37,449 nt of DNA from positions 1 to 37,449 of the forward strand of contig CANIJN010000018.1 of the NCBI GenBank assembly GCA_947467625.1, in the 5' to 3' direction. Origin of the DNA: Opitutia bacterium (GTDB taxonomy: Bacteria; Verrucomicrobiota; Verrucomicrobiia; Opitutales; Opitutaceae). Below are positions 1-37,449 of the stretch, in pieces; the stretch's first letter is position 1, and each line of letters opens with the position of its first letter. A program made the position numbers and the translations under genes. The notes beneath the pieces were generated by a model that was not told where the DNA came from, did no database searches, and saw only the letters and a program-made list of their open reading frames with translations.

Positions 1-751
1 GAGTAGCCGCGTTGGGCCTGGGGATTGCGCCCGGCCTCACCTTCAAAATACGTGCTCGTCACATCGTAGAGCAAAAACTCGAAGCGCACGCCGAACCACT
101 CGCGGTAACGCGTCATCAGGTGAGTGCACAACGCGTCCTTGGGTGCGCCGAGCTAATCGAGTGCGCGATAGCGGCGGTCGTCCTTGACCAAGGCGAGTCC
201 ACCCCAAGCAGATCATCCAGCGCGGTGGTCTCATACCAGTGCTCGGCCACGCCGAGTTCGGAGCGTTGCGCGCAAAACCGCGCGACGGTGAGCAACACCG
301 CCGTTTGCGCGCAGCCCACCCGCTCGCGTCGGGCGGGTAAAAGCTCGGCGAGCAACGTGTCGAGACCGAGCCGGTGACAGAGCGACAGTCCGAGGTCACC
401 CTCGCCGAAGTCGCGGCTGCGCTTCACGCGCAACGCGCACACATCCGCCGGCTCCCAGCGTGACACGGAAGCGGGGTGGGGATTTGAATCGAAGCTGGAG
501 TTGCCTTCGGGCGATGCGCCCAGACCGGGCAACGTCGCAGCGTTCACGCGGAGCGGCGGCGTCTCGCCGCGCAACAACGCCGGCAAGTCGTCCCAAACAC
601 GGCGCAAAGCGGCCAGCTCGGATTCGTCGAGTTTGCCGAGCGAGATGACCACCTGTTGGCGCGGACCGAGCGCCGTACACACCGTCCGGCACAAGTGCCA
701 ATAACTGTAACCGACACCACGCGCCGACTTGGTCTTACGTCGCAGGAACAT
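1..751 (-). pseudogene. IS1634-like transposase, N-terminal part, frameshifted
   Basis: This is the N-terminal half of an IS1634/IS4-superfamily DDE transposase; the gene runs off the left edge of the window. Translation starts best at the ATG at 749-751 (MFLRRKTKSARG), matching the MFLR-K/R start usual in this family, rather than at the ATG four codons upstream. The frame reads about 185 residues and is then broken near 195-205: the continuation (ALVKDDRRYRALD, then LGAPKDALCTHLMTRYREWFG, FLLYDVTSTYFEGEAG) lies in another frame. That continuation also holds an in-frame TAG right after RRYRALD. YDVTSTYFEG is the region around the first catalytic Asp of the family. One frameshift plus one stop make a functional product unlikely. 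Family assignment is from remembered sequence patterns, not a search. Confidence 0.8.
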
Positions 752-1203
752 GCTCGGGACCATCGCAGAAAACGCGCCGGCTCACACCGGTGTGTTCGGC
801 ACTACATCGCTCCTAAAAATCGACTTCCCTCGTCAACCGGTCCGCGCCCCCCTCTTTTTTTCCTCTGAAACTATTTTCACTTCCTGCTCCAACTGCGGAA
901 CTCGGGTTAATGGTCGCTCGCTGGCGATCGCGGCTGCGGAGATCGCCGCACCCGACGGCGAGACCGCAACCCTCGTCACGGTAGTGGAGCACTTCTTCGA
1001 CGATTTCCCCCTGAAAAACGGCAACGAACTGCGCGCCCTTGGCCAGCCGCGGACGCCGTTGGCCTCCGACTGAGTTCGGGCTAACCGGTAAACGGTGCGC
1101 CAGCGGGCGTGTCACCGGCTATCTCACCTAGCCGCGCGAACCGCGCGTCAACCCACCACTGCTCTTGGTCGTGCCCCCCCCTCAGGGCTTGCCGTCTGGG
1201 CCG
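752..1203. other. Gene-free stretch with a diverged interspersed repeat
   Basis: No credible gene was found in this 450-base gap between the decayed IS1634-like element and the pseudouridine synthase. Short open frames on both strands lack recognisable domains. The part 917-940 matches, on the opposite strand and at 21 of 24 positions, a repeat that also occurs at 27853-27876 and 34643-34666. This makes it likely that the gap is at least partly interspersed repeat DNA rather than a decayed gene. Confidence 0.45.
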
Positions 1204-2124
1204 CTACAACGTTCGCGGGCTCGTAAAACTCCGCGGCTCACCGCTGATCGGATCAGGAAAAGCGATTGATTTGGCCAGTAGTTGCAGGGGCTTGGTGTAG
1301 TCGTCGGTGTTTTCCGCGTGGTGGACAGGATAAATCTGATCGTGGCAGATCGGCATACCGAGCGCGGCGCAATGGGCGCGCAACTGGTGTTTGCGACCGG
1401 TGATCGGCGACAGGCCGTAGCGCGCAAACGCCCCGCGCACTTCCAGCAGCTCGATGCGCGTCTCGGCATTGGGTTCGCCGGCGACCTCTCGCACCTGCAT
1501 GAATCGCTCGGGATTTTCCTCGAGTCGGCTACGGTAGGTCAAAGGCAAGGCCAACTCGGGCCGCCACGGCGCGATGGCTTCGTAGTGTTTATGGAAGGTC
1601 TTCTCGAGAAACATGTTTTGATAAACACCGCGCGTCGCCGCTTGGATCGTGAAGACCACGAGTCCGGCGGTCTCACGGTCGATGCGGTGGATCGGCGCGA
1701 GATCATCGAGGCCGAGCGTCCGTTTGAGACGGACCAAAAGCGTTTCTTGCACGTAGCGACCAGCCGGGATGACGGGGAGAAAGTGGGGCTTATCGGCTAC
1801 GACCAAATAATCGTCTTGGAACACCACCACTTCGTCGAACGGGATGCGCGGCTCGGCTGGCAGCGCGCGGTAATAATAAACGCGCAAATGGGATTGATAG
1901 GCGCGCTCCGCACTCACGGGCACGCCGTGCTCATCGCGCACCTCGCCGGCTTGGATCCGCGCCGCCCAGATCTCGGCCGAGATACCGGGAAACCGCTGAA
2001 CAAGAAAATCGCGAATCGTCAGCCACGGCCCCGTCGGCAGCACGACGAAGCTCGGGCTGACACCCTCACGCGTGGGCAGCGGCGCCGCTTTTAGCGGAGG
2101 CGTGCTGGTGGACGATTTTTTCAA
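1204..2124 (-). CDS. RluA-family pseudouridine synthase
   Basis: This enzyme isomerises uridine to pseudouridine in rRNA or tRNA; which RNA it acts on cannot be read from the sequence. The 306-residue protein has the RluA core: DDYLVVADKP, then the catalytic-loop motif HRIDRETAGLVVF around residues 146-158 with the catalytic Asp, and the substrate/fold motif SPITGRKHQLRAH near residue 240. The N-terminal 90 residues (WLTIRDFLVQRFPG..., IQAGEVRDEHG) resemble the S4-like RNA-binding start of many family members. The start used is a TTG at 2124; no ATG lies nearby, and a GTG about 28 codons in is a possible alternative. It begins 18 bases after the redoxin gene ends on the same strand, so the two are probably cotranscribed. 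Confidence 0.85.
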   Translation of the reverse strand: MKKSSTSTPPLKAAPLPTREGVSPSFVVLPTGPWLTIRDFLVQRFPGISAEIWAARIQAGEVRDEHGVPVSAERAYQSHLRVYYYRALPAEPRIPFDEVVVFQDDYLVVADKPHFLPVIPAGRYVQETLLVRLKRTLGLDDLAPIHRIDRETAGLVVFTIQAATRGVYQNMFLEKTFHKHYEAIAPWRPELALPLTYRSRLEENPERFMQVREVAGEPNAETRIELLEVRGAFARYGLSPITGRKHQLRAHCAALGMPICHDQIYPVHHAENTDDYTKPLQLLAKSIAFPDPISGEPRSFTSPRTL

Positions 2125-2142
2125 TCTCCGTGAGGCCGAAGC

Positions 2143-2760
2143 TCAACGGCCGTCGCCGTATTTGACGGCGCAGCCATAGGGCAGGGTCGTCGCTTTTTCC
2201 ACCGACCGACCCGCTTTCAAGGCCGCCAGAGCCGCCTTCACGTAATTGTGCGAAGCGGGGGTGTTCGCTTGGGCGGCCTGCGCTTGATCGTCGATCGCTC
2301 CCTGGTATGCGAGGGTGCCGTCGTGGCCGATGACAAAACAATGCGGAGTAGTCTGCGCGCCGAATAGTCGGCCCAATTTCCCGCTCTGATCACGAATGTA
2401 GGCCGTGGCGACCACGCCCTGCTTCTTCTGCCACTCCGCGGATTTTCCCGGATCGAGATCGCCCATCGCCGTGGAATTCACCTGCAGCCAAACGGCTCCG
2501 GCGGCGGCCGCCGCCGTCTGCGTACTCTGCATATTTCCGCTCCGGTAATGCCGCACCACATACGGACACGCCGGATTGAGCCATTCCAGCACCACCACCT
2601 TGCCCCGAAAGTCGGAGAGTTTCTGCGTCTTTCCCTCGAGGTCGTTGAAAGTAAAATCCGGCGCGGGCTTCCCTGATTCAACGCCGGCCCCCAGCGCCGT
2701 GATCTCACCAACAAAAAGCAGGGCGACTGCACTCAGCAAACCTTTGATCAGTGACTTCAT
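2143..2760 (-). CDS. Exported redoxin (AhpC/TSA-thioredoxin fold) with CPYV active site
   Basis: This is a 205-residue secreted or periplasmic thioredoxin-fold protein. Residues 1-25 form a signal peptide (MKSLIKGLLSAVALLFVGEITALGA). The redoxin signature follows: GKPAPDFTFNDLEGKTQKLSDFRGKVVVLEW. The active-site region reads WLNPACPYVVRHY, so there is one Cys (CPYV) in place of the CxxC of thioredoxin. A second conserved-looking Cys lies close to the C-terminus (PYGCAVKY). TTPHCFVI carries the cis-proline position (TPHCF). This pattern is known in a thioredoxin-like subfamily common in Planctomycetes and Verrucomicrobia and suggests peroxide- or thiol-linked chemistry rather than dithiol exchange; that role is inference. 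It is the first gene of a likely operon with the downstream pseudouridine synthase. Confidence 0.8.
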   Translation of the reverse strand: MKSLIKGLLSAVALLFVGEITALGAGVESGKPAPDFTFNDLEGKTQKLSDFRGKVVVLEWLNPACPYVVRHYRSGNMQSTQTAAAAAGAVWLQVNSTAMGDLDPGKSAEWQKKQGVVATAYIRDQSGKLGRLFGAQTTPHCFVIGHDGTLAYQGAIDDQAQAAQANTPASHNYVKAALAALKAGRSVEKATTLPYGCAVKYGDGR

Positions 2761-2806
2761 ATCGCCGAGAAAGCACGTCGGCTAGCGACGCGCAAGCGCG
2801 CACAAT

Positions 2807-2932
2807 CTACCTGGAATCAGCCTTGGCCTCCAGCTCACGTCCGGTGGCGGCAATCGCACTCTCGCCGATGCCTTGCACCGCGAGTGCCCGCGCGAGACGC
2901 CGCGCTACCGCGGTCAGGACCTCACCAGCCAC
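2807..2932 (-). pseudogene. Short coding-like fragment next to the IS630-like end
   Basis: A 41-codon frame opens with GTG at 2930-2932 and ends with TAG at 2807-2809. It reads VAGEVLTAVARRLARALA, then VQGIGESAIAATGRELEAKADSR, an amphipathic, protein-like composition. It begins only eight bases past the stop codon of the IS630-like transposase. It could be the C-terminus of a host gene cut by the insertion, or just the terminal part of the element. I do not recognise the family. Confidence 0.3.
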
Positions 2933-2939
2933 CTAGTGC

Positions 2940-3715
2940 TTAATTGCGTAAATTAACGATAGCATTTCGCAATTGAGCCCCTTCGACCTCGCGCTTGCGC
3001 CATTTGAAGGGCTTCGCGGTGGGGTTCTAGGCGGCGATGAACGCGTCGATGGCCTGACTCAATTCGTCGACGCTGCGGAAGCTGGCGCCGCGGAGGCCCT
3101 TTCTGGGCATAATCCCAAACCAGATTTCAACGTGATTGAGCCAGCCAGCCGAAGTTGGGATAAAGTGGAGGTGCACGTTGGGATGTTGTGCGAGCCAGTC
3201 GTCGCATTTTTTGTGGGTGCACTAATTGTCGAGAGTCACGTGGAGTTCGCTTCTGGCAGCGTGCCAGCGGGATCTGATCTACGAACTGCAAGAACTCTGC
3301 GTACCGCTTGAGCGTTGTCTGGCCCGTTGTGATGGCGCCGGTCGCAACGTGCAGCGCTGCGAACAGATTGAGAGCGCCATAACGTTGGTAGGTGCTCTTG
3401 CAGCCTCGCACGATCTTGCCGTTGTCGGTCTCCCCATAGACCCAGCCCGTTCCATCGCCTGAATGCTCGGCTTCTCATCGACACTAATCACCAGCGCCTT
3501 TTCCGGCGGATTCAAATACCTCGCGATAATATCGGCCGCTTTCGCCGCGAATTGCTGGTTGGTGCTCACGCACCACGAGCGCTGGCGCTGCACACAAGCA
3601 CCTTCCTTACGCATCACTCGCCAAACGGCATACACCGAGCCGTTGACCCTCTTGGACCGTCCCACGCCGCCGGACGACAGCCAGACCTCTCCGCTGACGT
3701 CAGTTAAAACTCCCC
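2940..3715 (-). pseudogene. IS630-family transposase remnant
   Basis: The remnant reads across three frames. Its upstream part holds a helix-turn-helix end fragment (AAWDGP, then GSVYAVWRVMRKEGACVQRQ, WCVSTNQQFAAKAADIIARY) and the first catalytic block LVISVDEKPSIQAMERA. The next frame gives RGCKSTYQRYGALNLFAALHVATG and LKRYAEFLQFVDQ. The last frame gives LHVTLDN-stop-CTHKKCDDWL, WLNHVEIWFGIMPRKGLRG and QLRNAIVNLRN before TAA at 2940-2942. Stops interrupt the DN(Y)xTHK motif and the IAA/NPTAKPFKW junction, and there are at least two frameshifts. The N-terminal 100 or so residues of the usual protein are missing; the sequence abuts IS21-like DNA there. Family calls rest on these motifs. Confidence 0.88.
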
Positions 3716-3797
3716 ACCGGTTGGCGTGGGAAGTTTGAGCCGGCGTTGGTCTGCGTGAGCGTCAGTGGTGATCGGGCCGGATACGCAGGCCCACTTG

Positions 3798-4492
3798 ATG
3801 ACCGGGCACCAATATCGATAGCTCATGAAGACACATCACGAAGGCGGCGGCGTTGGCCGTGCAGCCCTGAAAGCAGGGATGAATCGTAAAACGGCGCGGC
3901 GCTATTTGCAGGGCGGCTAAGGGCCCTTGCCGTCCCGCCGCTACCCCGACGCCGAGGAGCACCCCGCGCGCGTGTCGAGCTACGCCACCGCGCGGGTGAA
4001 AAACTGCGCCTACTCCGTGCCGACGCAGTTGATCAACGCGCACCTGCTCGCCCGCGTCAGCGAGACGACCGTGAGTTTCCATCACGCCGGCGTCGAGGTC
4101 GCGCGCTATCCCCGCGCGCTCACCCAGCAGGCCCGCATCGACTACCGCCACGTCAGCGCTTCACTCGTGCGTAAACTAGGCGCCTTCGCCCGGTATCTCT
4201 ACCGCGAGGAGTTGTTTCCCCGGCCCGTCTTCCGCCAAGCCTACGACCAACTCTTCGCTGCGGCACCCGCGCAGGCCGACCGGCACTACATCGAGCTTTT
4301 GGCCCTCGCCGCCCGCACTAACGCAACCCTGGTCGCCACCGTCCTCGGCGCCTGTTGCGCGCGGGTGAAATACCGCGCGCCGACGTCGTAGAAAAACAAT
4401 TACACACCGCTCCGCCCACCGCCTACGCGCTGGCGGCCTTCGTGCCCGAACTGCACAGCTACGACTCGCTCGTGCAGGAGGTGGCCGCATGA
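3798..4492 (+). pseudogene. istA: IS21-family transposase IstA remnant, internally deleted
   Basis: The frame starts at ATG 3798 with the IS21 IstA N-terminus (MTGHQYR, stop, LMKTHHEGGG, AALKAGMNRKTARRYLQGG), a helix-turn-helix region. It then meets TAG at 3819-3821 and TAA at 3918-3920. Directly after the second stop the same frame continues with the IstA C-terminal domain (NCAYSVPTQLINAHLLARV, RIDYRHVSASLVRKLGAFA, RYLYREELFPRPVFRQAYDQL). The central DDE catalytic domain, normally 200 or more residues, is therefore deleted. A further frameshift near 4355-4365 shifts the end, where GEIPRADVVEKQL to LVQEVAA reaches TGA at 4490-4492. That TGA overlaps the istB ATG, the usual IS21 arrangement. 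The element is clearly dead. Confidence 0.88.
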
Positions 4493-5246
4493 GCGCCGCC
4501 GCGTTGCTGATCCTCCTGCGCAGCCTCGGGCTGACGACCATGGCCCGCGAACACGACGACGCGTTCGCGCGCGCCGAAGCCGAGCACTGGGGTTATCCAC
4601 GGCTGCTGCGCCACGTCGTCGAGACCGAGGCCAACGAACGGCTGCGCCGTCGCGTCGAACGCCTCCTCAACGACTCGCGCCTGCCCGCGGGCAAAACCCT
4701 CTCGAGCCTCGACCAAGCCCGCCTCCCCGACAAAGTCCGCCGCCAATACCCGCGCTGCTCACCGGTGAGTTTGTCCGCCGCGGCGACAACCTGCTATGCT
4801 TCGGACTGCCCGGCCGCGGCAAGACGTTGTTCCTCGCGGCCCTCTGCCGCGAACTCGTGCAGCAGGACCAGTTGCCCGTCTTCTACACGACCGCGCACCG
4901 GCTCGTCACCGAGCTGCTCGTCGCGAAACGCGAGCTGAAGCTCGACCGCCTGATCGCCAAGTGCGACCGCTTCGCCGCCCTCGCCATCGACGAGCTCGGC
5001 TACACCCAGCAGTCCCGCGAAGAGATGGAAGTGCTCTTCACCCTCCTCGCCAAACGCTACGAAAAAAAGAGTGTGCTCCTGTACTCCAACCTAGTCCCCA
5101 GCCAGTGGGACCAGATCGTCAAGGATTCCATAATGACCATGGCCGCCGTCGACGGCCTCGTGCACCACGCCGTCATCCTCGAGTTCAACGGCCGCAGCTA
5201 CCGCGCTGAAGCCGCCGAGGCGGCCAAAACCAAACCCACCGGTTGA
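4489..5246 (+). pseudogene. istB: IS21-family helper ATPase IstB, frameshifted
   Basis: IstB is the AAA+ ATPase partner of the IS21 transposase. Translation starts at ATG 4489, overlapping the istA stop by four bases. It reads MSAAALLILLRSLGLTTMAR to LPDKVRRQYP, and is broken by a frameshift near 4750-4760. The continuation in another frame carries GDNLLCFGLPGRGKTLFLAA with a complete Walker A (GLPGRGKT), then ALAIDELGYTQQ (Walker B) and SNLVPSQWDQIVKDSIM (sensor region), and ends EAAKTKPTG at the TGA of 5244-5246. Apart from the single shift the domain is well preserved, so this gene decayed less than its istA partner. Confidence 0.88.
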
Positions 5247-5330
5247 CCGGGCTCACGCGCTCCGGCGCCCGCACCCCCGTCCGGCGTTCGTCAGTCCTGA
5301 GGTGGAGGAAGGGGGCCGTCCGCCAGCAGC

Positions 5331-6926
5331 TTATTTCACTTTTTCCGCGTAGCCCGGGGCCGCCTTGAAAATGGCGAGACACGCCCCGTTCGTCGTGTCC
5401 CAGATGCGCACCTCGCCGTCGTAGGCGCCGGTCGCGAGCCGGTTCGCCGCGGGCTCGGCATCGAGCGCATAGACCCAGTCACGATGGCCCGCGTAGGCAC
5501 GCACTTCCTTCAACGCCGCGAGGTCGAATTGCTTGACCATGCCGTCGGCAGAGGCCGCGAACGCCTGCCCACCGCGCACCATCAACCCGAAGACTTCCTC
5601 CCGAAAACCGTGTTCAATAAAGCGCGCGTGGCTTTTCTTCGCGAAACGATTTTCCATATCGGCGGCGGTGCCGTTTTCGTCGCGCGCTTTTTCCGGCTCC
5701 CAAATTTGAATCCACTGCCCGCGGCCGGCACTGCACGCCACCGCCGGCTCCGCGGTGAACTTCACATTATAAACGGGATTTTGCCCCGCATATTTTCCCA
5801 GCATCTGGTTGTGACCGTTATAGGTCGTGAAGAGCGCGCCGGTCTCGGCCTCGTAGATTTTCACCGTTTTGTCCTTGCTCGAACTCGCGAGAAACCGGGC
5901 GTCGGCGCTGAAGCTTACGCCCGTCACCCAGTCGGAGTGTAGTTTATTGCTCCAGAGCCGCCGTCCGTCGCTCGCCGCATAAACCCGCGCGGTCTGATCG
6001 GCGGAGCCGGCGGCGATGCGCTGGCCGTCGTGGCGAAATCCGACCGAGAGCACGATGTCGTCGAACGTGTCCAGCACCCGGCGCGTTTTTCCTCCCGCGA
6101 AATCCACCAGCGCGAGCTCGCCGTAGTCACCCGGCGTGCCGCCGCCGACGAGCAACTCGCTGCCGTCGTGGTTGAACGCAAGCGCTTGAATCCGCTGCGG
6201 CAGAAAGCCGAGCCGACGCACGAGTCGGCCGGTCGCCGTATCCCAGACCGTCACTTCGTGGTAGCCACCGACCGCCACTTCCTTTCCTCCCGGCGCCAAC
6301 GCCAGCGCGAGCACGGGGACGGGAATTCGATACGCGACCGGCGCCGACGGGTGGACCCGCGGGCCGAGCAGCGACTTCAGCGTCGCCTTCCGATCGGGCC
6401 CGTCGAACTTCGCCCCTTCGGCGATCCACGCGCGAAACAGCGCGATCTGCGGGGCGGTGAGCGCATCATCGTCCCGCGGCATGCGCTCGTCCTAATCTTT
6501 CGCGGCGAGGAGAGTGAACAGCTCCGAATTTTCCGGCTGGCCAGGCACCACGGAGGCCAGGCCCGATCCGCCGCTGCGCATCAGCTGCTCAAACGTGTGC
6601 AAGCGGAAGTTGCCAGAGTCCTTCCGTTCGCCGTGACAACTCGTGCAGCGCTTCACGAGTAACGGCGCGAGCTCGCGCACGAAGCTGACCTCGCCGCGCA
6701 CCGCACTCGCCAGTGCCACCACGCCCGCGGCGAGCGCGAGCAGCGGGGCCGTTAACCTGCCGAAAATGCGATGCCGAGGTGGCGTGGCCCCAGCGTAACA
6801 AGGTCGTGATAGCAGCGGGCTTGCTCGCGATAGTCTCGGCAAACGTGCCAGCCAGCAGTCTCCTGCTTGCCGGCCAAAATCGTGGCATGGGTCGCGAGCA
6901 GGATCGTCGTACAGCGATAGACTCAT
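5331..6926 (-). pseudogene. Cytochrome c (PSCyt1-like) + WD40 protein, split by an in-frame TAG
   Basis: This reads as one gene in one frame, interrupted only by TAG at 6492-6494. The upstream part holds a hydrophobic export segment (LTAPLLALAAGVVALASA) and a planctomycete-type cytochrome domain: SFVRELAPLLVKRCTSCHGE with CxxCH haem motif, and VVPGQPENSELFTLLAAKD. After the stop it continues DERMPRDDDALTAPQIALFR and WIAEGAKFDG, the normal second half of that domain. About six or seven WD40 blades follow (VTVWDTATGRLVRRL, TARVYAASDGRRLW, VKIYEAETGALFTTY, QIWEPEK, VRIWDTTNGACLAIF). A single G-to-T change in a GAG codon would create the TAG. The ATG at 6926 lies four bases after the preceding gene's stop, but about 50 odd residues precede the export segment. 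Two separate products, readthrough or a sequencing error are alternatives. Confidence 0.75.
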
Positions 6927-6930
6927 GGGC

Positions 6931-9900
6931 TCAGTGCTGGAAAAGAAACTCGCGCGTGTTGAGGACTGACCAGAGCAGGTCCATCACTGCCTCGCCGCGC
7001 TTCGCCGCGCCGCTGAGAAACGCCTGGCCCGCCTTGCGCTCCGTGACGCTCGGGAATCGCGCCAGCGCGGAGAGGTAGAGTTCCTCGAGCAGTTGCTCGT
7101 CGCCGAGCTGTTCGTAGTTGCGGCTACCGCCTTGCACGGCCCCGTGCATGACCGTGCCGTTCAGGAGTTCGAGCGCCTGCAAAAGGGTCGGCGAACGTGA
7201 GCGCTCGCAGCTGCACGCCGTCTCGCGCTTGGGCTGGCCAAACGCCGTCATGAAAGGCTGCGTCTCGGGATACGGCCGCTGGGTCGCGTAGTCGAGGCGC
7301 TGTTGCTGGGTCGCCATCCGGCGATCGATGGCCAGATACGCTTTATCCATCTGCGGGTAGATCTCGCGAATGGCCGCGCGGTTTTCGGCGTCGAGCGCGG
7401 CGCGGGGGTGCGCGGCCGGTTGCGCGGGAGAGGTCGCGTCGGATTCCGTGGCGAGCGCTGCGGCGGGTCGCGCGAGTAACGCGATCACCGATGGCGTGAG
7501 CGGGATCCGTGCGGGCGCAGCAGAGCCTCCGGGCTTCGGTTCTTCGATGCGAAACCGGAACTGCGGGTCGTCCTGGCGGCTCGCGATCTTTATCACGAGT
7601 TGATTGATCCCGGCAGCGAGTTCGATCGGGATGCGACGCTCACGCGTGAGCGCCTGCCGGAGGGCGGATTTGCCGTTGACCCAAATCGTGGTCGCTCCGC
7701 GTGCCGTCACCTGAATCGTGCGCGGTTCGCGCGAGTAAATCTGACGGGCGAGGTAAACGGTGGAATCTTTCGGGCCATCGATCGTGTAGGTGGGCTCCGG
7801 ATCGTTCCATTCCGGGCGCGAGCGCCAACTCCGCCGGCCCTCGTCGAAGGTCGCGGTGAAATCGACGGGGAATTTCTCCGGCCCGAAGGCTTGCTCGCGG
7901 TCCGCCGCGGTAAACGGACCGACCGCATACCAACCTCCTGCCCAAAAATCGCGCGTCGCCACGTCGGCGGTCGCTTGCTCAAGCCACGCGGGGAAATCCG
8001 CTTCCAGTTCCGCCCGACGCTGGTCGAGCGCGGCGCGGCTCGCCGCGATTTGTGCCGGCACCGCCTGCACGGGTGCGAGCGTGCGGGCAGCCGTCCCGAC
8101 AGCGTCCTTGAGCTGCTCGGCCGTGAGGAGCCGCGGGCGGGCGTGCGAAAAAAGAATTTCGTCCGAGGCGTTGAATGCGTTCGTGGCCATTGAGCGCTGG
8201 TAGGTCTGGCTGTTGCAGATCAGCTGGACGATCCGTTTGCGCCGGTAGCCACCCTTGACGAATTCCTGCGCGAGTGCGTCGAGCAGCGGCCCGTTAGCCG
8301 GGGGATTCGAGGACCGGAAATCATCCACGGGATCAACGATGCCGCGGCCGAGGAGATGCGCCCAGATGCGGTTCACCTCCACGCGCGCGAAGAACGGATT
8401 GTCGGGCTGGGTCAGCCACGCGGCAAACGGTCCGCGCCGGTCGGTGCCTTGCGCGGCGTCCGCTCCGCCCCAGGGCCGCACCGGTTGTTGCGTAGTCGGG
8501 TGCAACGTCTCGCCGGTCGCGGCGAGTTGCACCACGCCCTGATCCACGGTGGTGCGGGCAAACACGGCGCCGAGACTGTAGTAGTCGCGCATCGTCCATT
8601 TCTCGTAGGGATGGTTGTGGCACTTCGCGCACTCGAGGCGCGAGCCGAGGAAAAGCTGCGCCGTCATTTCAGTGCGCTCTTCGGGCCCCGGAATCGCGAC
8701 AAAGAAATTCGCCTCGGGCACCACGCGCGTGTCGCCCACTGCGGTGAGCAGTGTGCGCGCGAATTCATCGTAGGGCAGGTCGCGCCGCTGGGCCTCGACC
8801 AGCCAATCTGAGAACGCCTCGGCGCGGCCGTGCTTGAGCCGCGTTTTAGAAACACGCATCAGGTCCGCCTGCTTGAGCGACCAGAACCGCGCAAAGGCCT
8901 CGCTCGCCAGCAGTGCGTCGATGAGCTGCGGGCGTTTGTCCGCAGCTTTGCTCTCAAGGAACTGGCGGGCCTCGTCCGCCGTGGGAATCAGCCCGGTGAG
9001 GTCGAGGTGCAGGCGGCGGACAAACGTCGCGTCGTCACACGTTTCCGCCGGGAGAAACTGCAGTTGCCGGAGCTTGGCGTTGACGTGAGTGTCGATGACG
9101 TTCACCTCGGCCGGCGCCTGCCACACGAAGTCCGCTTGATCCTCGATGACAGTGAAATACACCGACTGAAGATGCGCCAGATAACGCACGCTGATCGCAG
9201 CCTGCCCCCGGCGGCGGCCGGTGACGCGGCCATGCGCATCGACGGTAGCGAGATCCGCGCTGGACGTTTCGTAGGTGGCGATGCGCGTGACGTCGCGCAC
9301 CTGGCCATCAGAGTAATGGGCGAGCACACTGAGCTGCTGCGTGAGGTACGGAGCCTTCAACACGCGGTCGGTGCTGGGCGTGACCACGATGCGCTCGCAC
9401 TCGACCGCAGGGAGATCAACGTTGGCGCCCTCGGAAATCCACAGCAGCAGCGTTTCATAAGGCGTCTCGCCTTGACGCAGGCGCTTGCCGCCGACGTGCG
9501 CGAGTTCGAGCAGCGGTTTCCGCAGCAGCAAACTTTCCTCGGGTTGCACCATGTCGAGCCGGCGGCTGAATCCATCCCGCGTGAGCGAGCGCCGATCGAT
9601 GGCGGGATCGTAGCCGAAGAGCGAGAGGGCGAATCCGGCCTTCCCCTGCGGTGAGCCGTGGCACGATCCCGTGGCGCAGCCTTGCTTCGTGAGCACGGCC
9701 ATCGTCTCGAACGTGAACAGTACCGGATCGGGCGCGGCGAAATGGGACACGTTCACCGGCACTGAACGTTTCTGGCCCGCGAATTCGATGGTGAGCGACG
9801 CCTCGCCATCACCCGCGGCGAACGCGGTCGCACCGGTGCCATCGATTCTGACCACGCGCTCGTCGCTGCTACGAATCTGCGCCAAGTGCGACACGTCGCG

Positions 9901-10242
9901 TGCTTGCCCGTCGATAGTAGCCGTGACGACCAACTGCCGCGAAGCTCGCCGGCTCGCGAGATTCAACGCCGCTGGCTCAACCTCGAGCCGATCGCCCGCC
10001 CGTAGGTCCTGCGGCGACTCCGCCGCCGCGACGAAGCCGAAGCTCGCCGCACCCAAAAGCCACGCCAGTATGATCGCGATGCGTGCCAGAGACTGCCGGC
10101 CGAACTCCGCGGGTGCGCGCGTCCCAGGATAGCAGGTCCGTGGTTTCGCATCGAGGAACGCGGGCGGAAGCACGGCGCTACCCCGAGCAAGCGCGCCAGC
10201 CAGAGACGCGAGACTCAACCGACGACAGAGGGGCGATCGCAT
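6931..10242 (-). CDS. PSD1-type protein: Big2-like, DUF1549 and DUF1553 domains
   Basis: This is a 1103-residue exported protein of the planctomycete/verrucomicrobial PSD1 architecture, whose biochemical role is not established in general. A hydrophobic export segment covers residues 52-74. A Big2-like Ig stretch is seen at about 80-165 (LNLASRRASRQLVVTATIDG). A haem-like C-x4-CH motif is at C189/C194/H195 (GCATGSCHGSPQGKAGF), and a second Big2-like stretch lies around 285-365. DUF1549 occupies about 385-600 (LHLDLTGLIPT; CxxCH at C538/C541/H542 in LECAKCHNHPYEKW). DUF1553 covers the C-terminal third (QPDNPFFARVEVNRIWAHLLG, QTYQRS, SVLNTREFLFQH). The only in-frame ATG is at 10242, giving 50 residues before the export segment. 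It lies 17 bases after the DUF1501 gene and 4 bases before the WD40 gene, so the three form an operon. Confidence 0.88.
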   Translation of the reverse strand: MRSPLCRRLSLASLAGALARGSAVLPPAFLDAKPRTCYPGTRAPAEFGRQSLARIAIILAWLLGAASFGFVAAAESPQDLRAGDRLEVEPAALNLASRRASRQLVVTATIDGQARDVSHLAQIRSSDERVVRIDGTGATAFAAGDGEASLTIEFAGQKRSVPVNVSHFAAPDPVLFTFETMAVLTKQGCATGSCHGSPQGKAGFALSLFGYDPAIDRRSLTRDGFSRRLDMVQPEESLLLRKPLLELAHVGGKRLRQGETPYETLLLWISEGANVDLPAVECERIVVTPSTDRVLKAPYLTQQLSVLAHYSDGQVRDVTRIATYETSSADLATVDAHGRVTGRRRGQAAISVRYLAHLQSVYFTVIEDQADFVWQAPAEVNVIDTHVNAKLRQLQFLPAETCDDATFVRRLHLDLTGLIPTADEARQFLESKAADKRPQLIDALLASEAFARFWSLKQADLMRVSKTRLKHGRAEAFSDWLVEAQRRDLPYDEFARTLLTAVGDTRVVPEANFFVAIPGPEERTEMTAQLFLGSRLECAKCHNHPYEKWTMRDYYSLGAVFARTTVDQGVVQLAATGETLHPTTQQPVRPWGGADAAQGTDRRGPFAAWLTQPDNPFFARVEVNRIWAHLLGRGIVDPVDDFRSSNPPANGPLLDALAQEFVKGGYRRKRIVQLICNSQTYQRSMATNAFNASDEILFSHARPRLLTAEQLKDAVGTAARTLAPVQAVPAQIAASRAALDQRRAELEADFPAWLEQATADVATRDFWAGGWYAVGPFTAADREQAFGPEKFPVDFTATFDEGRRSWRSRPEWNDPEPTYTIDGPKDSTVYLARQIYSREPRTIQVTARGATTIWVNGKSALRQALTRERRIPIELAAGINQLVIKIASRQDDPQFRFRIEEPKPGGSAAPARIPLTPSVIALLARPAAALATESDATSPAQPAAHPRAALDAENRAAIREIYPQMDKAYLAIDRRMATQQQRLDYATQRPYPETQPFMTAFGQPKRETACSCERSRSPTLLQALELLNGTVMHGAVQGGSRNYEQLGDEQLLEELYLSALARFPSVTERKAGQAFLSGAAKRGEAVMDLLWSVLNTREFLFQH

Positions 10243-10259
10243 TCGAAAAAAGTTATCCC

Positions 10260-11693
10260 TTAACTGAAAAGTTCAGGAATCGGCCGGCCCTTGGCCGCGA
10301 GGATGATCGGCCGGTTGCTCGCGGTGTGCAGCGGCTTGCTGCGGTCGATGCCGAGCTTTTCGTAGATCGTCGCCGCGTAATCCTCGATCGTGTACCCCAT
10401 CGAACTCGTGATGTAGCCGCCGTCGCGATCCGTCGAGCCGACGAGTTGGCCTCCCGGTACGCCTGCCCCGGCGAAGGCGAAACTAAACGCGTGCGTCCAG
10501 TGATCGCGCCCCTGCCGGTCATTGATCTTCGGCGTGCGGCCAAACTCGGTGACGAAACACACCAGCGTTTCCTTGAGCAGTCCGCGTTGGTCCATGTCCT
10601 CGATGAGCGCCGCGAAGGCTTGGTCGGTCGAGCCCATCATCGGCCAGGTGCCGATGCCCCAGCGCCCGGCACCCGCGCCGCCGCCGGGGATATTAGTGTG
10701 GCTGGTCGAGTAGATCGCGTCGTGGTGATCCCAGTTCATGTTGGTGCCGCCATCGTAGGATTTTTCGACGCCATCGACCCACGATTGCCGCGGCTCGCGC
10801 ACGTCCACGGTCACGAAGCGCACGCCCGCCTCGATGAGTTTTCGCCCGAGCAGGTAGCACTGGCCGCGGTGGCCTTTACCATAGCTGGCGCGCATCCGCT
10901 CCGACTCGCCCTCCAGGTCGAAGGCCTCGCGGGTCTTCGGATTCGTCAGCATGTTTTCCGCTTGCTGGAGCAGCGCGTGCATCGCCTCCACATCCTTCAC
11001 GCTGCCACCGTGCGCGAAACCGACGTCGAGGTTGCTCAATAAATCGCGCCGCCGCTGGAAACGCTCGGGCGCGATGTCCGCCATGAGCCCGAGATTGGGC
11101 ACGCGCCACTTCGGGTCGGCGAGATTGCCGCCCGTTTTGAACACCGCATAGCCCGGCGGCATAAACCCGACTCGAGACTCCTTCGCCTGCTCGCTGGTGC
11201 CAGGCACGAGGATGTTGCTCGGCAGAAACTCGGAACGCGTTCCCATGATGGAGGCGACGACGGAGCTGATGTCAGGCATGTCCACCGCTCCACCCGGCGC
11301 CTCGCCCGAAAAAATGTATTGGGAACCCTTCGGGTGCGAGTCGCCGATGCCCGGCGTCGGCTGCGTCATGCAGCGAACGACGGTCAGCTTATCCGCCACT
11401 TTCGCCGTGCGACTCAGCAGCTCGGTAAACTGCATCCCTGGCACCACGGTCGAGATCGTCTTGAACGGACTACGGTGCTCCGTCGTCGCGTCCGGCTTCG
11501 GATCGAAGGTGTCCATGTGGGACACGCCGCCTTGCTCGAAAATCACCAAGACCTGCTTCGCCTGCCCTTTCCGACCGGAGCTGTTCGCCGCCCGCGCGGA
11601 TGGCAAACCCCCAAAGCCCGCCACGTGCGCGAGGCCACCGAGCCCGAGGCCGATGAAACTGCGGCGGCGCAAGAGGGGAATCTGATTATCCAT
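10260..11693 (-). CDS. DUF1501 protein with Tat signal
   Basis: This is a 477-residue member of the DUF1501 family, which belongs to the alkaline-phosphatase/sulfatase-like superfamily; the substrate is unknown. The start at 11693 puts a twin-arginine leader at the N-terminus (MDNQIPLLRRRSFIGLGLGG), implying folded export. The ATG 16 codons upstream only adds residues before it. Family hallmarks are VLVIFEQGGVSHMDTFDPKP near residue 50, GDSHPKGSQYIFSG, NILVPG, FVTVDVREPRQSWV, ETLVCFVTEFGRTPKIND and the H-containing GRDHWTHAFSFAFAGAGV. It is the first gene of the cluster with the PSD1 and cytochrome-WD40 genes, a pairing common in Planctomycetes and Verrucomicrobia. The other DUF1501 protein in this window (27957-29108) has no such leader. 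Confidence 0.9.
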   Translation of the reverse strand: MDNQIPLLRRRSFIGLGLGGLAHVAGFGGLPSARAANSSGRKGQAKQVLVIFEQGGVSHMDTFDPKPDATTEHRSPFKTISTVVPGMQFTELLSRTAKVADKLTVVRCMTQPTPGIGDSHPKGSQYIFSGEAPGGAVDMPDISSVVASIMGTRSEFLPSNILVPGTSEQAKESRVGFMPPGYAVFKTGGNLADPKWRVPNLGLMADIAPERFQRRRDLLSNLDVGFAHGGSVKDVEAMHALLQQAENMLTNPKTREAFDLEGESERMRASYGKGHRGQCYLLGRKLIEAGVRFVTVDVREPRQSWVDGVEKSYDGGTNMNWDHHDAIYSTSHTNIPGGGAGAGRWGIGTWPMMGSTDQAFAALIEDMDQRGLLKETLVCFVTEFGRTPKINDRQGRDHWTHAFSFAFAGAGVPGGQLVGSTDRDGGYITSSMGYTIEDYAATIYEKLGIDRSKPLHTASNRPIILAAKGRPIPELFS

Positions 11694-12165
11694 AGACGGG
11701 AGGTCAGACGTATCGCGAGTCAGGAGGATTCCCCGAAACATCTCCCACGGGACACTCAGAGCAAACAGACCGTAGCCGCGGTCATGTTGTCCGCCTTAAC
11801 CAAACGACCGAGCCCGGAGTCATCACACTTTTGCCCAGCCAGCGAAAATCACCATCAAAAATATGGCATGATCGGAATACTCATCGACACCTGATCGTGC
11901 CTAATCCGGTCGCGTTCAGGCGTCAATGATCGCTACACTCGCGAGCATTTTACGAACGCCCACTCGGATAATGTCCATCGCTGACGGAACGCCATGCGTC
12001 TCATCCCGCCGAGATCCTGGCGTCGTCGGATTTTGCCCGTTCGTTCGCCAGAGTCCGGTCCACGTGCGCCGCACCGCGCCAAAATCGCTCTGCGCGTCGC
12101 TCGGCGCGCCCTCGGTCGCGCCCACGCCCCGTGCTCCGCGTTTGTCGCACTCCGCCCCCGTTACG

Positions 12166-12396
12166 TTATCTTGAGACCTCACCCGCGCCAAACCTCCCGT
12201 CCGATGATTTTGACACAGCCGAGCGGTCCGGCTGCGGCGAAGGGAATGTCCACTTGCCATTCAGGCGATGACGACTGAAATCACCAATCGTGCCGGTTTT
12301 TAGATCCAGCTCCTCGACCTCAGAGACCTTCTCCCGAATCAGGATTACCCTTCCGTGTGAGCGCCCCGGTGCGTCACTTCTCCTGCTGCCTTTACC
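12166..12396 (-). pseudogene. Start-less coding-like frame, possible gene remnant
   Basis: Seventy-six codons are open from just after a TAA (12397-12399) to the TAA at 12166-12168, with no ATG, GTG or TTG in frame. The reading (GRVILIREKVSEVEELDLKT, GTIGDFSRHRLNGKWTFPSP) has a protein-like alternation of charged and hydrophobic residues, unlike the other frames here. It may be the decayed end of a gene, but it could be chance in GC-rich DNA. I do not recognise it. Confidence 0.2.
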
Positions 12397-12407
12397 TTAT
12401 TCCGGGA

Positions 12408-12428
12408 GGGTACCTGCAATAGGTATCC
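12408..12428 (+). promoter_or_regulatory. Inverted repeat in the iorA leader
   Basis: The arms GGGTACCT (12408-12415) and AGGTATCC (12421-12428) pair over eight positions with one G-U, around a five-base loop GCAAT. The structure ends 25 bases before the iorA ATG. It could be an operator for a dimeric repressor or an RNA hairpin in the 5' leader. No T-run follows, so it is not a simple terminator. Function is inference. Confidence 0.4.
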
Positions 12429-12453
12429 AGAAAACAAATTCTCCTCTCATCCC

Positions 12454-12939
12454 ATGAAATACACCCTCAACGTTAACGGCCAGTCCCGCAGCGTGGACGT
12501 GGCTTCCGACACCCCGCTCCTCTGGGTGTTGCGTGACTCCCTCGATCTCGTCGGTACCAAGTACGGCTGCGGCGTCGGCATGTGCGGCGCCTGCACCATC
12601 CACCTCAACGGCGTCCCGACCCGCGCGTGCATGACGCCCGTCTCCACCGTCGGTAAAATGAAGGTGACCACCATCGAGGGCCTCGCCGCCGCATCCGGCA
12701 AACTTCACCCCGTCCAACAAGCGTGGTCCGACCTCGACGTCGCCCAATGCGGCTACTGCCAAGCCGGCCAAATCATGACCGCCGCAGCTCTCTTGAAGGA
12801 TAATCCGAAGCCCAACGACGAGGACATCGACGGCGCGATGGCGGGCAATCTCTGCCGCTGCGCCACCTACATGCGCATTCGCGCCGGGATCAAACTCGCC
12901 GCCGGCCTTACGACCGCAGGCAAAGGAGGTGCCCAATGA
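12454..12939 (+). CDS. iorA: 2Fe-2S subunit of an isoquinoline 1-oxidoreductase-like molybdenum hydroxylase
   Basis: This is the small electron-transfer subunit of a xanthine-oxidase-family molybdenum enzyme. It is 161 residues, the usual length. The plant-ferredoxin-like cluster ligands are C39, C44, C47 and C59 (GCGVGMCGACTIHLNG). The second, helical [2Fe-2S] domain uses C99, C102, C134 and C136 (QCGYCQAGQ and NLCRCATYMRI). The stop overlaps the start of the large subunit by four bases (ATGA), so translation is coupled. The natural substrate is not known: the family includes isoquinoline, quinoline and aldehyde oxidoreductases, and no FAD subunit is present here. Electrons would then go to a cytochrome or quinone, which is inference. 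Confidence 0.9.
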   Translation: MKYTLNVNGQSRSVDVASDTPLLWVLRDSLDLVGTKYGCGVGMCGACTIHLNGVPTRACMTPVSTVGKMKVTTIEGLAAASGKLHPVQQAWSDLDVAQCGYCQAGQIMTAAALLKDNPKPNDEDIDGAMAGNLCRCATYMRIRAGIKLAAGLTTAGKGGAQ

Positions 12940-15167
12940 GTTCACCCTCACTCGCCCAACCCGTCGGCCGTCGTGATTTCCTGAAACTCACCGGTCTCGC
13001 TGGCGGTGGTTTCGCGCTCGCCTTCTATATCCGCTCCGGAGGCGAGGCCGCCGCCGCCGAGACCGGCGACTTCTCACCTAACGCCTTCGTGCGCATCGCG
13101 CGCACCGGCGCCGTCACGATCGTCTCCAAGCAGCCCGAAATGGGCCAAGGCGTAAAGACCTCGTTGCCGATGATCATCGCCGAGCAACTCGAGGTGCCCT
13201 GGAAAGACATCGCGATCGAACAGGGCGATTTCGACGAAAAGAAATACGGCGGCCAAAGTGCCGGTGGCAGCCAATCCACACCGAGCAACTACGATAATTT
13301 TCACGTCCTCGGCGCCACTGTCCGTACCATGCTGGTCGAGGCCGCCGCCCAAACGTGGGGTGTTCCTGCCTCCGAGTGCCGCGCCGAAAAGGCCACGGTC
13401 ATTCACACCTCCGGGAAGTCCCTCAAATACGGGCAACTCGTCGCCAAGGCCGCCACCCTTCCCGTGCCCGCCAAGGACGCCGTCACGCTCAAACAGCCGA
13501 AAGATTTCACCCTCCTCGGTACGCGTATCTCCCAGTTCGATACGCCCAAGATCGTCACCGGCAAAGCGCTCTTCGGCATCGATGTGAAACTGCCCGGCAT
13601 GCTTTACGCCATCTACGAAAAATGCCCGGCGTTTGGTGGCAAGGTCGTCAGTGCCAACCTCAACGAAATCAAGGCCCTCCCCGGCGTCAGAGATGCGTTC
13701 ATCCTCGAAGGCAACGGCAAGGTGAAGGAGCTCGTGCCAGGGGTCGCGATTATTGCCGACTCCACCTGGTCCGCCTTCAGCGCCCGCAAGCAGCTCAAAA
13801 TTACCTGGGATGAGGGCACGGTCGTGAACGAGAGCTGGGAGTCGTTTCTCAAGCAGGCCAAAGAAAAATCTACCCAGCCCGGCGGAAAAACCCTCCGCAA
13901 AGACGGCGATCCCGATGCGGCGCTCGCGAGCGCCGCAAAAACCGTCGAAGCCCAGTACAGCTACCCGTTCATCTCGCACGCCAACCTTGAGCCGCAAAAC
14001 ACCACGGCGCATTGGCACGACGGGATTATGGAGATCTGGTCGCCCACCCAAATCCCCTCGATCGGCACGGGGATGGTTAACCGTGTCCTCGGCATCGCGC
14101 CCGAAAAAATCAAACTCCATCTCAACCGCGCAGGCGGCGGCTTCGGCCGTCGCATCGGCGCTGACTACCTCATCGAGGCCGCCGCCATCGCCCAAAAGGT
14201 CAACGCGCCCGTGAAGCTCACGTGGTCGCGCGAAGACGATATGCGCCACGATCAATATCGCCCCGGCGGTATCCACTTCCTCAAGGGCGGCGTCGACGCC
14301 AAGGGTAAAGTCGTCGCTTGGAAGAATCACTGCTTCACCTTCGGCGAAGGCGGCAGTCCAGGCAGCGGCGGCTCCCTCAGCGGCGATGAATTCCCTGGTC
14401 GTTGGATCGCCAATTACCAAGCGGATCAAACCATGTTCGACACGGGTTGGCCCATGGGGCCGTGGCGCGCGCCCGGCAGCTGCGTCTTCGCGTGGGTCAT
14501 GCACAGCTTCATCGATGAACTCGCCCACGCCGGCGGTCGCGATCCGCTCGAGCTCCGCCTCGAACTCCTCGGCGAAAAGGACGACATGCCCGCCGGCAAT
14601 GCCGGCGCGACCACCAAGGGCAAACAAGCCGCCGCCAGCTACAACGTCGCCCGCATGCGCAATGTCCTCAAGTTCGCCGCCGAGAAAGCCGGCTGGGGCA
14701 AAAAGAAATTTGCCAAGGGTTCCGGCGCCGGCATCGCGTTCCATTTCAGTCACCGCGGCTTCTTCGCCCAAGTGGCCGAGGTCACCGTGTCGAAGGACGG
14801 CCAACTCAAAGTGGACCGCTTCGTCACCGGCGTGGATATCGGCGCCCAGGTCGTAAATCTCAGTGGCGCGGAGAATCAGGTGGAGGGCTCGGTCATCGAC
14901 GCGCTCGGCGTGCTGATGTATCAGGAACTCAACATCGAGCGCGGCCGCACGGTGCAATCGAACTTTAACGACTATCCGATGATTCGCATCACGGATGCAC
15001 CCACGAAGATCGAGACACACTTCCTGAAAACCGCCTTCCCGACCACCGGTCTCGGTGAGCCCGCGCTGCCTCCGGTCGCCCCCGCGATCTGCAATGCGAT
15101 CTTCGCCGCCACCGGCAAACGCGTCCGCCAGTTCCCGCTCTCCCGCACCGACCTCCGCTGGACCTAA
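12936..15167 (+). CDS. iorB: Molybdopterin-binding subunit of an isoquinoline 1-oxidoreductase-like enzyme
   Basis: This is the catalytic large subunit, 743 residues, which fits the IorB-type family. A twin-arginine leader is at the N-terminus (PVGRRDFLKLTGLAGGGFAL, RR at 12-13), so the IorA/IorB complex is probably exported to the periplasm folded with its cofactor; IorA has no leader and would be carried along. Recognisable blocks are EMGQGVKTSLPMIIAEQLEV, the FDTPKIVTGKALFGIDVKLPGM aldehyde-oxidase core, NLEPQNTTAHW, the cofactor-binding GGGFGRRIGADYL, PMGPWRAPGS and the C-terminal catalytic region TTGLGEPALPPVAPAICNAI with its Glu. It is the second gene of a two-gene operon closed by the terminator at 15211-15239. 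A maturation factor such as XdhC is not in this window. Confidence 0.9.
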   Translation: MSSPSLAQPVGRRDFLKLTGLAGGGFALAFYIRSGGEAAAAETGDFSPNAFVRIARTGAVTIVSKQPEMGQGVKTSLPMIIAEQLEVPWKDIAIEQGDFDEKKYGGQSAGGSQSTPSNYDNFHVLGATVRTMLVEAAAQTWGVPASECRAEKATVIHTSGKSLKYGQLVAKAATLPVPAKDAVTLKQPKDFTLLGTRISQFDTPKIVTGKALFGIDVKLPGMLYAIYEKCPAFGGKVVSANLNEIKALPGVRDAFILEGNGKVKELVPGVAIIADSTWSAFSARKQLKITWDEGTVVNESWESFLKQAKEKSTQPGGKTLRKDGDPDAALASAAKTVEAQYSYPFISHANLEPQNTTAHWHDGIMEIWSPTQIPSIGTGMVNRVLGIAPEKIKLHLNRAGGGFGRRIGADYLIEAAAIAQKVNAPVKLTWSREDDMRHDQYRPGGIHFLKGGVDAKGKVVAWKNHCFTFGEGGSPGSGGSLSGDEFPGRWIANYQADQTMFDTGWPMGPWRAPGSCVFAWVMHSFIDELAHAGGRDPLELRLELLGEKDDMPAGNAGATTKGKQAAASYNVARMRNVLKFAAEKAGWGKKKFAKGSGAGIAFHFSHRGFFAQVAEVTVSKDGQLKVDRFVTGVDIGAQVVNLSGAENQVEGSVIDALGVLMYQELNIERGRTVQSNFNDYPMIRITDAPTKIETHFLKTAFPTTGLGEPALPPVAPAICNAIFAATGKRVRQFPLSRTDLRWT

Positions 15168-15210
15168 TCCCCAGGGCGCGACGGCCCTCCCGCGCTCCCG
15201 TTTCTTCCTC

Positions 15211-15239
15211 AAGGCCGCGCCGAACAGCGCGGCCTTTTT
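15211..15239 (+). terminator. Rho-independent terminator of iorAB
   Basis: Perfect ten-base arms AAGGCCGCGC (15211-15220) and GCGCGGCCTT (15227-15236) enclose a six-base loop, and the T-run continues to 15239. It lies 44 bases after the iorB stop. The T-run is on the plus strand only, so it serves iorB rather than the convergent polymerase gene. Confidence 0.9.
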
Positions 15240-15248
15240 ATTCACCCG

Positions 15249-17429
15249 CTATAGCAACTCGCCCTGCCCGTCACCCAGCGGCTTTACCCCGATGAATCGC
15301 CCATACCGCTCGAGCCAATCGTCAAGTTTGTCGGCGTAGTACGCCGGGTCGTAGGGTGCAGCGACGGGATCGTAGAGCGACAACGCCCGGGCCCGCTGCC
15401 AGTCACTGGTTTTCCCCTTCGCCTTCGCCGTAATGTAGTAGCTCACGCGCTCGCCCATGCGCGGGCGCGGCGACAGCTGCAACGCGACTTCCGCCGAGGC
15501 CCGCCGTGGTTTACCGCCTCCGGCGATGAGCTGTTCGTAGGCATCGGGATTCTGGTTGAGCGTCTCGCTCTTCGCCAATTCCGCCACGGGCACTTCCCGC
15601 CTTGGGAGCCGGCGGCGATAGTCTGCCACCATCGGTACCGGCGACTCGGGAGCTGCGCCGACCAAAAAATAAATCAGCCGCTCGCTCAGCTTCTTGAGGT
15701 ACGGCTCGATCCCGCGTGATCGCAGCGCGCTGCCGCGCAGAATCACGCTTTCCCCATCGTAGAGAGCGTAGTTCTTCGCCTTGTAGCACCACATCGCCGC
15801 ATACTGCCCGTCATGTTCAAGTTCGATGCCCGCTGGCAAAATCGATGCGACGAGCCCGAGCAATCCTTCCGGCGTAGCAAAATATTTCTCGGACGAGAGG
15901 TAAATTCCATCGGTGTCCGCCTCGAGGATCGTGCAACCGTGCTTCGCGAATTCGTCGATCAGCTGCTGCAACAGCTCGCGTCCGAGCCGCGTAACGTCCG
16001 CCGCGAGTTCGCCGTCGCCAAAGCGTGCGCCTGAAAAACCAAGATAGCCGTAGAACGAATTGATCAGAATTTTGAAGTTAGCCTGCCGCGCCTGCGCCTC
16101 CGAGCGCTCCTCCTCGGTCGCGCCATGTTTCGCGAGCTGCTTATATTTCAGGCGATACTCGCGCAGCCGACGCAAGAGCGGCACGAACACCCCGAGCGTA
16201 TCGTTCTGCGGATTACGCGCGATATGGAGGAGAAGGCTCGGATAGAGCGAGGCCACGTCGAAGTGCAGCACATGCTTAAACACCCCTTCTTGAAAACTGC
16301 GCGTGTAGCCGCCCTCGAACGGCTGCACCTCTGGCGGCACCGGGCACGCCTGGCGCGCGTGGTAATACTCCTCAAGGAACAGTAGATCGATCTTCGACGT
16401 CGCACCGCGTAGCGTCGCCTCCTGTAACATCGTCGGAAACGTCCGCACTTGTTCAAAATACGTCGGCAACAATTGATCCGCCAACCCCTCCGTTTCGCGC
16501 AGGTCATCCCCCAGGTAGGCACAAAATTTCGCCCGATCCGTCGCGAACACTTCCTGAATGTGGTTACCCGCAATGTACGTCCGCTCGGCGCTGTCCTCGT
16601 CGGTGACGCCGAAATAAACCGCCACGTCCTTCAATCCATAAGAGGTAAATTCGCGTGTCGTGATGTCGTAGAGCTGCACGAGCAAATACGTGTCGACGAC
16701 CGCGCGTCCCGGTAGGTCGCAACGCGGGAAATCGATCCAGCGCTCCGCGACTTTCAACCGCGAACTGCGAAACGACGCCTTTTGCCCGTAGCGCCCCCAC
16801 GCACACGGGACGCGATGGAGCCGACAGCGCTGGCGGAGGTAATCCAGGTCGAACTTGAAGATATTATGGCCCTCGATCACGTCCGGATCGATCTCGCGGA
16901 GCGCGGCGGAGAATTCAACCAGCAGCTTTTTTTCCGCCGCGTCCGTCATGTCATCGAGCAGCAGCAACCGATTCTTACCTCCGCAACGCAACCCGACTGC
17001 CAGCACGCGGTCACCCGGTCGCGCCGCATCGGGAAAGCCACCGTCCGACGACGCCGTTTCGATATCGAGCTGACACCGGCGCAGCTCCGCGAAACTGAGA
17101 TCGCGGTACAGGCGTTGCCGGTGTTGCAACAAAAACTGGCTTTCGAGCGGTCGGATCACGTCCAGTCCGATCGCCGTCTGCTTCGCCGCCTTGGTAAAGG
17201 TCTCAAATACTCCGAGACTCTCCGCGTGCACGAGCCGGTTAAACGGCCCCGGTCCCTGCAATTGCTCCAACGTCAGTCCTACGAGATTTACGTCCGGCGG
17301 AGTGTCGTTGAGCCACCCGAAGGGACGAAACGTCTCGCTCCGCTCCTCACGCCCCCCTGCGGCTGCGACCACCGTCGTAAACACGCGGCCGGTATCGTCC
17401 ACCCACACGCCGCAAAGCGAACCAATCAT
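15249..17429 (-). CDS. Family B DNA polymerase (Pol II-like) with 3'-5' exonuclease
   Basis: This 726-residue DNA-dependent DNA polymerase resembles E. coli Pol II (polB) in family and size. Proofreading motifs are present: Exo I LDIETAS (D122, E124), Exo II GHNIFKFDLDYL (D194) and Exo III YLGDD (Y305, D309). Polymerase motifs are present and intact: A DVASLYPS (D391), B KILINSFYGYLGF (K453) and C EADTDGIYL (D505, D507), followed by KAKNYALYDG. All catalytic Asp residues are there, so it should be active in synthesis and proofreading. A role in damage tolerance or repair, as for Pol II, is inference. It starts 16 bases after the small membrane protein gene on the same strand and ends tail to tail with iorB. 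Confidence 0.88.
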   Translation of the reverse strand: MIGSLCGVWVDDTGRVFTTVVAAAGGREERSETFRPFGWLNDTPPDVNLVGLTLEQLQGPGPFNRLVHAESLGVFETFTKAAKQTAIGLDVIRPLESQFLLQHRQRLYRDLSFAELRRCQLDIETASSDGGFPDAARPGDRVLAVGLRCGGKNRLLLLDDMTDAAEKKLLVEFSAALREIDPDVIEGHNIFKFDLDYLRQRCRLHRVPCAWGRYGQKASFRSSRLKVAERWIDFPRCDLPGRAVVDTYLLVQLYDITTREFTSYGLKDVAVYFGVTDEDSAERTYIAGNHIQEVFATDRAKFCAYLGDDLRETEGLADQLLPTYFEQVRTFPTMLQEATLRGATSKIDLLFLEEYYHARQACPVPPEVQPFEGGYTRSFQEGVFKHVLHFDVASLYPSLLLHIARNPQNDTLGVFVPLLRRLREYRLKYKQLAKHGATEEERSEAQARQANFKILINSFYGYLGFSGARFGDGELAADVTRLGRELLQQLIDEFAKHGCTILEADTDGIYLSSEKYFATPEGLLGLVASILPAGIELEHDGQYAAMWCYKAKNYALYDGESVILRGSALRSRGIEPYLKKLSERLIYFLVGAAPESPVPMVADYRRRLPRREVPVAELAKSETLNQNPDAYEQLIAGGGKPRRASAEVALQLSPRPRMGERVSYYITAKAKGKTSDWQRARALSLYDPVAAPYDPAYYADKLDDWLERYGRFIGVKPLGDGQGELL

Positions 17430-17445
17430 ACCCAGCGTGCTCCCC

Positions 17446-17784
17446 TCAGAACGGCTTAAGGTAGACCATCAGGACGGCAGTGATCGCGAGCGCCAACGTG
17501 ACCAGCATCAGGGTGTTCGCTTGGGCCCGACGCTTATACGCCATCCCGACAAGCGCCGAAAGCCCGAGCCAGCACACAATTTTCACGATGATCCAACCAG
17601 GAAATCCGACGCGCAGTTTCGTGATGAGCCCGAAACCACCGATGAGCACCAGCAAACTCGCGATCCCCGTGATGATCAACACGCGCTTGCGAGTTTCCGC
17701 CGGGGCGGCGAACGCATAAAACGTGTAACCGAAGAGCACGAGCAGAGAGCTGACGTGGAGGATGTGGTAGACCGTTGGACTCAT
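17446..17784 (-). CDS. Small four-helix membrane protein
   Basis: This is a 112-residue protein with four predicted membrane segments: YHILHVSSLLVLFGYTFYAF, VLIITGIASLLVLIGGFGLI, WIIVKIVCWLGLSALVGMAY and TLMLVTLALAITAVLMVYL. Loops are short and positively charged (ETRKR, YKRRAQ). Size and layout recall SirB-like inner-membrane proteins, but I cannot assign a family or function. The start chosen is ATG 17784 (MSPTVYHILH), because an alternative start at 17814 would lie inside the 6S RNA. It is followed after 16 bases by the polymerase gene and probably shares its transcript. Confidence 0.7.
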   Translation of the reverse strand: MSPTVYHILHVSSLLVLFGYTFYAFAAPAETRKRVLIITGIASLLVLIGGFGLITKLRVGFPGWIIVKIVCWLGLSALVGMAYKRRAQANTLMLVTLALAITAVLMVYLKPF

Positions 17785-17809
17785 GAGTAAGTAAACTGAA
17801 GGAAAGAGT

Positions 17810-17990
17810 GACACCCCACCTGTGCCGTATGCCCAAAGGCTCAGGACCTTTTTAGGTTAAGGTGGGCGCCTCCTCCGCAGCGTCTGCTTTCCGATGAACG
17901 GCCTAGCATCTTCCGCGACGGTTTTGGCTCCCGTAATAATTCTAAGGCAAAGAGCAGTTATTGAAAGCACCTCGAACACTGCAGGGTGTC
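17810..17990 (-). ncRNA. ssrS: 6S RNA
   Basis: 6S RNA mimics an open promoter and binds sigma-70 RNA polymerase holoenzyme in stationary phase. Seen directly: a closing stem GACACCC (5' end, 17990-17984) with GGGTGTC (17816-17810), giving 181 nt, the normal 6S length. The 5' strand starts CCCTGCAGTGTTCG, the CCUGxxGUGUU-type start of many 6S RNAs. The 3' strand holds the small hairpin ACCTT...AAGGT beside the central bubble, then GGCATACGGCAC. The apical arm folds into a long interrupted hairpin (CCGtcGCG with CGCtgCGG, TGCT with AGCA, CCG with CGG). A promoter fits the 5' end exactly. It lies between gcvH and a small membrane protein gene. Identification is by eye from structure and remembered consensus. 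Confidence 0.72.
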
Positions 17991-17997
17991 GGCGGGT

Positions 17998-18025
17998 ACC
18001 GTAGGAAGCGCGTCCTCTTCGTCAA
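17998..18025 (-). promoter_or_regulatory. Promoter of the 6S RNA
   Basis: On the minus strand a -35 box TTGACG (18025-18020) is followed by a 16-base spacer and a -10 box TACGGT (18003-17998). The inferred 6S RNA 5' end at 17990 lies seven bases beyond. The -35 differs from TTGACA in one base; the -10 is weaker. Position and spacing agree with the structure-derived RNA end. Confidence 0.55.
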
Positions 18026-18180
18026 ATGCGAATCACGATTCGTGCCTTTCATCCGAGTCACCCGCGTTTCACTGCTCACTCATGAGCGATCACGGGCAGG
18101 TCGGCGCGCTCGAATACGAAAATGCTGAAAACGCTCCCTCCAAAAACCGGGCACCCCATCCGAGCGAAAACCTGAACCAC

Positions 18181-18564
18181 CTAGCCGAGCAACTGCTCGT
18201 AAGCGGCGGCTGCCAACAAAGTCGTCGCCTCACTGGGGTCACTCAACGTGAGCTTGAGCATCCACCCTCCCTCGTAGGGTGCCGAGTTGAGCGTTTCAGG
18301 CGCTCCGTCGAGCGCGGCGTTGATCGCCATGACCGTGCCCGCAACCGGGGCGTAGAGATCGCTCGCGGCCTTCACTGACTCCACGACACCAAACACCTCA
18401 CCGGCTTTCAGCACCGTGCCGACTTTCGGCAGTTGTACATAGGTAATATCGCCGAGCGAACTTTGCGCGTAGTCGCTGATTCCCACGGTAGCCGTGCCGT
18501 CGGCCTCGACCTTCAGCCATTCATGGGATTTCGCGTAACGGAGGTTCGTGGGGACATTGCTCAT
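18181..18564 (-). CDS. gcvH: Glycine cleavage system H protein
   Basis: This is the lipoyl carrier of the glycine cleavage system, shuttling the aminomethyl group from GcvP to GcvT. The 127-residue length is typical. The start motif HEWLKVEADGTATVGISDYAQ and the lipoylation site GVVESVKAASDLYAPVAG with K65 are both intact, and the C-terminal GGWMLKLTLSDP matches the family. Its ATG overlaps the gcvT stop by four bases (ATGA), so it is translationally coupled to it. The decarboxylase gcvP is not in this window. Confidence 0.96.
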   Translation of the reverse strand: MSNVPTNLRYAKSHEWLKVEADGTATVGISDYAQSSLGDITYVQLPKVGTVLKAGEVFGVVESVKAASDLYAPVAGTVMAINAALDGAPETLNSAPYEGGWMLKLTLSDPSEATTLLAAAAYEQLLG

Positions 18565-19667
18565 TGGGGGGCCTTTTTCAATTCGACGAAGGGTGGTTTG
18601 ACCAGATGCAAATTAAGTTTTGTTCCGCGAATGTCCACGACGAGCGCTTCGCTCGCTGCGGCCACGGTCACTAAGGCAGAACCGATGGACTCGTTGAGGA
18701 GGGGGGACAGCGTACCCGAGAGTACCCGACCGACGATGGTTCCATTCTCTCCCAGCACGGGCGTTTCCGCCCGCACGATCCGACGGTCGCCAGTTTTGAA
18801 GAAAACGACTTTATTCACCGCGCCGTTTTTCTTTTCGGCAACCAGCGCATCACGGCCAATAAAATCCGCTCCTTTGTGCAACTTTACCGTCCAACCCAGA
18901 CCCGCGGTGAGCGGTGAAATGTCTTGGGTGATTTCGTGGCCGTAAAGCGGATAGCCCGCCTCGAGGCGCAGGCTGTCGCGTGCACCCAGGCCGGCCAGCT
19001 CGAGCCCTCGCGGAGCGCCGGCGGCCAACACCGCCTCGGCGAGCGCGACGGCATCACCGGCCGCATGATAAAGCTCGAACCCGTCTTCGCCCGTATAGCC
19101 CGTCCGGCTGATCAAGCAGTGGATGCCGGCGACGGTGCCCTCGGTGACATGGTAATACTGCACGAGCCCAAGCTTCGCACCCGTGAGTGATTGGACGATC
19201 TCCGCTGCGCGCGGACCTTGCACCGCGAGCAGCGCGTAATCGTCGCTGCGATCCGTGATCGTGACGGCGAACGGCGACGATTGCTCACGAATCCACGCGA
19301 GATCCTTCGCGACGTTGCCGGCGTTGATGCAGACAAAATAATCGTCGGGCCCGCGCATGGTGACGAGCAGATCGTCCACGACGCCGCCGCTCGGATAGCA
19401 CATCGGCGAATAGAGCACGCGGCCCGGGTAGAGTTTCGCGACATCATTTGTCACGAGATAATTCAGGAATTTACCCGCCTCCGGGCCACGCACGTCGACC
19501 TCGCCCATGTGGCTGACATCGAAGAGGCCGGCCGCGCGACGCACCGCCTTGTGTTCCTCGAGAATGCTCCGGTATTGGACGGGCATTTCCCAACCCGCGA
19601 AGTCGACCAAGCGCGCGCCGTGGGCGGCATGAAAATCACGCAGTGGCGTGCGGTGGAGTTCGCTCAT
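18561..19667 (-). CDS. gcvT: Glycine cleavage system T protein (aminomethyltransferase)
   Basis: This enzyme transfers the methylene group from aminomethyl-lipoyl GcvH to tetrahydrofolate and releases ammonia. It has 368 residues from ATG 19667 (MSELHRTPLRDFHAAHGARL), which matches the family start TPL...H...GA; the upstream in-frame ATG at 19763 adds 32 unrelated residues and is rejected. Core motifs are DFAGWEMPVQY, GLFDVSHMGEVDVRGP with the folate-site SHMGE, YALLAVQGPRA, SRTGYTGEDGFELY, ARDSLRLEAGYPLYGHEI and FIGRDAL. It heads the gcvT-gcvH operon. The 107 bases upstream are shared with the divergent lgt gene, and I saw no glycine riboswitch there. A TATATT at about 19736-19741 could be a -10 element. 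Confidence 0.95.
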   Translation of the reverse strand: MSELHRTPLRDFHAAHGARLVDFAGWEMPVQYRSILEEHKAVRRAAGLFDVSHMGEVDVRGPEAGKFLNYLVTNDVAKLYPGRVLYSPMCYPSGGVVDDLLVTMRGPDDYFVCINAGNVAKDLAWIREQSSPFAVTITDRSDDYALLAVQGPRAAEIVQSLTGAKLGLVQYYHVTEGTVAGIHCLISRTGYTGEDGFELYHAAGDAVALAEAVLAAGAPRGLELAGLGARDSLRLEAGYPLYGHEITQDISPLTAGLGWTVKLHKGADFIGRDALVAEKKNGAVNKVVFFKTGDRRIVRAETPVLGENGTIVGRVLSGTLSPLLNESIGSALVTVAAASEALVVDIRGTKLNLHLVKPPFVELKKAPQ

Positions 19668-19774
19668 GTTGCAAACTACGCGCGCCACGCCCGAGCGCGG
19701 CAAGTACCTTTTCGGCCGCCGCCGTGCCGCGCCGAATATATTCGCCACGGAGGGGCCCTGCATAAACTGCCGTC

Positions 19775-20599
19775 ATGCTGCTCGCCTACTGGGTTCACGA
19801 TCTTAGCCCGTTTCTGCTCCGATTTTCGGATAACGTCGGCATTCGCTACTATGGGCTGGCCTACGTGCTCGGCTTCGTGGGAGCCGTCTGGTTGCTCCAT
19901 CGTTACCATCGCGCAGGGCGGTCCCCCTTTGGCAGCAACACGATTGGGGATCTCATCACCTACATCGTGTTTGGCGTGATGCTCGGAGGGAGGCTCGGAT
20001 ATTTTATGCTCTATCAGTCCGAGGCGATTTTCCGCGATCCCCTCGCGTTGCTGCGGGTGTGGGAGGGCGGTATGGCGAGCCACGGTGGCTTCGTCGGAGT
20101 CTTGTTCGCACTCATCCTGTTTGCGCGCCGGCACCACGTCTCGTTTTTTCCCGTGAGTGATCTGATTGCGACTACCGCCGCGCTGGGACTTTTCTTTGGC
20201 CGCGTCGCCAACTTTATCAACGGCGAACTCTACGGAAAAATCACGGATGTTCCGTGGGCCGTCATTTTCCCCCAAAGCGCGACGGCCGGCACGCCTGTTA
20301 ACCTCATTTTGCCCCGCCATCCGTCACAACTTTACGAGGCCGCACTCGAAGGCGCGGTGCTCTTTGCGTGGGCGCAATGGCGGTTCTGGCGCAGCGACGT
20401 CACCCGCACGCACCCCGGACGACTCACGGGGGAATTTCTACTCGCCTACGCGCTGGTGCGCATGCTCGGCGAATCGTTCCGCGAACCCGACGCCTCGCTT
20501 TTGCTGGGCGTCAGTCGCGGCACGTTTTACTCGATCTTTCTCATCGCTGGCGGGCTGGTGCTGGTGTTGCGCCGACCTGTTCAGCCACCGCGCCCTTAA
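19775..20599 (+). CDS. lgt: Prolipoprotein diacylglyceryl transferase
   Basis: This inner-membrane enzyme adds diacylglycerol from phosphatidylglycerol to the lipobox Cys of prolipoproteins. It has 274 residues with about seven hydrophobic segments. The Lgt signature is clear: FFGRVANFINGELYG (R143, N146, N149, E151), the essential ASHGGFVG (H103), GVMLGGRLGYFMLY and the N-terminal IRYYGLAYVLGF. RHPSQLYEA is also a family hallmark. It is a single gene, divergent from gcvT. Its TAA stop overlaps the glgC stop tail to tail through the palindrome TTAA at 20596-20599. Confidence 0.96.
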   Translation: MLLAYWVHDLSPFLLRFSDNVGIRYYGLAYVLGFVGAVWLLHRYHRAGRSPFGSNTIGDLITYIVFGVMLGGRLGYFMLYQSEAIFRDPLALLRVWEGGMASHGGFVGVLFALILFARRHHVSFFPVSDLIATTAALGLFFGRVANFINGELYGKITDVPWAVIFPQSATAGTPVNLILPRHPSQLYEAALEGAVLFAWAQWRFWRSDVTRTHPGRLTGEFLLAYALVRMLGESFREPDASLLLGVSRGTFYSIFLIAGGLVLVLRRPVQPPRP

Positions 20600-21885
20600 A
20601 CCGTCGTGCCAGGAGGCAGCGTCGCACCCTTCGGCACCACCAGGACCCCGTCGCGAATCACGACGGCACCGTTGGCATAAGTACCGTCGGCCTTACCAGC
20701 GGCGATGAGGACGCAACCGGCCCCAATCCGCGCGTTCTTGTCCACGATCGCACCTTTGATAACACACCTCGCACCGATGCCGATGCGCGGGCGCCCCAGC
20801 ACCGTATTCTCCTGCAACTGCGCGGGTGTCTCGTAGTAGTCCGCTCCCATCACCACGGCATCCTTGAGCGACGAGCCTTCACCGATAAAACTTCGGACGC
20901 CGAGCACGCAGTGCTGCAGCGATGAATCCGTGATGATTGAACCGTCGCCGATGACCGCGTGGTCGATGGCGCACGTGTTGAGCTTCGCGGCGGGCAGGTA
21001 GCGGTCCAGCGTATAGATGGGGTCGACTGCGTCGAAAAAATCGAAGGGCGGCAGCGGCTGCGCCAGCGCGAGGTTCGCGTCGAAAAACGCACGCACCGTT
21101 CCAATATCCTCCCAGTAACCCTCGAAAATATGGGCAAAAATTTTTTTCTGACCGAGGAGTCCAGGGATGATCTCCTTACCGAAATCCGTCTGCGGCCCGC
21201 TGAGCGCGTCCGCCAGCACCGACCGGTTGAAAACGTAGATACCCATCGACGCGAGACAGCGTTTTTCCGCGGACGGGGTTGCCAATTCGGACTCCAAGGC
21301 CGCGCTGAGTGTCAGGCTTTGAATCACCTCGGGATCCTTGGGCTTCTCGACGAAACGCGTGATCGAGTGATCATCCTTGATCTGCATCAGGCCGAGACCT
21401 GCCACCTTCGAAACCGGAAACGGCACCGCCGCGACAGTCACGTCCGCTTGTGTGGCGATGTGCTGCTCAACGATCTTGCGGTAGTCCATCCGGTAGAGTT
21501 GGTCGCCCGACAGAATCAGCACGAGATCATGCGGGAAGGCGCGGAAGTGCACGAGATTGCGGCGCACCGCATCGGCGGTGCCCTGATACCAATCGGCGCT
21601 TTTCTCGGTTTGCTCGGCCGAAAGAATATCCACAAAGCCGCCGCCGAACGGATCGAAGTGGTACGTGTTCTGCACGTGGCGGTGCAGTGACGCGGTCTGG
21701 AACTGCGACAGGATGAATATCCGATTAATGTCGGAGTTAATGCAGTTGCTGATCGGAATATCCACGAGGCGATATTTGCCGGCGAGGGGCACGGCCGGTT
21801 TGCAACGCTCCAGCGTCAGCGGGGAGAGGCGGGTGCCGCGGCCACCGCCCATGATAACTGCCAGCACACGTTTTTGGTTTGTCAT
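20596..21885 (-). CDS. glgC: Glucose-1-phosphate adenylyltransferase
   Basis: This enzyme makes ADP-glucose from glucose-1-phosphate and ATP, the committed step of bacterial glycogen synthesis. The 429-residue length is standard. The nucleotide-binding start VLAVIMGGGRGTRLSPLTLE (GGGxGTRL), RCKPAVPLAGKYRLVDIPIS and the substrate motif LSGDQLYRMDY are intact. Further family blocks are FVEKPKDPEV, ASMGIYVFNRSVL and YWEDIGTVRAFFDAN. The C-terminal third is a left-handed beta-helix-like hexapeptide region (IGDGSIITDSSLQHCVLGVR), which in the family carries allosteric sites. No other glycogen gene lies in the window. It is divergent from the epimerase gene across 85 bases. Confidence 0.95.
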   Translation of the reverse strand: MTNQKRVLAVIMGGGRGTRLSPLTLERCKPAVPLAGKYRLVDIPISNCINSDINRIFILSQFQTASLHRHVQNTYHFDPFGGGFVDILSAEQTEKSADWYQGTADAVRRNLVHFRAFPHDLVLILSGDQLYRMDYRKIVEQHIATQADVTVAAVPFPVSKVAGLGLMQIKDDHSITRFVEKPKDPEVIQSLTLSAALESELATPSAEKRCLASMGIYVFNRSVLADALSGPQTDFGKEIIPGLLGQKKIFAHIFEGYWEDIGTVRAFFDANLALAQPLPPFDFFDAVDPIYTLDRYLPAAKLNTCAIDHAVIGDGSIITDSSLQHCVLGVRSFIGEGSSLKDAVVMGADYYETPAQLQENTVLGRPRIGIGARCVIKGAIVDKNARIGAGCVLIAAGKADGTYANGAVVIRDGVLVVPKGATLPPGTTV

Positions 21886-21970
21886 GGAAATTTCGAGTGA
21901 GTTCGGAACCGATCACACCTGCGCGCCTCCCGGAGTTGACGCCAGCATTTTTTGAGAAAGTCTCCGCCCT

Positions 21971-22906
21971 ATGGCACATGTTTTCGTCACCGGCGCCGCC
22001 GGCTTCATTGGCAGCCACACGGTGGACCGTCTGCTGGCCGCCGGTCACGCCGTCACCGGTCTCGATAATTTCCGCACCGGCCGCCGCGCCAATCTCGCGG
22101 CGGCCCTCGCCTCGCCACACTTCTCCTTTCACGAGGGCGACGTCTCCGCGCCGGGCTCTCTCGCCGAGGTGGTCGCCGCGACGAAGCCCGACGCCATTAT
22201 CCATCTCGCCGCACTCGTCAGTGTACAGGAAAGCATGACGAACCCGGACCTCAACTACGCCCTCAACATCCACGCCACCCATCTCGTGGCCGAGGCTGCG
22301 CGACTGCACGCCGTGCGCCGAATCGTCTTCGCCTCCTCCGCCGCGATTTACGGCGACGCCTCCGATTTTCCGATTCGCGAATCCACCGATAAAAAACCCA
22401 TCAGCCCTTACGGATCGGCCAAACTCGCCTCTGAGGCCATCTTGCTCGGCCACGGCGCAGCCTTCGGCCTCACCGTTCGCTGTCAGCGTTACTTCAACGT
22501 TTTCGGCCCCCGCCAAGACCCTGCCTCGCCTTACTCGGGCGTTATCTCGATTTTCGACCGCCGCTACCGCGACGGTAAAGGCGTCACGATTTACGGAGAT
22601 GGGCAACAAACCCGCGACTTCATCTCGGTCCACGATGTCGCCCGCGCCAACGTTCTCGCCGCCACCGCACCGACCGTATCCTCGGGTGTCGCCAACATTT
22701 GCACCGGCCGCGCGACGTCGCTGCTCGAGGTGATCAGCGTGTTCGCCCGCCACTATCCGCAAGCACCAGCCTTCCTCCACGGGGCCCCACGCACCGGCGA
22801 CATCCTCCATTCGCTCGGGGCGCCCGAGCACGCCGCCGCCGCGCTCGGCTTCCGCGCCGAGGTATCCGTCGCTGCAGGGCTGAGCGAACTCATTCGTGCC
22901 GAATAA
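21971..22906 (+). CDS. NAD-dependent UDP-sugar epimerase (GalE/WbpP-like, extended SDR)
   Basis: This is a 311-residue extended short-chain dehydrogenase/reductase. The Rossmann glycine motif TGAAGFIGSH is at residues 7-16, followed by LDNFRTGRRANL. The catalytic Ser/Tyr/Lys are in FASSAAIYGD (S122-S123) and SPYGSAKLASE (Y147, K151). RYFNVFGPRQDPASPYSGVI and GDGQQTRDFISVHDVARAN are typical of UDP-GlcNAc or UDP-glucose 4-epimerases of the WbpP/WbgU group. The exact sugar cannot be read from the sequence. The likely role is supplying nucleotide sugars for surface polysaccharide. It is a single gene, with a weak hairpin 57 bases after its stop. Confidence 0.88.
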   Translation: MAHVFVTGAAGFIGSHTVDRLLAAGHAVTGLDNFRTGRRANLAAALASPHFSFHEGDVSAPGSLAEVVAATKPDAIIHLAALVSVQESMTNPDLNYALNIHATHLVAEAARLHAVRRIVFASSAAIYGDASDFPIRESTDKKPISPYGSAKLASEAILLGHGAAFGLTVRCQRYFNVFGPRQDPASPYSGVISIFDRRYRDGKGVTIYGDGQQTRDFISVHDVARANVLAATAPTVSSGVANICTGRATSLLEVISVFARHYPQAPAFLHGAPRTGDILHSLGAPEHAAAALGFRAEVSVAAGLSELIRAE

Positions 22907-23383
22907 ACGGTCCGGGCGGCTTCGCCTGACGCCCTTGCCGGTGGCGCGGATTTCGCAGCTGTGCACGTCTCCGCACAGCCGACGTGCGTTGGGTTGCCAC
23001 GCGTCGTCATCATCGTGGCTGCTCGTTGATCGCAGTGGGCATGGCTGCGCATTCCTCATCCAGAGGTCTCCAATCCGAAAAATTGTAGTTCCTCGGCTGA
23101 GCTAAGGGATCCTCGCATGTGCTGCAGCCGCGTTAGCCATCGTTGCAGGCATTCCGGTCTAACTTACCGGTTACTCCATAGCCGTCGAACGTGGTTGCGA
23201 TATCGACAACCTCGCTGTCTCGCAAAATTGGTCTCCGTCGAGCATCGCTCAAAGGGTCCTCTTGCGCGCCGGGGACCACCTCTGCCGGGCGCAGTCTCGC
23301 ATTACGGTCTACGCTCCGATTTACCCAATTTGCCTTCCGCCTTGCCGCACCCGCCCCCGGCTAGCATAAGGCCAACCCTGCCG
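22907..23383. other. Intergenic region between epimerase and trpE
   Basis: This stretch of about 480 bases holds no recognisable gene. The frame of trpE stays open upstream to 23117, but that extension is Arg/His/Pro-rich and lacks family similarity. One clear hairpin is present: GCACGTC (22963-22969) with GACGTGC (22981-22987), an 11-base loop and no T-run. I saw no tandem-Trp leader peptide or T-box that would indicate attenuation of trpE. Confidence 0.5.
22963..22987. other. Hairpin downstream of the epimerase gene
   Basis: Perfect seven-base arms GCACGTC and GACGTGC flank an 11-base loop, 57 bases after the epimerase stop. Without a T-run it is at most a weak terminator or a transcript-end stabiliser. 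Confidence 0.35.
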
Positions 23384-24868
23384 ATGATTATCCACCCGGA
23401 CAAAGCTGCGTTTCTGAGCCTGGCCTCCCAAGGCAATGTCATCCCCGTCTACACAGATTTGATGGCGGACTTTGAGACTCCCGTCTCCGCCTACGCCAAA
23501 CTCCACGGCGCCGGACCATCCTACCTTTTTGAGTCTGTGGAGGGCGGAGAAAATCTCGCCCGTTTCAGCTTCATCGGCTGTCGGCCGCGTAAGATTTTTG
23601 TGTGTGGTCCAGCCACGACTCAAATCCGGGCCCCGGGCGTGCCGACCGTGATCGTACCGACTCCGCGCGACCCACTAACCCTCATCGAAGAGGAGATGCG
23701 TGGCTACCAACCCGTCGCACTGCCCGGGCTGCCGAGATTCACCGGCGGAGCCGTCGGGTTCGTCGGCTACGAGTATGTGACGCGCATCGAACCGACCGTG
23801 CCCGCTGCGGCCAACGATGACTTGGGCACACCCCTACTCTATTTCATGCTGTCGGATTCTCTGCTGATTTTCGATCGCGCGAAACAAACCCTGCGGCTTT
23901 GCGTGAACGCCCACGTCCGTGGCACCGACCCGACGACCGCCTACGACGCCGCCGTCGCCGAGTTAAACGCGCTCTACACCCTACTACGGCAACCCCGTTC
24001 CCTCGCGCCAGTCCCGCTCAGCGATCCTGGGAAACTCGTCGTGCCTCCCGGCAACTTCACCCAGGCGCGTTTCGAGCACATCGTGGACGAGGGGAAAGAA
24101 TTCATCCGCTCAGGTGACATTATCCAATTCGTGCCGTCGCAGCGCTTCACCCGAGATTTTTCGAAATCGCCCCTCGACCTGTATCGCGCGCTCCGGACGG
24201 TCAACCCGTCGCCTTATATGTTCATTCTTGAGACCGGCGATTTCTCGATTGTCGGCGCCTCCCCGGAAGTTCACGTACGCCTGACGGATGGGCTGGTCGA
24301 AATCCGCCCGATCGCTGGCACCCGCAAGCGCGGCGTCACACCGGCCGAGGATCTCGCCCTCGAAAAAGAGCTTCTCGCCGACGAAAAAGAGCGCGCCGAA
24401 CACCTCATGCTTGTCGATCTAGCCCGCAACGACATCGGCCGAGTCTGCCGCTATGGGACCGTGAAGGTTCCTGAAATGATGGTCATCGAGCGATACTCGC
24501 ACGTGATGCACATCGTATCGCAAGTCGAGGGACAGATCGCCGCGGACAAAACCGCTTATGACTTGATGCGGGCGACGTTTCCAGCCGGCACCGTCAGCGG
24601 TGCGCCCAAAATCCGCGCCATGCAAATCATCGCCCAGTACGAGCCCACGCAGCGCGGCTTTTACGCCGGAGCCCTCGGCTACTTTGGCTACGACGGTAAC
24701 AGCGACACGTGTATCATGCTCCGCACTGCTTTGCTCACCGACGGCAAAATTCACATCCAGGCCGGCGCCGGCATCGTGGCGGACTCCGTGCCCGCCTCCG
24801 AGTATCAGGAGACCATCAGCAAGGCGTCCGCCCTTTTTAAGGCCGTCGCGATGGCCGAGCAGTTTTGA
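23384..24868 (+). CDS. trpE: Anthranilate synthase component I
   Basis: This subunit converts chorismate to anthranilate, the first step of tryptophan synthesis, using ammonia from a glutamine amidotransferase (TrpG) that is not in the window. It has 494 residues from ATG 23384 (MIIHPDKAAFLSLASQGNVI). The upstream in-frame start at 23117 is rejected because its 89 extra residues have no family resemblance. LFESVEGGENLARFSFIG corresponds to the tryptophan feedback site (LLES in enterobacteria). The chorismate-binding domain carries RSGDIIQFVPSQRF, ILETGDFSIVGASPEVHVRL, RPIAGTRKRG, LMLVDLARNDIGRV and FPAGTVSGAPKIRAMQII. No other trp gene is adjacent, so the pathway genes are scattered. Confidence 0.94.
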   Translation: MIIHPDKAAFLSLASQGNVIPVYTDLMADFETPVSAYAKLHGAGPSYLFESVEGGENLARFSFIGCRPRKIFVCGPATTQIRAPGVPTVIVPTPRDPLTLIEEEMRGYQPVALPGLPRFTGGAVGFVGYEYVTRIEPTVPAAANDDLGTPLLYFMLSDSLLIFDRAKQTLRLCVNAHVRGTDPTTAYDAAVAELNALYTLLRQPRSLAPVPLSDPGKLVVPPGNFTQARFEHIVDEGKEFIRSGDIIQFVPSQRFTRDFSKSPLDLYRALRTVNPSPYMFILETGDFSIVGASPEVHVRLTDGLVEIRPIAGTRKRGVTPAEDLALEKELLADEKERAEHLMLVDLARNDIGRVCRYGTVKVPEMMVIERYSHVMHIVSQVEGQIAADKTAYDLMRATFPAGTVSGAPKIRAMQIIAQYEPTQRGFYAGALGYFGYDGNSDTCIMLRTALLTDGKIHIQAGAGIVADSVPASEYQETISKASALFKAVAMAEQF

Positions 24869-24936
24869 GCCCGCTAGGTGACGCGTTTCCTGGGTAAGGA
24901 GTCCGGCCAGTGGGTGAGTGAAGTGTGACGGAACGG

Positions 24937-24962
24937 GTACCCTCGCGGTATCGCGACGGTAC
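24937..24962. other. Hairpin after trpE
   Basis: Two five-base stems, GTACC with GGTAC and TCGCG with CGCGA, are stacked around a GTAT loop with a single C-C mismatch between them. It begins 69 bases after the trpE stop. No T-run follows, so its role as a terminator or as a leader element of the sigma factor gene is open. Confidence 0.4.
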
Positions 24963-25113
24963 AGCTGAGCGCCAATCCTGCGCGCACGTGGAAAATAAAG
25001 TGCATCCGAACTGTCCGCCGACGCGTTAGACTCCGGTTACAGTATAGCTTTTGCTAAAGTCTCGGAACACTCAGCCGCTACTTGCCTCTAATCTTTCCCT
25101 CGATCATCCGCCC

Positions 25114-26199
25114 ATGCCTTCGAAGAAAAAATCCTCCCGCGTGCCGCATTCCGCCGCCGATTCCGTCTCCCCGGAGACGTCGACCACCGCCCTCCACGCT
25201 GCCCCCATGGACGCGCCACCTTCGTTTCTCGAGAAAAACGACCGCTCCTCCCCGGAGGCCCCTATTCCCCACGGAGAGCGCAGCCCTCTTCAACTCTACC
25301 TCCAGGAAATCGGTAAAACCCCGCTCCTGACCATCGAAGATGAAATCCGACTGTCGAAGCGCATCCGCCGCGGCGACAAAGCAGCCCGCGACCACATGAT
25401 CTCTGCCAACCTCCGTCTCGTTGTGAAAATCGCGATGGATTATAAGGATTTCGGTCTGCCGCTCCTGGATCTCATCAGCGAAGGTAATATCGGGCTGATC
25501 AAAGCCGTCGAGCGGTTCGACCCCCGCAAAGGCGGCAAGCTTTCGACCTACGCCGCATGGTGGATCAAGCAGTCAATGAAGCGCGCGCTCGCCAATCAGA
25601 GTAAAACTATCCGGCTGCCGGTGCATCTGGTGGATAAGATTTCCAAGATGCGCCGCACCGCCATGAAGCTCACCGAGGAGCTGGGCCGCGAACCCACAGA
25701 TGAAGAGTTGGCGATCGAGCTGCAGATCCCCACCTCCAAGGTCGCGCATCTCAAATCCGTCAGCGTCCGGCCCGCCTCGCTCGACGCCCCACTCGGCGAG
25801 AGCGGCGATTCCGGTACCTTTGGCGAATTCGTGGGTGACGAAAACGCGGTCAGCCCACGCGAAGGCCTGCAGGAAAAAAATCGTAACAGCGATCTCCATG
25901 CGATGATTGACTCACTCGACAAACGGGAGGCCGAGATCATCAAGCTTCGCTTCGGTCTCGATGGCCGCGACGAACTGACCCTCGAAGAAGTGGGCCAGAA
26001 ATTTCATGTCACGCGCGAACGTATCCGACAGCTCGAATACTTGGCTTTGACAAAGATGCGCAAAGCCATGGCGAAGTACGAGGCGGTGCGCACAGTCGAA
26101 GAAATTGCAGACGAAGAGCGCCAACGCGAACGGATGGCTGTCATCCGCGAATTCGTAGAGAGCAAGACAACGAAACCCCTCAAGGCCGACCGGAACTGA
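25114..26199 (+). CDS. RNA polymerase sigma-70 family factor (RpoD/SigA-related)
   Basis: This 361-residue primary-like sigma factor starts at ATG 25114 (MPSKKKSSRV). The open frame extends to a TTG at 25051, which adds 21 residues of no clear origin. Regions visible: 1.2 SPLQLYLQEIGKTPLLTIED; 2.1-2.2 ANLRLVVKIAMDYKDFGLPL and DLISEGNIGLIKAVERFDPR; 2.3-2.4 KLSTYAAWWIKQSMKRALAN then KTIRLPVHLVDK; 3 RRTAMKLTEELGREPTDEEL; 4.2 LTLEEVGQKFHVTRERIRQL. No region 1.1 is present; instead there are 60 low-complexity Ser/Pro/Ala residues. Region 2.4 is less like the canonical RpoD ATWWIRQAITRAIADQ, so it may be a group 2 alternative factor rather than the housekeeping one. Confidence 0.9.
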   Translation: MPSKKKSSRVPHSAADSVSPETSTTALHAAPMDAPPSFLEKNDRSSPEAPIPHGERSPLQLYLQEIGKTPLLTIEDEIRLSKRIRRGDKAARDHMISANLRLVVKIAMDYKDFGLPLLDLISEGNIGLIKAVERFDPRKGGKLSTYAAWWIKQSMKRALANQSKTIRLPVHLVDKISKMRRTAMKLTEELGREPTDEELAIELQIPTSKVAHLKSVSVRPASLDAPLGESGDSGTFGEFVGDENAVSPREGLQEKNRNSDLHAMIDSLDKREAEIIKLRFGLDGRDELTLEEVGQKFHVTRERIRQLEYLALTKMRKAMAKYEAVRTVEEIADEERQRERMAVIREFVESKTTKPLKADRN

Positions 26200-26247
26200 T
26201 TGCTGGCGCAGGCGCCTCGGGCTCCGCTAAAGCTTGGGCGATTTGCC

Positions 26248-27771
26248 TCAGCGAGCAGCTGTCAGTTTCCGTTGCGTCACGAACATGTCGCGCAGCGCTA
26301 GGCTCAGCTTGTCCTGCTGCGTTTGAAGTTCGCGATAAAGAGCTAGGTTGGCTTTGTTCGGCAAGCAGCGAGTCGCCTCATCGAGAGCGACCGTGCCAGT
26401 CGTAAAGTCGGAAAGTTTGGCCTTCGGGTTGCCGTTGTTCAGCGCGACGCACCAAGCGGCTTGCAGCGCACCTCCGAGCGCCGCTCCTTCGTCCTCGACC
26501 ATCGCCACCACGGGCACGCCGAAGATGTCGGCCATCAGTTGACGCCAGACCGGCGATTTGGCCCCACCGCCAGTCACCCGAATTTCTTTCGCCTTCACTC
26601 CGAGTGCGGCGAGGCGCCGCAGACCGTAGTTCATCCCCATGGTAACGCCCTCCATAGCTGCACGGGCGATGTGCCCCGAGGAGAAAGTTTGATTGTTCAA
26701 ACCCAACAACACACCTGAACCCGCAGGGACATTGGGCGTCCGCTCGCCAGCCAAATAGGGAAGCAGCAACAACCCTCCGGCACCAGCCGGCGCAGCGGCG
26801 ACCGCGGCGTTCAACGCCGCATGATTTTGGCCAAACAGCGCTCGCACCTGCTCAGTCACAGTCGTGACATTCATGGTGCACAAGAGCGGCAGCCAGCCAC
26901 CGGTCGAAGAACAAAATGCGGCAATTTCTCCGGCCGGATCGATCACCGGTTTTCCGGCGTAGGCGTAAATCGTTCCACTCGTTCCGAAACTCGCGGTAAC
27001 GACCCCCGGGACGACGTTTCCGGTGCCAATCGCGCCCATCATGTTGTCGCCACCACCGGCACTCACGACGACGTCGAGCGGGAATCCGTAGCGCGTGGCC
27101 AACTCCGGGCGCAACCGTCCGGCCGCCTCGTGCGAACCGGAGAGTGGCGGCAGCCACGTGGCGAGTTTTTTATCGATGGCATTGATCGCATCGCGCGACC
27201 ACGTGCGCTTGCGGACATCCATCAGCGCCGTGCCGGAGGCATCGCCAAATTCCATGAAGTAGTTTCCGGTCAGGAAAAAATTCAGGTAATCGTGAGGCAG
27301 CAGCACATGACGCAACTTAGCATAGTGTGCCGGTTCGTGGCGTTTGAGCCAAAGAATCTTGGGCGCGGTAAACCCCGGGAGAATCAGGTTGCCTGTCTTG
27401 CGAATGGCAGCCTTCGGTCCGCCGAGCTTTTTCGTGATGATCGCACATTCCGCCGTCGTGCTCGTGTCGCACCACAGCTTTGCCGGACGGATCACGTTGC
27501 CGTCGGCGTCAAGCGGCACGAAGCCGTGTTGCTGTCCCGAAACGCCGATCCCCCGGACCCGCGTGCCGTCGATTTTTGCGGCTACTTCGCTCAGCACAAA
27601 ATCCAGCGCGGCCGTCCACTCCTGCGGATGCTGCTCCATATGGCCGACCGGCAAACCCGCGATCAAGGTGTGCGGAGCGCGCGCCTCGGCGATGACCTTG
27701 CGGGTGCCGAGGTCGAGGACGACCGCTTTAACGCTCTGAGTTCCAGAATCGATGCCGATGTAGAGGGACAT
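26248..27771 (-). CDS. xylB: Xylulokinase (FGGY carbohydrate kinase)
   Basis: This kinase phosphorylates D-xylulose to xylulose-5-phosphate for the pentose phosphate pathway. It has 507 residues, typical for the family. The N-terminal phosphate loop is IGIDSGTQSVKAVVLDLGT. The substrate region GIGVSGQQHGFVPLDADG and LWCDTSTTAE matches XylB-type kinases (SGQMHG in E. coli). The second domain has GDNMMGAIGTG, TASFGTSGTIYAY, LPYLAGERTPN and the FGGY signature region IRVTGGGAKSPVWRQLMADIFGVPV. No xylose isomerase or transporter lies nearby. Other FGGY substrates cannot be excluded. It is convergent with the sigma factor gene across 48 bases. Confidence 0.9.
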   Translation of the reverse strand: MSLYIGIDSGTQSVKAVVLDLGTRKVIAEARAPHTLIAGLPVGHMEQHPQEWTAALDFVLSEVAAKIDGTRVRGIGVSGQQHGFVPLDADGNVIRPAKLWCDTSTTAECAIITKKLGGPKAAIRKTGNLILPGFTAPKILWLKRHEPAHYAKLRHVLLPHDYLNFFLTGNYFMEFGDASGTALMDVRKRTWSRDAINAIDKKLATWLPPLSGSHEAAGRLRPELATRYGFPLDVVVSAGGGDNMMGAIGTGNVVPGVVTASFGTSGTIYAYAGKPVIDPAGEIAAFCSSTGGWLPLLCTMNVTTVTEQVRALFGQNHAALNAAVAAAPAGAGGLLLLPYLAGERTPNVPAGSGVLLGLNNQTFSSGHIARAAMEGVTMGMNYGLRRLAALGVKAKEIRVTGGGAKSPVWRQLMADIFGVPVVAMVEDEGAALGGALQAAWCVALNNGNPKAKLSDFTTGTVALDEATRCLPNKANLALYRELQTQQDKLSLALRDMFVTQRKLTAAR

Positions 27772-27852
27772 GGTCGCAATGAAGAGTGAAATCTGGGTCG
27801 GAGAAAAGGCTTCACTTCGTCATGAGGGGTGCGGGCACGACAGCCCTACCCG

Positions 27853-27876
27853 CCCGTAACCGCGAGCGCCAGCGAG
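27853..27876. repeat. Interspersed GC-rich repeat, copy 2
   Basis: This 24-base segment differs at one position from 34643-34666; its core is CCGTAACCGCGAGCGCCAGC followed by GAG. It lies in the 185-base gap between xylB and the DUF1501 gene. A diverged copy on the opposite strand is at 917-940. Confidence 0.6.
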
Positions 27877-27956
27877 CGATTCGGCTCCCCGCCCGCGCGC
27901 CTCGCCGATCAGGCGCTGCCCGCCCACCACCGTGTCGCGCACTCTCGCCCCTCCCG

Positions 27957-29108
27957 CTACCCAAAAATTTTCATCGGCTTTACCGCAAACGCCGGAAACA
28001 CACTCGCCATGTCCACCTCACCACACCCCACCACTTGCCGCGCCAACACCGCCGCGAGCACGTTGCGATAGTTGTTCAGCACCGGCAAATCCCCATAGCC
28101 CTCCAGCACGCCTCTTTTCTCCAGCACGTCTGGCTCGAGCCCGCGCCACTCACCGTGTATCCGACCGCCCCGCACGCCACCACCGAGCACAAACATCGTC
28201 GACCCGCGGCCGTGGTCTGTGCCAAACGCCGAGTTCTCCTCCACCGTACGGCCAAACTCCGTCATCACGACCACTGTGGTCGTCGCCATCCTCGCACCCA
28301 AATCTTTGCGAAACGCAGCCAGTCCTTCCGCCAGTTTCCCCGCGAGCCCCTCAACCTGTCCCTGTTGCGCAAAATGGGAATCCCAGCCAGCCAGATCGAT
28401 CGACGCCGCTTCCAGCCCGACGTCCGCCTTGATCAACCGCGCCAACTGACTCAGCCCGTTTGAAAATTCGTCGCGCCCATACGTCGCCCCGTTATCCGGC
28501 CGATACTTCGTCGTGCGCATCGCCTCAATTCGCATCAACGCAGCAAACGTATCCCGTGCCGCCGCGCCGAGTTGCCCGCGTTCCATCCCATACAGCTTCT
28601 CCAGCTGCGTCCCCAGCGCTGGCGTCCGTCCCGCAATCGCAAATTCTTCTAGGCTCTGCATCACTGTCACCGTCGGCGCACCGAGCAGGCACTCCGGGAG
28701 GGCCTTGCCGACCGCTACGCACGCGAGCGCCCCGCGCGTCTCGCTCGGTCGCGTACGTAAATATCGCCCAAGCCAGCCGCCCGCCACCACGCCGCCGTGC
28801 TCCATCAGATCCTGCGCCTCGAAGTGCGAACGCGTCTGATCCTCCGTCCCGCACGCATGCACGATCGCCAGCTCCCCCTCGCGCCACGCCGACTCCAGCG
28901 GACGCAGTTTCGGATGCAGTCCAAAGCGTTCGTCCAGCTTGACCGCGTCCTTCGCCAAAATCCCCAACCTCGGCCGCGCTCGATAATAGTGGTCATCCGT
29001 CACCGGCGGCACGAGTGCCAACCCGTCTGCCGCCCCGCGCAAAAAAATCACCACCAGCGTCCGCCGCTGGTCACAGTTGCCATTAATCACTGCTTGGGGA
29101 GGAGGCAT
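27957..29108 (-). CDS. DUF1501 protein without export leader
   Basis: This is a 383-residue DUF1501 protein (alkaline-phosphatase superfamily relative, function unknown). It opens with NCDQRRTLVVIFLRGAADGL, the family start, and carries HACGTEDQTRSHFEAQDLME, VAVGKALPECLLG, SIDLAGWDSHFAQQGQVEGL, TVVVMTEFGRTVEEN, TDHGRGSTMFVLGGGV and the C-terminal LPVLNNYRNVLAAVLA. No twin-arginine or Sec signal precedes the family start, unlike the protein at 10260-11693. Either export is lost, the start is misplaced, or it travels with its Tat-tagged DUF1800 partner; the last is inference. It follows the DUF1800 gene after 105 bases, which include a 10-base tandem repeat. Confidence 0.88.
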   Translation of the reverse strand: MPPPQAVINGNCDQRRTLVVIFLRGAADGLALVPPVTDDHYYRARPRLGILAKDAVKLDERFGLHPKLRPLESAWREGELAIVHACGTEDQTRSHFEAQDLMEHGGVVAGGWLGRYLRTRPSETRGALACVAVGKALPECLLGAPTVTVMQSLEEFAIAGRTPALGTQLEKLYGMERGQLGAAARDTFAALMRIEAMRTTKYRPDNGATYGRDEFSNGLSQLARLIKADVGLEAASIDLAGWDSHFAQQGQVEGLAGKLAEGLAAFRKDLGARMATTTVVVMTEFGRTVEENSAFGTDHGRGSTMFVLGGGVRGGRIHGEWRGLEPDVLEKRGVLEGYGDLPVLNNYRNVLAAVLARQVVGCGEVDMASVFPAFAVKPMKIFG

Positions 29109-29160
29109 GTTTATTTCACCGAGGCAGGAGCGTGCTTGCAGGCGGATCCGAACGCTCGCG

Positions 29161-29190
29161 ATCCGCGTCCATCCGTATTCATCCGTGGTT
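29161..29190. repeat. Three tandem ATCCG-type 10-mers
   Basis: Three consecutive ten-base units, ATCCGCGTCC, ATCCGTATTC and ATCCGTGGTT, lie between the DUF1800 and DUF1501 genes. Read from the other strand they give the 'AACCACGGATGAA' type sequence that I recall as a widespread intergenic repeat in Verrucomicrobia and Planctomycetes. That recollection was not checked. Confidence 0.6.
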
Positions 29191-29213
29191 CAAAATTCAT
29201 GTCGCGCCACGCG

Positions 29214-30779
29214 TTAGCAGTACTGAAATGCCGGCGATGCCAACAACAGCGCCAAACCCGATCCAGATTCGTGATACGCCTCGCGCTCAGCCTCACTCGC
29301 CCGGCGCCCCAGCACTGTCGCCATCAAGCCCTCGTCGCCGCCCAACCGTTCGCGTAATTCCTCCCCCGCGATACTCGTGCCCTTAATGCCATTGCCGACT
29401 AGCGCGCTCGCAAAGTTCCACCGCCACAGTAGCGAGCTCTGCCAGTGCGACGCCGCCTCCGGATACCCGTCCGGCGTCGCGTAGCGAAAAGGCGCATGCC
29501 CCAGCCGCACGAGATAGTCCACCAGCGCCTTCGACGCATCGGTCTCCGCATTCGTCGCGCGCAGTGCCGACACCACAAAGTGAAACGGCCGCTTAAACTT
29601 CCCACCCCGCCCGGCTTGCTGCCAAAACTCCTCCGTCGCAAACAGCGCCCGCAACGTCGTCGGCACATCACCACCCGACGCTGCAAAGGCCTCCGCCGTC
29701 GCCGCCACGGCCGCGGCCGGCGGTTCATCGGCGATGAATTTTCGGCACAATTTCTCCGCCACATGCTTCGCCGTGCTCGGATGCGCCACCAAGATTTCCA
29801 GCACGCGATCCAGATCGCTCGCCCCTAGCCCCGCCGGAATGTCCACGCCAAGCACGCGCTTCGGCCCAGCGTCATGTTCCCACTCGTGAAACTCCACGCG
29901 CCCCTTAAAAAATTTCTTCTTATCCCGTACGGTCCACCCGGTGAGGCAACGCGCGACCTCCATCACATCCTGCTGGGTGTAGCCGCCGTGCACACCGAGC
30001 GTGTGCAGCTCGAGCAGCTCGCGCGCGTAATTCTCATTCGGTTTGTCCGCGGGTTTCACTCGCCGGTTCGCCCGTCCGTCGAGATACCAGAGCATCGCCG
30101 GACTCACCGCACTCGCCCGCAACATCTCCCGGAAATTTCCCAACGCACCTGCGCGGATCACATCGCGATCATCCGCCGCCTTGAGCCACTTCGCCTCCGC
30201 CTTCGAGGGATCGATATTAAAGTGGTCCGTCCAAAACTGCACCATCACCTCGTAAAGTTGCCGCTCGCTCAGCACCGCCCGCAACACCGTCGCCCGCGTG
30301 AGATCCTCCAGCAGGACCTTGTCCTTGTATTCATAAAGGTGACTCACCCGCGCCCCCTTGTCCTTCATCGCCGGAAATAACGCCTGCAATGGATCGCTCG
30401 CATTGCCCTTTCGGGGCAACAGGGTGCCTTCCGGATCAGCCAGGCTGTCAAATTCGTGCCGGATCACCCGTTCGCATATCCAGTCCTCAAGTTTCTGCGG
30501 CGCGAGCTGCTCCTCAATAAACGCCTGCACACCCATCGCCCCCACGCGCGCGTGGTCGCCGGGCCGCGCACCGAAGGTGAGGCGATTCAGCACGTGGGAA
30601 ACCTCATCCAGATCCCGTGCAGCGGGCGGCGTCATCGCGCCCATCAGCGGCGGTGCCGTCGGTTTCCCTAGCCAACGCCGAGCCTCCACCGCACTTTCCT
30701 TCACGCGATCGCACCCGCTTACCGCCGCCACGACCGCGCCGGCTCCCGCGACCAGAAACTGTCGACGCGTCACGCTCAT
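29214..30779 (-). CDS. DUF1800 protein with Tat-type leader
   Basis: This is a 521-residue member of the DUF1800 family, routinely encoded beside DUF1501; biochemical function is unknown. The start at ATG 30779 (MSVTRRQFLVAGAGAVVAAV) gives a twin-arginine leader that also contains VSGCDR, a possible lipobox. The open frame continues upstream to 31199 only because it overlaps the membrane protein gene in another frame. Family blocks are VSHVLNRLTFGARPGDHARV, GVQAFIEEQLAP, VMVQFWTDHFNID, AVSPAMLWYLDGRANR, PNENYARELLELHTLGVHGG, YTQQDVMEVARCLTGWTV and KLCRKFIADEPP. The start overlaps the upstream gene's stop by four bases, and the DUF1501 gene follows, so all three are probably one operon. Confidence 0.9.
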   Translation of the reverse strand: MSVTRRQFLVAGAGAVVAAVSGCDRVKESAVEARRWLGKPTAPPLMGAMTPPAARDLDEVSHVLNRLTFGARPGDHARVGAMGVQAFIEEQLAPQKLEDWICERVIRHEFDSLADPEGTLLPRKGNASDPLQALFPAMKDKGARVSHLYEYKDKVLLEDLTRATVLRAVLSERQLYEVMVQFWTDHFNIDPSKAEAKWLKAADDRDVIRAGALGNFREMLRASAVSPAMLWYLDGRANRRVKPADKPNENYARELLELHTLGVHGGYTQQDVMEVARCLTGWTVRDKKKFFKGRVEFHEWEHDAGPKRVLGVDIPAGLGASDLDRVLEILVAHPSTAKHVAEKLCRKFIADEPPAAAVAATAEAFAASGGDVPTTLRALFATEEFWQQAGRGGKFKRPFHFVVSALRATNAETDASKALVDYLVRLGHAPFRYATPDGYPEAASHWQSSLLWRWNFASALVGNGIKGTSIAGEELRERLGGDEGLMATVLGRRASEAEREAYHESGSGLALLLASPAFQYC

Positions 30780-31267
30780 AGCGGCCCCGTCGCAGATTTT
30801 TCGCCATCCCGGCTGCGCGCCAACACGATCGCCCCCAACCCCGCGAGCAACGTCAGCGGTAGCAACACGATCGTCCCATAAGTAATGGCCAACACGATGC
30901 CACCGCGTCTCACGCGCCGCCAATTCTCGTCGCCGTCCGTCGCGGCCGCCATCCCGCGACCGATCCGTAGCGCTAGCCCCGCCGTGCCGGCCAATGCGAG
31001 CAACACCGTCACCATCACGAGCGCCACGCTCAGAAATTTCGCGACCGGACTGGTCGAAAATTTCCCCAACCCCACCAATCCGAAAATCAGCGGCACTGCC
31101 CACGCTACCCCGATCGCGAAACACTTCAGCGGCGCCGTCCCCAGTTTGTCCGCACAACTCTCCACGAGCCGCGGAAACAATCCCGCCACCGCCAGCCACC
31201 AGCCAACAAATACCGTCAGCAAACCAGCGACGGAGAGGACCACCGTGAAGACATCAGCGAGATTCAT
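30776..31267 (-). CDS. Membrane protein upstream of DUF1800
   Basis: This 163-residue protein has four predicted membrane segments: VFTVVLSVAGLLTVFVGWWL, FAIGVAWAVPLIFGLVGLG, FLSVALVMVTVLLALAGTAG and GIVLAITYGTIVLLPLTLLA. A soluble, Arg/Asp-rich loop (GRGMAAATDGDENWRRVRRG) lies before the last one. I do not recognise the family. Its TGA overlaps the DUF1800 start (ATGA), so it is the first gene of that operon and may anchor or assist export of the two following proteins; that is a guess from position. Confidence 0.75.
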   Translation of the reverse strand: MNLADVFTVVLSVAGLLTVFVGWWLAVAGLFPRLVESCADKLGTAPLKCFAIGVAWAVPLIFGLVGLGKFSTSPVAKFLSVALVMVTVLLALAGTAGLALRIGRGMAAATDGDENWRRVRRGGIVLAITYGTIVLLPLTLLAGLGAIVLARSRDGEKSATGPL

Positions 31268-31674
31268 GATGAGGTTGGGTTGGGTATTTGTGAAACATCG
31301 TTCACCTGACGCAGCCCGACGACAAGGGTTTCGTCAGCGCCGACAAACCCACGACGGTGCACCGACTGATGTTCCCGGCACTTCGTCGCCCCGCCGTCTT
31401 GTAACAGGGGTGCTCCTGTCGCCGCGTGTGATCGAGCGTGAACACCGAGTGCAACGCCGTCCTCCGGGTCGCGGTGTCGTCCCTTCCATTTCTCCCGATC
31501 CTCCCCGTCCTCGGCTCATCAATCGCGGAATAATCTCTGGCTAAGCCGCAGGAATTTAGTCGATTCCAAAGAGTTGAGAATCGAGCGAAAAACCAAGCGG
31601 TGAATCGCGTATGCAGGCGTGGTCGCGCGCATTTCCTCGCACACGATCAATCACTGAGCTTTCCGCCCATTCCC
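31268..31674. other. Gene-free stretch upstream of the DUF1800 operon
   Basis: About 400 bases between the membrane protein gene and the hydrolase gene contain no recognisable gene on either strand. The region should contain the promoter of the membrane protein-DUF1800-DUF1501 operon, but I could not identify one with confidence. Confidence 0.45.
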
Positions 31675-32538
31675 CTACCGCGGCACCACCGACGCCACAA
31701 AGGCCCACAGCGCTGCCGTCGCCGGATCGCCCTCCACGCCGAGATTCGCATTGATTCTCCCGTGGTCCGTGTCCTTCGCGCCAAACACCTGCACGCGCCC
31801 GCCCGCGTCCTTCAAAACCGCGCCAAATCGCTGCGCCTGCGCGCTCACATCGGGGTGGCCCGCCACATGCAAAATAAGAAACGGGGGCAGCGCCTTGCCC
31901 TTCGTCACGTGCGTCACCGCCGAAAAATCGCGGTGCAATGCCGGATCGTTCCCAAATTTCAGGCGATGCCCGAATTTCGGCATTGGCTGCCCGTGCGCCC
32001 GCGCCCGCACTTCCGCCACCTCGATGATCGCCGGAATGTCGAACGTGTCTCCGTCGACCGGGACGCAGCCCTTGATCGGCGCTAGCGTCAGCCCCTGCTC
32101 TTTTAAGTAACGCTCATCCGTGCACAGCAACGCCGCGAGTTGTGCGCCCGACGAATGCCCCATCACCAGCACCCGCCGCGGATCGCCGCCATAGCGCGCG
32201 ATGTGGATCTGGACCCAAGCAAACGCCTGCGCCACATCGCGAATGATCGCACCCATCTCCACCGTCGGCAGCAAACGGTGGTTCAGCGCGACAAACACGA
32301 ATCACCTCTCGTTAAAGACTTTCGGCTTCACCTGCACGTTTGCCTTGTCGCCGCCCTGCCAACCGCCGCCGTGCACCCAAAACACCACCGGAGCATCCTT
32401 GGCCCCCGCCGGCGCATATACGTCGAGCACATGTCGCTCATGCGTCGATTCCGCATAGCGCACATCGCGCGTCACCGTCTGGGCACATGCGCCGCCCGCG
32501 AAGGCGACCCCGAACACGAGCAGAGGGAGATTTTTCAT
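31675..32538 (-). pseudogene. Exported alpha/beta hydrolase (esterase-like), split by an in-frame TGA
   Basis: One frame of 288 codons is interrupted only by TGA at 32302-32304. The first part, from ATG 32538, has a signal peptide ([20 protein letters not shown]) and the oxyanion-hole motif [13 protein letters not shown]. After the stop the sequence resumes at once with [16 protein letters not shown], the expected next strand. The nucleophile motif [12 protein letters not shown] and a late KDTDHGRIN with the catalytic His follow. A single change of GGA to TGA would explain the stop. Intact, this would be a BD-FAE/carboxylesterase-like enzyme of unknown substrate. Whether it is a real nonsense mutation or a sequencing error cannot be told here. 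Confidence 0.78.
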
Positions 32539-32786
32539 CCGGGAAACGAAGCGGGGTCTCGGGCCAAGCGCGACCCCAAATCCAAACCGTAGGTGCACAC
32601 CACGCGGCACGATGCCCCCTTGCAAACCTCCCGCAGCGCGGCTCGCCCGCCCGTTGCTTGGGTCTCATCAGTGCGCCCGTCGCCCCCGAACTCGCGACCG
32701 CCACCGGGCCACCTCAAAAATATATTCCCTCCACGCTTGCAGCGCGAAATCGGCAGCACGATAACCCGCGGTCTTTCGCTTCCCGC

Positions 32787-34598
32787 ATGCCCGCCACACT
32801 TGACTCCCTTCGCTCTCCGTCCGCCCTCTCCACGGCGGTTTCGGGTGCAACCGGAGCCTCATCGCCCCAAGCTCGCCTCGAGGAAGATCAACACCAGCTC
32901 GCCCGCTGGCGCGATGAACTCGACGCCCGCCTAGAGGAACGTCTCGCCCACCAAGCCCGTCATCGCGACCAACTCGACGACGCCCTCGACCACCTTGAAG
33001 GCGTCCGCCAAACTATCCGCGACCGCACCGCCGACCTCGCCGCCCCCTTGGGTCGCGAGGACGCCCGCGCTCCCTCGGACGGCCCCTCCGCCGCTCCGTC
33101 TCAGGTCCCGGACCCCAAACCGCAAGCCCCGCACTCTCCGGCTTCTCCGGCTCCATTCACCCTCTCCGATCTCGCCGGGTACCAACGTCCTTCCCTCGAC
33201 TTCCTGCGTCCTGCCTCGGCCGACGAAAAAAACTTTTCCAGTCCCGAGGAACTCGCCACCAACAAACGCATTCTCCAGGACTCCCTCGACAGCTTCACGA
33301 TCGACGCCTTCGTCCACGACGCGATCGTGGGACCGCGTGTTACCCAATTCCGCGTCAAACCCGGCTTCGGTGTCCGCGTCGAATCGATCGTCGCCCTCGA
33401 GAAAAATCTCGCGCTCTCCCTCTCCGCCAACGCCGTCCGCATCCAGGCCCCCATCCCGGGCGAGAGTTTCGTTGGCGTCGAAATCCCCAATCGCCACTCC
33501 GCCCCCCTCGCCCTCCGCGCCTCCTTCGAATCCGCTGCGTGGCGCAACGCCACCGGCGAACTCCCGCTCATCCTCGGCGTCGATATCGCTGGCCGTCACA
33601 TTATCCTGGACCTCGCCCGCGCACCGCACGCCCTCATCGCCGGCGCCACCGGCTCCGGCAAATCAGTCTGTATCAGCAATCTCATTCTTTCGCTGATTTA
33701 CCGCTTCCGCCCCGACGAACTCGAACTCGTCCTCATCGACCCCAAGATCGTCGAGTTCGCCATTTATCGCGATCTCCCGCACCTGATCCATCCTGTCGTC
33801 ACCGAGCCCAAGCAAGCCGTCCAAGCCCTGAAGTGGCTCGTCCGCGAAATGGAGCGCCGCTACTCCGTCCTCGCCGAAAAATCCGTCCGTAATCTCGCCG
33901 GCTACAATGCCAAGGCGGTCGCCGAGGGATTCCAGAAATTGCCTTACCTCGTACTCGTCATCGACGAACTCGCCGACCTCATGATGACCGCCGCCCAAGA
34001 CGTCGAGACGCCCATCGCCCGCCTCGCGCAAATGTCTCGCGCAGTCGGGATCCACACCGTCCTCGCGACGCAGCGCCCGTCCGTCAACGTCATCACCGGC
34101 ATCATCAAAGCCAACTACCCCACGCGCATCGCCTTTCAAGTCGCCTCGCAAATCGACTCTCGCACCGTCCTCGACGGCAAAGGAGCCGAAGCCCTCCAAG
34201 GCCGCGGGGATATGCTCTTCAGCCCACCCGGCCTAGGCCGCCTCCAACGTCTTCAAGCCCCCTTCGTCGACGACGCCGAGATCGAGTCCATCGTCACGTC
34301 GCTCAAATCCCAGCTCGCCCCGCGCTACCGCGTGGAACTCCGCCCCGAGGACGTTCCGGGCGCCAGCGACGACCCGACCCTCCACGCCGGCGCCGACCCG
34401 CTCATCAAAGAAGCCCTCGAAGCCATCTCCGCGAATGGCCGCGCTAGCACGAGCTATCTCCAACGCCGCCTGAAGATCGGCTACAACCGCGCCGCGAGCC
34501 TCATGGAGGAAATGGAGCAACGCCGGTACATTGGCCCCCAGGTCGGCAACAACCCGCGAGAAATCTACGTCCAATCCGCCGACCTCACACTCCCATGA
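32787..34598 (+). CDS. ftsK: Soluble FtsK/SpoIIIE-type DNA translocase
   Basis: This is a 603-residue FtsK-family motor. The start at ATG 32787 (MPATLDSLRSPSALS) is chosen because the open frame further upstream to 32340 runs antisense to the hydrolase. Residues 30-80 form a coiled coil (RLEEDQHQLARWRDELDARL). An alpha-like domain follows at about 130-270 (DAFVHDAIVGPRVTQFRVKP, PIPGESFVGVEIPN). The RecA-like motor has Walker A GATGSGKS at 286-293, VLIDPKIVEFAIYRDLPHLI and Walker B LVLVIDELADLMM (D393, E394), then ATQRPSVNVITGIIKANYPT. A gamma winged helix for KOPS-like DNA recognition ends the protein (TSYLQRRLKIGYNRAASLME). There are no membrane segments, so it resembles B. subtilis SftA rather than E. 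coli FtsK. Confidence 0.88.
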   Translation: MPATLDSLRSPSALSTAVSGATGASSPQARLEEDQHQLARWRDELDARLEERLAHQARHRDQLDDALDHLEGVRQTIRDRTADLAAPLGREDARAPSDGPSAAPSQVPDPKPQAPHSPASPAPFTLSDLAGYQRPSLDFLRPASADEKNFSSPEELATNKRILQDSLDSFTIDAFVHDAIVGPRVTQFRVKPGFGVRVESIVALEKNLALSLSANAVRIQAPIPGESFVGVEIPNRHSAPLALRASFESAAWRNATGELPLILGVDIAGRHIILDLARAPHALIAGATGSGKSVCISNLILSLIYRFRPDELELVLIDPKIVEFAIYRDLPHLIHPVVTEPKQAVQALKWLVREMERRYSVLAEKSVRNLAGYNAKAVAEGFQKLPYLVLVIDELADLMMTAAQDVETPIARLAQMSRAVGIHTVLATQRPSVNVITGIIKANYPTRIAFQVASQIDSRTVLDGKGAEALQGRGDMLFSPPGLGRLQRLQAPFVDDAEIESIVTSLKSQLAPRYRVELRPEDVPGASDDPTLHAGADPLIKEALEAISANGRASTSYLQRRLKIGYNRAASLMEEMEQRRYIGPQVGNNPREIYVQSADLTLP

Positions 34599-34642
34599 CC
34601 CATACGTGCACCGAAAGGAATCGCGCGACTCCATCGTCCGCC

Positions 34643-34666
34643 CCCGTAGCCGCGAGCGCCAGCGAG
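34643..34666. repeat. Interspersed GC-rich repeat, copy 3
   Basis: This 24-base segment has core CCGTAGCCGCGAGCGCCAGC followed by GAG and matches 27853-27876 at 23 of 24 positions. It sits between ftsK and the repeat-protein gene. Confidence 0.6.
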
Positions 34667-34764
34667 TGGTCCGCCCTCGGCGTCTCGTCCGCCCTCTGGA
34701 AAGGGGCATCGCCTACTGCCGTCCGCTCGTCGTTCTCATAGACCGCAAATTCGCGCTCACCCCG

Positions 34765-34794
34765 AACGCTCAACGCTCAATACTCAACGCTCAC
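34765..34794. repeat. CTCAACG heptamer array upstream of the repeat-protein gene
   Basis: Heptamer units CTCAACG, CTCAATA, CTCAACG and CTCACCC run in tandem about 30 bases before the start of the next gene. The same unit recurs inside the 3' end of that gene at 36383-36410. Confidence 0.6.
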
Positions 34795-34823
34795 CCCAAA
34801 GTTCTCAGCTCACCTCCGCCTCC

Positions 34824-36446
34824 TTGTCGACCGACACCCTCACCTCCTCCGCCATACTCGAACGCATCCGTAGCGACGGCGTGCGCAAGACCGCCAGCGC
34901 CCTCCGCAAGCCCCCGCTTTCCTCCCGTCTCCTTCAAGAACTCGCCGAACTTACCGAGCCGTCCGCCGCCCAACAGTTTGTCGCCGCGTATCCGCTTTCT
35001 CCCAGTCATCTCCTCGAGAACCTCGCGCAAACCGCCCAGGACCCCGAGGTCTTCCCTTACCTCGCCACGAATCCCCGCACGCCCCCGCATCTCCTCTCCG
35101 CCTTCGCAGCGCACGAAAACCCCGAGGTCCGTGTCCACGTCGCCACCCACCCTCAGCTCGCCGCTCGCGAATTGCTCAACCTCGCTCAAGATCCCGACAC
35201 TGCCGTCCGCCGCGCCGTCGCCTCCAACCCCTCCCTCCGACTCCCGCACTACGCCGCGCTCGCGACGGACGCCAACCCCGGTGTTCGCCTGCGCCTTTCG
35301 TCGCAGCCCGCGCTTCCCGCCGAAGTCGCCCTCGTGCTGGCCGCCGACGCGAGCACCGTCGTCCGTACCCACACCATCGCCGCCACCACCACCGCCGAAG
35401 ACGAACTCCTCCTCGGCTGGGCGGCCTCCGACGAAGAAGACGTTCAGCTCGCCCTCGCCTCGCGCAAAAATCTCCCCATCCCTGTTCGCGCGCTTCTGCT
35501 CCTCTCACCGCACGCCAGCGTTCGCCGCGTCGCCCGCGATCTCCTGGAGCCGGACCCCATCGCCTTGCTCCACATCCTCACCCATGGCGAACCCGAGGAA
35601 CACGCTTGGGTCGCTGCACGTCCCCACCTCGCCGCCCCGCTCCAGCGCCAGCTCGCCCAATCCGATACCATCATCGAACGGGGCACGGGCGTTTCACCCG
35701 CAGAGTCTGCGTCTGTCGAAGGCCGCACGCCTGTCGCGCCCGTGTTCCCCGTCCGTGTCGCCCTCGCCGCGAATCCTGCGCTCGTCCCTGACATCGCCGA
35801 CTATTTCATCGCCCTCGCCGACGAATCCGTGTGCGTAGCCCTCGGCACGAATCCCGCACTCAGCGCCGAGCACGTCCAATCGCTCGCCGCCACGCGCCTC
35901 CCCGCCGTCCTCACCGCACTCGCCTACCGGGACGACCTCTACGACGAACTGATTCCGTTCCTCCTCGAACACAGCCCCGATTTCCTTCGGCACTGGGCTA
36001 TCCAACAAAAGTCCGCGACCGTCGCCAACGCCGACCTCGCCCGTCGCCTCCTCGCTGACCCGCTCCCGAGCATCCGCGCCCTCGCCGTCGCATCGCATGC
36101 GTGGCGCCGCGCCGACCTCTACGATTTCGCCCGCGACCGCTCCCCTGCCGTACGTCTCGCAGCCCTACGCCACCCGCACGCCCCTGACGACCTCCTCGCT
36201 AGTCTTCTCCTCGATCCAGCCCCCGAGGTCATCCTCGCCGCCACCGCCACCCAAACTGCCCGCGCCACCGCCGCCAGGAGCATCTCACTAGCGGCGCCAC
36301 TCTCAGTTCCGATCCCCTCTAATCTCTCCGCTCTCAGCGCCGCGCTCGCAGCTCCGCCGGTGCGCCCCCCGCGGTCCGAGCCCTCAACACTCAACGCTCA
36401 GCTCTCAACGAAGCTCAACCAACTCAAACGCCTCTTCTGGAAATAA
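34824..36446 (+). CDS. Leucine-rich-repeat-variant (LRV)/HEAT-like repeat protein
   Basis: This 540-residue all-helical repeat protein uses TTG 34824 as start (MSTDTLTSSAILERIRSDGV). The LRV pattern, units of about 24 residues of the form A.NP..P..LL..LA.D....VR..VA, is clear at 80-160: LATNPRTPPHLLSAFAAHEN, VRVHVATHPQLAARELLNLA, VRRAVASNPSLRLPHYAALA. It recurs at 310-360 and 420-480 (VRLAALRHPHAPDDLLASLL). There are few Cys residues, so it lacks the [4Fe-4S] centre of the Azotobacter LRV protein. Such solenoids bind partners; none is known here. The C-terminus contains a heptamer repeat translated as STLNAQLST. It follows ftsK and precedes two small proteins on the same strand. Confidence 0.75.
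   Translation: MSTDTLTSSAILERIRSDGVRKTASALRKPPLSSRLLQELAELTEPSAAQQFVAAYPLSPSHLLENLAQTAQDPEVFPYLATNPRTPPHLLSAFAAHENPEVRVHVATHPQLAARELLNLAQDPDTAVRRAVASNPSLRLPHYAALATDANPGVRLRLSSQPALPAEVALVLAADASTVVRTHTIAATTTAEDELLLGWAASDEEDVQLALASRKNLPIPVRALLLLSPHASVRRVARDLLEPDPIALLHILTHGEPEEHAWVAARPHLAAPLQRQLAQSDTIIERGTGVSPAESASVEGRTPVAPVFPVRVALAANPALVPDIADYFIALADESVCVALGTNPALSAEHVQSLAATRLPAVLTALAYRDDLYDELIPFLLEHSPDFLRHWAIQQKSATVANADLARRLLADPLPSIRALAVASHAWRRADLYDFARDRSPAVRLAALRHPHAPDDLLASLLLDPAPEVILAATATQTARATAARSISLAAPLSVPIPSNLSALSAALAAPPVRPPRSEPSTLNAQLSTKLNQLKRLFWK
36383..36410. repeat. CTCAACG heptamer array inside the 3' end of the LRV gene
   Basis: Heptamer units CTCAACA, CTCAACG, CTCAGCT and CTCAACG are in tandem within the coding sequence and are translated as part of STLNAQLST. 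The unit is shared with 34765-34794. Confidence 0.6.
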
Positions 36447-36494
36447 CCCCGTCCCTTTCTCGCTCCCTTTCCCTTTTCCTCGCACATTCCTTCC

Positions 36495-36815
36495 ATGGCT
36501 AAAAAACCTACCGCCCTCACCTTCCGCGACATCGTCCTCGGTGCCGAAGCCGACGTGATCCGCGCCGCGCTCGACGCGCGCATCAAGATCGACGCCCTCA
36601 TCACCGAGCGTCAGGCCGCCTACGAAAAAATCGCCGCGCTCGAGACGCAGATCAACACCGTCGTCGGCGAAGCCGGAGTGTACCCGTTCCCCGCGCCCCC
36701 CCTCCCCGTCGCTGGGTTCGACCAAAAGCCGGTTAAGAAATCCGCCAGCATCACCTCTGCCGACACCGACGAAGACGAAGAGCCCGAGATCGACGAAACG
36801 CCCGCAAAATCCTAA
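36495..36815 (+). CDS. Small coiled-coil protein with GEAGVYPFPAPPLP motif
   Basis: This is a 106-residue protein of unknown family. Residues 15-55 form a helical, probably coiled-coil segment (AEADVIRAALDARIKIDALI, TERQAAYEKIAALETQINTV). It ends in GEAGVYPFPAPPLP and then an acidic tail (TDEDEEPEIDETPAKS). The helix plus YPF motif is shared with the next gene. It starts 48 bases after the LRV gene on the same strand with no terminator between. It could be a partner of the LRV protein or FtsK; this is only from position. Confidence 0.7.
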   Translation: MAKKPTALTFRDIVLGAEADVIRAALDARIKIDALITERQAAYEKIAALETQINTVVGEAGVYPFPAPPLPVAGFDQKPVKKSASITSADTDEDEEPEIDETPAKS

Positions 36816-36918
36816 TTCTCATTCTTCTGCGCCTTACATTTTCCGTGGATTCTGCGTGGCTCGTGGGTGCCTCCTTCCGCTCTACGCATTTCGTAGTGAT
36901 TCACCCCTGTTACATTTG

Positions 36919-37332
36919 ATGCGCGCCGATCAACAGATCCCCATCAACACCCTCCTCCTCACCCGGGAGGAATTGTTCGTGCGCGTCTACGAGCTCGAGC
37001 AAGCCGCCGCCGCGATCCTCGGCGAGCCCTACCCCTTCAAGCGCCCCGCCCTCCCATCCGACGTCCGCCTCAAACGCAAACCCACCCCGCGCCTCCCTGA
37101 ACGGAGCGCCGGTTTCCCGCCGCCGTCAGCCGCCCGCGAATCCCTTCGCCGTATCGAAGGACTCGAGACGGCCTACCGCGTCACCTATCGTCGCTTCGGC
37201 CAAGTCGTCACCGAAGATCATGATGATCTTGATGCCCTCCGGACTCTGCTCGCATCCCAAGGCGCGCACCTCACCGTCACCCGCATCGAAACCATCGACC
37301 TCGGCGGCCGCACGCAAGCCGTGCTGATCTAG
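36919..37332 (+). CDS. Small protein with GEPYPFKRPALP motif
   Basis: This is a 137-residue protein of unknown family. ATG 36919 (MRADQQIPINTLLLTREELF) is preferred over a GTG at 36856, whose extra residues look like translated intergenic DNA. The N-terminal helix and motif (TREELFVRVYELEQAAAAIL, GEPYPFKRPALP) parallel the preceding protein. After a basic Pro-rich linker the C-terminal 60 residues look like a small alpha/beta domain (AYRVTYRRFGQVVTEDHDDL, HLTVTRIETIDLGGRTQAVL). It is the last gene of the ftsK-LRV run in the window. Confidence 0.7.
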   Translation: MRADQQIPINTLLLTREELFVRVYELEQAAAAILGEPYPFKRPALPSDVRLKRKPTPRLPERSAGFPPPSAARESLRRIEGLETAYRVTYRRFGQVVTEDHDDLDALRTLLASQGAHLTVTRIETIDLGGRTQAVLI

Positions 37333-37449
37333 ACTCCACTCGGTAGCGCGGCCGACGTCGCGCACTGCTTCAGACCCCGCTGGATTGGTGGCGAGCGCGT
37401 GAGCGTTGCGTCCACCGCACCCCTACCCGAGCCCGGACGCGGCCACGAC

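Follow-up and report, generated by a model that had tools for sequence, protein, structure and literature searches.

The window (the whole 37,449-nt stretch of DNA that was analysed) carries on its minus strand an RNA gene set between gcvH and a gene for a membrane protein (Table 1), the setting that the reading made from the sequence alone (the sequence-only reading) had described and that the Pfam matches of the two neighbours (PF01597 for gcvH and the DUF1516/SirB-like match to PF07457) now bear out. The gene gcvT lies behind gcvH, and a B-family DNA polymerase gene (PF00136, PF03104) occupies positions 15249-17429. The match of the downstream protein to DUF1516 scored 31.5 bits, just over the cut-off of 30.5, and that to SirB 22.3 bits, below its cut-off of 30.9.

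Table 1. Features at and around the RNA gene (positions in the window).
Feature	Position	Strand	Basis
gcvH, upstream neighbour	18181..18564	-	PF01597, 146 bits
Probable -35 element, TTGACG	18020..18025	-	TTGAC kept in the family
Probable -10 element, TACGGT, 7 nt before the RNA	17998..18003	-	TAnnnT kept in the family
6S RNA (ssrS), 182 nt, 5' end at about 17990	17809..17990	-	RF00013 match and covariation in 31 family sequences
Likely pRNA template: part of the 5' bubble strand and adjoining GCUC helix strand	17944..17955	-	Conservation and analogy
3' strand of the central bubble, possible small CCUU/AAGG hairpin (17847-17862)	17843..17863	-	Pairing in alignment A1
T-rich stretch just past the closing stem; may be a terminator or processing tail	17802..17808	-	T counts
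Downstream gene, 112 aa, DUF1516/SirB-like membrane protein, ATG 17784	17446..17784	-	PF07457 match; conserved beside 6S

The covariance-model search that had been proposed as a check was run by scanning the whole window against Rfam, and it returned the 6S RNA family (RF00013) on the minus strand at 17990-17809 with 59.7 bits (gathering score 46.4, E 1.5e-9), over the full model (positions 1-187 of 187) and within one base of the earlier placement at 17810-17990. RF00013 was the sole Rfam family at or above its gathering score in the whole window, and a single 6S match was found in the genome to which the window belongs (5.59 Mb in 362 contigs, 96% complete). We conclude that this segment is almost certainly a 6S RNA gene, found in one copy, of a member of Opitutaceae or a near relative. 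The RNA shares with 6S RNA/SsrS (RF00013) its length, closing stem, central bubble, apical stem and full-length model match, as well as invariant G-C-containing helices flanking the bubble, and differs in its family-specific sequence and in its downstream neighbour, which is DUF1516 and not ygfA. It is a new yet ordinary example of a widespread small RNA. A literature search found no paper pairing 6S RNA with Opitutaceae, and the papers that name both 6S RNA and Verrucomicrobia use the 6S term 1-5 times each and by their titles deal with other subjects; the gene adds a firmly supported 6S RNA to a group without a 6S paper in the literature searched.

Folded as a single sequence, the minus-strand RNA forms a closed rod (-66.7 kcal/mol), as had been claimed, in which part of the bubble is closed. 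The energy of this fold hardly exceeds that of shuffled sequences (z -2.06; equalled or bettered by 6 of 200 shuffles) and the opposite, plus strand folds similarly well (z -2.30; 3 of 200), so folding energy was rejected as evidence for 6S; because it is weak alone, the case beyond chance is carried by the model match and by covariation. For the latter, a MAFFT alignment that was not fitted to any structure (A1) was made from 31 sequences including that of the window (29 distinct), i.e., 31 of the 32 same-family Rfam matches with G030 left out, and a consensus structure was derived from it with RNAalifold. This structure has the closing stem, central bubble and apical stem of a 6S rod, and its pairs are formed in 97.6% of 1274 cells. 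Compensatory changes of the kind sought in relatives were found, with 16 of the 44 pairs changed on both sides compared to a mean of 6.8 in shuffled alignments (none of 500 shuffles reached 16) and to 2-6 pairs when the structure was slid by 1-3 columns, comparisons in which the consensus structure is favoured over its slid versions by having been derived from A1 itself and over the shuffles by the relatedness of the sequences. Beside the bubble, the GCUC/GAGC (4 pairs) and GGG/CCC (3 pairs) helices are invariant in the 29 distinct rows and are therefore uninformative on pairing; they agree with the conserved G-C pairs beside the bubble that a portion of PMC4064990 describes as a 6S feature.

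The two promoter elements upstream of the RNA are separated by 16 nt. In all 32 family loci, the TTGAC element has its end 27-34 nt before the RNA, with a TAnnnT box at the 16-nt spacing in 29 of them (G015, G016, and G027 differ); because the choice of the -10 took the highest-scoring of five spacings and gave extra weight to A at the second and T at the last position, the constant spacing is the informative part of this result. A generic consensus promoter scan of the region listed no promoter-like site (0.4 expected), missing the promoter because TACGGT fits TATAAT at only three of six positions. The -35/-10 pair previously proposed is present and conserved in the family, but it is only half consensus and went unflagged by the scan. 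A sigma70-type promoter of its own probably drives the 6S RNA, with a start near 17990.

Conservation around the gene was followed in ten-base blocks as the mean identity to the window (which counts among its own matches) in seven of nine loci of the genus and 30 of 32 of the family; loci with less than 100 nt upstream or less than 25 nt downstream were skipped. Among the seven genus members, window included, identity was 0.60-0.77 at -100 to -51, 0.97-0.99 at -50 to -31, 0.60-0.83 at -30 to -1, and 0.91-1.00 across the RNA; it was 0.79 in the block at the RNA end and 0.63 in the one after, and climbed to 0.71-0.96 farther downstream, in the region of the next gene. The limits of conservation coincide with the RNA and its promoter elements.

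These data bear on two other explanations of the locus. A non-functional rod that folds by chance in a non-coding spacer would accord with a fold z of only -2.06 and with an opposite strand that folds equally well, but it is contradicted by the E value of 1.5e-9, by the covariation, and by the fall of conservation at both ends of the RNA, and we consider its probability practically nil. An Ms1-like RNA, which would bind core RNA polymerase and not be a true 6S, comes to mind since a portion of PMC9130861 describes Ms1 as structurally related to 6S; the match obtained here, however, is to RF00013, with no other family at threshold in the Rfam library scanned, which may or may not include an Ms1 model, and such an identity appears extremely improbable.

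Within the 6S RNA, two pairings compete for the 3' strand of the central bubble. The pairs of the small 3'-strand hairpin are formed in 95.7% of cells of the alignment, and those of the competing pairing, between CCUU of the 5' strand and AAGG of the 3' strand, in 94.8%. Three of the four alternative CCUU/AAGG pairs hardly vary; the pair adjacent to the hairpin loop (columns 136/146) is changed on both sides in 4 cells and unpaired in 4, compared to 1 and 5 cells, respectively, for its alternative counterpart (columns 49/146). Support from the alignment thus appears almost equal for the hairpin and the two-strand pairing. A small hairpin is likewise possible in the 3' bubble strand of Bacillus subtilis 6S-1 RNA, according to a portion of PMC8876501, whereas here the 3' AAGG is also able to pair with the 5' CCUU, and this pairing differs from the B. 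subtilis collapse helix, which in the same portion uses the 3' strand of helix P2.

How 6S RNA acts is outlined in a portion of PMC8876501: it imitates an open promoter, sequesters the housekeeping polymerase, and comes free once a pRNA is synthesised. We infer expression, polymerase binding, pRNA synthesis, and physiological role of the RNA studied here from its family membership. As a rod with a central bubble resembling an open promoter, it would, as growth slows, occupy the housekeeping RNA polymerase holoenzyme; upon return to growth the polymerase would copy a short pRNA from the 5' bubble strand, by which the 6S RNA would be released. The likely template, GCUCUUUGCCUU, is identical in 22 of the 31 aligned sequences, window included. 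With a start that we take to correspond to the E. coli 6S start site, the predicted pRNA would be AAGGCAAAGAGC, beginning with AAGGCAAAG, or, if synthesis started one base later, AGGCAAAGAGC, beginning with AGGCAAAG.

Past the closing stem, the first 10 nt contain a mean of 6.0 T in 30 family loci versus 2.6 per 10 in the next 30 nt, and 4.9 versus 2.7 in 16 other loci of the order. A terminator scan listed a weak terminator-like site at 17826-17810, overlapping the 3' end of the RNA (two sites found in the region, 1.2 expected), and none between the RNA end and ATG 17784; inverted repeats in 17750-18180 amounted to three short pairs, of which nothing was made. The start of the downstream gene, which the sequence-only reading had moved from 17814 to 17784, is settled by the comparison with relatives. 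The GTG at 17814 lies inside the RNA, and the distances from the RNA end to the matching ATG in relatives (11, 12, 17, 18, 24, 25 nt and so on) fall in all three phases, so that no in-frame extension through the RNA is conserved; the gene starts at ATG 17784.

Among 57 genomes ranging from the genus to the order, our own included, 49 had an RF00013 match in a search with stricter filters, and 48 of these passed the family cut-off. Eight lacked a match in this first search (G009, G017, G019, G032, G035, G042, G052, and G053). The apparent absence was rejected for G009, G017, and G032, three of the five same-family genomes among the eight, where the RNA was found by a family model (R1) built from 31 same-family sequences, while the R1 search found no 6S in G019 (67% complete), G035 (84% complete), and G063. 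With the Rfam and R1 searches together, 6S RNA was found in 35 of 37 same-family genomes.

The DUF1516 gene lies just downstream of 6S on the same strand in 31 of these 35 genomes, a count made up of 28 of the 32 loci with Rfam hits, in which the protein match begins 12-186 nt past the RNA, and three R1-found loci assigned by position. In the other four loci with Rfam hits, the contigs of G006 and G007 end at the RNA and the gene lies early on a different contig whose own start falls within the RNA (L052 and L054, with the gene at the same positions), G010 has the RNA and no match to the gene, and G018 keeps the RNA with the gene on another contig. Further downstream and within the flanks examined, 20 of 32 family loci have a B-family DNA polymerase gene after DUF1516, and the downstream neighbourhood of 6S is common to most close relatives. 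DUF1516 was found beside 6S in none of 17 loci from the other families of the order (tblastn at 1e-4 with the protein encoded in the window, in flanks of up to 3 kb, the flank of G037 ending 2 nt past the RNA and those of G049 and G050 being shorter than 900 nt). Seen from the protein side, a search with DUF1516 gave 54 loci, mostly metagenome-assembled genomes labelled Opitutaceae, Opitutus, Opitutae, or Verrucomicrobia, labels that put the window in Opitutaceae or close to it; one locus (L103, Hyphomicrobiales, a 30-residue match) was not counted among the relatives. Of the remaining 53 loci, 41 had the RNA no more than 600 nt upstream in the same orientation, L094 had it 3.1 kb upstream, and 11 lacked it in the locus, a tally that shares some loci with that from the RNA side and is not independent of it. 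Ten of the 11 genomes whose DUF1516 locus lacks 6S have the RNA elsewhere, and G063 gave no match. The link between 6S and DUF1516 is common, yet broken in places without loss of either gene, and since the pair is separated in some relatives, it may therefore reflect inherited gene order rather than a fixed unit.

Such a steady position upstream of one gene also raises the question of a cis-acting leader of the DUF1516 gene (riboswitch-like or an attenuator) that merely resembles 6S, as the RNA directly precedes that gene, in the same orientation, in 31 of the 35 family genomes where 6S was found and the scan listed no terminator-like site before ATG 17784. We hold this to be very unlikely, given that the 6S model is matched over its full length, that G010 and G018 both keep the RNA with no gene match and with the gene on another contig, respectively, that 10 of 11 relatives whose gene has no nearby 6S carry the RNA elsewhere in the genome, and that the flanks examined around the 17 loci from other families showed no such gene. 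Taking the RNA as 6S, a more tentative reading, which we think possible but rather unlikely, is that 6S and DUF1516 of Opitutaceae form one transcription unit, with a read-through mRNA that would have the whole 6S as its 5' leader. Read-through would pass the closing stem and the T-rich tail. In 7 of 28 family loci, the first in-frame ATG past the RNA is a mere 11-15 nt away, so a ribosome site or promoter has scant space unless it overlaps the RNA. If the two genes did share a unit, expression of the membrane protein would follow the 6S level.

A 6S gene that stays beside a protein gene across a lineage is also known from ssrS-ygfA of gamma-proteobacteria and others (portions of PMC4064990 and PMC9130861), where ssrS is placed in the 5' UTR of ygfA (PMC4064990, same portion). 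Here, in contrast, the partner is DUF1516/SirB-like and not 5-formyltetrahydrofolate cyclo-ligase, and the association is one of gene order; were the genes co-transcribed, they would parallel ssrS-ygfA with an unrelated partner. The literature search found no paper pairing 6S RNA with SirB and, judged by titles, DUF1516 only in Leptospira papers. Surveys of 6S gene context were reportedly made by Barrick 2005 and Wehner 2014, which other papers cite. Our comparison documents DUF1516 as a family-level neighbour of 6S and a candidate for co-transcription with it.

Directly upstream of the 6S -35 element, a palindrome, CGAATCGTGATTCG, is present at 18029-18042. Palindrome and -35 are together highly conserved within the genus (identity of 0.97-0.99 over -50 to -31), and by eye half of the palindrome persists in some other members of the family. 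A search of the own genome with the two joined gave one occurrence, even with three mismatches allowed, and a shorter form of this joined sequence gave two further places at one mismatch. The idea of a site shared by a regulon was dropped, as no regulon was seen in these searches of the own genome with the joined sequence and its shorter form.

On the upstream side, a DUF2017-like gene (PF09438, 28.1 bits, cut-off 25) is present on the same strand as 6S in 23 of 32 family loci, at 55-763 nt from the RNA in 22 of them and at 1716 nt in G031; the observation also takes in L111, L114, and L116, and by eye similar frames are present upstream in G009, G017, and G032. The flanks of the nine remaining family loci, just about 700 nt long in two cases, yielded no such gene. 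Among 17 loci of the order's other families, G049 had a weak DUF2017-like match (33%) 250 nt upstream and G045 one (35%) downstream on the other strand. In the window and its three nearest relatives (G001, G003, and G004), gcvH occupies this place instead of the DUF2017-like gene; a search of the own genome did not find the latter, an empty result that shows little.

Two minor observations concern the surroundings of the RNA in other assemblies. Where 6S is away from DUF1516 in L106, L108, L109, and L113, a response-regulator-like frame is seen by eye close downstream of the RNA. In addition, assemblies break at 6S, with the contigs of G006 and G007 ending at the RNA end and 5 of the 53 protein-side loci beginning inside it (the loci in this observation being L031, L044, L052, L054, L056, L058, and L059). 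Metagenome assemblies thus seem prone to break at the 6S gene, possibly owing to its near identity between strains.
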